The notes beneath the pieces were generated by a model. It worked only from the letters and a program-made list of their open reading frames with translations, was not told the DNA's origin and ran no database searches. From Sphingomonas sp. QA11 (lineage in GTDB: Bacteria; Pseudomonadota; Alphaproteobacteria; Sphingomonadales; Sphingomonadaceae): a stretch of DNA of 64,000 nucleotides. Position numbers and translations under genes: made by a program. Below, one piece after another: positions 1-64,000 of this stretch (the first letter of the stretch is position 1; every line of letters begins with the position of its first letter). The stretch is taken from the NCBI RefSeq assembly GCF_028473665.1, contig NZ_CP098774.1, positions 5,017,501 through 5,081,500 on the forward strand, given 5' to 3'.

Positions 1-300
1 GCGGGTGCGGAAGCGCACAGCGTCGATCGAGGGATCGCCCGACAGCACGAAATGCCCGCTTGCCAGCGTCGCATGGCCGCACAGCGCCGCCTCGGTCGCG
101 GGCGTGAACCAGCGCAGCTCGAATTCAGCTTCCCCGCTCGCGTCTGGCAGGAGGAAGGCGGTCTCGGCCAGGTTGTTCTCGGCGGCGATCGCCTGCAGCA
201 CCGCGTCGCCGGGCCATGCGGCCAGCGGCATCACCGCGGCGGGATTGCCCGTGAAGGGCGCGCTGGCGAACGCGTCGATTTGCGCGAACGGAATCCTCAA
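1..300 (-). CDS. PhzF family isomerase/epimerase-like protein, N-terminal part (cut by window edge)
   Basis: This is the first 100 residues of a PhzF-fold protein; the rest lies beyond base 1. The N-terminus carries the family signatures GNPAAV near residue 20, ENNLAETAF with the family's catalytic Glu near residue 45, and WFTP followed by [10 protein letters not shown]. These place it in the diaminopimelate-epimerase-like PhzF superfamily, whose members isomerise small metabolites. The substrate cannot be told. The likely start is a TTG that overlaps the stop codon of the upstream cation exporter gene by four bases, which suggests translational coupling in a pdxH-exporter-phzF operon. Similar proteins are often annotated as phenazine biosynthesis proteins, but nothing here points to phenazine production. 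Confidence 0.88.
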
Positions 301-1241
301 AGGCGCTTGCCGAACCAGTGCGGAGTCACATCCGCCTCGATCAGCGGGTTGTCGGTGTCGATATGCCCCTCCGGGTCGAGATGGATCAGCACTTCGACCT
401 TGGGGAATTGCTTGCGGATCTTCGCCTCGACCGCGTCCATCACGACATGCGCATCGGCCACCGTCATCTGCGGCGCGACATACATGTGGAACTGCGCGAA
501 ATCATGGCTGCCCGACCGGCGGGTGCGGAAATCATGGATGCCGCGAAGCTCCGGATGCTGCGCTGCCGCCTCGATGAAGCGCTTGCGCTCCTCCTCCGGC
601 CATTCCTTGTCCATCAGTTGGTCGATCGCGTTGCTCGACGCGCGAAACGCCCCGAAGGCGAGCCACGCGGCGATGACGATGCCGAACAGCGGGTCGGCAT
701 TGCTCCAGCCGACATATTGGTCGAGCACCAAAGCGAGGATCACCGACCCGTTCAGCAGCACGTCGGACTGGTAATGCATATTGTCCGCCATGATCGCGAC
801 CGATCCGGTGCGGCGGATGACGCTGCGCTGATAAACCAGCAGCACCAGCGTCGCGAGGATCGCGACGATCGATACGCCAATGCCGAAGTCAGCATCCCGC
901 GTCGGGTTGCTCTCGCCGAACGCCAGGATCGCCCGCCACGCTATGGCGGCTGCCGACGCGGTGATCAGCATGACCTGGAACAGGGCCGCCAGCGCTTCCG
1001 CCTTGCCATGGCCGAAACGATGGTCGTGATCGGCCGGCGTCGCGGCGAGGCGGACGCCGTAGAGCGTGACCAGCGAGGCGAGCAGGTCTAGCCCGGTATC
1101 GGCCAGCGAGCCGAGCATCGCGACCGATCCGGTATGCCACGCGGCGTATCCCTTCAGCGCTAGCAGGAACAGCGCCATCGCCACGCTGGCGATGGCGGCG
1201 CGCACGGCATAGGGAATGGCGCGGCGCTGGTCCTCGGTCAC
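297..1241 (-). CDS. fieF: cation diffusion facilitator, FieF/YiiP type
   Basis: A 314-residue inner-membrane divalent-cation/proton antiporter of the CDF family. The FieF pattern is clear: [13 protein letters not shown] in TM2 supplies the Asp pair of the membrane metal site, [12 protein letters not shown] follows, and [12 protein letters not shown] in TM5 supplies the His-Asp pair. The cytosolic C-terminal domain has [20 protein letters not shown] and VLIHLDPE, matching the His/Asp residues of the regulatory metal sites in E. coli FieF. The start is a GTG overlapping the pdxH stop (GTGA); the frame stays open further upstream, but only inside pdxH. The substrate is probably zinc and/or iron; sequence alone cannot separate these. 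Confidence 0.93.
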
Positions 1242-1816
1242 GGGTATAGCAGCCCTTCGCTCCAGCCGTCTCCGGCGTGGACGAACAGGCGGCGCTCGTG
1301 AAGCCGGTGCGCGCAGTCCTGCCAGAATTCGATCCGGTCCGGGGTCAGCCGGTATCCGCCCCAATGCGGCGGCCGTGGCACGTCGCGGCCTGCGAAGCGT
1401 GCCTCGACCTCCGCGAACCGCGCCTCGAACGTGTCGCGTGCATCAAGTGGCCGCGACTGGTCGGACGCCCAGGCGCCAAGTTGCGAGTCCCGGCTGCGGC
1501 TCGCGAAATAGGCATCGGATTCGGCGTCGGTGGCGAAGGCCAGGCTGCCCTCGATCCGGATCTGCCGCCGAAGCGACTTCCAGTGGAACAGCAGGGCCGC
1601 GTGCGGATTGGCCGTCATCTCGCCGGCCTTGCGGCTCTCGCGGTTGGTGTAGAAGACGAAGCCGTCGGGCCCATGGCCCTTGAGCAGGACCATTCGTACG
1701 GAGGGGCGCCCGTCGCCGTCCGCCGTGGCCAGCGCCATCGCGTTCGAATCGTTCGGCTCGGTCTCGCGCGCCTCGGCGTACCAGGCATCGAACAGCTTGA
1801 AAGGGTCTTCCACCAT
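1238..1816 (-). CDS. pdxH: pyridoxamine 5'-phosphate oxidase
   Basis: A 192-residue FMN-dependent cytosolic enzyme that oxidises pyridoxamine/pyridoxine 5'-phosphate to pyridoxal 5'-phosphate, the last step of B6 salvage and synthesis. Family landmarks are PSVRMVLLKG, GFVFYTNRESRKAGE (FMN binding), AALLFHWKSLRRQIRIEG, and the C-terminal PHWGGYRLTPDRIEFWQ with HERRLF. The ATG at 1816 gives MVEDPFKLFDAWY, the usual N-terminus; a GTG at 1846 would add ten residues of low quality. It is the first gene of a coupled operon with the cation exporter and PhzF-like genes, and is divergent from ku. Confidence 0.95.
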   Translation of the reverse strand: MVEDPFKLFDAWYAEARETEPNDSNAMALATADGDGRPSVRMVLLKGHGPDGFVFYTNRESRKAGEMTANPHAALLFHWKSLRRQIRIEGSLAFATDAESDAYFASRSRDSQLGAWASDQSRPLDARDTFEARFAEVEARFAGRDVPRPPHWGGYRLTPDRIEFWQDCAHRLHERRLFVHAGDGWSEGLLYP

Positions 1817-1969
1817 GGCCTGAGCTTTACGGCCGGCTCGATCCACTGTCGAGGAACGGAACGACGCCGCGTCTCCGATTCTGGGGGCCGGCCGGCACGG
1901 GGGCGATGCGCAGCGGAACGAGTCCGCTGCTCATCGATTGAATCGGTTTCGCAACGAAGGAACCGGCAC

Positions 1970-2863
1970 ATGGCCGCACGCGCCTATTGGCAGGGACAGA
2001 TCAGGCTGGCGCTCGTCTCGATCCCAGTCGAGATCTACACCGCGACCAAATCCGGCGCGCAGATCAGCTTCAAGCAGATCCACGAACCGACCGGCAAGCC
2101 GATCCATTACGAGAAGGTGGTGACCGGCGTCGGCCCGGTCGACACCGACGAGATCATGAAGGGCTTCGAATATGAGAAGGGCGAGTTCGTCCTGCTCGAA
2201 CAGGACGAGATCGACGCGGTGAAGCTCGAGTCGAAGAAGACGCTCGAGCTCACCCAGTTCGTCGATGCCGCCGAGATCGACGTGCTCTATTACGAAAAAC
2301 CCTATTTCGTCGTGCCGGCCGACGAACTCGCCGAGGAGGCGTTCATCGTACTGCGCGAGGCGCTTCGGCGGACGAAGAAGGTCGGGCTCGGCCAGCTTGC
2401 CATGCGCGGCCGCGAATATGTGGTGAGCCTCAAGCCGTGCGGCCGCGGCATGGTGCTCGAGACGCTGCGCTATGCCGACGAGGTCAACAAGGCGCAGGGC
2501 TATTTCCGCGATATCCCGGATGCGAAGCCCGACGAGGACCTGATGGAACTTGCCCAGGCGCTGATCGAGAAGAAGACCGGGGCTTTCCATCCGCAGGACT
2601 TCCACGATCGCTATGTCGACGCGCTGAAGGAACTGGTCGAGCGCAAGCGCAGGGCGAAGGGCCGCAAGATCATCGAGGATACGAGCGACGAGCCGGCCGG
2701 CCGGTCGGGATCGAACGTCGTCGACCTGATGGCGGCGCTCAAGAAATCGATGGAGAAGCCGGGCGCCGCGCCCGCGAAGGACACCGCCAGGGCAAAGAAG
2801 CCGGCTGCCGGAAAGGCACCCGCGGCCCCGGCGAAGAAACCGGCGGCGAAAAAGCGTGCCTGA
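1970..2863 (+). CDS. ku: Ku DNA end-binding protein
   Basis: A 297-residue homodimeric Ku that encircles broken DNA ends and recruits LigD for non-homologous end joining. It starts MAARAYWQGQIRLALVSIPVEIYTAT, a typical bacterial Ku beginning, followed by the beta-barrel core with HYEKVVTGVGPVDTDEI and ELAEEAFIVLREALRRTKKVGLGQL. The tail from about residue 265 is Lys/Ala/Pro-rich, a basic extension seen in many bacterial Ku proteins and thought to contact DNA. The ATG at 1970 has an AAGGAA element about eight bases upstream. The gene overlaps ligD by eight bases, so the two are surely co-transcribed. Confidence 0.96.
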   Translation: MAARAYWQGQIRLALVSIPVEIYTATKSGAQISFKQIHEPTGKPIHYEKVVTGVGPVDTDEIMKGFEYEKGEFVLLEQDEIDAVKLESKKTLELTQFVDAAEIDVLYYEKPYFVVPADELAEEAFIVLREALRRTKKVGLGQLAMRGREYVVSLKPCGRGMVLETLRYADEVNKAQGYFRDIPDAKPDEDLMELAQALIEKKTGAFHPQDFHDRYVDALKELVERKRRAKGRKIIEDTSDEPAGRSGSNVVDLMAALKKSMEKPGAAPAKDTARAKKPAAGKAPAAPAKKPAAKKRA

Positions 2864-5357
2864 TCGCGACCCCCTCGCTCGCTACAACGCGAAGCGCGAT
2901 TTCGCGAAGACCGCTGAACCGGCGGGCACGCTCGCGCCCGGCCATGGCAACAGCTTCATGGTGCAGAAGCATGATGCGTCGCGCCTGCACTGGGATTTCC
3001 GGCTCGAAATCGACGGTGTCCTGAAAAGCTGGGCTGTGACCCGCGGCCCGAGCCTCGACCCGAACGAGAAGCGCCTGGCGGTCCGTACCGAGGATCACCC
3101 GCTCTCCTACGCGACGTTCGAGGGCACGATCCCCAAAGGCCAATATGGCGGCGGCACGGTGATGCTGTGGGATCGCGGCACCTGGTCCCCGATCAAGGGC
3201 AAGAGCGCGAAGGATCTGGACAAGGGCCATCTGCACTTCGTGCTCGATGGCGAGCGGATGAAGGGCGAATGGTTGCTGATCCGCCTGAAACCGCGCGGCA
3301 AGGAGAAGGGCGAGAACTGGCTGCTGCGCAAGATCGACGATGCGGAGGCTGGTGGTACGGACACGCTGGTCGAGACTGCGCTGACCAGCGTCGCGACCGG
3401 TCGCACGATGATCGAGATTGCCGAAGGAAAAATCCTCCCCGGAACGGGGATGGGGGCCAGCGTCGCTGGTGGAGGGGTACCTGCCACGCGCACTACGCCC
3501 GCCGCAGCCCCCCTGCACCGTCTTCGGCGATCTCCCTCCCCTTCCCGGGGAGAATTGCCTGAACTCCGCGATTTCCAGCTCGCTACCCTGGTCGACAGTG
3601 TTCCCACCTGCAGCCGTTGGCTGCACGAGGTTAAATATGACGGCTACCGCGTGTTCATCGCTGTCGCCGGCACCAACGTAAAAATCTACAGCCGTTCGGG
3701 TCTCGATTGGACGGACAAATTCCCGGGCATCGCCGAGGCGGCGGCTACCCTGACGCCGGGCAGCGCGCTGATCGACGGCGAGGTCGTCGCCTTCCGCGAC
3801 GGCAAGCCCAGCTTCTCGGCCCTGCAGGACGCGATCGCCATTGGCGGCGACATGACCCTGTTCGCCTTCGACCTGCTCGAACTCGACGGAGAGGACATCG
3901 CCGGCCTGCCCAATATCCAGCGCAAGGAACGGTTGCGGCCGCTGGTCGAGGGCGCCGATGCGCGGTTGCAGTTCGCCGAGCATATCATTGGCTCCGGCGA
4001 GCCTTTGTTCGAGACGATGTGCCGCGAAGGCTATGAGGGGGTGGTCTCGAAGCTCGCCGACGCGACCTATCGCGGGCAGCGCTCCAGGAACTGGCTCAAG
4101 GTCAAATGCACCAGGCGGCAGGAATTCGTGATCGTCGGCTGGACGCCGTCGGACAAGGCGCGCGGTTTTCGTTCGCTGCTGCTTGGGCTGAACGGGCCCG
4201 ACGGTTTCACCTATGCCGGCAAGGTCGGCACCGGTTTCGATACCGGCATGATGATGGATATCAGGGCGAAACTCGCCCGGATCGAGCGCAAGACACCCAC
4301 GGTCGAGGCCCCGCGCGCTGCGGTGCGCGGCGCGCATTGGGTGACGCCGAAGCTGGTCGCCGAGATCGCCTATACCGAAACCACGCCCGACGGCGTGCTG
4401 CGCCATCCGAGCTTCCTGGGATTGCGCGAGGACAAGACGGCAAAGGATGTCGTCGCCGAAAAGCCGGTCCCGATCGATCGCGCGCCGGTTGCCGAGGTAC
4501 ACGTGAAGGTCAGCAGCCGCGACCGGCTGATCTTCCCCGATTCGGACGTCACCAAGGGCGATCTTGCCGACTATTATGCGCTCATGGCGCCGGCCGTGCT
4601 TCCTTGGGCGGCCAACCGTCCGATCAGCCTGGTCCGCTGCCCGCAGGGCCGGGCGAAGCGCTGCTTCTTCCAGAAGCATGACGCCGGCACCTTCGGCGAT
4701 CATGTCCATCAGGTGCCGATCCGGGAGAAGGACGGGTCGACCGAGAATTATCTCTATGTCGATGACGTCGATGGCCTGGTGGCGTGCGTGCAGATGGGCA
4801 CGATCGAATTCCATGGCTGGGGATCGTCGGTGGCGACGCTCGAGCAGCCCGATCGCATGGTGTTCGATCTCGATCCCGACGAGGATCTTGGCTTCGACAT
4901 CGTCAGGAAGGCGGCTGAGGATATCAGCAACCATCTCGCCGAGATCGGGCTCACCAGCTTCCCGATGCTGTCGGGGGGCAAGGGCGTGCATGTCGTGGTG
5001 CCGCTGACGCCCCGGGCCGAATGGCCGGCGGTGAAGGACTTCGCCGAACGCTTCGCCCGCGCGCTCGCTGCGGCCGAGCCTGACCGCTATATCGCGACCA
5101 TGGCCAAGGCGAAGCGCAAGGGGCTGATCTTCATCGACTATCTGCGCAACCAGCGCGGCTCGACCGCCGTGCTGCCCTATGTCGCGCGGGCGCGATCCGG
5201 CGCACCGGTCGCGGCGCCGGTGAGCTGGACGGAGCTTCGCGATATCGACAATGCCCATCGCTGGGGCGTGCGCGACGGGGCCGAACTGCTCGAACGCGCC
5301 AGTTCGCGGGCGCTGGCCGGATGGGGATTCGCCGACCAGATCCTGCCCGACCTGTGA
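2856..5357 (+). CDS. ligD: multifunctional end-joining ligase LigD (phosphoesterase, ligase, polymerase)
   Basis: An 833-residue ATP-dependent DNA ligase with three domains. Residues about 1-185 are the 3'-phosphoesterase (WDFRLEIDGVLKSWAVTRGPS, ATFEGTIPKGQYGGGTV). Residues about 225-535 are the ligase, with motif I EVKYDGYR (Lys260 as AMP acceptor), LIDGEVVAF and NWLKVKC. Residues about 545-833 are the primase-like polymerase, with NRPISLVRCPQG, DLDPDED, GKGVHVVVPL and FIDYLRNQRGSTAVLPY. It repairs double-strand breaks with Ku, encoded immediately upstream. The start is a GTG inside the end of ku. The phosphoesterase-ligase linker is encoded by a palindromic repeat (3430-3556), reported separately. 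Confidence 0.96.
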   Translation: MPDRDPLARYNAKRDFAKTAEPAGTLAPGHGNSFMVQKHDASRLHWDFRLEIDGVLKSWAVTRGPSLDPNEKRLAVRTEDHPLSYATFEGTIPKGQYGGGTVMLWDRGTWSPIKGKSAKDLDKGHLHFVLDGERMKGEWLLIRLKPRGKEKGENWLLRKIDDAEAGGTDTLVETALTSVATGRTMIEIAEGKILPGTGMGASVAGGGVPATRTTPAAAPLHRLRRSPSPSRGELPELRDFQLATLVDSVPTCSRWLHEVKYDGYRVFIAVAGTNVKIYSRSGLDWTDKFPGIAEAAATLTPGSALIDGEVVAFRDGKPSFSALQDAIAIGGDMTLFAFDLLELDGEDIAGLPNIQRKERLRPLVEGADARLQFAEHIIGSGEPLFETMCREGYEGVVSKLADATYRGQRSRNWLKVKCTRRQEFVIVGWTPSDKARGFRSLLLGLNGPDGFTYAGKVGTGFDTGMMMDIRAKLARIERKTPTVEAPRAAVRGAHWVTPKLVAEIAYTETTPDGVLRHPSFLGLREDKTAKDVVAEKPVPIDRAPVAEVHVKVSSRDRLIFPDSDVTKGDLADYYALMAPAVLPWAANRPISLVRCPQGRAKRCFFQKHDAGTFGDHVHQVPIREKDGSTENYLYVDDVDGLVACVQMGTIEFHGWGSSVATLEQPDRMVFDLDPDEDLGFDIVRKAAEDISNHLAEIGLTSFPMLSGGKGVHVVVPLTPRAEWPAVKDFAERFARALAAAEPDRYIATMAKAKRKGLIFIDYLRNQRGSTAVLPYVARARSGAPVAAPVSWTELRDIDNAHRWGVRDGAELLERASSRALAGWGFADQILPDL
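3430..3556. repeat. palindromic repeat lying in frame inside ligD
   Basis: About 127 bp whose ends form an imperfect inverted repeat: the left arm reads AATCCTCCCCGGAACGGGGA and the right arm, reversed, reads AATTCTCCCCGGGAAGGGGA. A smaller perfect palindrome, CCAGCGTCGCTGG, lies near the left arm. The style matches the intergenic palindromes of this window. It is open in the ligD frame and encodes the low-complexity linker from about GKILPGTGMGASV to SPSPSRGELPE between phosphoesterase and ligase domains, so the ligase remains full length. Confidence 0.75.
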
Positions 5358-5424
5358 TCTTTGTTGCACGCGCGAAGGGATTGTGGTCGAGTCGACGGGT
5401 TCGTAGGGGAACGCCCTCATCACC

Positions 5425-7911
5425 ATGGCCACGCTCGCAGCCCCTTCTTTGCTCGATCCCAGCATCCATGCCGCGCGCTGGATTGCGGACTATTGCGCGC
5501 GGGAGAAACAGGGCGACGTGCTGTGCGCCGGCCATGCCGATCCGGCCTGGACCGCGATGTTCGAGGAACTGGCCGCCGTCGCCGGCGACGACCTTGCCCA
5601 TGCCCGCGACCGGGTACAGCGCCACGCGGCCGATATCGGCACGGGTTTCCGCATCATCGGCGAAAGCGAGGAGCGCGCCTGGCCGCTGTCCCCCGTCCCG
5701 CTGTTGATCGAGGCCGACGAATGGGCCGGGATCGAGGCTGGCGTCGCTCAGCGCGCCGAATTGCTCGAGACGATCCTCGCCGATCTCTATGGCGATGCGA
5801 AACTGGTCGAGCGTGGCCTGATCCCCGCCACCCTGGTCGCGGGCAGTCCTTTCTTCCTCCGGCCGCTGGCGGGGCTGGTGCCGCCCGGCGGGCACCACCT
5901 CCATTTCATCGCGGTCGACCTGGGGCGTGGACCGACCGGCGAATGGCGCGTGCTGGCCGATCATCTGCGCGCGCCGGCCGGGGCCGGCTATGCGCTGGAG
6001 AACCGGCTGGCGATCTCGCGTACCCTGGGTGGGTTGCAGGGGCGGCTCAACGTCAAGCGGCATGCGCCGTTCTTCGCCGCCTATCGCGACGGGCTCGCCG
6101 CCGCGTGCCGCCGTGCCGATCCGCGCATCGGGCTGCTGACGCCCGGCCGCTACAATCCCAGCTATCCCGAACAGGCGCATCTCGCGCGCTATCTCGGGTT
6201 GCTGCTGGTCGAGGGTGCCGATCTCGCCGCGCTCGAGGACAAGCTCTATGTCCGCACGATCGGCGGGCTGAAGCGGGTCGATGCGATCTGGAACCGGCTC
6301 GATCCGCGCCTGCTCGATCCGCTCGCCTTCGATTCGCATTCCGGCATCGGCGTGCCCGGTCTGATCGACGCGATGGCGGCGGGCAATGTCGTCATCTCCA
6401 ACGTGCCGGGCGCCGGCGTGCTCGAATCGCCCGCCTTCGCTGCCTTCCTGCCGATGCTCGCCACCCGCCTGACCGGCAACGACCTGCTGCTGCCCAACAT
6501 CGCCACCTGGTGGTGTGGGCAGGACCAGGAGCGTGCTCGGGTGATCGAGGATCTCGACAAGCTGCTGATCGGTCCCGCCTTCGGTGTCCAGCCGCTTGGC
6601 CTCGACGGCGCGGCCCCGCGCCCCGGCGCCGAGATCACCGGTGCGGCGCGCGCGGTGCTGCTCGACGACATGGTCCGCCGGCCGCAGGACTATGTCGGGC
6701 AGGAGATCGTGCGGCTGTCGACCATGCCGGTCGTCACCGACGATGGCCTCGCGGCGCGGCCCTTCACGCTTCGCGTCTTCGCGGCGCGCGGTGCGGACGG
6801 CGGATGGGCGATCATGCCGGGCGGTTTCGCGCGGATCGGCGAGCACAAGGATCCCCGCGCCTCGGTGATGGGCGAGGGAAATTGGTCGGCCGATGTCGCC
6901 ATTCACGGGGCCGAACCGGTCGCCCCGGTCTCGCTGCTGCCGCCGAGCGATTCGATCCATGTCCGCCGCAACCCGGGCACCCTGCCGAGCCGGGTGGCCG
7001 ACAATTTCTTCTGGCTTGGCCGCTATCTCGAACGCGGCGAGGCGCTGCTCGGCATCATCCGCGTGATGCTGGGCAATTCCATCGATGCGGATGCCGGCGC
7101 CGCGCTGGGGCCGGATACGGTCGGGCGGCTGGTCGGCATGGCGGTCAATATCGGCGCCGCGCCGCATCCGGCGAGCCTGCGCCGTGCCGATCTTGCCTCC
7201 TTCGCGCGTACCGCGATGGAATCGGGGGAGGGCGGCTGGCACAGCGTCCGCGCGATCAACCGGCTCGCGCGCGGCATCGGGCGCGGCTCGCGCGACCGGC
7301 TCGCGGCCGATATGGTCAAGCTGCTCGACGCGCCGTTCCCGACCAAGGGCGGCATGCTCGACAAGGCCGGGTCGCTCCAGCGCCGCTATGCCGCGCTGTC
7401 CGGCCTTTCGGCCGAGCATATGGGGCGGACGGCCGCATGGCGTTTCCACGATCTCGGCCGCCGGCTCGAACGCGCGCTGACCGTGACGCGTGCCGTGCGG
7501 GTGTTCGGCATGGCCAACGGGACAGTCGACGACCTGTCGACCTTGCTCGACCTGGCCGACAGCCAAATCAGCTATCGCCAGCGCTATCTGACCGGTATCG
7601 CGCGGGTGCCGGTGGTCGATCTGGTCGCGCTCGATCCGGGCAATCCGCGCTCGCTCGCCTTCCAGGTCGATCGCATCTGCGAGCATATGCGCGCGCTGCC
7701 CGTGCTCGGCGACGACGGGATGGACGAACCGCAACAGGCGGTGGCGACCCTGCTTGTGTCGATCGTCTCGACCGCGACCGCCGCGACGCTCGACGAAAAC
7801 GTGCTGGGCGATCTTGAGCGGCGTCTCTTCTCGCTGTCGGACGCGGTTGCGCGGCGCTACTTCCTCCAGGGCGCCGAGCCGCTGCGCGCCGGCGGGCTGA
7901 CCCTGGCGTGA
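5425..7911 (+). CDS. circularly permuted ATP-grasp (type 2) fused to alpha-E domain
   Basis: An 828-residue two-domain cytosolic protein. Residues about 1-505 match the circularly permuted ATP-grasp family (YNPSYPEQAHLARYLGLLLVEGADL, NVPGAGVLESPAF, WWCGQDQER, RPFTLRVFAARGADGGWAIMPGGFARI). Residues about 515-820 match the helical alpha-E family (former DUF403), beginning with LPSRVADNFFWLGRYLERGEALL. In many bacteria these are two separate genes; here they are one. With the transglutaminase-like gene that overlaps its 3' end, it forms a conserved cassette predicted from ATP-grasp chemistry to form amide or peptide-like bonds. The substrate is unknown. The ATG at 5425 follows a 67-base gap after ligD. 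Confidence 0.9.
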   Translation: MATLAAPSLLDPSIHAARWIADYCAREKQGDVLCAGHADPAWTAMFEELAAVAGDDLAHARDRVQRHAADIGTGFRIIGESEERAWPLSPVPLLIEADEWAGIEAGVAQRAELLETILADLYGDAKLVERGLIPATLVAGSPFFLRPLAGLVPPGGHHLHFIAVDLGRGPTGEWRVLADHLRAPAGAGYALENRLAISRTLGGLQGRLNVKRHAPFFAAYRDGLAAACRRADPRIGLLTPGRYNPSYPEQAHLARYLGLLLVEGADLAALEDKLYVRTIGGLKRVDAIWNRLDPRLLDPLAFDSHSGIGVPGLIDAMAAGNVVISNVPGAGVLESPAFAAFLPMLATRLTGNDLLLPNIATWWCGQDQERARVIEDLDKLLIGPAFGVQPLGLDGAAPRPGAEITGAARAVLLDDMVRRPQDYVGQEIVRLSTMPVVTDDGLAARPFTLRVFAARGADGGWAIMPGGFARIGEHKDPRASVMGEGNWSADVAIHGAEPVAPVSLLPPSDSIHVRRNPGTLPSRVADNFFWLGRYLERGEALLGIIRVMLGNSIDADAGAALGPDTVGRLVGMAVNIGAAPHPASLRRADLASFARTAMESGEGGWHSVRAINRLARGIGRGSRDRLAADMVKLLDAPFPTKGGMLDKAGSLQRRYAALSGLSAEHMGRTAAWRFHDLGRRLERALTVTRAVRVFGMANGTVDDLSTLLDLADSQISYRQRYLTGIARVPVVDLVALDPGNPRSLAFQVDRICEHMRALPVLGDDGMDEPQQAVATLLVSIVSTATAATLDENVLGDLERRLFSLSDAVARRYFLQGAEPLRAGGLTLA

Positions 7912-8798
7912 TCTACGATATCCGCCACATAACGCGCTTCGACTATGGCGCCTCGGTCAAGTTCGCGCGGTGCAACCTGCGACTGAAGCCGATCCACTGG
8001 TCGGGCCAGGCATTGCGCGACTATCGCCTGACGATCAGCCCCTCGGGCCGCACCGCGCCGGCGCGCGCCGAGGCCGGGCTCGCCAATGTCATGCGGCTGG
8101 TGGTCGAGGAACCGGTCCGCCATCTGGTGATCGAAAGCATGTCGCGGATCCTGGTCGACCGGCCGGTGCCGATACCGTCGGACAGTGACCCGACTCTGGC
8201 GGAGGTGGCGATCGCCGCGCGGGCGAGTCGCGACGCCTCGCCCGCCGGACCCGCCAATTATCTCTTTCCCTCGCCGCTGATCCCGCTCGACCGCGATATC
8301 GCCGAATGGTGTGCGCAGGATCTCCAGCCTGATCGCCCGTCGCTCGAGGCGGCGATCGCGCTTGCCCGGCGCATCCAGAACGACTTCGCCTTCGATCCGG
8401 AGGCGACGCTGGTCGATACCGTGCCGCACGAGGCGTTCCGGAAGCGCGGCGGCGTCTGCCAGGATTTCGCGCAGATCATGATCACCGGGCTGCGCGCCGC
8501 CGGGCTGCCCGCCGCCTATGCCTCGGGCTATATCCGCACGATCCCGCCGCCCGGCCAGCCGCGCCTGGTCGGCGCCGACGCCACTCATGCCTGGGTGCTG
8601 CTGTGGTGCGGGCCCGGTCTCGGCTGGGTCGGGGTCGATCCGACCAACGGCATCTGGATGGCGGGCGACCATATCATCATGGCGATCGGCCGGGACTATG
8701 GCGAGATCGCGCCGATCGACGGGGTGGTGCTGGGGTCGGGCGCGCAGAAGATGGCCGTGTCGGTCGATGTCGCGCCGGTGCTTGAGGCGGTTGCCTGA
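7908..8798 (+). CDS. transglutaminase-like cysteine protease-fold protein
   Basis: A 296-residue protein with the bacterial transglutaminase N-terminal beta domain (starting MIYDIRHITRFDYG) and a transglutaminase core. The catalytic triad is visible: Cys184 in GGVCQDFAQIMI, His227 in ATHAWVLLW and Asp244 in GVDPTNG. No signal peptide is seen, so it should be cytosolic. The GTG start overlaps the stop of the ATP-grasp/alpha-E gene by four bases. In this cassette the transglutaminase fold may act as a peptidase or amidase on whatever the ATP-grasp partner makes; that is inference from co-occurrence. Confidence 0.93.
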   Translation: MIYDIRHITRFDYGASVKFARCNLRLKPIHWSGQALRDYRLTISPSGRTAPARAEAGLANVMRLVVEEPVRHLVIESMSRILVDRPVPIPSDSDPTLAEVAIAARASRDASPAGPANYLFPSPLIPLDRDIAEWCAQDLQPDRPSLEAAIALARRIQNDFAFDPEATLVDTVPHEAFRKRGGVCQDFAQIMITGLRAAGLPAAYASGYIRTIPPPGQPRLVGADATHAWVLLWCGPGLGWVGVDPTNGIWMAGDHIIMAIGRDYGEIAPIDGVVLGSGAQKMAVSVDVAPVLEAVA

Positions 8799-8867
8799 CG
8801 ACCGGGGGGTTTGCGCTTCCGACCGCGATCCCCCAAATAGGCACCAGAATAGAAACAGAGGGCAAAA

Positions 8868-9800
8868 GTGGCCGATCCATATGCTACGCTGGGCGTGCAG
8901 CGCACCGCCAGCGAGGCCGACATCAAGAAGGCGTATCGGAAGCTCGCAAAGGAGCTTCATCCCGATCGCAACAAGGACAACAAGCAGGCGACCGAGCGGT
9001 TCAGCCAGGTCACCAATGCGTATGACCTGCTGACGGACAAGGACAAGCGCGCCAGGTTCGATCGCGGCGAGATCGACGGCGACGGCAACCCCGCATCGCC
9101 GTTCGGCTTCGGCGGCGGCGGGCAGGGCGGCTTCCGACCCGGCCCGGGCGGCGGCGGGTCGTCGTTCGAGGCGGACGGGCCCGATATCAGCGACATCTTC
9201 GAGGGCATGTTCGGCGGGCGGGGCGGCGGCGGCTTCGCCAGCGGTTTCGGCGGTTTCGGGCGCAAGCCCCAGCCCAAGGGCGCCAATGTCGCCTACAAGC
9301 TCAACGTTTCCTTCACTGATGCAGCGACGCTCAGCCCGCAGCGCATCACGCTGGCCGACGGCAAGACGATCGACCTCAAGCTGCCTGCCGGCCTTGAAAG
9401 CGGCGCGCAGATGCGCCTCGCCGGCAAGGGCCAGCCCGGGCCGGGCGGTGCCGGCGACGGGATGGTTACGATCACCGTCCAGCCGCACCGCTTCTTCGCG
9501 CGCGAGGGTGACGATGTCAGGCTCGACCTGCCGGTCACGTTGTCCGAGGCAGTGCTTGGCGCATCGGTGCGCGTGCCGACGGTAGAGGGCGCGGTGATGC
9601 TGACCATCCCGGCCGGCTCGACCTCGGGCAAGGTGCTCCGCCTGCGCGGGCGCGGCTTCCACAAGAAGGGTGGCGCGCGGGGCGACCAGCTCGTCACCCT
9701 GATGATCGACGTGCCGGCCGACGACGCCGCGCTGACCGAGTTCGTCCAGGGATGGAAGGACCGGGACAAGGGCAACCCGCGCGGGCATATGGGCGTTTAA
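8868..9800 (+). CDS. DnaJ-class co-chaperone (CbpA-like, no zinc finger)
   Basis: A 310-residue J-domain protein. Residues 1-65 form the J domain with the HPD motif (KELHPDRNKDNK). A Gly/Phe-rich linker spans about 75-130, and a DnaJ C-terminal substrate-binding region follows (ITLADGKTIDLKLPAGLESGAQMRLAGKGQPG, HRFFAREGDDVRLDLPVTLSEAVLGA). There are no CxxCxGxG zinc repeats, so it is a class B/CbpA-type partner of DnaK and not the main DnaJ. The GTG at 8868 begins the expected DPYATLGVQRTASEADIKKAYR. It is 69 bases downstream of the transglutaminase gene. Confidence 0.92.
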   Translation: MADPYATLGVQRTASEADIKKAYRKLAKELHPDRNKDNKQATERFSQVTNAYDLLTDKDKRARFDRGEIDGDGNPASPFGFGGGGQGGFRPGPGGGGSSFEADGPDISDIFEGMFGGRGGGGFASGFGGFGRKPQPKGANVAYKLNVSFTDAATLSPQRITLADGKTIDLKLPAGLESGAQMRLAGKGQPGPGGAGDGMVTITVQPHRFFAREGDDVRLDLPVTLSEAVLGASVRVPTVEGAVMLTIPAGSTSGKVLRLRGRGFHKKGGARGDQLVTLMIDVPADDAALTEFVQGWKDRDKGNPRGHMGV

Positions 9801-9807
9801 TCGCCCG

Positions 9808-10776
9808 ATGCAGGAAGTTTCGCCCCAATCGCCCGAGGAGCGCCGCAAAAGGCCGGGTGAGGGGCAGACAAAGCTGAACCGGCGCATGGCGTTCGTACGG
9901 CCGGGCAGCTACGCGCGCGAGGTGCTGAAGCGCGTCGTGGTCGGTGTCTATACCGACGGTTTCGTCCATGCCGGCAACCTTGCCTATCTCTCGCTGCTGA
10001 CGCTGTTTCCCTTCTTCATCGTCGCGGCGGCGGTCGCGCGACTGTTCGGCCAGACCGGCGAGGGCTTGCACGCGGTCGAGGCGTTCCTGCGCACCGTGCC
10101 GCCGGGCGTCGCGCAGGTGCTTCAGACGCCGATCACCGACGTGCTGACCGCGCGCTCGGGCTCGCTCCTCTGGTTCGGTGCGATCGTCGGCCTGTGGACC
10201 ACGGCAAGCTTCATCGAGACGATTCGCGACATCCTGCGCCGCGCTTATGGGGTGAAGTCGATCCGACCCTTCTGGCAATATCGCCTCTGGTCGATCGGGC
10301 TGATCCTGACCGCGATGATCCTGATCCTCGTTGCCTTCAGCTTCCAGATCATGCTGCTCGCGGTCGAGCAGTTCATCGTGCGCGTGCTGCCCTTCGCGGC
10401 GGACGCGGCGACGGTCGTGTCGTTCAGCCGGCTCGCGCCGGGCCTTGCGTTGTTCGCGGCGCTCTACATGGTGTTCTATTCGCTCACCCCGCGGCAGTAT
10501 CGCGAGAGCAAATGTCCCAAATGGCCCGGCGCGCTGTTCACTGCGGCCTGGTGGCTGCTGGTGACGGCGTTGCTTCCCGTCATTCTTGGCAGGCTAGGGA
10601 GCTACGACCTGACCTATGGCAGTCTGGCCGGCGTGATGATCGCGCTGATCTTCTTCTTCTTCGTCGGGCTCGGGCTGGTCGTTGGCGCCGAATTGAACGC
10701 AGCACTGGCGGAATCCGATGATGAGGGAGTAGAGGACCTCAGCGGCAGCAACAAAGAGGAGGCGGCAGCAGCGTGA
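9808..10776 (+). CDS. YihY/BrkB family inner-membrane protein
   Basis: A 322-residue polytopic membrane protein of the YihY family, formerly and wrongly called ribonuclease BN. About six membrane segments are visible, including NLAYLSLLTLFPFFIVAAAVARLFG, LWSIGLILTAMILILVAFSFQIMLLAV, and a C-terminal LAGVMIALIFFFFVGLGLVVGAELNAAL. The family motif GNLAYLSLLTLFPF is present. Function is unknown; transport or envelope roles have been proposed. The gene starts eight bases after the DnaJ-class gene and overlaps fabI by four bases at its end (GTGA). Confidence 0.88.
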   Translation: MQEVSPQSPEERRKRPGEGQTKLNRRMAFVRPGSYAREVLKRVVVGVYTDGFVHAGNLAYLSLLTLFPFFIVAAAVARLFGQTGEGLHAVEAFLRTVPPGVAQVLQTPITDVLTARSGSLLWFGAIVGLWTTASFIETIRDILRRAYGVKSIRPFWQYRLWSIGLILTAMILILVAFSFQIMLLAVEQFIVRVLPFAADAATVVSFSRLAPGLALFAALYMVFYSLTPRQYRESKCPKWPGALFTAAWWLLVTALLPVILGRLGSYDLTYGSLAGVMIALIFFFFVGLGLVVGAELNAALAESDDEGVEDLSGSNKEEAAAA

Positions 10777-11576
10777 CGGGATTGATGCAGGGCAAGCGCG
10801 GATTGATCATGGGTCTGGCCAATGATCGGTCGCTCGCCTGGGGAATCGCCAAGAAGCTCAGCGAAGCAGGCGCTGAGCTCGCGTTTTCGTATCAGGGTGA
10901 AGCGCTCGAGAAGCGCGTCAGGCCGCTCGCCGAGCAGCTCGGCTCGACGCGTCTGATCGATTGCGACGTCTCCGACATGACAGCGCTCGACAATGCCTTT
11001 GCCGATCTGGCGAAGGACTGGCCGACGATCGACTTCGTCGTCCATGCGATCGGCTTTTCGGACAAGAACGAGCTGCGCGGCCGCTTTATGGACACCAGCC
11101 TCGACAATTTCCTGACGACCATGAACATCTCGGTCTACAGCTTCGTCGCGGTGGCGCAGCGGGCGGCGGCGATGATGACGAATGGCGGATCGCTGCTGAC
11201 GCTCAGCTATTATGGCGCGGAAAAGGTGATCCCGCATTATAACGTCATGGGCGTGGCCAAGGCAGCGCTCGAGACCAGCGTGCAGTATCTCGCGGTCGAT
11301 CTCGGGCGCGACAATATCCGGGTGAACGCGATCTCGGCCGGGCCGATCAAGACGCTCGCCGCCTCGGGCATCGGCGATTTCCGCCTGATCCTGAAGTGGA
11401 ACGAGCTGAACTCGCCGTTGAAGCGCAACGTGACGATCGAGGATGTCGGCGGCGCCGGCCTCTATCTGCTCAGCGACCTGGCGAGCGGCGTGACGGGCGA
11501 GGTGCACCATGTCGATGCCGGCTATCACGCGATCGGCATGAAGGCGGAAGACGCGCCGGATATTGCATTGGTATAA
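10773..11576 (+). CDS. fabI: enoyl-[acyl-carrier-protein] reductase (NADH)
   Basis: A 267-residue short-chain dehydrogenase-fold enzyme that performs the last reduction in each fatty acid elongation cycle. It has the FabI-specific nucleotide-binding start GLIMGLANDRSLAWGIA, SDKNELRGRF, and the catalytic YNVMGVAKAAL with Tyr and Lys spaced as in E. coli FabI. RVNAISAGPIKTLAASGI is the substrate-loop region. The GTG start overlaps the upstream stop by four bases; an ATG lies four codons in (10785). The product is the target of triclosan-type inhibitors in other bacteria. Confidence 0.97.
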   Translation: MTGLMQGKRGLIMGLANDRSLAWGIAKKLSEAGAELAFSYQGEALEKRVRPLAEQLGSTRLIDCDVSDMTALDNAFADLAKDWPTIDFVVHAIGFSDKNELRGRFMDTSLDNFLTTMNISVYSFVAVAQRAAAMMTNGGSLLTLSYYGAEKVIPHYNVMGVAKAALETSVQYLAVDLGRDNIRVNAISAGPIKTLAASGIGDFRLILKWNELNSPLKRNVTIEDVGGAGLYLLSDLASGVTGEVHHVDAGYHAIGMKAEDAPDIALV

Positions 11577-11579
11577 TTT

Positions 11580-11738
11580 TTCTTCCCTCTCCCAGCGGGA
11601 GAGGGAAGGGACCCGCCGCGTAGCGGTGGGAGGGTGAGGGCGACAAGCCATGATCGAACGAGTTGGGTTGAGAGGTTTACCCTCACCCTCCCACCGCTAC
11701 GCGGCGGGTCCCTCCCTCTCCCCTTCAGGGAGAGGGTA
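11580..11738. repeat. long inverted repeat between fabI and aroC
   Basis: Two arms of roughly 60 bp (11580-11640 and 11678-11738) are near-perfect inverted copies separated by about 37 bases. Each arm holds smaller palindromes, including CCCTCTCCC/GGGAGAGGG and a block CCCGCCGCGTAGCGGTGGG. As RNA it would fold into a very long hairpin. The right arm ends one base before the GTG start of aroC and includes the purine run AGGGAGAGGG, which looks like the ribosome binding site of aroC. Confidence 0.92.
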
Positions 11739-11739
11739 A

Positions 11740-12810
11740 GTGAGTCTCAACAGTTTCGGTCATGTCTTCCGGTTCACTACCTGGGGAGAATCGCACGGCC
11801 CCGCCATCGGCGCGGTGGTCGACGGGTGTCCGCCGGGGCTGGCCCTGGCCGAGGGCGATATCCAGCCCTTCCTCGACAAGCGCCGCCCCGGCACCTCGCG
11901 CTTCACCACGCAGCGGCAGGAGCCGGACCAGGTCCGCATCCTCTCCGGCGTGTTCGAGGGCAGGACGACCGGCACGCCGATCAGCCTGATGATCGACAAT
12001 GTCGACCAGCGCTCCAAGGACTATTCGGAGGTCGCGCTGGCCTATCGCCCGGGCCATGCCGATTATGCCTATGACGCCAAATACGGCTTTCGCGACTATC
12101 GCGGCGGTGGGCGCTCCTCGGCGCGCGAGACCGCGTCACGGGTCGCGGCGGGCGCGGTGGCGCGGCTGGTGATCCCCGAGGTGCGGATTCGCGCCTGGGT
12201 CGAGGCGATCGGCGGCGACCGGGTCGATCCGACCAAGTTCGATCCCGACCAGATCGACGCGAATCCCTTTTTCTGCCCCGATGCCGACGCGGCAATGCGC
12301 TGGGAGGCATTGGTCGACGGCGCGCGCAAGGCCGGCTCGTCGCTCGGCGCGGTGATTGCCTGCGAGGCGACCGGCGTGCCGGCCGGCTGGGGAGCCCCGC
12401 TCTATGCCAAGCTCGACGCCGAGCTCGCCTCGGCCTGCATGAGCATCAATGCGGTGAAGGGCGTCGAGATCGGCGACGGGTTCGACGCAGCGGCGCTGCG
12501 CGGCGAGGACAATGCCGATGCGATGCGTCCCGGCGCGGACGGGCCTGAATTCCTCGCCAACCATGCCGGCGGCATCGCGGGCGGCATCGCGACCGGTCAG
12601 CCGGTTCGAGTCCGTGTCGCGTTCAAGCCGACCAGTTCGATCCTGACGCCGGTGGAGACGATCACGCGCACCGGCGAGGCGACCGAGATCATGACCAGGG
12701 GGCGCCACGATCCCTGTGTCGGCATTCGCGGCGTGCCGGTGGTCGAGGCGATGGTCGCGCTCGTGCTGGCCGACCAGAAGCTGCTCCACCGGGCCCAGAC
12801 CGGGCGCTGA
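11740..12810 (+). CDS. aroC: chorismate synthase
   Basis: A 356-residue FMN-dependent enzyme that converts 5-enolpyruvylshikimate-3-phosphate to chorismate, the branch point to aromatic amino acids and folate. Diagnostic stretches are [68 protein letters not shown] and [19 protein letters not shown]. The start is GTG at 11740, giving the usual MSLNSFGH. The spacing to the purine-rich end of the upstream inverted repeat suggests the repeat supplies its Shine-Dalgarno sequence. It is separated from convergent purA by a repeat-bearing gap. Confidence 0.97.
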
Positions 12811-12840
12811 TCGGGAGTCGATTTCTCGACCCGACTACAC

Positions 12841-12936
12841 CGTCATGCCGGACTTGTTCCGGCATCCGCTGTTCCGCAAATTCACCGGCGCTTTGGTCGG
12901 CGGCACGGTGGACCCCGGAACAAGTCCGGGGTGACG
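12841..12936. repeat. intergenic palindromic repeat (ACTTGTTCCGG family)
   Basis: A two-hairpin element between the converging aroC and purA genes. The left hairpin is GTCATGCCGGACTTGTTCC with GGCAT; the right one contains ACCCCGGAACAAGTCCGGGG TGACG. The two parts are inverted relatives of each other. The same family is seen at 46335-46430 and as a partial copy near 59093-59120. It lies where transcription from both sides ends and could act as a weak terminator. Confidence 0.82.
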
Positions 12937-12971
12937 GGCAAACCCGCTGACCGATAGTCCGCGCCTTCGAC

Positions 12972-14261
<1,290 letters not shown>

Positions 14262-14276
14262 AACTCTTCCTTATCT

Positions 14277-14402
14277 TCCGTTCGTCCTGAGTAGGGGCTG
14301 AGCGAAGTCGAAGACCCGTATCGAAGGACAGTTGGAGCATGCGACGCTTGTCCTTCGATCCGCCATGTCGACAAGCTCAATGGCACTCAGGACGAACGGG
14401 TG
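14277..14402. repeat. intergenic inverted repeat between hisZ and purA
   Basis: The ends read CCGTTCGTCCTGAG and CTCAGGACGAACGG, a perfect 14-bp inverted repeat enclosing about 95 bases that contain CTTCGAT/ATCGAAG pieces. The arrangement is a large hairpin-forming intergenic element. Fragments with a related GTATCGA-type core occur near 43870-43900 and 50760-50810. Confidence 0.75.
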
Positions 14403-14406
14403 GGTG

Positions 14407-15510
14407 TTAGAGCGGCCGGGCCGTCCCCTCCACCAAAATATGCGTGCAGAGCTGCGCTTCGGGCGTATCGCCCGCCTCGAGCGCCGCGACGGTGACCCAG
14501 CCCTGCGCGCGCATCGCGACGGCGTGGGCCGGGTCGGTATCCATTGGCACGAACAGGCGCCGGCGATCCACATCGGCCAGGCCGGCCGCGACGATCGCGT
14601 CGACATAGAGCGAGAAGCCGGTCGCGGCTTCCTCGCTGCCATCCTCATGGACGATGGTGTAGCTGCCGCCCCGGCCGATTTCGCCACGCACGCCGTCGGC
14701 GAAAATCGAGAAGCCGAGCCAGGTCTGATATTCGAAGCCGTGGCGCTCGGTCGGATCGAGCGTCAGCGCGGTGCGCCCTTTCAGGCCCGACGCGATCTGC
14801 CACAGCCCGTCGAGCCGCGAGCGCAGGGCGCCGCCGACATCGAAGGCGCACAGCCGGTCATGTGCCGCGTCGAACGGGCCGGCTGACTCGATCAGCGGGA
14901 GATAGGCGGGGGCGATTTCCGCCACGCCGCCGGCATCCTTGGCGTCGAGCCGGTCGCGGAGCGGCTCGATCAAGGCAGGATCGAGGGGCAGCGGGCCTGC
15001 GGCAAGGATCGAGACCAGGTCCGGCAACGTGAAATCGATCGAAACGCCACGCACCCCGGCAGCCTCCAGCGCCTCGACCGCGACTCCGACGATCTCCTTC
15101 GCCGCGGCGACCGTATCAAGTCCGATCAGCTCGCAGCCGATCTGGCGCAGTTCGCGTTCGGGGCTGAGCTGCGACGCGCGGAGCTTCAGCACCGGGCCGG
15201 CATAGGACAGGCGCACGGGGCGCGGATGGTGCCCCATGCGGGTGGCGGCGATCCGGCCGATCTGCGCGGTCATGTCGGGCCGGATGGCGAGCGTCGCCTG
15301 CGACACGGGATCGACGAAGCGCACCGCATCCTGCGCGCGCGCCGCCTTCAGCCGGCCGGCCAGCCCCGCCTCGAATTCGGCGAGCGCCGGGTCGGCGCGC
15401 TCATATCCATGCGCATAGGCGGCCCCGAGCACCGCCGCCTCAAGACGTGCGGCGGCATCGCCGAACGGCGGTAGCCGGTCGCGGAAACCTTCGGGGAGTA
15501 GGCTGCTCAC
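14407..15510 (-). CDS. hisZ: ATP phosphoribosyltransferase regulatory subunit (HisS-like)
   Basis: A 367-residue paralogue of histidyl-tRNA synthetase lacking the anticodon-binding domain. It pairs with the short form of HisG to catalyse and control the first step of histidine synthesis. Class II synthetase-like stretches are LLPEGFRDRLPPFGDAAARLEAAVL, VDPVSQATLAIRPDMTAQIGRIA and LTLDPTERHGFEYQTWLGFSIFADG. The GTG at 15510 starts the expected VSSLLPEGF; upstream codons are only translated repeat. HisG is not in this window. The purine-rich end of a CCCTCTCCC repeat sits just upstream of the GTG and acts as the apparent ribosome binding site. Confidence 0.92.
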   Translation of the reverse strand: MSSLLPEGFRDRLPPFGDAAARLEAAVLGAAYAHGYERADPALAEFEAGLAGRLKAARAQDAVRFVDPVSQATLAIRPDMTAQIGRIAATRMGHHPRPVRLSYAGPVLKLRASQLSPERELRQIGCELIGLDTVAAAKEIVGVAVEALEAAGVRGVSIDFTLPDLVSILAAGPLPLDPALIEPLRDRLDAKDAGGVAEIAPAYLPLIESAGPFDAAHDRLCAFDVGGALRSRLDGLWQIASGLKGRTALTLDPTERHGFEYQTWLGFSIFADGVRGEIGRGGSYTIVHEDGSEEAATGFSLYVDAIVAAGLADVDRRRLFVPMDTDPAHAVAMRAQGWVTVAALEAGDTPEAQLCTHILVEGTARPL

Positions 15511-15877
15511 TTCTCCCTCTCCCCGCTTGCGGGGAGAGGGCCGGGGAGAGGGGCAGTATGAAGCGCAGCGAGAATGGCTGAAAGCACAGCCTCCTCGTTT
15601 CCCATCACTTCTGCGTTCGCGAATCGGATCACTCGATAGCCTTGTTGTTCCAGCCACGCAGTCCGCCGCGTGTCGTGCTCCCCGTCGTCTCCATGCGTGT
15701 CCCCGTCAACCTCTACGATCAGCTTGTGCGATCGCGCGACGAAGTAGGCAATATAGGATCCTATGACCACCTGCCGGGTAAACTTGATGTCGTTCAAGCG
15801 CTTGGCGCGGAGATGGTATCAGAGACGCGTTTCGGACGCGTCTGCTCGCTGCGCATTTGTTTTGCGCGGTTCCGCAT
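15507..15877 (-). pseudogene. DUF559 (Vsr-like nuclease fold) gene, frameshifted and with a nonsense codon
   Basis: The intact downstream part reads NDIKFTRQVVIGSYIAYFVARSHKLIVEVDGDTHG, then RRTAWLEQQGYRVIRFANAEV, which is the DUF559 core (restriction-endonuclease-like fold with Glu, Asp and Gln/Glu positions). Upstream, the ATG at 15877 gives MRNRAKQMRSEQT, and a second frame then gives DASETRL, a stop (TGA at 15821-15819), and YHLRAKRLNDIKF. Family members read about QTDAEKRLWYHLRAKRL here, so one frameshift (a 4-base loss at the repeated GACG fits) and a Trp-to-stop change have broken it. CCCTCTCCC palindromes flank both ends. Confidence 0.8.
15511..15556. repeat. CCCTCTCCC-family palindrome abutting the hisZ start
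   Basis: Contains TCTCCCTCTCCCCGCTTGCG and its inverted partner GGGGAGAGGG, then a further GGGGAGAGGGGC. On the minus strand it ends GGGGAGAGGGAGAA three to four bases before the hisZ GTG start, in the position of a Shine-Dalgarno sequence. It also encodes the C-terminal tail LPGPLPASGEREK of the adjoining DUF559 reading frame. Confidence 0.85.
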
Positions 15878-15898
15878 CGCCTCACTTGTTCACGTCAC

Positions 15899-15927
15899 AG
15901 CCCCTCTCCCCGGAGGGGAGAGGGCTT
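15899..15927. repeat. CCCTCTCCC-family palindrome upstream of the DUF559 pseudogene
   Basis: A compact near-perfect palindrome, CCCCTCTCCCCGGAGGGGAG followed by AGGG, lying between the 3' end of serA and the DUF559 remnant. With the copy at 15511-15556 it brackets the pseudogene on both sides. Confidence 0.85.
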
Positions 15928-15934
15928 AAGTGGC

Positions 15935-17512
15935 TCAGAATGACAACCCCATCACGGTCTTCACGCCGGCCAGCGCGCGGACCTTGGCGATGAGTTCCTG
16001 CGTCACCGCCTCGTCGACCGAGAGCAGCAGCACGGCCTCGCCGCCGGCCGAACGGCGGCCGAGATGGAAGGTGCCGATGTTCACGCCTTCCTCGCCGAGC
16101 AGCGAGCCGAGCCGGCCGATGAAGCCGGGCGCGTCCTCGTTGACCACGTACAGCATGTGCCCGACCAGATCGGCCTCGACCTTGATGCCGAACAGCTCGA
16201 CCAGGCGCGGGGCGGCGTCGCCGAACAGCGTGCCCGCGACCGAGCGGTCGCCGGCATCCGTCTTCACCGTCACGCGGAGCAGCGTGTGATAATCGCCCTC
16301 GCGGTCATGGCGCACCTCGCGTACGTCGATGCCGCGTTCCTTAGCCAGATAGGGGGCGTTGACCATGTTCACCGTGTCGGTGTGGACGCGCATCAGCCCC
16401 GCGAGCACCGCGCTGGTGATCGGCTTCTGGTTAAGCGACGCGGCCGCGCCCTCGACCTCGATCGCGATGCCGGAAAGGGCACCGTGCGCGAGCTGGCCGA
16501 TCAGGCTGCCGAGTTTCTCCGCCAGCGCCATGTACGGCTTCAGCTTCGGCGCTTCCTCGGCTGACAGGCTCGGCACGTTGAGCGCGTTGGTCACCCCGCC
16601 GGAGACGAGATAATCGGCCATCTGCTCGGCGACCTGGATCGCGACGTTGACCTGCGCTTCCGAGGTGGAGGCGCCGAGATGCGGGGTCGAGACGAAGTTG
16701 GGCGTGCCGAACAGTGGCGAATCCTTCGCCGGCTCCTCGACGAACACATCGAGCGCCGCGCCCGCGATATGACCTGAATCGAGCCCGGCCTTCAGCGCCG
16801 CCTCGTCGATCAGCCCGCCGCGCGCGCAGTTGATGATGCGCACGCCCTTCTTGGTCTTCGCCAGATTCTCGGCCGACAGGATGTTGCGCGTCTGGTCGGT
16901 CAGCGGCGTGTGCAGCGTGATGAAGTCGGCGCGGGCCAGCAGGTCCTCAAGCGTGGCCTTCTCAACGCCCATTTCGACCGCGCGCTCGGGGGTGAGGAAC
17001 GGATCGAACGCGACCACCTTCATCTTGAGGCCGCGGGCGCGGTCGGCGACGATCGATCCGATATTGCCGGCGCCGATCAGGCCGAGCGTCTTGCTGGTCA
17101 GCTCGACGCCCATGAAGCGATTCTTCTCCCACTTGCCGGCCTGGGTCGAGGCGTCGGCCTCGGGCAGCTGGCGGGCGAGCGCGAACATCAGCGCGATGGC
17201 ATGTTCGGCGGTGGTGATCGAATTGCCGAACGGGGTGTTCATGACGACCACGCCCTGTGCGGAAGCAGCGGGGATATCAACATTGTCGACGCCGATGCCG
17301 GCGCGGCCGACCACCTTCAGGTTGGTGGCGTGCGCCAGGATGTCCCTGGTCACCTTGGTCGAGCTGCGGATGGCGAGGCCGTCATACTGGCCGATGATCG
17401 CCTTCAGCTCGTCGGGGGTCTTGCCGGTGATCTCGTCGACCTCGACGCCGCGCTCGCGGAAGATCTGGGCGGCCTTGGGATCCATCTTATCGGAAATGAG
17501 GACTTTGGGCAT
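15935..17512 (-). CDS. serA: D-3-phosphoglycerate dehydrogenase
   Basis: A 525-residue NAD-dependent enzyme for the first step of serine synthesis, of the long type with an intervening ASB domain and a C-terminal ACT domain. Landmarks are AIRSSTKVTRDIL, GRAGIGVDNVDIPAA, LGLIGAGNIGSIVADRARG (NAD), INCARGGLIDEAAL and STPHLGASTSEAQ (His in the catalytic relay). The ACT domain begins near HMLYVVNEDAPGFIGRLGSLLGEEGVNI and may give serine feedback. The ATG at 17512 has AAAGG six to nine bases upstream. It lies downstream of serC in the same orientation. Confidence 0.96.
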   Translation of the reverse strand: MPKVLISDKMDPKAAQIFRERGVEVDEITGKTPDELKAIIGQYDGLAIRSSTKVTRDILAHATNLKVVGRAGIGVDNVDIPAASAQGVVVMNTPFGNSITTAEHAIALMFALARQLPEADASTQAGKWEKNRFMGVELTSKTLGLIGAGNIGSIVADRARGLKMKVVAFDPFLTPERAVEMGVEKATLEDLLARADFITLHTPLTDQTRNILSAENLAKTKKGVRIINCARGGLIDEAALKAGLDSGHIAGAALDVFVEEPAKDSPLFGTPNFVSTPHLGASTSEAQVNVAIQVAEQMADYLVSGGVTNALNVPSLSAEEAPKLKPYMALAEKLGSLIGQLAHGALSGIAIEVEGAAASLNQKPITSAVLAGLMRVHTDTVNMVNAPYLAKERGIDVREVRHDREGDYHTLLRVTVKTDAGDRSVAGTLFGDAAPRLVELFGIKVEADLVGHMLYVVNEDAPGFIGRLGSLLGEEGVNIGTFHLGRRSAGGEAVLLLSVDEAVTQELIAKVRALAGVKTVMGLSF

Positions 17513-17541
17513 GGTGATGCCTTTCATGATCGTGGGATGTT

Positions 17542-17594
17542 GTGCTCCCGCGAAGGCGGGAGCACAGACTGGGTTCCCGCCTTCGCGGGAACCC
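17542..17594. repeat. tandem pair of hairpins between serC and serA
   Basis: Two perfect hairpins in a row: GTGCTCCCGCGAAGGCGGGA GCAC at 17542-17565 and GGGTTCCCGCCTTCGCGGGA ACCC at 17571-17594. The two share the core TCCCGC..GCGGGA in opposite loop orientation. It may stabilise the serC mRNA or attenuate read-through into serA; both are inferences. Confidence 0.88.
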
Positions 17595-17601
17595 AAGGAT
17601 G

Positions 17602-18738
17602 TCAGGCGGCGGCGGTGACCGAGGCGTAGGCCCAGTCGAGCCAGGGACCGAGCGCCTCGATATCGGCGGTGTCGACGGTCGCGCCGCACCAGATGCGGAG
17701 GCCCGCCGGGGCATCGCGATAGCCCGCGATGTCATAGGCGGCGTGCTCGGCTTCGAGCAGGCCCGCGAGCTTCTTGATCAGCGCTTCGTCGGCGCCCTCG
17801 ACCGTCAGGCACACGCTGGTCTTCGACCGCGAGGCCTCGTCGAGCGCGAGATGTCCGAGCCAGGGGCGGTCGGCGACGATCCGGTCGAGCGCCGCCGCAT
17901 TGGCGTCGCTGCGCGCGATCAGGGCCTTCAGTCCGCCAAGATCCTTCGCCCATTCGAGCGCGAAGATGGCATCCTCGACGGCGAGCATCGACGGGGTGTT
18001 GATCGTCTCGCCCTTGAACACGCCCTCGGTGAGCTTGCCCTTCGAAACAAGGCGGAACACCTTGGGCAACGGCCATGTCGGCGTGTAGCTTTCCAGCCGC
18101 TCGACCGCGCGCGGGCCGAGGATCAGGACGCCGTGGCCGCCTTCGCCGCCAAGCACCTTCTGCCAGGAGAAGGTGGCGACATCGATCTTGTCCCAGGGCA
18201 GGTCATAGGCGAACACCGCGCTGGTCGAATCGGCGAAACTCAGGCCCTCGCGATCGTCCGGGATCCAGTCGCCATTCGGCACGCGCACGCCGGAGGTGGT
18301 GCCGTTCCAGGTGAACAGCACGTCGTTCGACCAGTCGACCTGGTTCAGGTCGGGAAGCTGGCCATAATCGGCGCGAAGGATGGTCGGATCGAGCCCGAGT
18401 TGCTTGACGGCGTCGGTGACCCAACCCTCACCGAAGCTCTCCCAGGCAAGTGCCGTCACCGGCTTCGCGCCAAGCATGGTCCACATCGCCATCTCGAACG
18501 CGCCGGTGTCGGAGCCGGGGACGATGCCGATGCGATGGGTGTCTGGCAGCTGCAGCATCTCGCGCATCAGGTCGATCGCGTATTGCAGGCGCGTCTTGCC
18601 GAGCTTCGAGCGGTGCGACCGGCCGAGCACGTGAGTCTGGAGCTTTTCGGGGGTCCAGCCCGGCGGCTTGGCGCAGGGACCGGACGAAAAATAAGGACGC
18701 GTCGGCTTCGTCGCCGGAGGCGCAGGTAACTCAGTCAT
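17602..18738 (-). CDS. serC: phosphoserine aminotransferase
   Basis: A 378-residue PLP enzyme of the alphaproteobacterial SerC type, which makes phosphoserine from 3-phosphohydroxypyruvate and glutamate. Landmarks are [65 protein letters not shown] (PLP Asp region) and [15 protein letters not shown] with the Schiff-base Lys. The ATG at 18738 has a strong AAGGAGAG site that sits in a small hairpin (see the leader entry). It is first in the serC-serA pair. Confidence 0.96.
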
Positions 18739-18835
18739 ATAGTCTCTCCTTACAGAGAGCACGCGCGGCGTTGGGACCGCGTGGCCCGTCGACGGCCCTA
18801 GCGATCTGCGCCGTCGCGTCAATGTGATTTCTGCT
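18739..18835 (-). promoter_or_regulatory. candidate serC leader RNA with SD-sequestering hairpin
   Basis: On the minus strand the bases just before serC can form CTCTC-TGTAAG-GAGAG (18759-18744), where the right arm is the Shine-Dalgarno sequence. Upstream are two further pairable segments: GGGCCGTCGACGGGCC, and ACGCGGT with the GCGCGT region. The serC RNA motif known from Alphaproteobacteria sits at this position and also contains a hairpin over the ribosome binding site. I infer the same element; consensus identity was not checked. Confidence 0.45.
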
Positions 18836-18970
18836 GCGACGCGGCGAAAAAGGGCGACGTGCTTTGCCGCGACACATATCGGCATCGTCCTGCCGTATCC
18901 CGGCACGGGTCACATTGCCTTCGGCAGCCGGGGCGATAAGCGTCGTCGCGGCGATGCTGGGGTTGTTGAT

Positions 18971-19705
18971 ATGGTGCTTCCGATATTCCGCCGACTCCTC
19001 CGGGATCGCGACACGGCCCGTAGCGCCGGTTGCCCCGCCCGGCCGCGGTTCGTCGTCGCGACAATGGCGCTGACCCTGCTGCTCGCGGCGTGCGGGCGTG
19101 GTGATGATCGTCCGCCGCCCCGGCCGGTCGGGGCGAAGCCGGTGACGCTCAACCTGCCCACCTCACGCGATACCCAGGCCTGTTTCGCCGATCTGTCGCG
19201 CGAGCAGGTGCGCTACAGCCCGCTGCCCGACCGCGACTATGGCGGCGGGTGCCAGGTGACCGGATCGGTCCAGCTCATCGACATCGGTGTGCCGGTGACC
19301 AATCTGAAGGGCATGCGCTGCGGGCTGGCCAGGACGTTCGTCGCCTGGACGCGCCACGCGGTCGCGCCGGCTGCGCGCCAGATTCTCGGCAGCGATCTCG
19401 TCAGGGTCGAAAGCTTCGGTACCTATGCCTGCCGCAACGTGATCGGCTCGGCGACGGCGGGCAACCGGCTGTCGGGGCACGCCATCGCCAACGCCGTCGA
19501 CATCTCCGGCTTCGTGCTGGCGGACGGCAGGCGGATCACCGTGCTCGATGGCTGGCGATCGGGCGATGCCGATGTGCGCGAATTCCTGCAGACGATCCAT
19601 GCTTCTGCCTGCAAGCGCTTCGGCACGGTGCTGAGCCCGGACTATAATGCGGCGCACGCCAACCACCTGCATCTTGAGGACGATCACGCGCGTTTCTGCC
19701 GCTGA
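18971..19705 (+). CDS. extensin-like C-terminal domain lipoprotein
   Basis: About 244 residues with an extensin-like C-terminal domain: CFADLSREQVRYSPLPDRDYGGGCQVTGSVQL, MRCGLARTFVAW, GTYACRNVIGSATAGNRLSGHAIANAVDISGF and NAAHANHLHLEDDHARFC. The paired His/Asp residues resemble a D-Ala-D-Ala/peptidoglycan peptidase fold, so a cell-wall role is likely. Before it lies LTLLLAACGRG, a lipobox with LAAC, implying an outer-membrane or periplasmic lipoprotein. The start is uncertain: 18971 gives a long basic N-region, while the ATG at 19064 leaves the signal peptide too short. The frame is open as far as 18824. Confidence 0.85.
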   Translation: MVLPIFRRLLRDRDTARSAGCPARPRFVVATMALTLLLAACGRGDDRPPPRPVGAKPVTLNLPTSRDTQACFADLSREQVRYSPLPDRDYGGGCQVTGSVQLIDIGVPVTNLKGMRCGLARTFVAWTRHAVAPAARQILGSDLVRVESFGTYACRNVIGSATAGNRLSGHAIANAVDISGFVLADGRRITVLDGWRSGDADVREFLQTIHASACKRFGTVLSPDYNAAHANHLHLEDDHARFCR

Positions 19706-19801
19706 GCGCCTTCGAGCCGGCCGAACCGTGGCCGGACGGCAAAAAGGCGACAGCCGGGGCAGCCTTCATATTGACGGGTTTTTCCGCTAGAGGCTGGTCC
19801 A

Positions 19802-20680
19802 ATGACAGAGACACACGTACCGTCGCGGGTCTTCCCGCGCGCCCGCCAGGATGCCGAGACCGCCAATGCAGGGCTCAGCACTCCCCAGACCGAAAACCCG
19901 GCCTATCGCCTCGCCTTCCAGGACATGGATTTCCTGTTGCGCGAGGATCTTCGCCCGGTCCGATTCCAGCTGGAATTGCTGAAGCCGCAATTGCTGCTCG
20001 ACGAGGCGAATATCGCCTCGACCTTCGTGATGTACGGCTCGGCGCGCATTCCGGAGCCGGCCAAGGCGCAGGCGCTGCTCGAGCTCGCCCAGGGCGAGGA
20101 GGCGATCCGTATCGCCAAAAGCCTGGTTGCCAAGTCGAAATATTACGATGTGGCCTATGAACTGGCCCAGCTTGCCAGCGCCTTCCCGCGCGACGAGGCT
20201 GGCAAGCGGCACTTCGTGGTATGCTCGGGCGGTGGCCCCTCGATCATGGAGGCGGCCAATCGCGGCGCGGCAGAGGCGGGTTACGAGACGATCGGCCTCA
20301 ACATCGTCCTGCCGCACGAGCAGGCGCCGAACCCCTATGTCACGCCCTCGCTCAGCTTCCAGTTTCATTATTTCGCGCTGCGGAAGATGCACTTCCTGCT
20401 CCACGCGCGCGCGCTCGCTGCTTTCCCGGGCGGCTTCGGCACGTTCGACGAGCTGTTCGAGCTGCTGACGCTGATCCAGACCGGCAAGATCAAGCCGATC
20501 CCCGTACTGCTGTTCGGCCGCGATTTCTGGAACCGGGTGGTCAATTTCGAGGCGCTGGTCGAGGAAGGCGTCGTCTCCGCACGCGACCTCAATATCTTCA
20601 CCTTCGTCGAGACGGCTGAAGAAGCCTGGCAGGTCGTGCAGGATTTCTATCGCGACGATCCGGACCGGCTCGCCGAGTGA
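19802..20680 (+). CDS. LOG family protein (nucleotide 5'-monophosphate phosphoribohydrolase-like)
   Basis: A 292-residue Rossmann-like LOG/TIGR00730-type protein. The core has VVCSGGGPSIMEAANRGAAEAGYETIGLNI and the family motif PGGFGTFDELFELLTLIQTGK, where the Gly-rich loop and Glu hydrolyse the N-glycosidic bond of nucleoside monophosphates. The long N-terminus, with AYRLAFQDMDFLLREDLRPVRFQLELLKP and VMYGSARIPEPAKA, marks the bacterial long form. Plant and some bacterial relatives release active cytokinins; the in-vivo substrate here is unknown. A strong bidirectional terminator follows immediately. Confidence 0.92.
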   Translation: MTETHVPSRVFPRARQDAETANAGLSTPQTENPAYRLAFQDMDFLLREDLRPVRFQLELLKPQLLLDEANIASTFVMYGSARIPEPAKAQALLELAQGEEAIRIAKSLVAKSKYYDVAYELAQLASAFPRDEAGKRHFVVCSGGGPSIMEAANRGAAEAGYETIGLNIVLPHEQAPNPYVTPSLSFQFHYFALRKMHFLLHARALAAFPGGFGTFDELFELLTLIQTGKIKPIPVLLFGRDFWNRVVNFEALVEEGVVSARDLNIFTFVETAEEAWQVVQDFYRDDPDRLAE

Positions 20681-20684
20681 CATG

Positions 20685-20720
20685 AAAAAAGGGCCGCGCC
20701 GGAAGGCGCGGCCCTTTTTT
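20685..20720. terminator. strong bidirectional intrinsic terminator
   Basis: Perfect 10-bp stem GGGCCGCGCC / GGCGCGGCCC (20691-20700 and 20705-20714) with a GGAA loop, AAAAAA on the left and TTTTTT on the right. It stops the LOG gene on the plus strand and the cytochrome c gene on the minus strand. Confidence 0.96.
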
Positions 20721-20753
20721 GTGCCCGGACCCGGCGTTCGCCGGGGCTTGCGA

Positions 20754-21425
20754 TTACTTCTTCTTTTCTGCCTGTGCCGCGGCGGCCGGATCGACCGACG
20801 GCGCACCGGCTGCGGGTGCCGCGCCTTCCGACGCATTCGCTGCCGGTGCGGCCGCGTTGGCCGCGCCCTCGGCTGCTGCCGGGGCCGCGCCCGCGGCGGG
20901 TGCTGCCGGAAGCGGCAGGTTCGAACCCTGCTGATTCAGATAGGCGATCACGTTGGCGCGATCCTGGGGATTGCCCAAGCCGGCAAAGGTCATCTTCGTG
21001 CCGCTGGCAAAGGCGCGCGGGCTGGTCAACCAGTGGTTCATCGCGTCGAAGTCCCACTTGCCGCCCTTCGCCTTGAGCGCATCGGAGAAGGCGAAGCCGC
21101 CCTTGCCCTCGGCGATGCCCTCGCCAAGCGTGGCGTAGAGATTCGGGCCGATGCCGTTCGGGCCGCCCTGGTTGATCGTGTGGCAGGCAGCGCACTTCTT
21201 GAACACGTCGGCGCCCTTGGCGGGATCGGCCGTCGCCATCAGCGTCGCGATCGGCACGTCGGCCGCACCGCCGCCAGCGCCCTCTTCAGCGACACCCTCG
21301 ATCGGATATCCCATCTTCTCGGAATGATGGGGCTGGAACACCATTCCGCCCACGATCGAAAGCCCCAGCGCCACGCCGCATGCGCCGAGCACCCAGCCCG
21401 CGATCGTGTTCGTCCGATTGTCCAT
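20754..21425 (-). CDS. membrane-anchored class I cytochrome c
   Basis: A 223-residue protein with an N-terminal membrane anchor (NTIAGWVLGACGVALGLSIVGGMVF) and a periplasmic class I cytochrome c domain. The haem site is CAACH, GPNLYATLG follows, and the distal Met is likely in GTKMTFAGL. This resembles the membrane-bound CycM/cytochrome c552 type that carries electrons from complex III to the terminal oxidase in Alphaproteobacteria. The C-terminal 55 residues are Ala/Pro-rich low complexity (APAAGAAPAAAEG). It is divergent from pheA across a 105-base spacer and ends at the shared terminator. Confidence 0.93.
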   Translation of the reverse strand: MDNRTNTIAGWVLGACGVALGLSIVGGMVFQPHHSEKMGYPIEGVAEEGAGGGAADVPIATLMATADPAKGADVFKKCAACHTINQGGPNGIGPNLYATLGEGIAEGKGGFAFSDALKAKGGKWDFDAMNHWLTSPRAFASGTKMTFAGLGNPQDRANVIAYLNQQGSNLPLPAAPAAGAAPAAAEGAANAAAPAANASEGAAPAAGAPSVDPAAAAQAEKKK

Positions 21426-21530
21426 TGCCCAGTTGCCCCTGTCGGAAAGTCGGCTCCCTTTAGATTCGGTGGAGCGCCACCGCAAGCCACGCTTGTGCGG
21501 GAACAAACGCCCCGGTAAGCGCGCCGCTCC

Positions 21531-22421
21531 ATGGAAAATTTCGCAGCCCCAGCACGACCGATCGTCGCACGCATGATCGAGGAAGCCGCCGCCCACCCGG
21601 AACGCGCCGTCGCCTTCCAGGGCGCGCCCGGCGCCAATTCGCATATCGCGGCGCTCCAGGCTTTCCCCGATTGCCTGCCCTTGCCCTGTTTCGACTTCGC
21701 CGACGCGATCGACGCGGTACGGGAAGGGCGTGCCGATTGCGCGATCATCCCGATCGAGAATTCGCTGCACGGCCGTGTCGCCGACATGCATTTCCTGCTG
21801 CCCGAATCAGGGCTGGTGATCACCGGCGAGCATTTCCTGCCGATCCATTATGCGCTGATGGGATCGGGCCCGATCGAGGGCGTGCGCGAGGCGACGAGCC
21901 ATCCCCAGGCACTCGGCCAGTGCCGCCACTGGCTGCGCGAGCGCAATATCCTGCCGGTCGCCTATCCCGACACGGCGGGCGCTGCCGCGCTGGTCGCCGA
22001 GATCGGCGATCCGAAGGTCGCCGCCCTGGCCCCGCCGATGGCAGCGCCGATCTACGGGCTGGATATCCTGTGCGACGGCATCGCCGATGCCGACCACAAT
22101 ACCACGCGTTTCCTGGTGCTGGCGCGCGCCGGCCTTTCGCCGGTCGGCGACGGTCCGTTCATGACGACGCTGATCTTCGAGGTGAAGAACGTGCCCGCAG
22201 CGCTGTACAAGGCGATGGGCGGCTTCGCGACCAACGGCGTCAACATGACGAAGCTGGAAAGCTATCAGCGCGGCGGCACCTTCGCCGCGACCGAATTCTA
22301 CGCCGATGTCGAGGGCAAGCCCGGCGACCCCCGTCTCGACAACGCGATCGCCGAACTCGGCTTCCATTCGAAATGGGTACGCGTGCTGGGGACCTACCGC
22401 CAGGCCCGTACGCGGGGCTAG
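21531..22421 (+). CDS. pheA: prephenate dehydratase
   Basis: A 296-residue enzyme that converts prephenate to phenylpyruvate, the penultimate step of phenylalanine synthesis. The catalytic domain has FQGAPGANSHIAALQ, CAIIPIENSLHGRVADMH, ATSHPQALGQC and the active-site DHNTTRFLVL. A C-terminal ACT domain begins MTTLIFEVKNVPAALYKAMGGFATNGVNMTKLES, for phenylalanine feedback. There is no chorismate mutase domain; a separate small mutase lies at 56467 in this window. The ATG at 21531 gives a slightly extended N-terminus; ATG 21573 is an alternative. Confidence 0.95.
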   Translation: MENFAAPARPIVARMIEEAAAHPERAVAFQGAPGANSHIAALQAFPDCLPLPCFDFADAIDAVREGRADCAIIPIENSLHGRVADMHFLLPESGLVITGEHFLPIHYALMGSGPIEGVREATSHPQALGQCRHWLRERNILPVAYPDTAGAAALVAEIGDPKVAALAPPMAAPIYGLDILCDGIADADHNTTRFLVLARAGLSPVGDGPFMTTLIFEVKNVPAALYKAMGGFATNGVNMTKLESYQRGGTFAATEFYADVEGKPGDPRLDNAIAELGFHSKWVRVLGTYRQARTRG

Positions 22422-22549
22422 GCTTCGTCCGGCTTATTGCCGGCGATAATGTGTCGGAGACGGGAAGTGACCGATTCCCGTCGGCCCGCTTTGCCCGCAC
22501 GATCGTTGTCGGAAACGTTCGGGACCAAGCGAGCCCCGGATCTGCTAGA

Positions 22550-23188
22550 TCAGGCGTAGGGCGTGCCCGCCAGCGCGGCCGAGGTGCCGGCGATTCCCCG
22601 GTCGATCAGCCCGAGGAAGCTGCGCCGTGCTTCGCTCTCGTCCCGGGTGCGATCGAATATCTTCTGCGCTTCCGTAAAGGCCATGCTCCAGGTTGATGCG
22701 ATAAGACCGGCGGCGAGGTGGGCATGCGGGTCGTCCGTTGGCGAGCCAACGGTTTCAGCAAGAACCGCCGCCAGCGCGTTGGTGAAGTCGTCCCGCATTT
22801 GTCGCGCCCGCGCTTTCAGCGCTTCGCTCGCCAGCACGGTTTCGACGAACCTGTACGCTCCCTCGAACAGCGGGATGAGCGAATCTTCCTGCTCGATGAG
22901 GCGATGCGCGAGAAACCCCAAGGCATCGATCGGTGTGACGCCGGTGTCCCGCATCCGCACGGCCGTGAAAGCGACATCCTGTATCTCCTGCTCCCGGTCG
23001 AAGAACATATCCTCCTTGCGCGGGAAGTGATTGAAGACGGTCATCCGTCCGACGTCGGCGGCCTCGGCGATCTCATCGACCGTCACCCGGTCGAAGCCTC
23101 GCTCGAGAAACAGGCGGGTCGCCGTATCCGATATGCTCTGGCGGGTGGCCATCCTCTTGCGGGTCCGTCGGTCGGGCGTCGTGTCCAT
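22550..23188 (-). CDS. TetR family transcriptional regulator
   Basis: A 212-residue repressor-like protein. Residues about 10-60 form the TetR helix-turn-helix (RQSISDTATRLFLERGFDRVTVDEIAEAADVGRMTVFNHFPRKEDM); the rest is a helical ligand-binding domain. The ATG at 23188 has AAGG about six bases upstream; a TTG one codon earlier is less likely. It is divergent from the FAD monooxygenase gene, and the 75-base gap holds a perfect palindrome, so it very probably represses itself and the monooxygenase until an aromatic or antibiotic-like ligand appears. The ligand is unknown. Confidence 0.93.
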   Translation of the reverse strand: MDTTPDRRTRKRMATRQSISDTATRLFLERGFDRVTVDEIAEAADVGRMTVFNHFPRKEDMFFDREQEIQDVAFTAVRMRDTGVTPIDALGFLAHRLIEQEDSLIPLFEGAYRFVETVLASEALKARARQMRDDFTNALAAVLAETVGSPTDDPHAHLAAGLIASTWSMAFTEAQKIFDRTRDESEARRSFLGLIDRGIAGTSAALAGTPYA

Positions 23189-23211
23189 CAAGCCTTATTG
23201 AATCCTATACT

Positions 23212-23227
23212 CAGTATATAAATACTG
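23212..23227. promoter_or_regulatory. TetR-type operator palindrome
   Basis: CAGTAT-ATAA-ATACTG is a perfect inverted repeat with 6-base half-sites and a 4-base spacer. It is the only AT-rich palindrome in the divergent tetR-monooxygenase spacer and lies 24 bases from the regulator start and 36 from the monooxygenase start, where binding would block both promoters. Confidence 0.75.
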
Positions 23228-23263
23228 CGTCTATCGATGATGCACCAGCGCACCAAGGACCTT

Positions 23264-24433
23264 ATGACTGAGCAACCATATCCCGTCGAGCAACCCGTCC
23301 ACCGGGCTGGCGCCGCGGTGCTGGTGAGCGGAGCAAGCTTTGCCGGCCTCGCCACCGCCTATTGGATGAACAGGCTCGGGTACCGGGTGACTGTCGTGGA
23401 GGTCGCGAGCGGCCTTCGCAAAGGCGGAACGCCCGTCGACATCGAAGGCGAGACGATCGACATGCTCACCCGCATGGGGATGATCGATGCGGTCCGCGCC
23501 AAGGCGCTTCCCCCGCGCGGGCTCGAGTTCAAGGACGCCGGCGACGCCACGGTTGGGACATTTGACGGCTATCCCGACGCGGCTGCTGCCGTGGACGAGC
23601 GATACGAGATCCACCGCGACGATCTGCTGGCGATTCTGTTTGCTTCAGTCGAGGGCGCGATCGAAATCCTGTTCGAACAATCGATCGCTCAGCTTGAGGA
23701 GATGCCGGACGGCGTGGCGGTGACGTTCCGTGACGGGTCGCGAGCCGACTATGCGCTGGTGTTCGGGTGCGATGGCATGCGGTCGAACACCAGGCGACTG
23801 GCCTTTGGCCCGGGCGAGGATTTCTCCTATTTCATGGGAGGCTATTTCTACATCAAGGTCGTGCCGACCACGGATTTGCTGCCCGCCAACCTGACGCAGA
23901 TCTTCAGCGTGCCCGGCCGGACGGCGATGTTGAACGGTTATGAGGACCAGACCGACATTGCCTTCGCCTTCCGTGCCGATGGCGAGGTCGACTATGGCCA
24001 TCGCGATCGGGCGCAGCAGCGTCGGATGATTCATGATCATTTCGACGGCCTCGGCTGGAAGGTCCCAGCCATGCTCGAGCATGTGGACGCCGATGACGAC
24101 TTCTATTTCGACAAGGTGAACCAGATCAGGATGCCGGCATGGTCGAACGGTCGGGTCGCGCTGGTGGGGGATGCGGGATATTGCGTATCGCCGGTCGCCG
24201 GCATGGGTGGCTCGATGGCGATCATCGGTGCCGGGCGGGTAGCGGATGCCCTGCAGCGCCATGGCGTCGATCACGCCACCGCCTTCCGGGAGTATCACGA
24301 CAAGCTGCGCCCGTTCGTCGAGGCGGTACAGGAGAAAGCTGCCAGCGACGGCATGGCGTTGCTGTTCCCATCCAGCGACGCCGAGCTTGCGGAGCGCGAT
24401 CACCAGTTGCGCGAGGGCACGCTAGCCTTGTAG
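23264..24433 (+). CDS. FAD-dependent aromatic/antibiotic-type monooxygenase
   Basis: A 389-residue class A flavoprotein monooxygenase. It has the FAD beta-alpha-beta start AAVLVSGASFAGLATAYWMNRLGYRVTVVE, a central GCDGMRSNTRR (DG motif), and the second FAD motif RVALVGDAGYCVSPVAGMGGSMAIIGAGRVADAL. These are shared by TetX-like and polyketide hydroxylases. The ATG at 23264 has AAGGAC five bases upstream; in-frame ATGs at 23237 and 23240 would overlap the operator region more closely. It is controlled by the divergent TetR protein. The likely role is hydroxylating an aromatic toxin or antibiotic; the substrate is unknown. Confidence 0.88.
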   Translation: MTEQPYPVEQPVHRAGAAVLVSGASFAGLATAYWMNRLGYRVTVVEVASGLRKGGTPVDIEGETIDMLTRMGMIDAVRAKALPPRGLEFKDAGDATVGTFDGYPDAAAAVDERYEIHRDDLLAILFASVEGAIEILFEQSIAQLEEMPDGVAVTFRDGSRADYALVFGCDGMRSNTRRLAFGPGEDFSYFMGGYFYIKVVPTTDLLPANLTQIFSVPGRTAMLNGYEDQTDIAFAFRADGEVDYGHRDRAQQRRMIHDHFDGLGWKVPAMLEHVDADDDFYFDKVNQIRMPAWSNGRVALVGDAGYCVSPVAGMGGSMAIIGAGRVADALQRHGVDHATAFREYHDKLRPFVEAVQEKAASDGMALLFPSSDAELAERDHQLREGTLAL

Positions 24434-24648
24434 GCCGCTCGACGCTCAAATGGGCCTGTCCCGATCAACGGTCTTTTCTGCGGGACGGTTCTTTCTCCGA
24501 CGCGCGGGCTCGCTCGTCGCCCCTACCGCCATGCCCGTTTTGAATGGCATGGGCCGGTCTGCGGCCGCGTGGCTCAAAGCCCGGAGAGGAGCCGGGCGCC
24601 GAGAGCGGATCGACATTCAGCTTATTGGCACGGTTACAGCCAAGAGGA

Positions 24649-24802
24649 GGATTCGCGCGGAGGGCGCAGAGACCGCGGAGTTCATTTCCGGACTGAGCAT
24701 CGTTCGCCGGTAAACCGCCTGTTTTTGGACATGCTCGTCATCGCAAACTGCCGGAGCCGCTGGCCCAACCTTCTTGGCGTCCTCTGCGTCTCCGCGCGAA
24801 CC
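24649..24802. repeat. 154-bp element with terminal inverted repeats, copy A
   Basis: The 402-base gene-free gap 24434-24835 contains a perfect hairpin CCATGCC/GGCATGG (24531-24554 region) and this element. Its left end GGATTCGCGCGGAGGGCGCA matches the reverse complement of its right end, GGTTCGCGCGGAGACGCAGA. A related copy in the opposite orientation is at 54894-55047 and has the same length; the two agree over most of their length by eye. No transposase is present, so it resembles a non-autonomous miniature element. I see nothing else in the gap. Confidence 0.8.
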
Positions 24803-24835
24803 ATCTTGCACCGCCGACGGGCTGGTTCTGAATGT

Positions 24836-25711
24836 CTATCCGACCTGAGAGTTCGCCCATTCCGTCAGGAGGGTGAAGGCGATGGCATAGGGCGGGGGCG
24901 GGAGGAATTGGCCCGGCTCGCCGCGCAGCACGGCGCGCACCTCCTCGCGCGACACCCAGATCGCGTCCTCAAGCTCATGCTTGTCGATCGTCAGCGTGTC
25001 GTCTTTCGCCATGCCGATACAGGCGATCATCAGCGAGGACGGGAAGGGCCAGGGCTGGCTTGCGATGTAGCGGACATCGGTGACTTCGACGCCCGCCTCT
25101 TCCTTGATCTCGCGCGCGACCGCTTCCTCGATCGATTCGCCAAGCTCCAGAAACCCAGCCAGCGCCGAATAGCGTCCCGGCGGCCAGGCCGGCTGGCGGC
25201 CCAGCAGTGCGCGGCCGTCATGTTCGGCGATCATGATCACCACCGGTTCGACGCGCGGGAAATGCTCGGCATGGCACCGGGGGCATTTCCTGCCCCAGCC
25301 GGCGCGATTGATTTCGCTCCCCGCACCGCAATTGGCGCAGAAACGGTGCCGCGTATGCCAGTCGAGCAGGCTGCGCGCGCCGGCATAGGTCGCCGCCTCG
25401 CCCGGCGCGAAGCGGTCGAGCAGGCCGAACATCCGCATGGGCCGGCCTTCCGGCGGCTGCATCCCGGGCGTGAGCGCGGCGAAGCAGGGCTTGCCGTTGT
25501 CGAGCCCAAGCAACAACAGGTCCGATCCCTCCGGCGCGTCGGCGAGGGTGGTCCAGACGAGCCTGCCCTCGCCATCCAGCTCGGGTTCGAAATTGTCCAG
25601 CACGAGCAGTCGGGCGCGCCAGTCGCCCATCGCCGCAGCGAGCGCTTCCGGGTCCTGGCGAAGCGGATCGGCCCGGTCGAGCATGCCGCCGGTGAAGCCT
25701 GGTGCAATCAT
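24836..25711 (-). CDS. nudC: NADH pyrophosphatase / NAD-cap hydrolase (Nudix)
   Basis: A 291-residue Nudix hydrolase that splits NADH and, in E. coli, removes NAD caps from RNA. The zinc ribbon FCANCG...KCPRCH is complete. The Nudix box GFLELGESIEEAVAREIKEEAGV carries all consensus Glu residues, and the downstream SQPWPFPSSLMIACIG is the NudC-specific SQPWPFPxS motif. The N-terminal domain is the less conserved NudC_N region. The start is the ATG at 25711; no clear ribosome binding site is visible. It sits ten bases after the end of the upstream serine hydrolase gene. Confidence 0.95.
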   Translation of the reverse strand: MIAPGFTGGMLDRADPLRQDPEALAAAMGDWRARLLVLDNFEPELDGEGRLVWTTLADAPEGSDLLLLGLDNGKPCFAALTPGMQPPEGRPMRMFGLLDRFAPGEAATYAGARSLLDWHTRHRFCANCGAGSEINRAGWGRKCPRCHAEHFPRVEPVVIMIAEHDGRALLGRQPAWPPGRYSALAGFLELGESIEEAVAREIKEEAGVEVTDVRYIASQPWPFPSSLMIACIGMAKDDTLTIDKHELEDAIWVSREEVRAVLRGEPGQFLPPPPYAIAFTLLTEWANSQVG

Positions 25712-25721
25712 AAGGGGGAAC

Positions 25722-27092
25722 TCACTTGTAGTGGGCGATATCGCTCATCAGCGCGGCCACGGTTTCTTCGCGGATCGGCCATTTGTCGCCCGGGAAATAA
25801 TTGACCATGATCGCCCCGCGCCTGCGCCGCGCGGGATCGACCCAAGCGGCCGTCCCCGCCGCACCGCCCCAGCCATAGGTGCCCTTGGACGGTCCGCCCG
25901 GCTTGTCTTCGAGAAAGACCGATCCACCGGCGCCGAAGCCGGTCTTGGGGCCGGGACCGGCGCCGACCTGCGTCTGGGTGTAGGTGACGCCCGGCGGCAG
26001 GAGGTTGGACATCATCAGCGCGGCTGTCTCCGGCTTCATCACGCGGACGCCGTCGAGCGTCCCGCCATCCTGCAACGCATGGAGGAACCGGTCATAGTCG
26101 CGCGCGGACATCACCAGCCCGGCGCCGCCATAGGGAAAGCTGGGGGGCGACAGCCAGACCGAGCTCGCGGCGGGGTCGATCGGCGTGCGGGCCTTCTCGT
26201 CGATGGTCGACACATCGACCGGCCGCCCCGCGGCGAGCTGGACCGTTGCCTCGCGCTGGAAGGCATAGTTGGTGGCGAACTGCCCGATCTCGCTGCGCGG
26301 CACCGTCCAGTAGCTCGACGTCATCTTGAGCGGGTCGAAGATCCGTTTCTGCACGAATGTGTCGAAGGGCATGCCGCTTGCCACCTCGATCACCCGGCCC
26401 ATCACGTCGAGGCCGATCGAATAGCTCCATTTCGTCCCCGGGTCGGCGATCAGCGGCGCTTCGGCGACCCGGTTGGCGAATGCCTCGAGCGTCGGCGGCC
26501 TGGTCATGCGCGCCAGAATCTCAAGCTGAGCGTTGATGGCGCCGGGGGTGAGCCCGAGCCGGTTATATTCGGCGAGCAGCGGCCCCTTGGTGACGATGCT
26601 GTAACCGAGCCCGGCTGTATGGGTCAGCAGGTTGCGGACCGTGATCGGCCGTGCCGCCGCCCGCGTTTCAAGCGAATCCGGGTTGATCTGGACTCGCATG
26701 TTCTTGAAGGCGGGGATGAAATCGCTGATCGGCTGGTCGAGCTTGATCTTGCCTTCCTCGACCAGGATCATCGCTGCCATGCCGGTGACCGGCTTGGTCA
26801 TCGAATAGACGCGCCACAGGCTGTCCGGTCCCGCCGCGGCAGCGGTCGGCTCGTCGGCGATGCGTCCCGCGCTGACGAATATTGTGGGCAGATCGCCACT
26901 GCCGAATGCGCCGACGATGCCGGGCATCTTGTTGGTCGCGACATAGGAATCGAACAATGCCTGAGTGGCGGGCAGGGCTGGCCGGCTGGCCGGAGCGGCG
27001 AGCTGAGCCTGCGGTGCCGTTCCATAGGCAAGCGCGCCGCCGGCCAGCAATGCAATGAGTGCGCTTCCCGATGCCAATGCCCGAAATCTCAT
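25722..27092 (-). CDS. serine hydrolase of the beta-lactamase/esterase (class C-like) family
   Basis: A 456-residue exported protein. The N-terminus MRFRALASGSALIALLAGGALAYG is a Sec signal. The catalytic Ser-x-x-Lys motif is VYSMTKPVTGMAAM, and the second motif is WSYSIGLDVMGRVIE with Tyr-Ser in place of the beta-lactamase Tyr-x-Asn. Late stretches YGWGGAAGTAAWVDP take the KTG-like position with GWGG. This pattern is usual for EstB-type esterases and D-aminopeptidase relatives, so beta-lactam resistance should not be assumed. The start overlaps the mutY stop (ATGA), so the two are coupled. Confidence 0.9.
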   Translation of the reverse strand: MRFRALASGSALIALLAGGALAYGTAPQAQLAAPASRPALPATQALFDSYVATNKMPGIVGAFGSGDLPTIFVSAGRIADEPTAAAAGPDSLWRVYSMTKPVTGMAAMILVEEGKIKLDQPISDFIPAFKNMRVQINPDSLETRAAARPITVRNLLTHTAGLGYSIVTKGPLLAEYNRLGLTPGAINAQLEILARMTRPPTLEAFANRVAEAPLIADPGTKWSYSIGLDVMGRVIEVASGMPFDTFVQKRIFDPLKMTSSYWTVPRSEIGQFATNYAFQREATVQLAAGRPVDVSTIDEKARTPIDPAASSVWLSPPSFPYGGAGLVMSARDYDRFLHALQDGGTLDGVRVMKPETAALMMSNLLPPGVTYTQTQVGAGPGPKTGFGAGGSVFLEDKPGGPSKGTYGWGGAAGTAAWVDPARRRRGAIMVNYFPGDKWPIREETVAALMSDIAHYK

Positions 27093-28129
27093 TCCGCTCT
27101 CCTGATCGCAGCCGCCGCCTTGGCGAAGACCGTCGGCAGCCCCGCCGACTCGATATCGGCTGCCGGCCACCATTCGCCGGCATTCGAATGCGCCTCGGCC
27201 CGCCCGACCGCAAGCGCGAGTTCGAGCCGGAAATGCGTGAAGACATGGACGACCGTCTCGTCGAGCATCGTCCAGTCGGCGGCCAGCGGCTGTTCGTCGA
27301 GGCCGGGCGGGGCCGCGACCCATGGCCCGGTCGGCAGCGCGCGCATCCCGCCGAGCAGGCCCTTTGGTGGTCGCCGGACCAGCAGCACCCGACCCTCCCG
27401 CTCGGCCCAGAAGATCGTGCCGTAGCGCTGCGGCTTGGCTGCCTTGGCCTTCTTGTCCGGAAAGCGTTCCGGATCGCCCGACGCGAAGGCGCGGCATGCG
27501 GTGGCGAGCGGGCAGAGCAGGCAGCTCGGATTGCGCGGCGTGCAGATCGCTGAGCCGAGATCCATCATCGCCTGGGCGAAATCGCCGGCACGGGCGTCGG
27601 GGGTGACCGATTCGGTCGCGGCGCGGATGGCGGGCATCGCCGCCGGAAGCGGCTCGGGAATCGCGAACAGCCGGGCGACGACTCGCGCGACATTGGCGTC
27701 CACCACCACCGCGCGTTCCCCGAAGGCGATCGCAGCGATCGCGGCGGCGGTATAGGCGCCGACGCCGGGCAGGCGGCGCAAGCCTTCCTCGGTCCCGGGA
27801 AAGCGCCCGCCATCGGCGGTGACGGCCCGTGCGCAGGCGATCAGGTTCCGCGCCCGGGCATAATAGCCGAGCCCGGCCCAGGCGGCCATCAGATCGGCGT
27901 CGCTTGCCCGTGCGAGCGACTCGACATCGGGCCAGCGCGCGACGAATTCCTCGAAGCGCGGCCGTACCGTCGCGACCGTCGTCTGCTGAAGCATGATCTC
28001 CGACAGCCATACCCGATACGGCTCGGCCCGCGGTGCGCCGGGCGGGCTGCGCCACGGCAGATCGCGGGCATGGCGGTCATACCAGTCGAGCAGCGAGCCG
28101 GCGATGTCGGAAGGGAGCTTGGCGGGCAC
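27089..28129 (-). CDS. mutY: A/G-specific adenine glycosylase
   Basis: A 346-residue base-excision repair enzyme that removes adenine mispaired with 8-oxoguanine. It has WLSEIMLQQTTVATV (catalytic Glu), the helix-hairpin-helix LPGVGAYTAAAIAAIAFG followed by VVDANVARVVAR with the catalytic Asp, and the iron-sulfur loop CTPRNPSCLLCPLATAC (C-x6-C-x2-C-x5-C). The C-terminal MutT-like domain recognises 8-oxoG. The GTG at 28129 gives VPAKLPSDIAGSLLDWYDRHARDLPWR; a TTG at 28156 is a poorer choice because it runs into the divergent dciA start. Confidence 0.95.
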   Translation of the reverse strand: MPAKLPSDIAGSLLDWYDRHARDLPWRSPPGAPRAEPYRVWLSEIMLQQTTVATVRPRFEEFVARWPDVESLARASDADLMAAWAGLGYYARARNLIACARAVTADGGRFPGTEEGLRRLPGVGAYTAAAIAAIAFGERAVVVDANVARVVARLFAIPEPLPAAMPAIRAATESVTPDARAGDFAQAMMDLGSAICTPRNPSCLLCPLATACRAFASGDPERFPDKKAKAAKPQRYGTIFWAEREGRVLLVRRPPKGLLGGMRALPTGPWVAAPPGLDEQPLAADWTMLDETVVHVFTHFRLELALAVGRAEAHSNAGEWWPAADIESAGLPTVFAKAAAAIRRAE

Positions 28130-28155
28130 GGCATCGCTATGGCATGGACGTGACA

Positions 28156-28695
28156 ATGAGCAAGCGTGGCGTACCCGCTCCCAGGCCGGAGCCCAAGGCG
28201 GAAAAACCGCGCGGCGGCCGCGCGCGCGCCGTTTCGGAGCTCCTGCCCGATATCGGCCGCGCCGCTTTTCGCAAATTCGGTTTCGTGCAGAGTGCGATCG
28301 TCAGCCGCTGGCCCGAGATCGTCGGCACTCGCTATGCCGGGGTATCTGCGCCCGAATCGATCAAGTTTCCGCAGGGCGAGCGCACCGGCGGCACGCTCAA
28401 CCTGGTGGTGCGCGGCGCCCATGCGACGATGATGCAGCATATCGCGCCTGAGATCGTCGAGCGGGTCAACCGCTTCTTCGGCTATGGCGCCATCGCCCGG
28501 GTGAACATCCGCCAGGGGGACGTCGCGCCGCCGCGCCCGCGCGCAGCGCCGCCTTCGCTCCGACCGGTGCCGGTCGAGCTCGGCGCAAGCCTGCGCACCA
28601 TCGCAGACCCTGAATTGAAGGCGGTGCTCGAGGCGCTGGCGGCGGGCGTCGCGGCGACGCGCGGCCCGCCGGTGATCGGGCAGGCGGAAGAATGA
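28156..28695 (+). CDS. dciA: DUF721 / DciA-like replicative helicase loader
   Basis: About 179 residues with a DUF721 domain: SELLPDIGRAAFRKFGFVQSAIVSRWPEIVGTRYAGVSAPESIKFP, NLVVRGAHATMMQHIAPEIVERVNRFFGYGAIARVNIRQG. DciA is the ancestral loader of the DnaB helicase in bacteria that lack DnaC/DnaI. The Lys/Arg-rich start and Pro-rich linker before the C-terminal stretch are common in the group. The start is uncertain between ATGs at 28144 and 28156. It is divergent from mutY and overlaps the next gene by four bases (ATGA). Confidence 0.85.
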   Translation: MSKRGVPAPRPEPKAEKPRGGRARAVSELLPDIGRAAFRKFGFVQSAIVSRWPEIVGTRYAGVSAPESIKFPQGERTGGTLNLVVRGAHATMMQHIAPEIVERVNRFFGYGAIARVNIRQGDVAPPRPRAAPPSLRPVPVELGASLRTIADPELKAVLEALAAGVAATRGPPVIGQAEE

Positions 28696-29393
28696 ACGGA
28701 AGGATCGATGGGGGAATGATGCGCTATCTATTGCCTGCCCTGCTTGCGCTCGTCGGGTTCGGCTCGATCGCCACGGCCCAGGGCCACGACTGGAGCACGA
28801 CCGTGAGCAAGGCGCCGAACGGCAGCTATGTCATCGGCAATCCCAGGGCGAAGGTGAAGCTGGTCGAATATATCAGCTACACCTGCCCGCATTGCGGCCA
28901 CTTCCTGTCGGAATCGCGGGACGTGCTGCGCGGGCAGATGGTGCGTTCCGGCTCGACCAGCGTCGAACTGCGCAATGCTATCCGCGACAAGCTCGATCTC
29001 ACGGCCGCCCTGCTCGCGCGGTGCACCGGCCCGAAGGGGTTTTTCGCCACCACCGATGCGATCTTCGCGGTCCAGGAGGACTGGGTGACGCGCGGTGGCC
29101 GCTTCGAATCGGTCAATGGCGCGCGAATCGCTGCCTATCCCCAGCCGGCGCAGCTTCGCGCCATGGCCGACGGATCGGGCCTGAGCGACATCATGCGCGG
29201 CCGGGGAATGAACGATGCGGCGATCGAGGCCTGCCTTAACGATCCAGCCGAACTGGCGGTGGTGGTGAAGAATGCCGATGGCGCCTGGGCGAAGATCAAG
29301 GGTACGCCGGCATTCGAGCTCAATGGCAAGACGATCGAGACCACTGAATGGGCCGTGCTGGAAAAGAGCCTCCGCGCGGCCGGTGCCAAGTGA
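28692..29393 (+). CDS. periplasmic DsbA-like thiol:disulfide protein (first of two)
   Basis: A 233-residue thioredoxin-fold protein with signal peptide MMRYLLPALLALVGFGSIATAQG. Its redox motif CPHC lies in VEYISYTCPHCGHFLSE, and the cis-Pro loop is IKGTPAFELNG, both typical of the DsbA/BdbD-like group. It should oxidise or isomerise disulfides in exported proteins. The first ATG overlaps the dciA stop; the ATG pair at 28716-28719, nearer the hydrophobic core and with GGGGG upstream, may be the true start. It is a paralogue of the next gene. Confidence 0.9.
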   Translation: MNGRIDGGMMRYLLPALLALVGFGSIATAQGHDWSTTVSKAPNGSYVIGNPRAKVKLVEYISYTCPHCGHFLSESRDVLRGQMVRSGSTSVELRNAIRDKLDLTAALLARCTGPKGFFATTDAIFAVQEDWVTRGGRFESVNGARIAAYPQPAQLRAMADGSGLSDIMRGRGMNDAAIEACLNDPAELAVVVKNADGAWAKIKGTPAFELNGKTIETTEWAVLEKSLRAAGAK

Positions 29394-29421
29394 TTCAAGC
29401 AATTTCAACACGGAGAGACCA

Positions 29422-30171
29422 ATGAGATTCAGCATCGCCTATGCCGCTCTGCCGGCCCTGATCCTCGCTGGCTGCGGCTCGGGCGGCACCGGCGGCAACA
29501 GCACCGTGCCTGCGGCCGCTCCGGCCGCGACCGTCGCGGCGCCCGCGGGTAAGAGCTGGGTCGACACCGTCTCCAAGACGCCCGAGGGCGGCTATCGCAT
29601 GGGCAATCCTAATGCGGCGGTGAAGCTGATCGAATATGGCTCGCGCACCTGCCCGCATTGCGCTGCCTTCGATGCGGAGGGTTTCCCCGCGCTGAAGAGC
29701 GGCCCGATCGCCTCGGGCAAGCTCTCCTATGAATTCCGCGACTATCCGATCCACGCCGAGGCCGATATCGGCCCGATGCTGCTCGGCCACTGCGTCGAGC
29801 CGGCGCAATTCTTCCCGATGCTCGAGCAGATGATGCTCTCGCAGCAACAGCTGATCGGCAAGACGGAGAAGATTCCCGAGTCGGACCAGGCCCGGCTGCA
29901 GAACGCGCCGCCGGCCCAGATCGTGACCTATCTCGCGCAATTCTACGGCTATATCGATTTCGTGAAGCAGCGCGGCGTGCCCGACGCCAAGGCACGTCAG
30001 TGCCTCGCCGACCCGAAGATGCTTGAGGAGATCGCGAAGAACACCGACGCGGCGAACCAGCAATTCAAGATCCAGGGCACGCCGACCTTTATCGTCAATG
30101 GCGATGTGGTGCCGAATGTGGCCGACTGGAAATCGCTCCAGCCCGCGCTAAAGACAGCGGGCGCGCTGTAA
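29422..30171 (+). CDS. DsbA-like thiol:disulfide lipoprotein (second of two)
   Basis: A 249-residue paralogue of the preceding gene. It begins MRFSIAYAALPALILAGCGSGG, with a LAGC lipobox, so it should be a lipoprotein, followed by a Pro/Ala-rich spacer. The thioredoxin domain has KLIEYGSRTCPHCAAFDAEGFPALK (CPHC) and the cis-Pro IQGTPTFIVNGDVVPNV. A CGGAGAG site lies upstream of the ATG at 29422. The pair has one soluble and one lipid-anchored form, which suggests an oxidant/partner division; which does what is not visible. Confidence 0.92.
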   Translation: MRFSIAYAALPALILAGCGSGGTGGNSTVPAAAPAATVAAPAGKSWVDTVSKTPEGGYRMGNPNAAVKLIEYGSRTCPHCAAFDAEGFPALKSGPIASGKLSYEFRDYPIHAEADIGPMLLGHCVEPAQFFPMLEQMMLSQQQLIGKTEKIPESDQARLQNAPPAQIVTYLAQFYGYIDFVKQRGVPDAKARQCLADPKMLEEIAKNTDAANQQFKIQGTPTFIVNGDVVPNVADWKSLQPALKTAGAL

Positions 30172-30201
30172 CGGCGGGGCGGGGCAGGGGGTAACCGCCG
30201 G

Positions 30202-33200
30202 GTGCAGATCAAACGGCTCAGGCTCACGGGCTTCAAGAGCTTCGTCGACCCGGCGGATCTGCGCATCGAACCGGGGCTGACCGGCATCGTCGGCCCCAAT
30301 GGCTGCGGCAAGTCCAACCTTCTGGAGGCGCTGCGCTGGACGATGGGCGAAACCTCGGCCCGGTCGCTGCGTGGCGCCGGCATGGACGACGTCATCTTCG
30401 CCGGCACCTCGACTCGCCCTGCGCGCGATTTCGCCGAGGTCTCGATCCTGACCGAGATCACCGGGGAGGAGACCGAGGTCGTCCGCCGGATCGAGCGCGG
30501 GGCCGGCTCGGCCTACCGGATCGACGGACGCGACGTGCGCGCCAAGGATGTCGCCCTGCTGTTCGCCGATGCGGCGACCGGCGCGCACAGTCCGGCCCTG
30601 GTCAGCCAGGGCCGGATCAGCGCGGTGATCGCCGCCAAGCCGGCCGAGCGCCGCGCGATGCTCGAGGAAGCGGCGGGGATCGCCGGCCTTCATGTCCGCC
30701 GCAAGGATGCCGAGCAGAAGCTCCGCGCGACCGAGGCGAACCTGACCCGCCTCGACGAGGTGATCGCCGACCAGGACGCGCGCGCCGCCGCGCTGAAGCG
30801 TCAGGCGCGTCAGGCCGAGCGCTATCGCCTGTTGTCAGACCAGATCCGGGTGGCGGAGGCGCGCATGATCTTCGCCCGCTGGCGCGAGGCGTCGACCGCC
30901 GCCGACACCGCGAAGGCCGAGGCGGCGGCGGCCGAGACCCGCGTCGCCGAGGCTGCCGAGGCGCAGCGCGGCGCCGCAGCCTATCAGAACGAAGCGACTG
31001 AAAAGCTGGCTTCCGCCCGCGCCGCAGCGCAGGCAGCGCGGGACCGGGCCAGCGAGGCCGGGCATCGGCTTGCGACACTCCGTACCGAGCTTGCCGCGAC
31101 CGAACGGCGTTTGTCCGATCTCGCCGATAGCCGCGCGCGCCTGACCGAGGATCGGGTGCGCGAGGGCTCGCTCGCCAGCGACGCGGCAGAGGCGATCGCC
31201 CGGTTTGCCGATGAGGCGAAGGAGCTTGAGGGGCGCATCGCCGGCGCCGCGGTGCGGTCGCCGCAGCTCGATGCCGCGCTTGCCGAGGCCGAGCGCGCTG
31301 CGCGGGATGCGGAGGTCGCCCTGGCCCAGGCGCTCGCGGCCCAGGCAAGCGAGGCGGCCGATGCGCGCGTGGCCGAGGCGGCGCTGGCTGCCGCGCGCAC
31401 CCGCGCCGACCGAAGCGAGCGCGATCTGGCGCGGGTGACGGCGGAGGCGAAAGCCCTTGGCGATCCGGCGCCGCTTGTCGCGGAGAAGAACAAGGCGGCC
31501 GAGGCGCGCGCGCAGGCGCTGCGCCATGCCGAATCGGCGCGTACCGGGCTCGCCCGTGCCGACGCGAGCGAGCGTGAGGCGATCGGATCGCGCGACCGGG
31601 CGCAGTCGGCGCGGGCCGGCGCTCACGCCGAATTGAGTGCGCTTGACAGCGAGGCGGCGGCTCTGGCCAAGGCGACGCGGCGCGATGGCAAGGATCGCCT
31701 GCTCGACCAGCTTCGCGCCGATCCGGGGTATGAACGCGCGCTGGCGGCCGCGCTGGGAGACGATCTCGAAGCAGGGCTCGATGCCACTGCCGAGCGTTTC
31801 TGGGCCGGCGCCGCGCCCGCGCCGGGCGATCCTTCCGGTCCGACGGGCACGGTCGCGCTGGCGGCGCATGTCACGGCGCCGGCGGCGCTTGCGCGTCGGT
31901 TGGCGCAGATCTTCGTTGCCGACAGCGATGCTGGCCAGCCCCTCGCCGTCGGCCAGCGTCTGGTCACCACCGCTGGCCTGCTTCGCCGCTGGGACGGCTA
32001 TGTCGCGAAATCGGGCGGCGCGGAGGCGGCTGCACGGCTCGAACGGATGAACCGGTTGCGCGCGATCGAGGCGGCGCGGCCGGCGGCGGTTCGCGCGGTT
32101 GATGCGTGCGATGCCGAGCTTACGCGGATCGACGAAGCGATCGCCGAGGCGCGCCGCGCCGCGGTCGATGCCCGCCGCCTGCTCGAAGGTGCCGAGACCA
32201 ATGCGCGTGACTCGGCACGCGCCGAGGATCGCGCCGCTGCCCAGATCGAGCGGATCGAGGCGCAGCGCGCCGATCTCGATACCCGTCGGCATCGTATCGT
32301 TGCCGAGCATGAGGAGGCGCAGGGCGAGGTCGCGCGCGCGGTCGAGGTCAAGGCAGCGCTCCCTGACGGCAGCGCCACGCGCGAACGGGTTGCGGTGCTG
32401 TCGTCCGAGGCTGAGGCCAGGCGTATCACCGTCGCCACCGCCCGCGCCGAGCGGACAGCGCTCGATCGCGCGATCGGGCAGGATCGGGAGCGGCTCGCCG
32501 CTGGTACCGCCGAGAGCAAGGGCTGGAAGAACCGCGCGGGCGAGGCGGCGCGGCGAATCGCCGAGATGGACAAGCGCGAGGCCGATCTGGCGCAGGAAGC
32601 GGCTGACCTTGCCGGGAAGCCGGCCGTGCTCGCCGCCGAGATCGCGGCGCTAGAGGCCGCCCATGGCACCGCCCGCGCCGAGGCGGAGACAGCGATGGTG
32701 GCCGAGCGCGAGGCCGAGGTCGCGCTGCGCCTGACGGAGGAAGCTGCCCGGGCGGCGAGCGAGACCCTGGCCGAAGCGCGCGAGGCACGAGCGGGCGCCG
32801 CGGCGCGTGCGGAGAATCAGGAGACTCGTCGGCTCGAGATGAACCGTTTGTCGGGCGAGCGCTTCCAGTGCCCCTCGGTCCTGCTGCCTGAGCGGGTCGG
32901 TTTCGAGGCCGACAAGGTTGGTCCGCCGCAGGAGGAATCCACGACGCACGACAAGTTGCTGGTCGATCGCGAGCGTATCGGACCGGTCAATCTCGTCGCC
33001 GAGACCGAACTGGCCGAACTCGAAGCGGCGAGCGTCGGTAACGCTACTGAGCGGGAGGAACTGGGTCTCGCGGTCAACCGGCTGCGCGGGTCGATCGGCA
33101 CGCTGAACCGCGAGGGGCGCCAGCGCCTGCTCGCCGCGTTCGAGGCGGTCGACGGGCATTTCCGCCGGCTGTTCACGACCCTGTTCAACGGCGGCCAGGC

Positions 33201-33603
33201 GCATCTCGAACTGATCGATTCGGACGATCCGCTTGAGGCGGGGCTTGAGATCATGGCGCAGCCGCCGGGCAAGAAGCTCCAGTCGCTAACCCTGTTGTCG
33301 GGCGGAGAGCAGGCGCTGACCGCCGTCGCGCTGATCTTCGGCCTGTTCCTCACCAATCCGGCGCCGATCTGCGTGCTCGACGAAGTCGACGCGCCGCTCG
33401 ACGACGCCAATATCGAGCGTTTCTGCGACCTGCTCGACGCGATGACGCGGGAAACCGCGACCCGCTATCTCATCGTCACCCACAATGCGGTGACGATGAG
33501 CCGGATGCACCGGCTGTTCGGCGTGACGATGATTGAGCAGGGCGTGAGCCGCCTGGTCTCGGTCGATCTCGGCGGTGCGGAAAACCTGCTGGCGGCGGCG
33601 TGA
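30202..33603 (+). CDS. smc: chromosome segregation ATPase SMC
   Basis: A 1133-residue SMC protein, the core of the SMC-ScpAB condensin that organises and separates chromosomes. The N-terminal head has Walker A GPNGCGKSNLLEALRWTMGE. Two long Ala/Glu/Arg-rich coiled coils (about 165-480 and 650-910) flank a hinge around residues 490-600. The C-terminal head has the signature LTLLSGGEQALTAVALIF and Walker B ICVLDEVDAPLDDANIERF. The start is GTG at 30202, giving MQIKRLRLTGFKSFVDPADL, the standard SMC beginning. It is 30 bases downstream of the DsbA-like pair. Confidence 0.97.
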   Translation: MQIKRLRLTGFKSFVDPADLRIEPGLTGIVGPNGCGKSNLLEALRWTMGETSARSLRGAGMDDVIFAGTSTRPARDFAEVSILTEITGEETEVVRRIERGAGSAYRIDGRDVRAKDVALLFADAATGAHSPALVSQGRISAVIAAKPAERRAMLEEAAGIAGLHVRRKDAEQKLRATEANLTRLDEVIADQDARAAALKRQARQAERYRLLSDQIRVAEARMIFARWREASTAADTAKAEAAAAETRVAEAAEAQRGAAAYQNEATEKLASARAAAQAARDRASEAGHRLATLRTELAATERRLSDLADSRARLTEDRVREGSLASDAAEAIARFADEAKELEGRIAGAAVRSPQLDAALAEAERAARDAEVALAQALAAQASEAADARVAEAALAAARTRADRSERDLARVTAEAKALGDPAPLVAEKNKAAEARAQALRHAESARTGLARADASEREAIGSRDRAQSARAGAHAELSALDSEAAALAKATRRDGKDRLLDQLRADPGYERALAAALGDDLEAGLDATAERFWAGAAPAPGDPSGPTGTVALAAHVTAPAALARRLAQIFVADSDAGQPLAVGQRLVTTAGLLRRWDGYVAKSGGAEAAARLERMNRLRAIEAARPAAVRAVDACDAELTRIDEAIAEARRAAVDARRLLEGAETNARDSARAEDRAAAQIERIEAQRADLDTRRHRIVAEHEEAQGEVARAVEVKAALPDGSATRERVAVLSSEAEARRITVATARAERTALDRAIGQDRERLAAGTAESKGWKNRAGEAARRIAEMDKREADLAQEAADLAGKPAVLAAEIAALEAAHGTARAEAETAMVAEREAEVALRLTEEAARAASETLAEAREARAGAAARAENQETRRLEMNRLSGERFQCPSVLLPERVGFEADKVGPPQEESTTHDKLLVDRERIGPVNLVAETELAELEAASVGNATEREELGLAVNRLRGSIGTLNREGRQRLLAAFEAVDGHFRRLFTTLFNGGQAHLELIDSDDPLEAGLEIMAQPPGKKLQSLTLLSGGEQALTAVALIFGLFLTNPAPICVLDEVDAPLDDANIERFCDLLDAMTRETATRYLIVTHNAVTMSRMHRLFGVTMIEQGVSRLVSVDLGGAENLLAAA

Positions 33604-33605
33604 CA

Positions 33606-33893
33606 CAAAATCCTCCCCCTCCCCGAAACTAAGCGCTTCACACATCGCAAGGCTCTCTTTCTCCCTCTCCCCCTGTGGGAGAGGGAAGGGCCCCATCGCT
33701 CTCGCGATGGGAAGGGTGAGGGGGACACTCGTTGACCAGTGTCCCGAACCTCACTCTCCCTCATCCGACCTCGCTGCGCTCGGCCACCAGTTTTGCCGAT
33801 CGTCGGGTAAAACATGCCCCCGGCATGTTTTAGAAATGCCCGGGGGCATTTCGACCCGTCGCTTGGCAAAACTCCCATAGGGGGAGAAGGATT
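33606..33893. repeat. composite cluster of palindromes downstream of smc
   Basis: The 379-base gap 33604-33982 is mostly nested palindromes. They include CCCTCTCCCCCTGTGGGAGA, a CCATCGCTCTCGCGATGG hairpin, AAAACATGCC-CCC-GGCATGTTTT, AAATGCCC-GG-GGGCATTT, and an outer inverted repeat of TTTTGCCGATCGTCGGGT with a partner ending CGACCCGTCGCTTGGCAAAA. The last pieces sit inside one another, so the RNA could form a branched cruciform. No gene is seen in it. It follows smc and may end its transcript. Confidence 0.85.
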
Positions 33894-33982
33894 TAAGGCA
33901 CTCACGCGAGATGTGTGTATCTCCTGACAGTTGCGCGAGGGAGGAATTGTGAGGCCATTGGGTTTGCGTGTATCTCAAACCC

Positions 33983-34174
33983 ATGGCCGAGATCATCAAC
34001 CTCCGTATCGCCCGCAAGGCCCGGGCCCGTGCGACGAAGGATGCGGCGGCCTCGGCCAATCGCGTTCAGTTCGGCCGCTCCGGCCAGGACAAGCGGGCGG
34101 CCCGGGACGAGCAGGCGCGGCTCGACCGCACGCTCGACGGCGCCCGGCGCGACCCCGATCCCAAGCTTGACTAA
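33983..34174 (+). CDS. DUF4169 family protein
   Basis: A 63-residue very basic protein: MAEIINLRIARKARARATKDAAASANRVQFGRS, ending RRDPDPKLD. This is the DUF4169 pattern found in many Alphaproteobacteria; function is unknown. The ATG at 33983 matches family N-termini; an in-frame ATG at 33968 would add five residues. In other genomes it often precedes a small ribbon-helix-helix gene, but none is present in the following 230 bases, where only a short ACCCGCCCCAATGTCGGGGT hairpin is visible. Confidence 0.8.
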   Translation: MAEIINLRIARKARARATKDAAASANRVQFGRSGQDKRAARDEQARLDRTLDGARRDPDPKLD

Positions 34175-34404
34175 CCCCAAGCGCGCGCCTAGTGCGCCAC
34201 CCGCCCCAATGTCGGGGTGCAGGAAGGCTGACATGTTCGCCACGGCAATCATATTCGGGCTTGAGCCCGCCGCCGTCCGGACCTCGCCGAAGCGCTAGTC
34301 GCGCCCGGCCGGGTCGTCGGACCCGGCATGTTCAATCCCAAAAACCATAGAGTCCGCAACCCGACGCCATAGCTGCGTCCGCGCGCGGCAAGACGGATGA
34401 GACA

Positions 34405-36411
34405 ATGGGCACGACGGTGACGTCGCGGCGACTGGCAACGATGCTGCGCGCGACTTTGACGAAGGATGGGCGCGCCGGCCAGGCGCTGCTCGAATGGGTG
34501 GAAGAGAACAGGGCGGTCTTCTGGCCGGGGCCGAAGGGCCGCGCGAAGACGGGGGCGCCCAGGGGAGAGGCGCGCAAGATCAGCTGGGCGAAGCTGGCGA
34601 CGATGCTCGCCGACATGGCGGAGGACCCGCTGCCGGCCGAGCTGGCCGGGGCGGCGGAGAACATCGCCACGGTGCTGAGCCTGGGCGATCAGGACCGGGC
34701 GGTGCTTGAGGCGGGGCTCGCTGTGTCCTTCCATCCCCGGATCGCGCGGCTGCGCTGGGCGCTCGAGATGGCGCATGAGGATCTCGCGCGGGTCGCGGGC
34801 ATGCTGGCGGGCGCCGACGCGGTCCATGCCGGCACGGTGGCGCGCACCAGCATGGCGGTGCAGCTCGGCTTGTTCGAGGTCGACATGGCGCATGGCGGCG
34901 GGGTGTCGTTCGATGCGAGCTGGTGGTTCGAAAGCCTGCTCGCCCGCGGGGGGCACGATCCCGAACGGCTGATCGAGGCACTGGCCGGCAAAAGGCAGCG
35001 GGCGGCGCTGGCGCTCGCCGATTTCCCGGCGATGCGGGGTGACGTCGATTTCGTCGCGCGGCTGCTCGCCGGGGCGGTAGAGTCGCGCGCCTGCGGCATC
35101 AACGTGCTGCTCCACGGGCCGCCTGGCGTCGGCAAGACCGAGCTTGCCCGTGCGCTCGCCGCGCATGTCGGCGCTGCATTGTACGCGGTCGGCGAGGCCG
35201 ACAGCGACGGCACCGAGCCGCGCCGGCACGAGCGCGTGGCTGCGTTGCTCCGTGCGCAGCGGGCGCTCCAGCGCGACGATCGCGCGCTGCTGCTGTTCGA
35301 CGAGCTCGAGGATTTGATAGGCGACGCGAACAAGGTCGATGGCGGCAAGCGCTTCGCCAACCGCGCCGGGTCGAAGATCTTCGTCAACCGCATGCTGGAG
35401 ACGAACGGCGTGCCGGTCATCTGGACGAGCAATGCGATCGACAATGTCGATTCGGCCTATCTTCGCCGGATGAGCTTCGTGCTGAAGCTCGATCATCCGC
35501 GCGGGCGCGAGCGCGACCGGGTGCTGGCGCGCATGGCCTCGATGGAGGACAGCGCGATCGGCGACGACCTGTCGGCGCTCGCGCGGCAGGCGCCGGAAAC
35601 GCCCAGCGTCGCGCGCGTCGCCCTGCGCGCCGCGCGGATCGCCGGTGCCGCTTCCGGCGACGACGAGCGTGTGGCGCGGGCACTGGTCGGGTCGCTCCGG
35701 GGGCAGGCGGTCACCGTGGCGGACGCGCCGGCGCGCATCGACCTGTCGCTGTTCGAATGCGACACGCCCATTGCGGGACTGGTCGAGCGGTTGACCCGCC
35801 CGGGCGCGCCGCTCGCCTTCTCGGTGCTGCTGGCGGGCCCGCCGGGCACCGGCAAGACGCAACTCGCGGGCGAGGTGGCTGAACGGCTCGGCCGGCCGCT
35901 CGCGACGCGGCGCGCGTCCGACCTTCTGTCGAAATGGATCGGCGAGACCGAGGCGAACATCGCGGCAGCGTTTCGCGATGCCGCGGCGGAGGGCAGCGTG
36001 CTGTTCTTCGACGAGGCTGATTCGCTGCTGTTCGACCGGCAGACCGCGCGGACAAGCTGGGAGGTGACTCAGGTGAACGAGCTGCTGACCTGGCTCGACC
36101 GTCACCCGTTGCCGGTGTTCGCCGCGACCAACGACCAGCGGCGGCTCGATCCGGCGGCGCTCCGGCGCTTCACCTTCAAGCTGGCGCTGAATCCGCTGTC
36201 GGCCGAGTCGGCGGCGCATGCGTTCGAGCGCTTCTTCGGCTGCGCGGCGCCCGCCGGTCTCGCCCGGCTCGGCGCGCTGACACCCGGCGACTTCGCGGTC
36301 GTCGCGCGGCAGGTGAAGGTGGCCGGGCCGTTCTCCACCGGGGATCTGCTCGCCCGGCTCGAGGCTGAACTGGCGGCGAAGCCGGGCGGCATGGCGACGA
36401 TCGGCTTCTGA
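34405..36411 (+). CDS. tandem AAA ATPase of unknown function
   Basis: A 668-residue protein with two AAA modules. Residues 1-215 are a helical region with no family I recognise. AAA-1 has Walker A GPPGVGKTE (Lys244), Walker B LLLFDELEDLIGD and sensor-1 WTSNAIDNVD. AAA-2 has Walker A GPPGTGKTQ (Lys484), the pore-loop-like LLSKWIGETEANIAAAFRDA, Walker B VLFFDEADSLLFDR and sensor FAATNDQRRLDPAALRRF. AAA-2 is close to the Cdc48/Vps4 type. No membrane segment or signal is visible. It is alone in its transcription unit, ended by a very long hairpin. A remodelling or unfolding role is inferred; the substrate is unknown. Confidence 0.88.
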   Translation: MGTTVTSRRLATMLRATLTKDGRAGQALLEWVEENRAVFWPGPKGRAKTGAPRGEARKISWAKLATMLADMAEDPLPAELAGAAENIATVLSLGDQDRAVLEAGLAVSFHPRIARLRWALEMAHEDLARVAGMLAGADAVHAGTVARTSMAVQLGLFEVDMAHGGGVSFDASWWFESLLARGGHDPERLIEALAGKRQRAALALADFPAMRGDVDFVARLLAGAVESRACGINVLLHGPPGVGKTELARALAAHVGAALYAVGEADSDGTEPRRHERVAALLRAQRALQRDDRALLLFDELEDLIGDANKVDGGKRFANRAGSKIFVNRMLETNGVPVIWTSNAIDNVDSAYLRRMSFVLKLDHPRGRERDRVLARMASMEDSAIGDDLSALARQAPETPSVARVALRAARIAGAASGDDERVARALVGSLRGQAVTVADAPARIDLSLFECDTPIAGLVERLTRPGAPLAFSVLLAGPPGTGKTQLAGEVAERLGRPLATRRASDLLSKWIGETEANIAAAFRDAAAEGSVLFFDEADSLLFDRQTARTSWEVTQVNELLTWLDRHPLPVFAATNDQRRLDPAALRRFTFKLALNPLSAESAAHAFERFFGCAAPAGLARLGALTPGDFAVVARQVKVAGPFSTGDLLARLEAELAAKPGGMATIGF

Positions 36412-36433
36412 TGGAGCCGGTCGTCTGGAGTCG

Positions 36434-36555
36434 TTTTCAGCGTCGCTGAATCGGTGCCAGCCCGCTCCCCCACCCGGCCACCCATGGAATACTGCCGTTG
36501 GGTGGCCGGGTGGGGGAGCGGGCTGGCACCGCCACCGTTTCAGCATCGCTGAAAC
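36434..36555. terminator. very long hairpin between converging genes
   Basis: A perfect 32-bp inverted repeat (36453-36484 and 36499-36530) with a 14-base loop, flanked on each side by a smaller palindrome, TTCAGCGTCGCTGAA and TTTCAGCATCGCTGAAA. There is no U-tract, but its place between the AAA ATPase gene and the HEXXH gene suggests a bidirectional stop or RNA stabiliser. Confidence 0.8.
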
Positions 36556-36560
36556 AGACT

Positions 36561-37730
36561 CTATGCCCTGGTTTCCGGCGGCAGCGGCCAGAGCGCGTCG
36601 ACCGGGCGTTCCAGCACGCGCGCGGCGACGGGATGGAATGTCGCGGGCGCCAGCCTGCCCCCGGCCGCCGCGTCGGCGAGCCATTGCTCGATCGATCCGC
36701 CGGTCTGGACCCAGCGGTCCTGCCGGAGCATCCCGTAGAGACCGGCCGCCAGGACGTGCATGCCGTCGTCCGATTTGCGCCAGCGGTCGGCCGGGTTGCG
36801 CGCGACGCCAAGTGCCTCGCTGATCAGCTGGTCGAGCGCCTGGGCAAGGTCTTCGTTTAGCATGCCTTCCAGCGTGGTGTAGCCCCAGCGCGGATCATGC
36901 TCGCGCACGATCTTCACGATCAGCGGGTCGCGGGCGAAGATCGCAAGCGCGGCGGTGGCCGCCGGACCGTCCATCTTCACGGGTGGGTGGAGCATTTCGT
37001 GCGCGGCGATTCGCACCGTGGTGGCGGTATCGTATTCAGCCGACTGGAGGAACATCTGCCCCTGCACCTTGATGCCGTGCGGCTTGCAGAAATGCAGCAG
37101 GACGATCTGGATCTCGGGATCGAAGGTCCGTCCGGTGAGCTTTTCCTGAAGCGAGATCACGTCGAAACCCTTCAGGGCGCGGGCCATGTCGGCGATCCGC
37201 GTGTCAAGATCGGCGCCGATGCGGTCGGCGCGGAATGCCGCGAAGCCCGCGTCGTGCATCGCGCTGAAGATCGAGTCGAGCCGCGGCGCGGCGGCGTCGA
37301 ACCACGCCCAGTTCCCGGCGTCCCAATAGGGGCTTGCCTTGTAGCTCGGCAGGATCAGATCGGTGCGCGATCGCAGCGCGGTCAGCAGCGTCCCGATCGT
37401 CGCGTCATTGCCGTTGGCGGAGAACAGCACTGAAAGGGTCGGGCCGAGCAAGCCGAAACCTTCCTTGCCCGCTGCAGCCCATAATTTGGGAATGTCGTTT
37501 CGTACCGCGTCGGGCAGCTTCGGCGCGAAGGCGGCGACATCCTGTCCGTAGATATCGGTGTAGAGTTTCGTGCCCGACAGCGGCCCGAGAAAGGCGATGG
37601 CGTCGAGTCCTTCGGACGAGCGCACCTTCCATTGCGTTCGGTTGACCCTGCCCTGGCCGAACGCGGGCGGGGTAATGGTGGAGACGAGAAGCGCGGTCAG
37701 CGCGCTGGCGATGAAGGATCGGCGATGCAT
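36561..37730 (-). CDS. exported HEXXH putative metalloprotease-like protein
   Basis: A 389-residue protein with a signal peptide (MHRRSFIASALTALLVSTITPPAFG) whose RRSF start could be Tat-like. I do not recognise the family. A zinc-protease style HEMLH motif lies at residues 244-248 in VRIAAHEMLHPPVKM, and an acidic stretch LEGMLNEDLAQALDQLISEALG about 50 residues later could give the third ligand. The region before it holds an all-helical domain with GLLGPTLSVLFSANGNDATIG. It is alone on its strand, converging on the AAA ATPase gene, with an AraC regulator ten bases upstream. Peptidase activity is inference from the motif only. Confidence 0.75.
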   Translation of the reverse strand: MHRRSFIASALTALLVSTITPPAFGQGRVNRTQWKVRSSEGLDAIAFLGPLSGTKLYTDIYGQDVAAFAPKLPDAVRNDIPKLWAAAGKEGFGLLGPTLSVLFSANGNDATIGTLLTALRSRTDLILPSYKASPYWDAGNWAWFDAAAPRLDSIFSAMHDAGFAAFRADRIGADLDTRIADMARALKGFDVISLQEKLTGRTFDPEIQIVLLHFCKPHGIKVQGQMFLQSAEYDTATTVRIAAHEMLHPPVKMDGPAATAALAIFARDPLIVKIVREHDPRWGYTTLEGMLNEDLAQALDQLISEALGVARNPADRWRKSDDGMHVLAAGLYGMLRQDRWVQTGGSIEQWLADAAAGGRLAPATFHPVAARVLERPVDALWPLPPETRA

Positions 37731-37739
37731 GCCCCGTGA

Positions 37740-38423
37740 CTAGCGGCGCAGGCGCGCCGCCTCTTGTACGGACTTGATCTTCAGGCGGTTCGGCGTGCTT
37801 CCGGTAAGCGAGACGATGGCATGGGTCAGGTGCGACTGGTCGGCGAAGCCTGTCTCGGCGGCGAGCGCGGCGATCGATCCGTGCCAGCCGGGCAGCAATC
37901 GTGCGGCGCGCAGCGTGCGTTGTTCGAGGCGATAGCGTTTCGGGCTCGTCCCATAGGCGCGGCGGAATCCCCGGCTGAGCGTTTCGGGCGCGATGCCCAT
38001 GCTGTCGGCCCAGTCGGCGAGATGGCGGTCGGGCCCGGTCGCAAGCGCCGCCGCGAGCAGGTCCGGCCAGTCGGACAGGCGCGCGGAGGAAGGCCTGAAC
38101 AGGGCGTGCAGCAATTCGGCGGCGGCGCGCGGGTCTCGTTCGGCAAGCTGGGCGACCGCATCGGGATCGTCGACCAGGCCCAGCGTCGCCTCGGTCCCGG
38201 TTGCCGGCAGCGGCAGGTTGAGCACGGTGGCGCCGGCGTTGGAGAATGCGTCCTGATGCGATTCATGCGCCCCGTGGATCACCGCATGACCAGCCTCGAC
38301 CTGCATCCGTCCCCGGTCCCCTGCCTCGATATAACCCCCGGCGAGCACCAGCGCGACATAGCCCCCGGCATGGCGATGCCGTGCCATGCGCTCCAGCGCG
38401 CCATGATGGGAAACACCGGTCAT
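37740..38423 (-). CDS. AraC family transcriptional regulator
   Basis: A 227-residue regulator with a cupin-like N-terminus (HRHAGGYVALVLAGGYIEAGD) and a C-terminal AraC double helix-turn-helix (HLADWADSMGIAPETLSRGFRRAYGTSPKRYRLEQRTLRAARLL and AALAAETGFADQSHLTHAIVSLTGSTPNRLK). The N-terminal HRH and HGAHESHQ could bind a metal or ligand. It lies ten bases upstream of the HEXXH gene in the same direction and so may control or be co-expressed with it. The effector is unknown. Confidence 0.92.
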   Translation of the reverse strand: MTGVSHHGALERMARHRHAGGYVALVLAGGYIEAGDRGRMQVEAGHAVIHGAHESHQDAFSNAGATVLNLPLPATGTEATLGLVDDPDAVAQLAERDPRAAAELLHALFRPSSARLSDWPDLLAAALATGPDRHLADWADSMGIAPETLSRGFRRAYGTSPKRYRLEQRTLRAARLLPGWHGSIAALAAETGFADQSHLTHAIVSLTGSTPNRLKIKSVQEAARLRR

Positions 38424-38565
38424 CGAATCGCACGGGTCCTTCGCTCGTCCGGTGACACCCTAGCAGCGGGCTCGATCACGAGAAATCCGTGATCCGGCGG
38501 GCGTGGTTCACGACGCACGAGCGACTCGATTGAACTTTGTCGCCGCTGCATCATTATTTCCCGTA

Positions 38566-39114
38566 ATGAAGCATCAGAATGGAATCAGGGCCGCCCTGCG
38601 TATGGCGACGGCGGAGCACCACCAGCGGGTCGACGCGATCTTCTCGACGATGAACCTGGCCGAGGAGCGGGACTATGGCCGCTTCCTTCGCGCGCAGGCT
38701 GCCGCCCATATCCCGGTGGAGCGGGCGCTCGATGGCGGCGGTGTGGCGTCGGTCCTGGCCGACTGGCCGGAGCGGCGGCGCGTGCATCTTCTGCTCGACG
38801 ATCTCGCGGCAATGGGGCTGGCTGAACCCGCTGCTGAAGAAAGGCCCGAATTCGTCGGCGAAGCCGCGATCCTCGGCGCGGTGTACGTGCTCGAAGGCTC
38901 CCGTCTGGGCGGTGCGTTGCTGAAAAGGTCGGTGTCGCCGTCTTTGCCCGCCACCTTTCTCGGCGCGGGCAATTCGCTCGCGTGGCGACGGCTGCTCGAC
39001 CTGCTGGCCGTGCGTCTCCGCAGCGACGGGGAAATCCAGATCGCGATCAAGGCAGCCTGCGAGGTGTTCATGCTATTCGAGCGCAGTGGGCGACGCTGTC
39101 TGGGGATGAACTGA
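38566..39114 (+). CDS. bphO: heme oxygenase (BphO-type)
   Basis: A 182-residue heme oxygenase that opens haem to biliverdin, the chromophore of the phytochrome encoded directly downstream. The N-terminus RAALRMATAEHHQRVDAIFS holds the proximal His (18 or 19), and the later GAVYVLEGSRLGGALLKR matches the haem-facing helix with its Gly-rich kink. The start at ATG 38566 gives MKHQNGIR. The gene stops two bases before the bphP start, a standard BphO-BphP arrangement. Confidence 0.92.
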   Translation: MKHQNGIRAALRMATAEHHQRVDAIFSTMNLAEERDYGRFLRAQAAAHIPVERALDGGGVASVLADWPERRRVHLLLDDLAAMGLAEPAAEERPEFVGEAAILGAVYVLEGSRLGGALLKRSVSPSLPATFLGAGNSLAWRRLLDLLAVRLRSDGEIQIAIKAACEVFMLFERSGRRCLGMN

Positions 39115-39116
39115 TC

Positions 39117-41705
39117 TTGGCGGACGGTATCGGGCGTGTCGATCTCACCAATTGTGATCGTGAGCCAATCCATATCCTGGGCTCGATCCAGCCGATCGGG
39201 TTCCTGCTCGCGCTGACCGCTGACTGGATCGTCGCGCGGGCGTCAGCGAACACGGCCGACTTCATCGGTCGCACACCCCAGGAGGTGATCGGCCAGCCGC
39301 TGCGTGATCTCTTCCCGGCCAGGACCGTCCACGAACTGCGCAACCGTACCGCAATGCTGCGCGGCCCGGATGCGGTCGAACGGCTGTTCGATTGTCCTGT
39401 CGTGGAGGGCGCACCGACCTTCGACATCGCGGTTCATTTCTCCGGCAGCCAGATCGTGATCGAGGCCGAACCGGCCTCGGGCGAGCATGGCGATGCCACC
39501 GGGATGGTCCGCTCGATGATCAGCCGGCTCGACCAGGCTCCGGATTCGATGAGCTTCTTCCGTGAAGGGGCCCGCCAGGTCCGCGCGCTGATCGGCTTCG
39601 ACCGGGTCATGGTCTATCGTTTCGCGCCCGACGATTCGGGCGAGGTGGTCGCGGAGGCATGCAAGCCCGGCATCGGCAAGTTCCTTGGCCTGCGGTATCC
39701 GGCGAGCGACATCCCGGTCCAGGCGCGCGCGCTGTACAAGCGCAACCTGTTGCGCGTCATCACTGACGTCAATGCCGTGCCGGTCCCGATCGTGCCGGCG
39801 CTCGACGAAGTCGGGAAGCCGCTCGACCTGTCGCTGTCGGTGCTGCGTTCGGTGTCGCCGATCCATATCGAATATCTTCGGAACATGGGCGTGGGCGCGT
39901 CCATGTCGATCTCGATCATCGTCGACGGCCGCCTCTGGGGACTTTTCGCCTGCCATCATTATTCCGCCCACTGCCCCAGTTTCGAGCGCCGCTCGGTCAG
40001 CGAGCTGTTTGCCCAGATGTTCTCGATGCGCCTCGAAAGCCGCGAGCGGCAGGAGACGGTCGAGTTCGAGCGGCGCGCGCGCGACATCTCGGATCAACTG
40101 CTCGGCGCGGTTGCCTCGGACGAGACGCTGCTCAAGGATCCGGACTGGCTCGGCGACATCCTGACTAACGCGATTCCGGCTGACGGCGTCGGCGTCTGGA
40201 TTTCCGGCAATTACGCCTTTTCCGGCACCACCCCGCCGGCCGAGGCGTTCCGCAAGATCATTCGCGCCCTGAACGGCACCGCCGCCGGCAAGGTTTTCGC
40301 GACCGATCGCATCGCCTCGATCATGCCGGGCGCCGAGGCATTCGCATCGGCCGCGGCGGGCATGCTCGCGATCCCGATCTCGCGCGCGCCGCGCGACTAT
40401 GTCGTCCTGTTCCGGTCCGAGCTGATCCGGTCGGTGCGCTGGGCCGGCGATCCGCACAAGCCGGTCGACTATGGACCGAACGGCCCGCGGCTCACCCCGC
40501 GTGAAAGCTTCGCCGAATGGAAGGAACTGGTCGAGGGCCGCTCGCAACCCTTCACCGGGTCGGAACTTCGTGTCGCCGAGACCCTGCGCGCGACCCTGAT
40601 CGAGGTCGTGCTGCGGCTCGCCGACGAGGCATCGGCCGAGCGCCAGCAGGCGGGTGCACGGCAGGAATTGCTGATCGCAGAGCTCAATCACCGCGTGCGC
40701 AACATATTGGGGGTCATTCGCGGGCTGATCCGCCAGTCGCAGCCGACCGACGACGCGGTGAAGGATTTCGTCCGCGTGGTCGATGGGCGAATCCACGCAC
40801 TTGCCCGTGCGCACAACCAGATCACCGACGATCATTGGGGCCCGGCCCCGATGCAGGCGCTGATCGATGCCGAGGCCGCCGCCTTTGTCGACGAACGCGA
40901 ACGGGTGATCTCGCAGGGCGATCCGGTCCTGCTCAATCCCCAGGCCTATTCGACCATGGCGCTGGTGGTGCACGAACTCGTCACCAACTCGACCAAATAT
41001 GGCAGCCTGTCGGTGCGGGGCGGCGAGGTGCGGATCACCTGGCATCGCAACGAGACGGGCGATCTCGTGCTCCTGTGGAGCGAGTCCGGTGGACCACCGG
41101 TCCAGCCGCCCGCCCGCAAGGGCTTCGGCACGACGATCATCGACCGGTCGGTACCTTACGACCTCGGCGGCGCGGCTGGCATCGAATACAAGCCAGGCGG
41201 TGTCGAGGCCCGTTTTCGTATTCCGGCGCGCCACGTATCGGAACCCAAGACCTTTGCCGGCCCTGCGATTCGTTTCCCGCGTCCGGCCATCGGCCATCCG
41301 CAGCAGCCGCCGCATCGGGTGCTCGAGGGGCAGGATCTGTTGCTGGTCGAGGACAGCCTGATCATCGCGCTCGATGCCGAGGATATCGCCGGCCGGCTCG
41401 GCGCTGGCAGCGTATCGACCGCCGCGACGGTGGAGGCAGCGCTCGACAGCATCGATGCGGCCCGCCCGACTGTCGCCATGCTCGACATCAACCTGGGGGA
41501 CCGTACCAGCTTCGCCATCGCCGACAGGCTGATGGGCCTCGGCGTGCCTTTCCTGTTCGCGACGGGCTATGGCGAGCAGGCCCAGCTTCCCGAGGACCAT
41601 CGTGGCCGCACCGTGGTGCAGAAGCCCTATACCCTGGAAAATGTCGCCCGCGCGATGGACGAACTGCTTGGCATGCACCGGGGCGTGGACGATCGCGCAG
41701 GCTAA
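39117..41705 (+). CDS. bphP: bacteriophytochrome hybrid sensor kinase (PAS-GAF-PHY-HWE kinase-REC)
   Basis: An 862-residue red/far-red light sensor. PAS: Cys13 in LTNCDREPIHILGSIQPIG is the predicted biliverdin attachment site. GAF: LRYPASDIPVQARALYKRN and SPIHIEYLRNMGVGASMSISIIVDGRLWGLFACHHYSAH. PHY: the tongue motif PRESF. Kinase: His525 in AELNHRVRNILGVIRGLIRQ (HWE/HisKA_2 type) with VVHELVTNSTKYGSLS. The C-terminal receiver has the phospho-acceptor Asp790 in MLDINLG. The TTG at 39117 fits the family N-terminus; there is no ATG or GTG nearby. Unusual points are Leu and Ile where the motif normally reads IHIPGxIQPHG. Confidence 0.93.
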   Translation: MADGIGRVDLTNCDREPIHILGSIQPIGFLLALTADWIVARASANTADFIGRTPQEVIGQPLRDLFPARTVHELRNRTAMLRGPDAVERLFDCPVVEGAPTFDIAVHFSGSQIVIEAEPASGEHGDATGMVRSMISRLDQAPDSMSFFREGARQVRALIGFDRVMVYRFAPDDSGEVVAEACKPGIGKFLGLRYPASDIPVQARALYKRNLLRVITDVNAVPVPIVPALDEVGKPLDLSLSVLRSVSPIHIEYLRNMGVGASMSISIIVDGRLWGLFACHHYSAHCPSFERRSVSELFAQMFSMRLESRERQETVEFERRARDISDQLLGAVASDETLLKDPDWLGDILTNAIPADGVGVWISGNYAFSGTTPPAEAFRKIIRALNGTAAGKVFATDRIASIMPGAEAFASAAAGMLAIPISRAPRDYVVLFRSELIRSVRWAGDPHKPVDYGPNGPRLTPRESFAEWKELVEGRSQPFTGSELRVAETLRATLIEVVLRLADEASAERQQAGARQELLIAELNHRVRNILGVIRGLIRQSQPTDDAVKDFVRVVDGRIHALARAHNQITDDHWGPAPMQALIDAEAAAFVDERERVISQGDPVLLNPQAYSTMALVVHELVTNSTKYGSLSVRGGEVRITWHRNETGDLVLLWSESGGPPVQPPARKGFGTTIIDRSVPYDLGGAAGIEYKPGGVEARFRIPARHVSEPKTFAGPAIRFPRPAIGHPQQPPHRVLEGQDLLLVEDSLIIALDAEDIAGRLGAGSVSTAATVEAALDSIDAARPTVAMLDINLGDRTSFAIADRLMGLGVPFLFATGYGEQAQLPEDHRGRTVVQKPYTLENVARAMDELLGMHRGVDDRAG

Positions 41706-41765
41706 ACGACACCCCATTGGAAATCAGCTATTTACGACCCGGCTTTGTGAACATATGAAGAACAC

Positions 41766-43013
41766 ATGGCACAGCTCGACGTACAGCAGAAACTCGAGAT
41801 CCTGGCAGATGCAGCGAAATATGATGCGTCCTGCGCCTCGTCGGGCAGCGTCAGGCGCAACTCGCGCGACGGCAAGGGGCTGGGCTCGACCGATGGCGGC
41901 ATGGGTATCTGCCATGCCTATGCGCCGGACGGCCGCTGCATCAGCCTGCTCAAGATATTGCTGACGAACAGTTGCATCTTCGACTGCCATTATTGCATCA
42001 ACCGCAAGAGCTCGAACGTCCGCCGCGCCCGGTTCACCGCGCAGGAGGTGGTGAAGCTGACGCTCGCCTTCTACCGCCGCAACTATATCGAGGGGTTGTT
42101 CCTCTCCTCGGGTATCATCCGTTCCTCCAACTATACGATGGAGCAGATCGTTGAGGTCGCGCGCTCCTTGCGCGAGGATCATCAATTTCGCGGCTATATT
42201 CACCTGAAGAGCATCCCCGATGCCGATCCGGAGCTCATCCACCAGGCCGGCCTCCACGCGGATCGTCTCTCGATCAATGTCGAGCTGCCTACTTCCGCGG
42301 GCCTGAAGCGCCTCGCGCCCGAAAAGTCGGAAGGCCGGATCGAAGGCGCGATGAAGAGCATGAAGGCCGCGATCCTCGATACCGGAGACGCGGTGAAACG
42401 GTACAAATCGGCTCCCAGATTCGCCCCCGCCGGCCAGTCGACCCAGATGATCGTCGGTGCCGATTCAGCGACCGATGGCGACATCGTGCGCAGGGCCTCG
42501 GCTCTTTACGGTCGCTTCGGCCTGCGCCGTGTCTATTACTCGGCCTTCAGCCCGATTCCGGACGCAAGCGCGGTACTGCCCCTGCAACGCCCGCCGCTGA
42601 TGCGCGAGCACAGGCTCTATCAGTCCGACTGGCTGATGCGTTTCTATGATTATGCGCCGGTTGAGGTGGTCGCCGCGGCGGATGACGCCACTGGCATGCT
42701 CCCGCTCGACATCGATCCGAAGCTTGCCTGGGCGCTCAAGTTCCGCGATCGCTTTCCCGTGGACGTCAACCGGTCGCCACGCGAAATGCTCCTTCGCGTG
42801 CCGGGGCTTGGCCTGAAGGCGGTCGATGCGATCCTTGCCGCGCGGCGCTGGCGCCGGTTGCACCTCGCCGATGTGGGGCGCCTGACGGCTTCGATCGCGA
42901 AGGTTCGGCCCTTCCTGATCGCCGAGGACTGGCGCCCCGTCGCGCTCGCCGATCGCGCCGACCTCCGCCCGCTGGCCGCGCCGAAGCGCGAGCAGCTCGA
43001 ACTGTTTCGCTAG
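41766..43013 (+). CDS. putative DNA modification/repair radical SAM protein
   Basis: A 415-residue radical SAM enzyme. The 4Fe-4S ligands are Cys70, Cys74 and Cys77 in NSCIFDCHYC, and the N-terminus SSGSVRRNSRDGKGLGSTDGGMGICHAYAPDGRCISLLKILLTN is characteristic of TIGR03916-type proteins. A C-terminal helix-hairpin-helix (REMLLRVPGLGLKAVDAILAARR) should bind DNA. Its usual genomic partner is a DUF4130 protein, often fused to UdgX; such a gene lies 925 bases downstream. The reaction is unknown; context suggests a nucleobase repair or modification role. Confidence 0.92.
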   Translation: MAQLDVQQKLEILADAAKYDASCASSGSVRRNSRDGKGLGSTDGGMGICHAYAPDGRCISLLKILLTNSCIFDCHYCINRKSSNVRRARFTAQEVVKLTLAFYRRNYIEGLFLSSGIIRSSNYTMEQIVEVARSLREDHQFRGYIHLKSIPDADPELIHQAGLHADRLSINVELPTSAGLKRLAPEKSEGRIEGAMKSMKAAILDTGDAVKRYKSAPRFAPAGQSTQMIVGADSATDGDIVRRASALYGRFGLRRVYYSAFSPIPDASAVLPLQRPPLMREHRLYQSDWLMRFYDYAPVEVVAAADDATGMLPLDIDPKLAWALKFRDRFPVDVNRSPREMLLRVPGLGLKAVDAILAARRWRRLHLADVGRLTASIAKVRPFLIAEDWRPVALADRADLRPLAAPKREQLELFR

Positions 43014-43606
43014 CGGATGCCCTCGATGCGCGACGTGATCGCTGCCTCCAGTGTCTTGCCGGTACCGGCGGTCTCCGGAATGTCGAACAGGCCGAGCAGG
43101 TGCAGCAGCCGGTCTTCGGCAGCCGTCCCGCCGCCGCGCCGGTTGCTCGGATGCGCCCCCTGCACCGCGCCCGAATCGACGAAGCGGCTGCCCCAGTTGT
43201 CGGCCAGGGCGAGGACCTGCTCGATCATCGACGAAGGGTCGCTCGCGACGAGGGAAGGGAAGGGCAATTTAGTCGCCGGGCTCACCCGCGCCTTGGCCGC
43301 GATCGCCGCTTGGCCGAAGCCGATGCTCAGCGGCGAGAGGAACACGGCACCGCGAATATGCTCGAGATAACTGCGCGGCGAGAGCTGCGCCCACCACGCC
43401 ACCGCCAGGCATGCCACGCCCTGGGCAAGCAGGACGACTGGCTCGCGCGACCTGGTCATCGCCGTGTCGAGCTGCTGGGCCCAGCGGCCGCTATGGAATT
43501 TCGTAAGGTCCAGCTCGACCCTTTGCAGGGGCAGGGCAATGGCTGGATCGCCGCGCGCCACGATCAGGACAGGAAGCGGACGGTCGGCAGACGAATCGAG
43601 GTCCAT
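43010..43606 (-). CDS. RBBP9/YdeN family alpha/beta-hydrolase fold protein, catalytic Ser apparently lost
   Basis: A 198-residue protein of the RBBP9 family (VVLLAQGVACLAVAWWAQLSP, GAVFLSPLS, LPFPSLVASDPSS, ADNWGSRFVDSGAVQGAHPSN). In the family the nucleophile elbow reads about AHSLGCLAVA; here it is AQGVACLAVA, so the serine is replaced by Gly. The Asp region and a late His remain. It sits on the opposite strand between the radical SAM and UdgX genes and overlaps the radical SAM end by four bases. It may be a binding protein and not a hydrolase. Confidence 0.78.
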   Translation of the reverse strand: MDLDSSADRPLPVLIVARGDPAIALPLQRVELDLTKFHSGRWAQQLDTAMTRSREPVVLLAQGVACLAVAWWAQLSPRSYLEHIRGAVFLSPLSIGFGQAAIAAKARVSPATKLPFPSLVASDPSSMIEQVLALADNWGSRFVDSGAVQGAHPSNRRGGGTAAEDRLLHLLGLFDIPETAGTGKTLEAAITSRIEGIR

Positions 43607-43938
43607 GACAGCTCTCCCGTGAACGGGCGTAGCCGTGGCCGCCTTTTGAGCGTGCCGACTCGACTGCGCACCCGGCCACGAAGCTATTCCTACTCATCGA
43701 CTAGGCAATGGGCTTTGCGCCAGAATGAAATCGGGTCGAGCCGAGCCGCGTGGAGTCCGATGGCGAACGATGCGGAGGGCGAGTCGCAAGAGAAACAAAG
43801 GCCGTTCTGGCTGGTTCGGCGGGCGAATCGCGGGAGTGAGCCTATAGCGGCCGAGACCCGAATCCCGACTGGTCTCGATACAGTCTTCGCCGAGGGAACT
43901 GGAGCGCGCCGAAGCCACCCGGCAGGCGGCGAGGGCGC
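43607..43938. other. 332-base gap without a recognised gene
   Basis: This separates the divergent RBBP9-like and UdgX genes. Near 43870-43900 a TGGTCTCGATACAG segment with CTGGAG resembles the GTATCGA-type fragments of the repeats at 14277 and 50756. Any promoter for the UdgX gene must lie here, but no clear -35/-10 pair was found. A long frame runs through it but has no recognisable protein content. Confidence 0.5.
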
Positions 43939-45339
43939 GTGAGCGCGCGGGTCGTCCGCCTGGCTGCGCAGGACGATCTCGATGGCTGGCGCAATGCCGC
44001 GCGCGCGCTGATGGCCGTGGGCGCGGCCCCGGGGGACGTGGTGTGGCAGGTCGGCGATGGGGCGACCGACCTGTTCGCGCGGGAGGACGCATCGCCCCCG
44101 GCTCCGTCGCCCCTGCCATCGTCGGATTTCGCCGTTCCTCGTGCCTTTCTCGGCCTCGTTCGCCACGCGATCCTGCACCGCGACCCCGAACGCTTCGCGC
44201 TGCTCTACAGGATGCTCGCCCGTCTGCGTGCCGAGCCGAAGCTGATGGATGACGCCGCCGATCCGCTGGTTCGCCGGGTCGAGAAGCTGGCGACGGAGGT
44301 CCGCCGCGACATCCACAAGATGCGGGCCTTCCTGCGCTTTCGCGAGGTCGATGACGGGGCGGGGCCGCGCTTCGTTGCCTGGTTCGAGCCAGACCATCAT
44401 ATCGTGCGTGCCAATGCCGGTTTCTTCCTCGACCGCTTCGCCAGCATGCGCTGGTCGATCCTCACGCCGGCGCTTTCGCTGCATTGGGACGGCACCACGC
44501 TCAGCGAAGGACCCGGCGCGGCGAAGGGTGATGCTCCTTCGGGCGACCCCATCGAGGATGTTTGGAAGACCTATTATGCCTCGATCTTCAATCCGGCGCG
44601 GATGAAGGTGGGGGCGATGTTGAAGGAGATGCCGCGCAAATATTGGAAAAACATGCCCGAAACCGCGTTGGTGCCCGGATTGATCGCAAGCGCGCAGGCG
44701 CGGGAGAGCGGCATGATCGCAACGGCACGGGAACGGGTTGGCGGCAACAGCCGGGCGGCGTGGGAAGCCCTGCGTGACGAGGCGGCGGGCTGCACGCGCT
44801 GTCACCTCCACAAGCATGCGACCCGGACGGTGTTCGGCGAAGGGCCGGTCGATGCGGCGCTGATGTTCGTCGGCGAACAGCCGGGCGACCAGGAGGATTT
44901 GGCGGGCAAGCCGTTCGTCGGTCCGGCGGGTCAGGTGTTCGACCGGGCGATCGCGGCCGCAGGGATCGACCGCCCGGATGTCTACGTCACCAACGCGGTG
45001 AAGCATTTCAAGTTCGAAAAGCGCGGCAAGCGCCGCATCCACCAGAAGCCCGACGCGGGAGAGATAACCGCCTGTCGCTGGTGGATCGAGCAGGAGTTGC
45101 TGCTGCTGAAGCCGAAGGTGACGGTGGCGCTTGGCGCAACGGCGGCGCGTGCGTTGTTCGGCAAGGTCATGACCATCGGCAAGGAACGCGGCCGGCCGCA
45201 TATCCTGCCGGGCGGTGGCGAGGCTTGGATCACGGTGCACCCGAGCTTCCTGCTGCGCCTGCCGGACCGGGATGCGGCCGAATTGGAGTTCGGGCGATTC
45301 GTGGAGGATCTGAAGGCGGTAAGGCGGCAGTTGAAATAA
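43939..45339 (+). CDS. udgX: DUF4130-UdgX fusion, uracil-DNA cross-linking repair protein
   Basis: A 466-residue fusion. Residues about 1-260 are the DUF4130 (TIGR03915-like) domain: AVPRAFLGLVRHAILHRDPERFALLYRMLARL, MRAFLRFREVDDGAGPRFVAWFEPDHHIVRANAGFFLDRFASMRWSI. Residues about 275-466 are the family 4-like uracil glycosylase UdgX: CTRCHLHKHAT (Fe-S ligand region), GEQPGDQEDLAGKPFVGPAGQVFD, and the special loop KRGKRRIHQKPDAGE. His368 in that loop matches the His that bonds covalently to the abasic site in mycobacterial UdgX. The start is GTG at 43939. Functional coupling to the radical SAM protein is inferred. Confidence 0.93.
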   Translation: MSARVVRLAAQDDLDGWRNAARALMAVGAAPGDVVWQVGDGATDLFAREDASPPAPSPLPSSDFAVPRAFLGLVRHAILHRDPERFALLYRMLARLRAEPKLMDDAADPLVRRVEKLATEVRRDIHKMRAFLRFREVDDGAGPRFVAWFEPDHHIVRANAGFFLDRFASMRWSILTPALSLHWDGTTLSEGPGAAKGDAPSGDPIEDVWKTYYASIFNPARMKVGAMLKEMPRKYWKNMPETALVPGLIASAQARESGMIATARERVGGNSRAAWEALRDEAAGCTRCHLHKHATRTVFGEGPVDAALMFVGEQPGDQEDLAGKPFVGPAGQVFDRAIAAAGIDRPDVYVTNAVKHFKFEKRGKRRIHQKPDAGEITACRWWIEQELLLLKPKVTVALGATAARALFGKVMTIGKERGRPHILPGGGEAWITVHPSFLLRLPDRDAAELEFGRFVEDLKAVRRQLK

Positions 45340-45419
45340 TCGGCACCAAGGCGCGCCGAAATGTGGTCGGGGTCGAGGCGCGCTTGCAGGCCGGCATGGG
45401 CCGCATTTCGGTATGGCTT

Positions 45420-45769
45420 GAAGTGGGGAGCTTCTGTTGCTCGGTGCCCCCCGGACCGCCGGTGTCCGCTTCTGTTGCCCGGTGCGGCCCGGACCGCGCT
45501 TTCGTCCTTAGTAAACTAGACCGTTAGGTCCGGTTTACGCGGCAATCGCGAGTGCTTCGTTGTCGTTAGCACTTGTGGTTTTGAGCCTTTTGCAGGTTAC
45601 TCAGCCCGGGCAAAAACAGCGCTTTTCAATACACGTCGATCCTGGTTCGACCCCGTCATGACCGGTCCCGAAGGGCAGGTTGTGGTGGAGTCGCCGGGTA
45701 CTGCCCCCGGGTCCGCTGCATCTATTGCACGCCGCAATTTATCACCATAGCCGACGGCGAACCGGCGGC
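45420..45769 (-). ncRNA. ssrA: transfer-messenger RNA, permuted two-piece form
   Basis: The tag frame lies at 45570-45535 and reads ANDNEALAIAA then stop. The order is permuted. The acceptor part comes first, ending ..CCGGG-GGCAGTA-CCCGG-CGACTCC-A-CCA with its CCA end at 45683. The coding part begins GGGGTCG at 45654. GGGGTCG pairs with CGACTCC over seven positions, one a G-U, to form the acceptor stem. The 28-base spacer between them would be removed in processing. tmRNA and SmpB rescue stalled ribosomes and tag the products for ClpXP. The outer ends are estimates; a tandem repeat fills 45430-45495. Confidence 0.93.
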
Positions 45770-45775
45770 AGGGCC

Positions 45776-45803
45776 AATATAGGCGCTGTAAACATAATGA
45801 AAA
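45776..45803 (-). promoter_or_regulatory. probable ssrA promoter
   Basis: On the minus strand TTTTCA (45803-45798) and TATATT (45781-45776) are separated by 16 bases and would start transcription near 45769, just upstream of the acceptor segment. The region is clearly more AT-rich than its surroundings. It was chosen by eye. Confidence 0.55.
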
Positions 45804-45848
45804 GCCCGCCTTTCACTCGCCACAATATGAGTCCATATCGGGCATGCT

Positions 45849-46280
45849 ATGTTGACTCAGCGTTCCCGTTACGCGCTTCGCGCGATGATATTTCTGGCTG
45901 AGGCGCCTGCGGGCGGCCCCCCCATCCCGATGAACCGGATCGCTGCCGAGGCGAATGTCCCGCGCAAGTTCCTGGAACTCATCCTGGCTGACCTGCGCGA
46001 GGCGGGCTTTCTTCACAGCCATCGCGGCAAGATGGGCGGCTATTGCCTGTCGCGCCCGACTCACCTGATCTCGCTCGGCGAGATCATCCGGGTGATCGAG
46101 GGGCCGTTGGCGCTGGTACCCTGCGTCAGCCGAACCGCCTATCGCCCCTGCCGCGATTGCAAGGACGAGGCGACCTGCGCCATCCGCCATGCGATGATGC
46201 GGGTGCGCGACGAGACGGCGCGAATCCTCGACGGCACCAGCCTGGCCGATGCCCGCGCCGAGGATCTGGCGGCGGCGTAG
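45849..46280 (+). CDS. Rrf2 family transcriptional regulator
   Basis: A 143-residue winged-helix protein: MLTQRSRYALRAMIFLAE, IAAEANVPRKFLELILADLREAGFLHSHRGKMGGYCLSRP. The C-terminal part holds Cys residues in PCVSRTAYRPCRDCKDEATC, a layout that can bind an Fe-S cluster as in IscR- or RirA-like members. It lies just beyond the ssrA gene on the opposite strand and is not next to Fe-S assembly genes, so it is probably not IscR. The signal it senses is unknown. Confidence 0.92.
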   Translation: MLTQRSRYALRAMIFLAEAPAGGPPIPMNRIAAEANVPRKFLELILADLREAGFLHSHRGKMGGYCLSRPTHLISLGEIIRVIEGPLALVPCVSRTAYRPCRDCKDEATCAIRHAMMRVRDETARILDGTSLADARAEDLAAA

Positions 46281-46334
46281 TCTTCCTTCTCCCGCCGGGA
46301 GAAGGATTCAGTATCCGAGCGACCTACATCGAAT

Positions 46335-46430
46335 CGTCACCCCGGACGGGTTCCGGGGTCCACGGTGCCGCGTACCAGCAAGTTTCGACTCTTGCGGCCC
46401 GGTGGATGCCGGAACAAGTCCGGCATGACG
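46335..46430. repeat. intergenic palindromic repeat (ACTTGTTCCGG family)
   Basis: CGTCACCCCGGACGGGTTCC at the left and TGCCGGAACAAGTCCGGCAT GACG at the right. It is the same two-hairpin design as 12841-12936 with a different inner spacer. It lies between the converging Rrf2 and mscL genes, after a separate small TTCTCCCGCCGGGAGAAGGA hairpin at 46287-46307. Confidence 0.82.
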
Positions 46431-46470
46431 GATTTGTTCGATCGGCGTCGGCCTTGATCGAAAGCCAGGC

Positions 46471-46893
46471 TCACCGCTTCCGCAGTTCGTCCCGGATTTC
46501 GCGCAGCAGCGAGACATCGGCCGGTTCGGCCGCGGGCTCTGCTGCCGGCCGGGCGATCAGCTTGTTGGCGGCGCGCACGATCAGGAAGATGATGAAGGCG
46601 AGGATCAGGAAATTGACCGCCTGGGTGATGAACGCGCCATAGCCGAACACCGAAACGCCAGCCTTCTTCAGCGCGGCATAGTCAGTCGATCCGGCCAGCG
46701 CCGGCGGCACCTTGCCCAGCACGACGAAATAGCTGGAAAAGTCCAGTCCGCCGAAGATCCGGCCGATCACCGGCATCAGAAGGTCGTCGGTCATCGAGGT
46801 GACGATCTTGCCGAAGGCGGCGCCGATGATCACCGCGACCGCGAGATCCAGCACATTGCCCCGGGCGATGAATGTCTTGAACTCCTTGAACAT
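46471..46893 (-). CDS. mscL: large-conductance mechanosensitive channel
   Basis: A 140-residue inner-membrane channel that opens under membrane tension to release solutes in osmotic downshock. It shows [43 protein letters not shown] (TM1 and gate), a short periplasmic loop, [24 protein letters not shown] (TM2) and a C-terminal cytosolic helix [14 protein letters not shown]. The ATG at 46893 follows a purine-rich GGAGGC site. It is transcribed on its own. Confidence 0.96.
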
Positions 46894-46974
46894 GCAAAGC
46901 CTCCATCCGATTTTACTTCCGCGTCCCTACGCTAGTCGCGTATCACGGGCACGCAAGGGTTGGAGGGATCGTTC

Positions 46975-47559
46975 ATGAAATACCGTGCCGTCTTCGCGCT
47001 GATGTCCGCCGTCGCGCTCTCCGCCTGTGGACTCAACAGCGTCCCCACCGCGGAGGAGAATGCCAAGGCGCGCTGGGCCGATGTGCAGAACAATTATCAG
47101 CGCCGCGCCGATCTCATCCCCAACCTCGTCGCCACGGTGAAGGCCGCGGGCGCACAGGAAAAGGACATCCTGGTCCAGGTGACCCAGGCGCGCGCCTCGG
47201 CATCGCAGGTGAAGGTTTCGGGCGACGATCTGACCGATCCGACCAAGGTGGCCGCCTATGAGCGCGCGCAGGCCGGCGTGACCCTGAACCTCCAGCGTCT
47301 GCAGGAGGCCTATCCCGAGCTCAAGAGCCAGGGCAATTACACCACGCTGATGAGCCAGCTCGAAGGCACCGAGAACCGGATCACGATCGCACGCAAGGAT
47401 TATAACGACGCGGTGCAGGCCTATAATACCCGCATCCGCACCTTCCCCGACGCGATCGGCGCCAAGGTATTCTACGGCGCGAAGCCGATGACCCCGTTCG
47501 CGGCGACGACGCCCGGCGCGGAAGCGGCGCCGGCGGCCAATTTCGGCAACACCAACTGA
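46975..47559 (+). CDS. lemA: LemA family lipoprotein
   Basis: A 194-residue LemA protein. The signal MKYRAVFALMSAVALSACG has a LSAC lipobox. The body is the long helical LemA fold: ENAKARWADVQNNYQRRADLIPNLVATVKAAGAQEKDILVQVTQARA and MSQLEGTENRITIARKDYNDAVQAYNTRIRTFP. It follows a good GGAGGG site. It heads a five-gene run with three TPM-domain genes and a Nudix gene, the usual LemA neighbourhood; LemA and TPM proteins are thought to act together at the envelope. Confidence 0.94.
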   Translation: MKYRAVFALMSAVALSACGLNSVPTAEENAKARWADVQNNYQRRADLIPNLVATVKAAGAQEKDILVQVTQARASASQVKVSGDDLTDPTKVAAYERAQAGVTLNLQRLQEAYPELKSQGNYTTLMSQLEGTENRITIARKDYNDAVQAYNTRIRTFPDAIGAKVFYGAKPMTPFAATTPGAEAAPAANFGNTN

Positions 47560-47573
47560 TCAGACCGTTCGCC

Positions 47574-48068
47574 TTGTTGCTGGTCCTGGCCGGGAGCGGA
47601 ACCGCCGCCCCGGTCAAGCCGGCCGCGCCGGCGGGATATGATTTTCCCGCCCTGACGGATCGCGTCGTCGATGCGGCGAAGCTGTTGCCGTCACCCGTGC
47701 GATCGTCGATGTCGACCAGATTGGCGGCGCTCGAGAAGGATGCCGGCCATCAATTCGTGGTCGTCACCGTGCCGAGCCTCACCGGGCACACGATCGAGAA
47801 TTATGGCGTTACCCTGCTGCGGATCTGGGGGATCGGTCGCAAGGACATCAACGACGGCGTGTTGCTGATCGTGGCGCCCCGGGAGCGAAAGGTGCGCATC
47901 GAGGTCGGCTACGGACTGGAAGGTGCGCTTCGTGACGAAGAAGCGAAGGCCGTTATCGATACAGCGATCCTGCCCGCATTTCGCAAGGGCGATTATCCCG
48001 GCGGCATCGCCGCCGGCGTCGATGGCGTGATGCGGGAAATCACGCCTGCAAAAAGGCTTGCCGCATGA
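47574..48068 (+). CDS. TPM domain protein (first of three)
   Basis: A protein of about 164 residues with a TPM domain: FPALTDRVVDAAKLLPSPVRSSMSTRLAALEKDAGHQFVVVTVPSLTGHTIENYGVTLLRIWGIGRKDINDGVLLIVAPRERKVRIEVGYGLEG. The N-terminus is a signal peptide. Starting at TTG 47574 leaves no positive charge; a CTG at 47556 that overlaps the lemA stop by four bases would give LIRPFALLLVLAGSGTAAP, a better signal peptide. Unlike its neighbour it lacks the membrane segment and Gly-rich tail. Confidence 0.85.
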   Translation: MLLVLAGSGTAAPVKPAAPAGYDFPALTDRVVDAAKLLPSPVRSSMSTRLAALEKDAGHQFVVVTVPSLTGHTIENYGVTLLRIWGIGRKDINDGVLLIVAPRERKVRIEVGYGLEGALRDEEAKAVIDTAILPAFRKGDYPGGIAAGVDGVMREITPAKRLAA

Positions 48069-48889
48069 ATTTCCTCCGCATGATCCTCCTGGCGACGCTG
48101 ATGCTCGCCGGTGTCCCGGCCGCCGGCCAGACCCTGCCCAAGCTCACCGGCCGGGTGGTCGACGCGGCGAACCTGCTGTCGCCGGAACAGCAGGCGCAAC
48201 TGACCCAATTGTCGGACGACATCGAAAAGGCATCGTCGCGGCAGCTCGTCGTTGCCACCATCCCCGATCTCCAGGACTATCCGATCGAGGAATATGGCAA
48301 CAAGCTGATCCGCGACTGGGCGATCGGACAGAAGGGGGCCAATAACGGCATCATCCTCATCGTTGCCCCGAAGGAGCGCAAGGTCAGGATCGAGGTCGGC
48401 TACGGGCTCGAACCGATCATGACCGATGCGCTGTCGAGCGTGATCATCAACGACACGATCCTGCCGCGCTTCAAGGCGGGCGACATGGCCGGCGGCATCG
48501 TCGCCGGCGCTGATGCGATCGGCCAGCAGATGAAGCTGCCGCTGGAAGCCGCCGAGGCGCGCGCGCTGCAGCAGACCAGCAAGCCCGTCGCGCGCCCGCA
48601 GTCGAGGAACAATGGCGGCGGCATCCCCTTTGTCGTGGTGTTCTGGATCGTCGTGGTCGCCTTCGTCGTCCTGTCCCGGTTCCGTCGCGGCACCAGCGGC
48701 CAGCGCTATCGCGGCGGCATCGCGCCGGTGGTCCTGTGGGGGCCCGGGCTAGGCGGCGGGTCCGGCGGCGGCTGGAGCAGCGGCTGGGGTGGTGACAGTG
48801 GCGGCGGCGGTTCCGACTGGGGCGGTGGTGGTGGCTTTTCCGGCGGCGGTGGGTCCGGCGGCGGCGGCGGCGCATCGGGGAGCTGGTGA
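48065..48889 (+). CDS. TPM domain protein with C-terminal membrane segment and Gly-rich tail (second of three)
   Basis: A 274-residue protein: signal peptide MNFLRMILLATLMLAGVPAAGQ, TPM domain (LTGRVVDAANLLSPEQQAQLTQLSDDIEKASSRQLVVATIP, IILIVAPKERKVRIEVGYGLEP), one membrane span (IPFVVVFWIVVVAFVVLSRF), and a tail rich in Gly/Ser/Trp (GGGSDWGGGGGFSGGGG). The last feature is common in YgcG/Psb32-like proteins. The start overlaps the previous stop (ATGA). Its TPM domain is plainly paralogous to that of the preceding gene. Confidence 0.93.
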   Translation: MNFLRMILLATLMLAGVPAAGQTLPKLTGRVVDAANLLSPEQQAQLTQLSDDIEKASSRQLVVATIPDLQDYPIEEYGNKLIRDWAIGQKGANNGIILIVAPKERKVRIEVGYGLEPIMTDALSSVIINDTILPRFKAGDMAGGIVAGADAIGQQMKLPLEAAEARALQQTSKPVARPQSRNNGGGIPFVVVFWIVVVAFVVLSRFRRGTSGQRYRGGIAPVVLWGPGLGGGSGGGWSSGWGGDSGGGGSDWGGGGGFSGGGGSGGGGGASGSW

Positions 48890-49569
48890 TGGCGCGTACC
48901 GCTCATCTCAATGCCGAGGGTCGCGAGCTGGTCGCCACTGCGGTCACGCGCGCCGAGCAGGGCACTGACGGCGAGATCGTGACGATCGTCAGCCAGCGTT
49001 CGGACCAGTATCATGATGCGGCGCTTCACTACGCCTTTGCCGCGGCGCTCGCGGTGATCGCGCTGGCGGCGATGAGCCCGGCCACGTTCGAAGCGAAGTT
49101 CGGCTGGTTCTCGAACGGCTGGGGCGAAGCGTCTTCCCGCACGATCCTTTTCTCCGTGCTGATCGCCGAGACGATCATCTTCCTGATCGTGCGCTACACG
49201 CTCGCCTGGGCGCCGCTGCGCATGGCGCTCACCCCGCGCGGCACGCGGTCGCGGCGGGTGCGGCGGCGCGCGATCCAGTATTTCAAGGTCGGGGCTGAGC
49301 GCCGGACCGAAGCGCGGGTCGGCATCCTGCTCTATCTCTCGCTGGACGAGCGAATTGCCGAGATCGTCGCCGACGAGGCAATCCACAAGGCAGTGCCGGC
49401 CGAGCGCTGGGGCGAGGCGATGACCGCGCTGGTCGACGAGGTCCGCGCCGGCCGCCCGGCCGAAGGGATGGCCGCCGCGGTGACTCGGATCGGCGCGATC
49501 CTGTCGGAGCATTTCCCCAAGACCGAAAACGACCGCAACGAACTTCCGGACAGGCTGATCCAACTATGA
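48889..49569 (+). CDS. TPM domain membrane protein (third of three)
   Basis: A 226-residue protein with TPM features at both ends: GRELVATAVTRAEQGTDGEIVTIVSQRSDQYHD at the start and ARVGILLYLSLDERIAEIVADEAIHKAVPAERWGEAMTALVDEVRAGRPAEGMAAAVTRIG at the end. Between them are two membrane spans (YAFAAALAVIALAAM and ILFSVLIAETIIFLIVRYTL). The ATG overlaps the previous stop as TGATG; a GTG three bases earlier is also possible. It ends overlapping the Nudix gene by four bases. Confidence 0.9.
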   Translation: MARTAHLNAEGRELVATAVTRAEQGTDGEIVTIVSQRSDQYHDAALHYAFAAALAVIALAAMSPATFEAKFGWFSNGWGEASSRTILFSVLIAETIIFLIVRYTLAWAPLRMALTPRGTRSRRVRRRAIQYFKVGAERRTEARVGILLYLSLDERIAEIVADEAIHKAVPAERWGEAMTALVDEVRAGRPAEGMAAAVTRIGAILSEHFPKTENDRNELPDRLIQL

Positions 49570-50081
49570 ATTCACCCGCCGACACGGTCTGGGAAGGCAA
49601 GTACATCCTCGTGAAGAAACAGGGCACCTGGGAATATGTTTCCCGGGCGCGCAACATCCAGGCGGCGGTGATCCTGGCGATCGACAAGGGCGAGGTGATC
49701 CTGGTCGAGCAATATCGCGTGCCGCTGGGCAAGCGGTGCCTCGAACTGCCTGCCGGCCTGGTCGGCGACGAGGAGGAGGGCGAGGCCCCCGAGGCCTCGG
49801 CCGCGCGCGAGCTGGAGGAGGAGACGGGCTATCGCCCGGCAGCGATCGAGACGATCGGCTATTTCCAGTCGTCGCCCGGCATGGTGTCGGAAGGGTTCAC
49901 GCTGGTCCGCGCGACGGGCCTGACCCGGGTGAGCGATGGCGGCGGGCATGGCGACGAGGACATCACCGTCCACCGCGTGCCGCTTGACGGGATCGCCGAC
50001 TTCGTCGCGGCCAGGCGCGCCGAGGGCGTCGCGATCGACGTCAGGATGCTGCTGTTGCTGAGCCAGTCGATCCTGAGCTGA
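49566..50081 (+). CDS. Nudix hydrolase, ADP-ribose pyrophosphatase type
   Basis: A 171-residue enzyme that likely splits ADP-ribose or a related nucleoside diphosphate sugar. It has GKYILVKKQGTWEYVSRARNIQAAVILAI, VEQYRVPLGKRCLELPAGLVG, and the Nudix box AGLVGDEEEGEAPEASAARELEEETGY, slightly longer than the consensus, followed by FQSSPGMVSEGFTLV. The start overlaps the third TPM gene (ATGA). Why a Nudix gene ends the lemA-TPM run is not evident. Confidence 0.92.
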   Translation: MNSPADTVWEGKYILVKKQGTWEYVSRARNIQAAVILAIDKGEVILVEQYRVPLGKRCLELPAGLVGDEEEGEAPEASAARELEEETGYRPAAIETIGYFQSSPGMVSEGFTLVRATGLTRVSDGGGHGDEDITVHRVPLDGIADFVAARRAEGVAIDVRMLLLLSQSILS

Positions 50082-50114
50082 CACTGGTCCGGTTCGAGCC
50101 GGGACAGCCCCTGC

Positions 50115-50462
50115 TCACTCCGGCTTGTGCGCCGCCTCGAAGCTGAGCCGGTCCCAATAGCCCCGTTGCAGCGCGATCTGGCCATCGATCACGTGGAAGA
50201 AGCCGCATCCGCGAAGCCCCCTGGGATCGCGCCATTCGAGGATTGCCCATTCGCCATCCTCGAACAGATTCTCGGGGATACACTCCATCTGCGCGGCGGC
50301 GAATTCATGCTCGAACATCGCACGAATCGCCTCGCGGCCGTGCACCGGTTCGAGCGCGACCTGGTGGTTGGTCGCGTCAGGCCGGTAGAGCGCGGCAAGC
50401 GCATCGACATCGGCATTGTTGAACGCGGCGATCCAGCGCCGCACCACCAGCTTAGCGCTCAT
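50115..50462 (-). CDS. SnoaL-like/NTF2-fold protein
   Basis: A 115-residue cone-shaped NTF2-fold protein: VVRRWIAAFNNADVDALAALYRPDATNHQVALEPVHGREAIRAMFEHEFAAA and GFFHVIDGQIALQRGYWDRLSF. Such proteins include ketosteroid isomerase-like enzymes and binding proteins; the function is unknown. The start overlaps the stop of the NDUFS4-like gene by four bases, so they form a two-gene unit converging on the Nudix gene. Confidence 0.88.
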   Translation of the reverse strand: MSAKLVVRRWIAAFNNADVDALAALYRPDATNHQVALEPVHGREAIRAMFEHEFAAAQMECIPENLFEDGEWAILEWRDPRGLRGCGFFHVIDGQIALQRGYWDRLSFEAAHKPE

Positions 50463-50740
50463 CTGAAATTATCGGCATAGGCCTGAAGCTTGAGCTTGCG
50501 CTCCGGCGCCGCGATGATGGTGAAGGCCAGGCCCTCGCGCTCGGCATAGGCGATCGCCGCTTCCTGCGTCGGGAAGCCAAGCCGCACCTGCTCGCGCGTG
50601 TCGCCGGAGCCTGCCCAGCCGGTCAGCGGGTCGGGGCGCTTCGCCTCGGCGGGCTCGAATTCGAGCAGCCATGCGTCGGTGCGCGCGCGGCCTGATTGCA
50701 TCGCGTTCTTGGGGCGCTGGAAGATGCGGGCGGTGGCCAT
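50459..50740 (-). CDS. NDUFS4-like ETC complex I accessory subunit
   Basis: A 93-residue protein: MATARIFQRPKNAMQSGRARTDAWLLEFEP, PDPLTGWAGSGDTREQVRLGFPTQEAAIAYAEREGLAFTI. This is the bacterial form of the complex I 18-kDa (NDUFS4) accessory subunit, found in Alphaproteobacteria and the source of the mitochondrial subunit. It would sit on NADH:ubiquinone oxidoreductase. The ATG at 50740 fits the family N-terminus. It overlaps the SnoaL-like gene. Confidence 0.92.
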   Translation of the reverse strand: MATARIFQRPKNAMQSGRARTDAWLLEFEPAEAKRPDPLTGWAGSGDTREQVRLGFPTQEAAIAYAEREGLAFTIIAAPERKLKLQAYADNFR

Positions 50741-50869
50741 GACTTCAGATCCGTTCGTGTCGAGTAGGCGTCGAGCCTGCCGAGACCCTGTATCGAGACA
50801 CATTTGCCCCCCGATATGCGCGCTCGGCAAGCGCGATCGCTACTCGGGGCGGACGGAGAAAGGAAGGGG

Positions 50870-53419
50870 TCAGCGTGGTTGCGCGCGGCGCGCATCCGCA
50901 TTTTTCGTCCGTGTGGTCGGCACAGCGGCGGCCGGATCGTCAGGCCAGGGGTGGCGGGGATATCGCCCGCGCATTTCCTTAGCGACCGCTACCCAGCTTC
51001 CCGCCCAGAATCCCGGAAGGTCGCGGGTCGTCTGGATCGGCCGTCCGGCGGGCGAGGTGAGACTCAGCACCAGCGGCACGCGCCCACCCGCGATGGCGGG
51101 ATGGGTGGCGAGCCCGAACAATTGCTGGGGGCGGAGCTCGACGCGCGGGCCCCCTTCGGCGGCATAGTCGATCGGGTGGCTTGTCCCGGCGGGAGAATGG
51201 AAATGAGTCGGCGCCTGCGTGTCGAGCGTTCTGAGGGTGTCCCAGCCGATCACGGCGCGCAGCGATTCGGCCAGCGCGCCGGTGTCGAGCGCGTCGAGCC
51301 GCCGTTTGCCGGCGAGCAGCGGGGTGAGCCATTCGTCGGCACGGGCGAGCAGATGCGCTTCGTCGATCTCATCCACCGAACCGCCGGCCTCGTGGACGAA
51401 GGCGATTCGGTCGAGCAGCGCGCGGGCGGCGTCGCTCCAGGGCAGCAGGGAGAAACCGCCGGCCTGAACGCCTGCCAGCAGGGCGGCGGCGATCTCCTCC
51501 GGATTCGCGTTGGAGTCGGGCCCGCTCGACAGCCGGATAGCGCCGAGTCGCCGTTCGCGCAGCGCCTCTACCCCGCCGGTCGCCGGATCGAATTTGACGC
51601 TGCGTCGCGTCTCGATCCGGTCGCCGAAGAGGGATTCGACAGTGGCCAGATCGATCGGCGCGGCGGACAGGATACGCGCGCCGGAGGCCATACCCTGCGT
51701 TTCGGCGACCGCGAGCCATTCGTTCCGGGCGAGCGAAGAAGCGGGATCGAGCTTGAACCCGCGACCTCCGGCCGACGCCCAGCTCTCGCCGCTTGAGTCG
51801 CGCCGCTTGGCGATCCGGTCGGGGAAAGCGAGTGCGATGGCGATGGCCACCCCTTCTTGCCCTCTCCCCTCTGAGGAGAGGGCGGGCGAGCGAAGCGAAG
51901 TCGGGAGAGGGGCAGTGGGGCGCCGTTCGTCGGACACACTGCCCCTCTCCCCTGGGGGGAGAGGGCGAAGAAGGCTTGCCCATCTCTTTGCCAGCTTTCG
52001 CCCGCCTTCGGCCCTCGGCCCGCGCTCAGTCCGCCAGCGCCGCACCCGGCTCTCCAAGTCGACATCGTTCCCGCCAAGCCCGCGCTCGCCGAGCAGCACC
52101 GCCACCTCGGCCGCCGTCCCGGCCAGCCCGATCTCGCCCGCGCGCACCAGCATGTGCCCGAGCCGAGGCGGCAACGGCAGCCGCGCGATCGCCTTGCCGT
52201 GCGGGGTCGGTCGGCCGTCGGCATCGATCGCCTCCAGCACGCTCAGCCGATTGCGGGCCTCGTCGATCGCGGCGGCCGGCGGTGGATCGAGCCAGGCGAG
52301 TGCGCGCGGATCGGCCACGCCCCATAGGGCGCAGTCAAGCGTCAGCGCTGACAGATCGGCCTCCAATATCTCCGGCGGATCGAAGCGCGGCAGCCCGGCG
52401 GTCGCCGCTTCCTCCCACAGCCGGTACGCAACGCCCGGCATCTGCCGCGCGGCGCGGCCGGCGCGCTGGGTCACGGCGGCCTGGCTCGCCCGCTCGGTGA
52501 CGAGCCGGGTCATCCCTGCCGCCCGGTCGTAGCGCGGCCGCCGCGCCAGCCCCGAATCGACCACCACCGAAATCCCGTCGAGCGTCAGGCTGGTCTCGGC
52601 GATCGAGGTGGCGAGCACGATCTTGCGCCGGCCCTGCGGATCGGGCGTGATCGCCGCGCGCTGGGCGCCGGGATCGAGGCTACCGTGCAGCCGGTGCAGG
52701 ACGATGGTGTCGCCAAGGCCATCGATCCGTTCGGCGGTCCGCTCGATCTCGGCCACGCCGGGCAGGAAGGCGAGCACGCCCCCCGTTTCCTCGCGCAACG
52801 CAAGCCTGATCGCCCCCGCGACCGAATCCTCTATCCGCGCCTCCGCCGCGCGGCCGATATGGCGCAGGGTGAGCGGATGGCTCCGACCTTCGCTCTCGAT
52901 CACCGGCGCACCGGCCATCAGGGTGGAGAAACGTGCGCCGTCCAGCGTTGCCGACATCGCCACGATGCGCAGGTCCGGGCGCAGTGCCCCTTGCGCATCG
53001 AGTGCCAGTGCTAGTCCGAAATCGCTGTCTAGGCTGCGCTCATGCACCTCGTCGAACAGCACCGCCGAGACGCCGGCCAGTTCGGGATCGGCCTGGATTC
53101 GGTTGACGAAGATACCCTCGGTCACGACCGTGACTCGAGTCTCGGCCGATCGCTTCGAATCCATCCGCGTGGCGTAGCCGAAGGTCCTGCCGACCGGCTC
53201 GCCCGCCAGCGCCGCCATTCGCTCGCCCGCCGCCCGCGCGGCGAGCCGCCGTGGCGACAGCAGCAGGATCTCGCCGTCGCACCAAGCCTCGCCTAGCAGG
53301 GCAGGCGCCACCGCCGTCGTCTTGCCCGCGCCCGGCGGCGCGACCAGCACGGCGTTCGACCCCGCCCGCAACGCGGCGAGCAGGTCCGGCAGCACGGCAT
53401 GGATCGGGAGGGGAGTCAG
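50870..53419 (-). CDS. hrpB: ATP-dependent helicase HrpB
   Basis: About 849 residues, a DEAH-box helicase. It has APPGAGKTTAVAPALL (motif I), SPRRLAARAAGERMA, VVTEGIF, VLFDEVHERSLDSDFGLAL (DEVH box), MSATLDG, LATSIAETSLTLDGISVVVDSG and TQRAGRAARQMPGVAYRLW (motif VI). The helicase C-terminal domain starts near ARLPLPPRLGHMLV. A CTG at 53419, overlapping the preceding stop by four bases, gives the expected TPLPIHAVLPDLLAAL; the next usual start is a GTG eleven codons later. A palindromic repeat lies in frame at about residues 481-523. The RNA target is unknown. Confidence 0.93.
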   Translation of the reverse strand: MTPLPIHAVLPDLLAALRAGSNAVLVAPPGAGKTTAVAPALLGEAWCDGEILLLSPRRLAARAAGERMAALAGEPVGRTFGYATRMDSKRSAETRVTVVTEGIFVNRIQADPELAGVSAVLFDEVHERSLDSDFGLALALDAQGALRPDLRIVAMSATLDGARFSTLMAGAPVIESEGRSHPLTLRHIGRAAEARIEDSVAGAIRLALREETGGVLAFLPGVAEIERTAERIDGLGDTIVLHRLHGSLDPGAQRAAITPDPQGRRKIVLATSIAETSLTLDGISVVVDSGLARRPRYDRAAGMTRLVTERASQAAVTQRAGRAARQMPGVAYRLWEEAATAGLPRFDPPEILEADLSALTLDCALWGVADPRALAWLDPPPAAAIDEARNRLSVLEAIDADGRPTPHGKAIARLPLPPRLGHMLVRAGEIGLAGTAAEVAVLLGERGLGGNDVDLESRVRRWRTERGPRAEGGRKLAKRWASLLRPLPPGERGSVSDERRPTAPLPTSLRSPALSSEGRGQEGVAIAIALAFPDRIAKRRDSSGESWASAGGRGFKLDPASSLARNEWLAVAETQGMASGARILSAAPIDLATVESLFGDRIETRRSVKFDPATGGVEALRERRLGAIRLSSGPDSNANPEEIAAALLAGVQAGGFSLLPWSDAARALLDRIAFVHEAGGSVDEIDEAHLLARADEWLTPLLAGKRRLDALDTGALAESLRAVIGWDTLRTLDTQAPTHFHSPAGTSHPIDYAAEGGPRVELRPQQLFGLATHPAIAGGRVPLVLSLTSPAGRPIQTTRDLPGFWAGSWVAVAKEMRGRYPRHPWPDDPAAAVPTTRTKNADARRAQPR
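51852..51977. repeat. CCCTCTCCC-family palindrome lying in frame inside hrpB
   Basis: Outer arms CTTCTTGCCCTCTCCC and, reversed, CTTCTTCGCCCTCTCCCC enclose an inner perfect 14-bp hairpin, GGGAGAGGGGCAGT / ACTGCCCCTCTCCC. This is the same family as the intergenic copies at 11580, 15511 and 33640. It encodes a Pro/Arg/Ser-rich stretch (about LLRPLPPGERGSV to LSSEGRGQEG) in HrpB between KLAKRWAS and AIALAFPDRIAKRRD, with no stop codon and no frame change. Confidence 0.88.
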
Positions 53420-53769
53420 CGGAATTCCTGCGTCACGACGATCTTGCCGATGATCGCCGCGTTGAAGGCGGGCAGGTCCTCGGCGGGGATCCAATATTCC
53501 AGATGCGCGCGACCGCCAGCTTCCTGAACGGCATGGCCGTCGAGATAGTCCTTCCGCACCTCGAAGCGGGTGACGTAGCCCGAGCCGCTCGCTTTCACGT
53601 TCCAGTCGCGTGCGATCTTCACGGCATAATCCTCGGTCAGCACCGGATAGAAGATCGGCTGCTCGGGCAGGCGCGGCGGAAAGGCCCGGAAGCCCGCCTG
53701 CTCGATCAGCGCAAGTTCCGTCGGCCCGACAGGGCGCCAAAGAGTGATGGTCTCGATCTCGGCTGTCAT
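53416..53769 (-). CDS. conserved protein of unknown function (often labelled ADP-ribosylation/crystallin J1)
   Basis: A 117-residue protein: ITLWRPVGPTELALIEQAGFRAFPPRLPEQPIFYPVLTEDYAVKIARDWN, then GYVTRFEVRKDYL and HLEYWIPAEDLPAFNAAIIGKIVV. The pattern is common in Proteobacteria and databases give it the label ADP-ribosylation/crystallin J1, though the function is not established. The ATG at 53769 is the start. Its stop overlaps the proposed CTG start of hrpB, so the two would be coupled. Confidence 0.82.
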   Translation of the reverse strand: MTAEIETITLWRPVGPTELALIEQAGFRAFPPRLPEQPIFYPVLTEDYAVKIARDWNVKASGSGYVTRFEVRKDYLDGHAVQEAGGRAHLEYWIPAEDLPAFNAAIIGKIVVTQEFR

Positions 53770-53884
53770 TTGGCGATTCTAGGCGGATCCATAAGGTAAT
53801 GGCCACAAGGCGAGGGTGTTCGCCCATGTCCTAGCATATCCCGGGCAAGCGATGGTACGCCTGCGCCAGCTAACGGAGAATCGC

Positions 53885-54853
53885 GTGGCCGGACATACTC
53901 ATCATCACGGCCATTCGCATGGTCATGGGCATTCCCACGGTCACGGCCATTCCCATGCGCCGGCGTCAGGGCATGACCGCGCCTTCGCGATCGGGATCGC
54001 GCTCAACCTGGGTTTTGTCGCCGCCGAGGCGGGGTTCGGCTTCATCGCGCATTCGGTCGCGCTGCTGGCGGATGCCGGGCACAATCTGTCCGACGTGCTT
54101 GGGCTGGCGGTGGCCTGGGGCGCCGTCGCGCTTGGCCGGCGTGCGGCGTCGAAGCGCTTCACTTATGGCCTGAAGGGGACGACAATCCTCGCGGCGCTCA
54201 CCAATGCGCTGCTGCTGCTCGTCGCGCTCGGCGCGATCGTGCTGGCGGCGGCGCAGCGCATGGCCGTGCCGGCGCCGGTGGAGGGCGAAACCGTCTCGAT
54301 CGTCGCCGCGATCGGCATCGTCGTGAACGTCGCCACCGCCCTGCTGTTCCTGCGCGGGCGGGACAAGGACATCAACATCCGCGGCGCCTTTCTCCACATG
54401 GTCGCCGACGCGGCGGTCTCGGCGGGCGTGGTGGTCGCCGGGCTCGCGATCCTGTGGACTGGCGAATATTGGATCGACCCGATCGTCAGCATCGCCATCG
54501 CCGCACTGATCTTCTGGCAGACCTGGGGCCTGCTGCGCGAATCGGTCGAGATGTCGCTCGGCGCGGTGCCGCGCCAGATCGATTACGACAAGGTGCGCAT
54601 GGCGCTGCGCACATTGCCCGGCGTCGCGCGTGTCCACCATGTCCATATCTGGCCGATGAGCACGACCGAGACGGTGCTGACCGCGCATCTGGTGATGCCC
54701 GAGGGGCATCCCGGCGACGATTTCCTGGGCGAAGCGCAGACGATGCTGAAACAGCGTTTCGATATCGGCCATGCCACGCTTCAGGTGGAGATCATCGGCA
54801 GCGAAGGCGATCAGCTACCCTGCGCCCCGGCGTTGGAAACGCACCAGCACTAG
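53885..54853 (+). CDS. cation diffusion facilitator with His-rich N-terminus (ZitB/CzcD type)
   Basis: A 322-residue inner-membrane zinc-type exporter. The first 25 residues are a His/Gly repeat (GHTHHHGHSHGHGHSHGHGHSH) that should bind metal. TM2 has HSVALLADAGHNLSDVLGLAVAWGA with the HxxxD site, and TM5 has AFLHMVADAAVSAGVVVAGLAI, also HxxxD. This is the CzcD/ZitB pattern, different from the FieF copy at 297-1241. A GTG at 53885 with GGAG seven bases upstream starts MAGHTHHH; an ATG 33 bases upstream is possible. No metal regulator is adjacent. Confidence 0.92.
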   Translation: MAGHTHHHGHSHGHGHSHGHGHSHAPASGHDRAFAIGIALNLGFVAAEAGFGFIAHSVALLADAGHNLSDVLGLAVAWGAVALGRRAASKRFTYGLKGTTILAALTNALLLLVALGAIVLAAAQRMAVPAPVEGETVSIVAAIGIVVNVATALLFLRGRDKDINIRGAFLHMVADAAVSAGVVVAGLAILWTGEYWIDPIVSIAIAALIFWQTWGLLRESVEMSLGAVPRQIDYDKVRMALRTLPGVARVHHVHIWPMSTTETVLTAHLVMPEGHPGDDFLGEAQTMLKQRFDIGHATLQVEIIGSEGDQLPCAPALETHQH

Positions 54854-54893
54854 GGCGAATCGACATCAGACCAGTCCGTCGGCGGCGCAATAT

Positions 54894-55047
54894 GGTTCGC
54901 GCTCAGGCGCTGAGGGCGCTGAGAAGGTCCGGCCAGCGGCTCGGGCGGGTTGCAACGACGAACATTTTCACAAGCAGGCGGCTTACCGGCGCAGGATGAT
55001 CAAGTCCGGCAATGAACTCCGCGTTCTCTGCGCCCTCTACGCGAACC
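54894..55047. repeat. 154-bp element with terminal inverted repeats, copy B
   Basis: Relative of 24649-24802 in the opposite orientation and of the same length. It begins GGTTCGCGCTCAGGCGCTGA and ends TCTCTGCGCCCTCTACGCGA ACC. Long stretches agree with the other copy, such as GGCCAGCGGCTC and GGCGGCTTACCGGCG. The gap 54854-55325 has no gene and is otherwise filled by this and the next element. Confidence 0.8.
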
Positions 55048-55170
55048 CGCCTCTGCAACGGTGCCAACGAGGTGAACGTCGATCCGACCTGGCTGGTGAT
55101 CCACCTCCCCGGTTCGCCCGGCGGGAGCGGGAGGCACCCAGGCGGGCCGCTCGCGGGTAGGTTCGAAGAA

Positions 55171-55270
55171 ATGCACGCGAAGGCGCGAAGGCGCAAAGAT
55201 GTCTTGTCCGACGCTGATCGTGTGACAGTAATCTCTGGGAACTAAGCTTCGCGTCTTCGCGTGAATTCAT
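55171..55270. repeat. about 100-bp inverted-repeat element
   Basis: The left end ATGCACGCGAAGGCGCGAAG and the right end, reversed, ATGAATTCACGCGAAGACGC form an imperfect inverted repeat around 55 bases of unrelated sequence. The GCGAAG-rich ends differ from those of the 154-bp element but are of the same style. It lies just before the 3' end of the polyprenyl synthase gene. Confidence 0.72.
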
Positions 55271-55325
55271 GTGCGGCTGTCACGGCGCCGGGGATTTCGA
55301 GGACGGGCACACCCGTCCGCCGATT

Positions 55326-56339
55326 TCAGTAAGCCCGCGCCACCGCGAACTCGACCGCCTCGACCATCGAGTCCTTGGCCTGGCTCGGCGCGAAGCCGCC
55401 GATCGCGTCGATCGCGCGCTGGCCGTAATGCCGCGCCCGGGCCAGCGTGTCGTCCACCGCCCGGGTCGAACGGATCAGCGAGATGGCGTGGGCGAAATCC
55501 TCGTCGCTTGAGCGATGGCCCTCGATCGCGGCTTTCCAGAAGACCCGGTCTTCAGCGCTGCCGCGCGCATGCGCGAGGATGACGGGGAGCGTCGCCTTGC
55601 CCTCGCGGAAATCGTCGCCCGCGTCCTTGCCCATCGTGCCCGCGTCCGAGACATAGTCGATCGCGTCGTCGACCAGCTGGAAGGCGATGCCGAGATTGCG
55701 GCCATAGGCGTCGAGCGCCATTTCCTCGGCCTCGGGGCGTTCGGCGACGACGGCGGCGATGCGGCAGGCGGCGGCGAACAGCGCGGCCGTCTTCGCGCCG
55801 ATGATGTCGAGATAGCGTTCCTCGCCGATATCGATCCGGCGCGCGGCGGTAAGCTGGTTGACCTCGCCCTCGGCGATGATCGCGCTGGCGCCCGACAGGA
55901 TCTTGAGCACCTTCAGGCTGCCGTCCTCGACCATCAGCTCGAACGAGCGGCTGAACAGGAAATCGCCGACCAGCACGCTCGCCGGGTTGCCCCAGATGAG
56001 GTTGGCGGTGCGCTTGCCCCGGCGCAGGTCCGACCCGTCGACAACATCGTCATGGAGCAGGGTGGCGGTATGGATGAACTCGACCGCGGCGGCCAGCCGA
56101 TGGTGCCGCGCGCCGGTATAACCGAGCAGCCGCGCGCTCGCGAGCGTCAGCATCGGGCGCATCCGCTTGCCGCCACCGGCGATGAGATGGCCGGCGAGTT
56201 CCGGGATCAGCGGGATATCGGACTGCATCCGCGACAGGATCACCGCGTTGACGAGATTGAGGTCCCCGGCGACCAGTTGCACCATTGGTTCGAGCGACGG
56301 CTGGCGCTGGGTGTCGAGGCGATGGATCGTTGCGCTCAT
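55326..56339 (-). CDS. ispB: long-chain polyprenyl diphosphate synthase
   Basis: A 337-residue trans-prenyltransferase that builds the ubiquinone side chain from isopentenyl diphosphate. It has GGGKRMRPMLTLASARLLG, the first Asp-rich motif LLHDDVVDGSDLRRGKRTAN, VGDFLFSRSF and the second motif FQLVDDAIDYVSD with GKDAGDDFREGKATLP. Chain length (octa- or decaprenyl) cannot be read from sequence, but sphingomonads usually make Q-10. The ATG at 56339 is the standard MSATIHRL start. It is divergent from chorismate mutase. Confidence 0.93.
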   Translation of the reverse strand: MSATIHRLDTQRQPSLEPMVQLVAGDLNLVNAVILSRMQSDIPLIPELAGHLIAGGGKRMRPMLTLASARLLGYTGARHHRLAAAVEFIHTATLLHDDVVDGSDLRRGKRTANLIWGNPASVLVGDFLFSRSFELMVEDGSLKVLKILSGASAIIAEGEVNQLTAARRIDIGEERYLDIIGAKTAALFAAACRIAAVVAERPEAEEMALDAYGRNLGIAFQLVDDAIDYVSDAGTMGKDAGDDFREGKATLPVILAHARGSAEDRVFWKAAIEGHRSSDEDFAHAISLIRSTRAVDDTLARARHYGQRAIDAIGGFAPSQAKDSMVEAVEFAVARAY

Positions 56340-56466
56340 GTCCCGTGCGATGTGGCCGCACGCTTCGCTAAAGGCAAGCCTTAGCGCGCCTGAAACGCTG
56401 CCTTTCGGGGTTGCGCGTGGCGCGCCGCATCCGCAAAAGGCGCAGCGAACTGGTGGGGACGGCAAG

Positions 56467-56751
56467 GTGACCGACGAAACGCTCAGCGGCTATCGCCAGA
56501 GCATCGACAATATCGACGCGGCGCTCGTTTTCCTGCTGGCCGAGCGCTTCAAGGTGACCCAGGCGGTCGGCCGCTACAAGGCGACGGCCGGGCTGCCCCC
56601 GGCCGATCCCGGCCGCGAGGATGCGCAGATCGTGCGGCTGCGCGGGCTGGCCAAACAGGCCGATCTCGATCCGGATTTTTCCGAGAAATTCCTGCGCTTC
56701 ATCATCGACGAGGTGATCCGCCACCATGAGCGAGTCCGCGACGGGGAATAG
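56467..56751 (+). CDS. chorismate mutase (AroQ type)
   Basis: A 94-residue all-helical chorismate mutase that makes prephenate from chorismate: LSGYRQSIDNIDAALVFLLAERFKVTQAVGRYKATAGLPPADPGREDAQIVRLRGLA, then FSEKFLRFIIDEVIRHHERVR. The Arg in YRQSIDNID and the Arg/Lys in VGRYK are the usual substrate ligands. It is the monofunctional partner of the pheA product at 21531. The start is GTG at 56467, in agreement with the MTDETL beginning of relatives. Confidence 0.93.
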   Translation: MTDETLSGYRQSIDNIDAALVFLLAERFKVTQAVGRYKATAGLPPADPGREDAQIVRLRGLAKQADLDPDFSEKFLRFIIDEVIRHHERVRDGE

Positions 56752-57021
56752 CGGACGGTTTCCGGCACGCGGTTTTCGCGACTGATCCGGCGTCGGGGCG
56801 CAATGGCCAGCGGTCGGTGAGACCGTTATCGTCCGGGCAGGCGAGGACTCCAATGCTCGATCGCAGCATCGCCACCTTGTCCGATCGCCAGGCCGGGAAG
56901 ATCGCGGCGGGATCGCCGGCCGAATATTGAACCGAATCGGCATCGTCCTTTCTCGACGGATTCGCCCAGGACGCGCACAATCGAACCGATAGCGGGGTGC
57001 AGTTCAAAAAGGGGTGGAATC

Positions 57022-59082
57022 ATGACAGGTTTCCGGACGATCGGGCGCGTTCGCGCCTGTCTATTCGCCACGATCAGCCTCACGGCCTTCGTCGCCGCAC
57101 CGCTCGCGGCGCAGACGGCGGAGCGCGCGCTGGGCAATCCGCGCGTGCTGGCGCCCGAGACGCCGGGCCTGCCCGCCGCGGAGAAGCTGGTGATGGCGGC
57201 GGTGCCGACGCCCGGCGCGGCGCCGCACGAAAGCATCCTCGATCTCGACGTGGTCTATACCGACGGCCAGATCTTCAATCCGGCGACCGGGGTCTATGAC
57301 AAGGTCAATCTGCGCAGCTACAACGGCACCGATGTCGATCCGACCACGCCCTATGTGTCGCCGACGATCGAGGTTAAGCCGGGCGACACGATACGGGTCA
57401 ATCTCAACAACAAGCTGCCGGGCGATCCGAGCTGCGCGCCGATGACCGGCCATGCGGCGATGGATCACAACCCGGACAAGCCGCATTGCTTCAACGGCAC
57501 CAATCTCCACACCCATGGCCTGTGGGTGAATCCGTCGGGCAATGGCGACAATGTGCTGCTGTCGATCAACCCCGGCGTCAGCTTCCAGTATGAATATAAC
57601 ATCCCGGGCGATCATCCGTCAGGCACCTTCTGGTACCATACCCATCGCCACGGTTCGACCGCGCTCCAGGTATCGAGCGGCATGGCCGGCGCGCTGATCG
57701 TGCGCGGCAACCGCCTGCCGAGCACGGCGGCGCATGGCGACATCGATACGCTGGTGAAGGACATGACGGAGCGCGTGCTGGTGATGCAGCAGATCCAATA
57801 TGCCTGCCGCGAGCCCGGCAAGGACGGCAAGCCTGGACCGATCAAGGTCAACAAGGACGGCACTTACCGGTGCGATCCCGGCGATGTCGGCAAGATCGAC
57901 GATTACGACCTGTTCGCGCCGGGCCAATGGGGCAAGTCGGGTCGCTACACCACGCTGAACGGCGTGGTCCTGCCGACCTTCCACACGAAGCAGGGCGATG
58001 TCGAGCGCTGGCGGATGATCCATGCCGGGGTGCGCGACACGATCAGCATGACGCTGGTGAAGATGAAACCCAACGCCCGGATCGGCGCGAAGCTGACCGA
58101 GGCGGCCGAAGAGAAATTCATCAGGCAGAGCTGCACCGGCGAGGCGATCCCCTACAACCTGATCGCGGCGGACGGGCTCACCATGGGCGCGGCGCAGGCG
58201 ACCAGGGTCGCGACCTTCCAGCCAGGCTATCGCTTCGACGCGCTCGTCGTTTTCCCCGAGGCAGGCCGCTATTGCCTGATCGACACGTCCTCGCCGGGGG
58301 CAGGATCAGTCAATGGCGATACGCCCGGCCCGCGGCTGATGGGAACGGTGACGGTCGACCCCGGCACGTCGGTGCCCGATATCACGACCTATCTGACCAA
58401 CGCGCTGGTCGCGCGCGCGGACCAGGCGATGCCGCCCGTGGTGAAGCCGGCGATCATCGCCGATCTCAAGAACGGGCTGAAATTCACCCAGTTCACGCCG
58501 CATCCCGATATCGCGCCGAGCGAGGTGACGGGCACGCAGGAACTGACCTTCTTCATCGACACCACCACCGACGACACCAAGTTCGAGGTCGGCAACACGC
58601 TGAAGACCGCCGATACGCGGCCATATGATCCGAACCGGATCGATCGCCAGCTCATCCTGGGCGGGGTCGACGAATGGACCATGCAGTCGCACTATGTCGG
58701 CCATCCGTTCCACATCCACGTCAATCCGTTCCAGATCGTCTCGATCACCGATCCGAGCGGCAAGGATGTCAGCGCGCCGGGGGCGATCGACAATGCGGAT
58801 GGCACGGTCGACCCGCAATATGCCGGGCTGAAGGGCGTGTGGAAGGACACGCTGTGGATCAAGAGCCTCGCGCCGAAGGTGCCGGGCGCCTATTACACGG
58901 TGAAGGTGCGGACCCGATACCAGCGCTATATCGGCGAGTTCGTGCTCCACTGCCACATCCTCGACCATGAGGATAACGGCATGATGCAGAATGTCGCGGT
59001 GGTGCTGGCGCAGGGCGACACCAGCCTAAGGGCGGCCGAGGGTGCCAAGCCGATGGCCATGGACGACATGAAGCATCCCTGA
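57022..59082 (+). CDS. multicopper oxidase
   Basis: A 686-residue exported cupredoxin-domain oxidase. The signal peptide ends near SLTAFVAAPLAAQ. All four copper-ligand motifs are present: TNLHTHGLW, FWYHTHRHGS, GHPFHIHVNPF and VLHCHILDHEDNGMM. This gives the trinuclear cluster and a type 1 site with a Met axial ligand. The protein is longer than CueO or CotA owing to insertions between domains (for example AREPGKDGKPG-like Lys/Gly-rich loops). The substrate is unknown: copper(I), metals and phenols are all possible. No copper regulator or chaperone lies nearby. Confidence 0.93.
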   Translation: MTGFRTIGRVRACLFATISLTAFVAAPLAAQTAERALGNPRVLAPETPGLPAAEKLVMAAVPTPGAAPHESILDLDVVYTDGQIFNPATGVYDKVNLRSYNGTDVDPTTPYVSPTIEVKPGDTIRVNLNNKLPGDPSCAPMTGHAAMDHNPDKPHCFNGTNLHTHGLWVNPSGNGDNVLLSINPGVSFQYEYNIPGDHPSGTFWYHTHRHGSTALQVSSGMAGALIVRGNRLPSTAAHGDIDTLVKDMTERVLVMQQIQYACREPGKDGKPGPIKVNKDGTYRCDPGDVGKIDDYDLFAPGQWGKSGRYTTLNGVVLPTFHTKQGDVERWRMIHAGVRDTISMTLVKMKPNARIGAKLTEAAEEKFIRQSCTGEAIPYNLIAADGLTMGAAQATRVATFQPGYRFDALVVFPEAGRYCLIDTSSPGAGSVNGDTPGPRLMGTVTVDPGTSVPDITTYLTNALVARADQAMPPVVKPAIIADLKNGLKFTQFTPHPDIAPSEVTGTQELTFFIDTTTDDTKFEVGNTLKTADTRPYDPNRIDRQLILGGVDEWTMQSHYVGHPFHIHVNPFQIVSITDPSGKDVSAPGAIDNADGTVDPQYAGLKGVWKDTLWIKSLAPKVPGAYYTVKVRTRYQRYIGEFVLHCHILDHEDNGMMQNVAVVLAQGDTSLRAAEGAKPMAMDDMKHP

Positions 59083-59229
59083 GCTTCGGGCCGTCATGCC
59101 GGGCTTGTTCCGGCATCCGCCCCGTGGCTGGGCGCGGGTGACAAAAGTCCGGCTGGATTCGGCATATTTGTCGGGGTTCCACGAAGGGAAACCGTCGGAA
59201 TCCGCATGCTTCCTGTTGGAGACTTTTGT

Positions 59230-59289
59230 CATGCCTGTCCGGGGGTGTTTTCCGGCAGGCATGATATAAAGACATAAAGAATTCTTTAT
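59230..59289. promoter_or_regulatory. hairpin and AT-rich palindrome upstream of the metE leader
   Basis: CATGCCTG (59230-59237) pairs with CAGGCATG (59256-59263) around a CCGG-rich loop. It is followed by ATAAAGAATTCTTTAT, a perfect 16-base palindrome at 59274-59289. This is the most AT-rich stretch in the gap before the riboswitch, so it may carry the metE promoter and an operator. A binding protein is not identified. Confidence 0.5.
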
Positions 59290-59327
59290 ATGAGTCTTGA
59301 CGAAACACGTGTGATGGCTATCCTTGG

Positions 59328-59525
59328 TCATGTCGAGGTTCTTCGTCCGGGATTCTCCGGTCGGAGCTAAGACGGGAAGCCGGTGTGATTCCGGCGCTGC
59401 CCCCGCAACTGTGAGCGGTGAGCGGCGATCCATTTCGTGTCACTGGTCCAGGCAAGGGACCGGGAAGGCGGGATCGTCGCATCGACCCGCGAGCCAGGAG
59501 ACCTGCCTCGTCAGATAACGTCCTC
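59328..59525 (+). promoter_or_regulatory. cobalamin riboswitch
   Basis: The core AAGCCGGTGTGATTCCGGCG CTGCCCCCGCAACTGTGAGC is the conserved J6/3-L6 region, and AGCCAGGAGACCTGCC at about 59492-59506 is the 3' B12-box segment. It precedes metE, the cobalamin-independent methionine synthase; in such cases B12 binding turns the gene off so that MetH is used. The region 59528-59613 between aptamer and metE is GC-rich with several possible stems. The ends are approximate. Confidence 0.94.
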
Positions 59526-59613
59526 CGGCGGGGTGCCCGGTCAGGCCGCGTGCAACACCGCGCCCGGGCTTGCCAGAGGGGCGTCGGCCCGTTGCCGTGC
59601 GTCCGGCCATCAC

Positions 59614-59633
59614 CTTGCCCAACGCAAGGCAAG
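59614..59633 (+). promoter_or_regulatory. hairpin over the metE ribosome binding site
   Basis: CTTGCC (59614-59619) pairs perfectly with GGCAAG (59628-59633), leaving an 8-base loop; the right arm contains the AAGG Shine-Dalgarno core, four to seven bases before the ATG at 59637. This is the expected place for a translational off-switch driven by the riboswitch. Confidence 0.7.
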
Positions 59634-59636
59634 ACG

Positions 59637-61964
59637 ATGACCATTTCCGTGGCTACCCTCGGTTTCCCCCGCATCGGCCCGCGCCGCGAGCTGAAGTTCG
59701 CCCTTGAAAGCTTCTGGTCCGGCAAGTCGGACGCCGATGCGCTGTCGCTCGCGGCTCAGGGCCTGCGCGCCGCCGCCTGGGCGCGGCAAAAGGCGCTTGG
59801 CGCCGATATCATCCCAAGCGGCGACTTCTCGCTCTACGATCATGTGCTGGACACTTCGGCGATGCTCGGCGCGGTGCCGGCGCGCTATGGCTGGGACGGC
59901 GGCAAGGTCCGCCTCGACACTTATTTCGCGATGGCGCGCGGCGCTCAGGGGGGCCGCGGCGCTCAGGACGCGAAGGGCCATGAGGGCTGCGCGCACGGGT
60001 TGGACAGCACCGCGCAGGAAATGACCAAATGGTTCGACACCAACTATCATTACATGGTGCCTGAACTGGTCGCGGGGCAGGAATTCGCCCTGTCGTCGGG
60101 CAAGGCGGTCGATGAATTCCTCGAGGCGAAGGCGCTCGGCTATCACACGCGGCCGGTGCTGCTCGGCCCGGTGACCTGGCTGACGCTGGCCAAGGGCAAG
60201 GATGTCGCTCCGCTGTCGCTGCTCGATTCGGTTCTGCCGGTTTACGAGGAAGTGCTGGCACAACTCGCCCGGGCGGGCGCCGACTGGGTGCAGATCGACG
60301 AGCCCTGCCTGGTGCTCGATCTCGACGACGACCAGCGCGAGGCGCTGAAGCTGGCGTACCGGCGGCTGTCGGTGAATGGGCCGAAGGTGATGCTGGCGAC
60401 CTATTTCGGCGCGCTCGGCGACAATGTCGAACTGGCGACCGACCTGCCGGTGCATGGCCTGCACATCGACCTGGTCCGTGCGCCGGAGCAGCTTGACGCG
60501 GTGTGGCGGCGCGCCCGGCCTGACCTGCTGCTATCGCTCGGCGTGATCGATGGCCGCAATGTCTGGCGGGCCGATCTCGATGCGCTGATCGATCGCATCG
60601 CGCCGGTCGCGGCGGAACGCGACCTGGTCCTCGCGCCGTCCTGCTCGCTGCTGCATGTTCCGGTCGATCTCGCGATCGAGGCGGCGCTCGATCCGGAGGT
60701 CGGGCAATGGCTTGCCTTCGCGGTGCAGAAGATCGGCGAACTGGCGGTGCTGGCCCAGGCGCTGGATCAGGGCGCCGGCTCGGTCGCCGAACCGCTGGCG
60801 GCGGCGCGCGCGGCGGTGGCAGCGCGCAGGACCTCGCCGCTGATCCACAATCCCGCTGTCGCGGCGCGGCTGGCGGCGGTCGATGCCGGCATGACTCACC
60901 GTGCCTCGCCCTTCGCCGATCGCCGCGCGGCGCAACAGGCGCGGCTCGGCCTGCCGAGCTTTCCGACCACGACGATCGGCTCCTTCCCGCAGACGCCCGA
61001 GGTACGCAAGGCGCGCGCGGCCCACATCAAGGGCGAGATCGACGACCTGGCCTATGAACAGTTCCTGCGCGTCGAGACCGCCGCGACGGTTGAGTGGCAG
61101 GAGAAGATCGGCCTCGACGTGCTGGTTCATGGCGAGTTCGAGCGCAACGACATGGTGCAATATTTCGGCGAGCAGCTCTCCGGTTTCGCCTTCACCCGCA
61201 GCGCCTGGGTGCAGAGCTATGGCTCGCGCTGCGTTCGGCCGCCGATCCTCTATGGCGATGTCGCACGGCCGAAACCGATGACGGTGGATTGGTGGCGCTA
61301 TGCCCAGTCGCTGACGGGCAGGCCGATGAAGGGCATGCTGACCGGCCCGGTCACGATCCTGAACTGGTCGTTCGTGCGCGACGACCAACCCCGGAGCGCG
61401 AGCTGCCGCGAGATCGCGCTGGCGATCCGCGACGAGGTGATCGACCTCGAGGCGGCCGGTGCCGCGGTGATCCAGATCGACGAGGCGGCTCTTCGCGAGG
61501 GCCTGCCGCTGCGCCGCGCCGACTGGCAGGCCTATCTCGACTGGGCGGTCGACTGCTTCAGGCTCACGTCATCGGGCGTGCGCGACGACACCCAGATCCA
61601 CACCCATATGTGCTATTCGGAATTCAACGACATCCTGCCCTCGATCGGCGCGATGGACGCCGACGTCATCTCGATCGAGACCGCCCGGTCGCAGATGGAA
61701 TTGCTCGATGCCTTTGCCGATTATGCCTATCCCAACGAGATCGGGCCGGGCGTGTACGACATCCATGCGCCGCGCATTCCGGCGGAGGCGGAGATGACCG
61801 AGCTGTTGACGCTCGCGGGCAAGCGCCTGCCGGCGGAACAGCTCTGGGTGAACCCCGATTGCGGGCTTAAGACGCGCAAATGGGAAGAGGTGCGGCCGGC
61901 GCTGATCGCGATGGTCGCCGCGGCGCAGCGCATGCGCGTGCGGGGCGCCTATGACGCAGCCTGA
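59637..61964 (+). CDS. metE: cobalamin-independent methionine synthase
   Basis: A 775-residue enzyme that transfers a methyl group from 5-methyltetrahydrofolate triglutamate to homocysteine. The N-terminus MTISVATLGFPRIGPRRELKFALESFW and the C-terminal core with PTTTIGSFPQTPEVRKAR, LDVLVHGEFERNDMVQYFGEQLSGF, HTHMCYSEFND and LWVNPDCGLKTRKWEEV hold the zinc ligands His, Cys and Cys. NEIGPGVYDIHAPRIP is also typical. An extra low-complexity GAQGGRGAQDAKGHEG-type segment near residues 101-115 is a local insertion. It is controlled by the upstream B12 riboswitch. It overlaps the next gene by 14 bases. Confidence 0.97.
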   Translation: MTISVATLGFPRIGPRRELKFALESFWSGKSDADALSLAAQGLRAAAWARQKALGADIIPSGDFSLYDHVLDTSAMLGAVPARYGWDGGKVRLDTYFAMARGAQGGRGAQDAKGHEGCAHGLDSTAQEMTKWFDTNYHYMVPELVAGQEFALSSGKAVDEFLEAKALGYHTRPVLLGPVTWLTLAKGKDVAPLSLLDSVLPVYEEVLAQLARAGADWVQIDEPCLVLDLDDDQREALKLAYRRLSVNGPKVMLATYFGALGDNVELATDLPVHGLHIDLVRAPEQLDAVWRRARPDLLLSLGVIDGRNVWRADLDALIDRIAPVAAERDLVLAPSCSLLHVPVDLAIEAALDPEVGQWLAFAVQKIGELAVLAQALDQGAGSVAEPLAAARAAVAARRTSPLIHNPAVAARLAAVDAGMTHRASPFADRRAAQQARLGLPSFPTTTIGSFPQTPEVRKARAAHIKGEIDDLAYEQFLRVETAATVEWQEKIGLDVLVHGEFERNDMVQYFGEQLSGFAFTRSAWVQSYGSRCVRPPILYGDVARPKPMTVDWWRYAQSLTGRPMKGMLTGPVTILNWSFVRDDQPRSASCREIALAIRDEVIDLEAAGAAVIQIDEAALREGLPLRRADWQAYLDWAVDCFRLTSSGVRDDTQIHTHMCYSEFNDILPSIGAMDADVISIETARSQMELLDAFADYAYPNEIGPGVYDIHAPRIPAEAEMTELLTLAGKRLPAEQLWVNPDCGLKTRKWEEVRPALIAMVAAAQRMRVRGAYDAA

Positions 61965-62349
61965 GGCGATGCCTGACGAGCAGCCCGCCGTCCGTGTGAC
62001 GGCGGTGCCGGCCGACGCCAATGTCTATGGCGATATCTTCGGCGGCTGGCTGATGAGCCAGATGGACCTCGCCGCCTCCTCGGTCGCCTCGCGTCACGCG
62101 GGCGGCCGGGCGGTGACGATCGCGGTGGAGGGCATGGCCTTCCACCGCCCGGTCTTTGTCGGCGACGAGGTGTCGGTGTTCGCCCGGCTGATCAAGGTCG
62201 GGCGCACCTCGATGCGGGTCAAGGTCGAGGCCTGGGCACGCGACCGGCATTCGGAGGAAGCGAACAAGGTGACCGAGGCTGAGTTCGCGTTCGTCGCGGT
62301 CGGGCAGGACCGGCGGCCGAGGCCGGTGCGGGGGTTGGAGTCGGTCTGA
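61951..62349 (+). CDS. acyl-CoA thioesterase, YciA-like hotdog
   Basis: A 132-residue hotdog-fold thioesterase: VTAVPADANVYGDIFGGWLMSQMDLAASSVASRHAGGRAVTIAVEGMAFHRPVFVGDEVSVFARLIKVGRTSMRVKVEAWAR. The NVYGDIFGGWLMSQMD stretch is the YciA/Acot helix with the catalytic Asp. It would hydrolyse short- to medium-chain acyl-CoAs. It begins inside the last codons of metE, so it is probably expressed from the same message, although no metabolic link is evident. Confidence 0.92.
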   Translation: MTQPEAMPDEQPAVRVTAVPADANVYGDIFGGWLMSQMDLAASSVASRHAGGRAVTIAVEGMAFHRPVFVGDEVSVFARLIKVGRTSMRVKVEAWARDRHSEEANKVTEAEFAFVAVGQDRRPRPVRGLESV

Positions 62350-62365
62350 TCTTCTCTTCCCCGGC

Positions 62366-62448
62366 GAAGGCCGGGGCCCAGTCGGGAAGGTGGTGGTAAC
62401 GAAGCGCGGGGCTCACCATTTTCGTCCCCCAACTGGGCCCCGGCCTTC
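62366..62448. repeat. intergenic inverted repeat
   Basis: A perfect 17-bp inverted repeat, GAAGGCCGGGGCCCAGT (62366-62382) and ACTGGGCCCCGGCCTTC (62432-62448), with a 49-base inner region. A nested CCCCGGCGAAGGCCGGGG hairpin uses the left arm. It lies between the converging thioesterase and DUF4279 genes and may end both. Confidence 0.85.
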
Positions 62449-62492
62449 ATAAGCGTCGGCCGAGATCGTCGTGCTCATTGCCTGACAGCGGC

Positions 62493-62909
62493 TCAGTCGG
62501 GCAGTCCTGAGTCATAGATATCAAACTCAAGCGACAGCCCGCGAGCGCCTAAGTCCAGCATCGATTTTGCGGACAGGCTCAGGCCTTCATTGCTCTCTTT
62601 CATGAAAAGGCCGCAGAAAACGTCCGCCTTGAACCGCGTGACCAAATCTTCCCATACGGCCAAGTCATCGCTCAATCCTTCGAGAATTTGGGCAATGTGA
62701 CTATCGAAGTCCCTCGGCTGACGGTCGTTGGTTTTCAGACGCCATGACCCGGTGCGTGCAACTTTTTCTGCCCCCAATTCCGTAACCCAAGTTCCTCCCT
62801 TCCTCATTCCGACAGAAGGAGGACGACCAAGGCATGCAGTGATTTCGTCGGGATCGAGTTCATCACCGAAAAACCTGAGGCACATTGTCGTTTCGTATAT
62901 GGCAGCCAT
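62493..62909 (-). CDS. DUF4279 domain protein
   Basis: A 138-residue protein: TTMCLRFFGDELDPDEITACLGRPPSVGMRKGGTW, TGSWRLKTNDRQPRDFDSHIAQILEGL, and ESNEGLSLSAKSMLDLGARGLSLEFDIYD. This is the DUF4279 pattern, a family often linked to immunity proteins or phage-defence neighbourhoods, but the function is unknown. The base composition is visibly less GC-rich than both neighbours, which suggests later acquisition. No toxin gene is next to it. Confidence 0.85.
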   Translation of the reverse strand: MAAIYETTMCLRFFGDELDPDEITACLGRPPSVGMRKGGTWVTELGAEKVARTGSWRLKTNDRQPRDFDSHIAQILEGLSDDLAVWEDLVTRFKADVFCGLFMKESNEGLSLSAKSMLDLGARGLSLEFDIYDSGLPD

Positions 62910-62987
62910 GCCTATGCTATACCGGTCAGCGTGTCGGTGATCTACCTCAAGTCTGTCCGGCCTTCGCCGGGGAAGCGGAGGCCAACG

Positions 62988-63014
62988 AAAAAGGGGCCCG
63001 GTTTCCCGGGCCCC
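62988..63014 (-). terminator. intrinsic terminator of pnp
   Basis: On the minus strand: GGGGCCCGG - GAAA - CCGGGCCCC followed by TTTTT. The stem is 9 bp. It lies 30 bases past the pnp stop. Confidence 0.93.
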
Positions 63015-63043
63015 TCTTCTTTGTCCCTGAGGACGCGGATCGC

Positions 63044-64000
63044 TTAGTCGCGATCGCCGGTCAGGAAGGCAGGCGCGAACTCGGGCGCGGGGCCGTCGTC
63101 CTTGTTGCCCGAACGCTCGCCGCGAGGCGCGCGATCACCGCCGCCATCGCGACGGGGGCCACGGCCGCCGTCACCGTCGCGGCGCGGACCGCGGTCGCCA
63201 CGACCGCCGCCATCGCCACGCGGGCCACGGCCGCCATCACCATCACGGCGCGGGCCGCGCGGACCACGATCGCCACGGTCACCGCCTTCGCGGGGCTCGC
63301 GGGCGGGACGGGTGTCCTCCAGCTCGGCACCGGTCTCCTGGTCGACGACGCGCATCGACAGGCGAACCTTGCCGCGCGGATCGATCTCGAGGACCTTGAC
63401 CTTGACTTCCTGGCCTTCGCTCAGGACGTCAGCCACCTTCTCGACGCGCTCGTTCTTGATCTCGGAGACGTGGACGAGGCCGTCCTTGCCGCCCATGAAG
63501 TTCACGAACGCACCGAAATCGACCAGGTTGACGACCTTGCCGTCATAGATCTTGCCGACTTCAGCTTCCTCGACCAGGCCCTTGATCCACTTGATCGCCG
63601 CCTCGATCTGCGCCGCGTCGGAGGAGCTGACCTTGATCACGCCCTCGTCGTCGATGTCGACCTTGGCGCCGGTGGTGGCGACGATCTCGCGGATCACCTT
63701 GCCGCCGGTGCCGATGACTTCACGGATCTTCGACTTGTCGATCGTGATCGTCTCGATGCGCGGTGCGTGCGCCGAGAGCTCCTCACGGGTGTGGTCGAGC
63801 GCCCTGGCCATCTCGCCCAGGATGTGCGCCCGGCCTTCCTTGGCCTGGTTCAGCGCGACGCGCATGATCTCTTCGGTGATGCCGGCGATCTTGATGTCCA
63901 TCTGCATCGTCGTGATGCCCTCGGACGTGCCAGCCACCTTGAAATCCATGTCGCCGAGGTGATCCTCGTCGCCCAGGATGTCGGACAGGACGGCGAAGTC
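63044..64000 (-). CDS. pnp: polyribonucleotide nucleotidyltransferase, C-terminal part (cut by window edge)
   Basis: The 318 C-terminal residues of PNPase; the start lies beyond base 64000. The second RNase PH domain ends at [33 protein letters not shown]. It is followed by a KH domain ([41 protein letters not shown]) and an S1 domain ([56 protein letters not shown]). The tail is an unusual Arg/Gly/Asp repeat of [11 protein letters not shown] units, about 70 residues, probably for RNA binding or degradosome contacts. The full protein degrades RNA 3' to 5' with phosphate. Confidence 0.96.

Follow-up and report, generated by a model that had tools for sequence, protein, structure and literature searches.

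Related palindromic repeats

Knowledge of the BoxC/PIT/TM palindromes dates back to the 1990s, and a survey of the surroundings of the E. coli repeats by Holder et al. in 2015 reported that these were never found with activities providing genetic mobility (PMC4666352). Among other bacterial repeats, the GTAG REPs have a RAYT transposase as partner, and the CGTC REPs, which occur in sphingomonads among others, are described as ones that "apparently lack a dedicated transposase" (PMC3733652). Both kinds can lie within coding regions, including those of tRNA synthetases and RNA helicases, and REPs that differ from each other occupy roughly the same position in recB of two Xanthomonas species (PMC3733652). 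The Rickettsia palindromic elements, of about 150 bp, sit in frame in unrelated genes (PMC10969869). In Enterobacter sp. 638, repeats of the form CCCTCTCCCXX(X)GGGAGAGGG occur in 100 copies and were presumed to be transcription terminators at the 3′ ends of genes (PMC2869309). A protein family that becomes relevant below is represented by Caulobacter VsrA, which has a DUF559 domain and is described as a PD-(D/E)XK, Vsr-like putative endonuclease that causes the SOS response in methyltransferase-less cells (PMC12907096).

The hrpB gene of Sphingomonas sp. QA11 carries a palindrome that can be compared with these systems. It lies in a 64,000-nucleotide stretch, the whole of which was analysed and is called the window here. 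With BoxC/PIT/TM repeats its family shares the CCCTCTCCC-loop-GGGAGAGGG hairpin and the presence of many copies in many genomes, and it has purine tracts nearby that may correspond to theirs, but the E. coli copies are always intergenic (PMC4666352), whereas sphingomonad copies are found in frame in genes and beside a DUF559 gene; being intergenic characterizes the E. coli TM set, not the sequence. The Enterobacter repeats have the identical hairpin and differ in their presumed terminator role. In the manner of the Rickettsia elements, the palindromes stand in frame in unrelated genes (hrpB, glyS, and others), although, compared by description only, the present ones occur in other bacteria, include several families at one loop, and have a candidate partner gene. 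They resemble the GTAG and CGTC REPs in entering coding regions, but the CCCTCTCCC family goes with DUF559 instead of a RAYT, and none of nine Y1 (HUH) loci was flanked by the repeat. As in IS-derived MITEs, terminal inverted repeats are common to a gene-bearing relative, here the DUF559 units, but the gene between the palindromes belongs to an endonuclease family and not to a transposase family. The palindrome-flanked genes have their domain in common with VsrA, whose description treats DUF559 as mismatch repair and does not contain the string "palindrom" in its main text (PMC12907096). Our preferred reading, to which we assign a probability of roughly two in three, sees the hrpB insert as selfish DNA, the non-autonomous derivative of a palindromic mobile element with a DUF559 gene, and as tolerated because it lies in a disordered loop.

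The element in hrpB and its copies

The hrpB gene is a minus-strand ORF at 50870-53827 in which homology is found only from 53377 downwards (Table 1). The original prediction placed a palindrome in frame within it at 51852-51977 with no stop codon. The frame is open throughout this interval and, at the resolution to which the ends of the insertion can be placed, these coordinates are adequate. The palindrome measures about 110 bases, and the short arms CCTTCTT and AAGAAGG lengthen its pairing out to 51852 and 51974. Its fold energy lies at z = -4.9 relative to shuffled sequences. In BoxC/PIT/TM repeats a third purine tract directly adjoins the hairpin and could fold back on it as a triplex; in hrpB the purine tract, GGGAGAGGGG at hairpin 1, stands about 20 bp from that hairpin, and at hairpin 2 it overlaps the stem. 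Two other features of BoxC/PIT/TM repeats, a CCCTCTCCC/GGGAGAGGG hairpin with a short loop (motif from Table 1 of PMC4666352) and genome-wide repetition, are present in the family. The first 14 bases of the GGGAGAGGGGCAGTG arm recur in the DUF559 unit, next to its left hairpin at 15515. At the protein level, alignment to E. coli HrpB (6heg) covers query residues 3-439 and 510-826 and leaves the loop unaligned, and the predicted structure has pLDDT values below 50 at residues 473-504, the loop that holds the insert.

Table 1. Positions in the window of the hrpB element, its relatives, and the DUF559 unit
Feature	Position	Strand	Remarks
hrpB coding region, homologous part	50870..53377	-	Pfam DEAD, Helicase_C, HrpB_C
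Two-hairpin palindromic insert with flanking short arms	51852..51974	-	translated within ...LLRPLPPGERGSVSDERRPTAPLPTSLRSPALSSEGRGQEG...; ends approximate
Terminal hairpin 1 of hrpB element, stem 9	51859..51883	.	perfect stem
Terminal hairpin 2 of hrpB element, stem 10	51943..51965	.	perfect stem
Inner inverted repeat of hrpB element, left arm GGGAGAGGGGCAGTG	51903..51917	+	sequence reading
Inner inverted repeat of hrpB element, right arm CACTGCCCCTCTCCC	51937..51951	+	sequence reading
Solo (gene-less) two-hairpin element, complete	11582..11736	.	hairpin search
Single hairpin, same family as hrpB element	33662..33686	.	only one perfect hairpin present
DUF559-bearing unit, 410 bp, palindrome class as in hrpB, between hisZ and serA	15515..15924	-	
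DUF559 (PF04480) domain	15561..15851	-	111.6 bits; genome 5033061-5033351
Left terminal hairpin of DUF559 unit	15515..15540	.	
Right terminal hairpin of DUF559 unit	15902..15924	.	

Within the window, CCCTCTCCC occurs 15 times against 0.77 expected, a count reached by none of 100 shuffled sequences, and the hairpin pattern is found 44 times in the 5.58-Mb genome versus once for a reversed control. Three intergenic copies had been proposed at 11580, 15511, and 33640. The first is a complete solo element; the second turned out, together with a hairpin at 15902, to be the two ends of one DUF559 unit, and the third has a single perfect hairpin. A long palindrome at 36452-36531, in an ORF that may be ligD, differs in sequence from the hrpB element. 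The family's proposed compatibility with translation is borne out by the same genome, where glyS, two E2 acyltransferase genes, and one phosphorylase gene also carry a class A element in frame; with hrpB and these four other genes, the family is not confined to intergenic DNA.

Recurrent filling of the HrpB interdomain loop

The loop was compared in 125 distinct HrpBs after removal of 12 duplicate loci. One further locus (L053) was left out because its hrpB frame is broken and the loop flanks are 35 nt apart, and hrpB was left unread in three of the 61 genomes of the genus (G004, G007, and G012), where the gene is split or cut. Between fixed anchors the segment has 53-70 residues in 88 HrpBs and 73-122 in the other 37, two groups of the kind that a length comparison was originally expected to reveal. 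The relatives without a palindrome are also without the segment, an outcome that agrees with the earlier suggestion of a family that was mobile at some time and is the reverse of the one named beforehand as damaging to it, in which palindrome-free relatives encode the same segment. Fold energy falls more than 3 sd below that of dinucleotide shuffles in 36 of the 37 long loops versus one of the 88 short ones; the single long loop that fails this test (L257, z -1.7) nevertheless holds an inverted repeat. Motif search and manual reading divide the long loops into six palindrome classes (A 9, B 17, Bt 4, C 3, D 3, and F 1). On the HrpB tree, palindrome class needs at least 26 changes and the long or short state needs 21, of which branches with good support impose 16, in a count that carries no direction between gain and loss. 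Long loops are present in 17 of 57 genomes and are of class A, B, or Bt in 14 of these, and chance would place 0.07 A and B hairpins in the loop over all 57. The hrpB insert is real, in frame, and missing from many relatives, and the HrpB loop is a common hotspot that has been filled repeatedly by several unrelated palindrome families. This multi-family character, along with a likely partner gene in the DUF559 copy elsewhere in the window, goes beyond the original prediction.

Two other readings of the segment bear on these results. It could be an ordinary low-complexity linker that arose by convergence with no insertion at all, and loop length and composition do vary even among the short-loop relatives. 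For the long loops this explanation is refuted and retains next to no probability, because the DNA itself, and not the protein alone, is palindromic and repeated genome-wide; congeners also hold different palindrome classes read in different frames, and one loop (L047) contains nested palindromes. The insert could instead be kept for a role in the mRNA or protein, such as stability, pausing, or regulation of HrpB or GlyS, so that selection and not tolerance would create the hotspots. Such a role would suit the frequent changes seen at one loop in each of two RNA-related proteins, and it would also suit an earlier report that genes for DNA repair and RNA binding contain palindromes (PMC3733652). 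We nevertheless consider it highly improbable given that 88 of the 125 HrpBs manage without an insert, that unrelated palindrome families serve equally, and that the filling sits in a low-confidence loop of the structure model.

DUF559 genes and their flanking palindromes

Matches to PF04480 above the cut-off were present in 57 of the 61 genus genomes, with an acidic/His core whose columns E, DF, E.DG, and H are conserved across 90% or more of 59 domains, and the solved structure 3hrl is a sequence match to the family. In the five pairs whose dN does not exceed 0.11, dN/dS is 0.06-0.23; among more distant pairs, which are near saturation, the ratio rises to 0.77 (median 0.49 for 121 pairs). 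The copy in the window is itself broken by one internal TGA. The E. coli control genome returned no PF04480 match even though K-12 ycjD is annotated as DUF559, so the genome search can miss copies.

Hairpin density is 4.72/kb within 200 bp of a DUF559 gene versus 0.26/kb farther out. In the genus sample, which consists of the best-scoring 37 of 221 matches and is thus not random, less one at a contig end (L137), a pyrimidine-type hairpin stands on at least one side of 34 of the 36 loci, and 24 are hairpin-flanked on both sides. The 28 loci read in the phylum outside the genus, likewise best-scoring and not random, have at least one flanking hairpin in 26 cases, of pyrimidine type in 21, and hairpins on both sides in only nine; one DUF559 match (L099) has no hairpin nearby. 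Loci of another small nuclease family, GIY-YIG, had flanking hairpins in none of 29 cases (29 of 30 being long enough). A test of palindrome class took in 61 loci, with L099 not entered and L100 and L101 too short; class is clear on both sides of 39 of them, and left and right are identical at 36, where 13.4 would be expected. Mapped on the DUF559 tree, class needs 10 changes versus 26.5 when shuffled, and none of 200 shuffles came as low. Copy number of DUF559 correlates with palindrome number (rho 0.73, or 0.67 after subtraction of two palindromes per DUF559, both uncorrected for kinship), and the coupling is loose, with 100 A hairpins beside three DUF559 copies in G003 and 89 B hairpins beside one in G007. 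The DUF559 genes of the genus, and most of the phylum loci read, are adjoined or enclosed by palindromes whose classes match, and this association makes DUF559 a good candidate for the mobility gene of BoxC/PIT/TM palindromes.

The same genes could also be mere passengers or later colonisers among palindromes that move without them, by replication slippage, gene conversion, or a host enzyme acting in trans. DUF559 genes would then persist between palindromes because the latter are neutral landing pads or terminators. Such an account would accommodate the genomes that are rich in palindromes and poor in DUF559 copies, the classes C, D, and F that fill the HrpB loop with no link to DUF559, and E. 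coli ycjD, which has triplex motifs on its 3′ side only, with TMECO no. 9 (PMC4666352) 168 bp from its 3′ end. We judge it unlikely, since the classes on the two sides match, class tracks the DUF559 clade though one genome holds several classes, and the GIY-YIG genes are unbracketed. A RAYT (Y1 transposase) system has also been considered as the mover, by analogy with GTAG REPs, and the general resemblance to REP elements and three Y1_Tnp matches in the window's genome would favour it. Y1_Tnp is present, however, in only five of the 61 genus genomes, versus 53 for A hairpins and 61 for B hairpins, and a hairpin lies within 200 bp at none of nine Y1 loci (nine of 11 were long enough); on this distribution and these flanks it is rejected as highly improbable.

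Occupied and empty junctions

Among relatives, DUF559 units are present or absent at the operon junctions serA-hisZ, which is merely 19-27 bp in seven of 30 loci read, and sufB-sufC, and the Deinococcus paaD-paaZ junction is found both with and without a unit. The ends of two solo units (L219 and L226) are 78-94% identical to those of the DUF559 units at sufB-sufC; elsewhere in the window's genome, ends of solo units likewise match ends of DUF559 units. Gene-less and DUF559-bearing units occupy identical junctions. A target duplication was looked for at serA-hisZ, sufB-sufC, the hrpB pair L016/L045, and the Deinococcus paa pair, and none was resolved; the loop of L045, the nearest empty hrpB partner, is too divergent, and the paa sequences also differ around the junction. 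For the Sinorhizobium and Azospirillum plasmids, a clean empty partner was absent among the matches listed. E. coli ycjD gave no clean empty site either: in three of the genomes that do not contain 80% of the stretch, TetR and efflux genes come after fabI, and the difference in this region is thus wider than ycjD. No transposition itself was seen.

Proposed mechanism and implications

Movement of the palindromes, and the part of DUF559 in it, are what we infer from these arrangements. In the proposed mechanism, a complete element would have pyrimidine/purine palindromes of BoxC/PIT/TM type as its ends and would carry a single gene, for a DUF559 Vsr-like endonuclease. This enzyme would nick or cut DNA in or close to the palindromes or the targets, after which the element would be copied to a new site by break repair or by replication. 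An insert within a gene would persist only if its length were a multiple of three, it held no stop, and its P/G/R/E-rich peptide fell in a disordered loop, a restriction that would make the loops of HrpB and GlyS hotspots. Another mover would be required for families C, D, and F, which also use the HrpB loop. Extended further, DUF559 could be the mover of BoxC/PIT/TM palindromes throughout bacteria. This class of mobile element would have no transposase and, when complete, would consist of a DUF559 gene between two palindromes; derivatives without the gene would account for the abundant "triplex" repeats, and insertions in frame would go on supplying housekeeping proteins, HrpB and GlyS among them, with additional loops. 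We would give this extension even odds. A widespread and specific enzyme family at these repeats makes their origin testable and supplies a definite hypothesis for DUF559 in addition to mismatch repair. The insertions show a route, outside Rickettsia, for the repeated gain of new protein segments, and for annotation, PLSPTLSPEGRG-like peptides of sphingomonad proteins are element-derived.

The GlyS loop

The loop of GlyS resembles that of HrpB in its recurrent filling by palindromes, as read in the 30 best-scoring loci, a sample biased toward filled loops. The flanks of this loop are only 0-15 nt apart in 16 other genomes. GlyS residues 578-666 vary strongly.

An in-frame palindromic element in hrpB

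The original prediction placed a palindrome in frame inside the RNA helicase gene hrpB, and the reading frame does run uninterrupted across the whole element. The element has one hairpin at either end and, internally, the inverted repeat GGGAGAGGGGCAGTG/CACTGCCCCTCTCCC; short arms lengthen its pairing out to 51852 and 51974. The motif CCCTCTCCC occurs 15 times in the window versus 0.77 expected, and the hairpin pattern has 44 copies in the genome versus 1 for a reversed control. E. coli HrpB (6heg) can be aligned on either side of the loop and is unaligned inside it. In an AlphaFold2 model of the window's HrpB (30 sequences, mean pLDDT 75.8), residues 473-504, between helices 454-468 and 505-517, have pLDDT below 50, as do some further stretches of the model.

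Features of the window and palindrome classes in HrpB loops
Feature	Position	Strand	Motif or peptide	Loops	Basis or remark
hrpB	50870-53827	minus			open frame; homology as far as 53377
Hairpin 1 of hrpB element	51859-51883				perfect-hairpin scan
Hairpin 2 of hrpB element	51943-51965				perfect-hairpin scan
DUF559 unit	15515-15924				between hisZ and serA; hairpins at 15515 and 15902 enclose domain
DUF559 domain	15561-15851				one internal TGA
Loop class A			CCCTCTCCC	9	motif search and reading by eye
Loop class B			CCCCTCCCG	17	motif search and reading by eye
Loop class Bt			CCCCTCCCT	4	motif search and reading by eye
Loop class C			TCGAGCGAAGTCGAG type	3	motif search and reading by eye
Loop class D			CCCCGCGAAAGCGGGG; RHPRESGDP	3	motif search and reading by eye
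Loop class F			RHPGLDPGS	1	motif search and reading by eye

The HrpB loop in relatives

hrpB was detected in all 61 genomes of the genus. Loops were taken from 58 of these genomes and 80 named loci (138 in total, 137 readable), leaving 125 distinct loops after 12 duplicates were dropped. The comparison of HrpB lengths between relatives that had been proposed as a check agreed with an insert: the anchor-to-anchor distance is short in 88 of the 125 (53-70 residues) and long in 37 (73-122 residues). Relative to dinucleotide shuffles, the fold energy of the loop DNA is lower by more than 3 sd in 36/37 long loops versus 1/88 short ones, and a long inverted repeat (score at least 9) is present in 37/37 versus 10/88. 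Compared at the sequence level, the hrpB segment is an insertion and not old sequence.

Classes A (that of the window), B and Bt occupy one HrpB position in Sphingomonas glacialis E6.1, S. glacialis CGMCC 1.8957 and S. psychrolutea, and one locus (L047, genome G054) has palindromes nested within a palindrome. On a FastTree HrpB tree built with the loop removed, where change counts carry no direction of gain or loss, loop class changes at least 26 times and long versus short 21 times, 16 of them forced by well-supported branches. The loop is long in 17/57 genomes, with class A, B or Bt in 14 of the 17; the number of A+B hairpins expected there by chance is about 0.07 across 57 genomes. Palindromes have resided repeatedly in frame in an HrpB loop that is predicted to be disordered. 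At one locus (L053, G024), the frame of hrpB is disrupted at the loop and the conserved flanks are only 35 nt apart, possibly after imprecise loss of an element. Inserts inside genes would survive through tolerance; that the hrpB insert has instead been retained for a function seems to us very improbable.

In-frame copies in other genes

The same palindrome family is found in frame elsewhere in the genome: in glyS (L078, Pfam tRNA_synt_2f), in a phosphorylase-superfamily gene (L087) and in two near-identical E2 acyltransferase genes (L015, L091), in the linker that joins their lipoyl and E3-binding domains. The latter two lie at distant places, near 1.28 and 5.12 Mb, and their near identity, with an in-frame hairpin in both, points to a duplicated segment. 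Among the 30 best-scoring glyS loci, the window's genome included for the first loop, a strong inverted repeat is present in the first GlyS loop in 29, encoding peptides of several classes, and in the second, near residue 745, in 15. In 16 further genomes, 0-15 nt separate the flanks of the first loop. Across L078 and L350-L379, glyS has at least two such loops (query residues ~409-463 and 741-748), with different palindromes in different congeners.

Two other kinds of repeat were seen in the window. A perfect 33-nt inverted repeat of different sequence, with a 14-nt loop, lies at 36452-36531 in an ORF that is possibly the ligD of the original prediction. CGTCATGCCGG/CCGGCATGACG palindromes at 12827-12937, 46334-46444 and 59091-59121 resemble the CGTC-tagged REPs in an excerpt of PMC3733652.

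DUF559 genes and their flanking palindromes

Palindrome motifs lie near 7/8 matches in this genome to DUF559 (PF04480), a Vsr-like endonuclease family. The left hairpin of the unit in the window adjoins the probable GTG start of hisZ (15508-15510), and the ribosome-binding region of hisZ may therefore come from the element.

DUF559 has 221 matches in 57/61 genus genomes. For the best-scoring of these (37 loci read, 36 used), a perfect hairpin stem of at least 9 within 200 bp was found on the left in 29/36, on the right in 30/36 and on both sides in 24/36, with a pyrimidine-type hairpin on at least one side in 34/36. Hairpin density in these loci is 4.72 per kb near the gene versus 0.26 farther away. 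As controls, no hairpin was found beside 29 GIY-YIG endonuclease genes or 9 Y1 transposase genes. Across the phylum, DUF559 is present in 68/200 genomes; among the best-scoring 28 loci outside the genus, at least one flank carries a hairpin in 26, both flanks do in 9, and a pyrimidine-type hairpin is present in 21.

In 39 of 61 loci the palindromes on both flanks could be classed clearly, and in 36 of these 39 the left and right classes are the same, versus 13.4 expected. Several classes may coexist in one genome, yet class tracks the DUF559 tree (54 loci, most forks weak), with 10 changes versus 26.5 under shuffled labels and 0/200 shuffles as low. With kinship ignored in both tests, DUF559 matches correlate with A+B hairpins over 61 genomes (Spearman 0.73, p 3e-11; 0.67 after subtracting two hairpins per match), and they are more numerous in the 17 genomes with a long HrpB loop than in 40 others (p 7e-5). 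The four genomes lacking DUF559 have 3-8 hairpins each. Core residues of DUF559 are kept, and dN/dS is 0.06-0.23 in the five pairs whose dN does not exceed 0.11, rising to at most 0.77 in near-saturated pairs.

Presence and absence at fixed junctions

The serA-hisZ junction (30 loci) measures 19-27 bp in seven, 59-62 bp in three, 123-125 bp in two, 356-539 bp in 15 and more than 1 kb in two, with one locus lacking a length; 11 loci, counting the window's own, match its DUF559-containing query over the full length. At sufB-sufC (31 loci read, two left unassigned), the whole unit is present in five loci and in Sphingomonas parapaucimobilis YK209 (NZ_CP155753), with a partial match in L216. Two loci contain a gene-less unit of 120/124 bp that shares 78-94% identity with the DUF559 units at its ends, two retain a 42-46-bp remnant, and others have class C and D palindromes or unrelated DNA. 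The paaD and paaZ genes of Deinococcus psychrotolerans are separated by a DUF559 unit that has a 71-bp inverted repeat (93% identity); in Deinococcus sp. QL22 the gap between the two genes is 83 bp.

The sequences show a unit bounded by palindromes of matching class that carries a conserved endonuclease gene, has gene-less derivatives and is present or absent at fixed junctions. The DUF559 enzyme would cut or nick DNA and so start copying of the palindromic unit.

Relation to known elements

The palindromes of the hrpB-insert family are BoxC/PIT/TM elements (TM, intrastrand triplex motif). Excerpts of the literature describe these as abundant and, in E. coli, always intergenic (Holder et al., PMC4666352), with 100 copies of such repeats in Enterobacter 638 (PMC2869309). 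In-frame palindromes also appear in excerpts on Rickettsia palindromic elements (PMC10969869) and intragenic REPs (PMC3733652), so the hrpB insert is itself of a known kind. DUF559 is called Vsr-like in an excerpt on Caulobacter VsrA (PMC12907096); no link between DUF559 and these palindromes was found among the titles, abstract openings and passages listed from open-access papers.

The E. coli DUF559 protein is YcjD. Published triplex motif no. 9 lies 168 bp from the ycjD 3' end (L380, MG1655 1351204-1351760); a degenerate triplex motif overlaps that end, and the 5' side has a different hairpin. Of 5,426 E. coli genomes, 3,333 contain 80% or more of the ycjD stretch. A cyanobacterial DUF559 gene, in Picosynechococcus PCC 7003 (L175), is flanked by palindromes of another class, e.g., CCCCCAATATTGGGGG, and in a Neisseria gonorrhoeae record (L173) repeated CTCTCTCCCTGTGGGAGAGAG and CCCTCCCCC palindromes lie downstream of a DUF559 gene.
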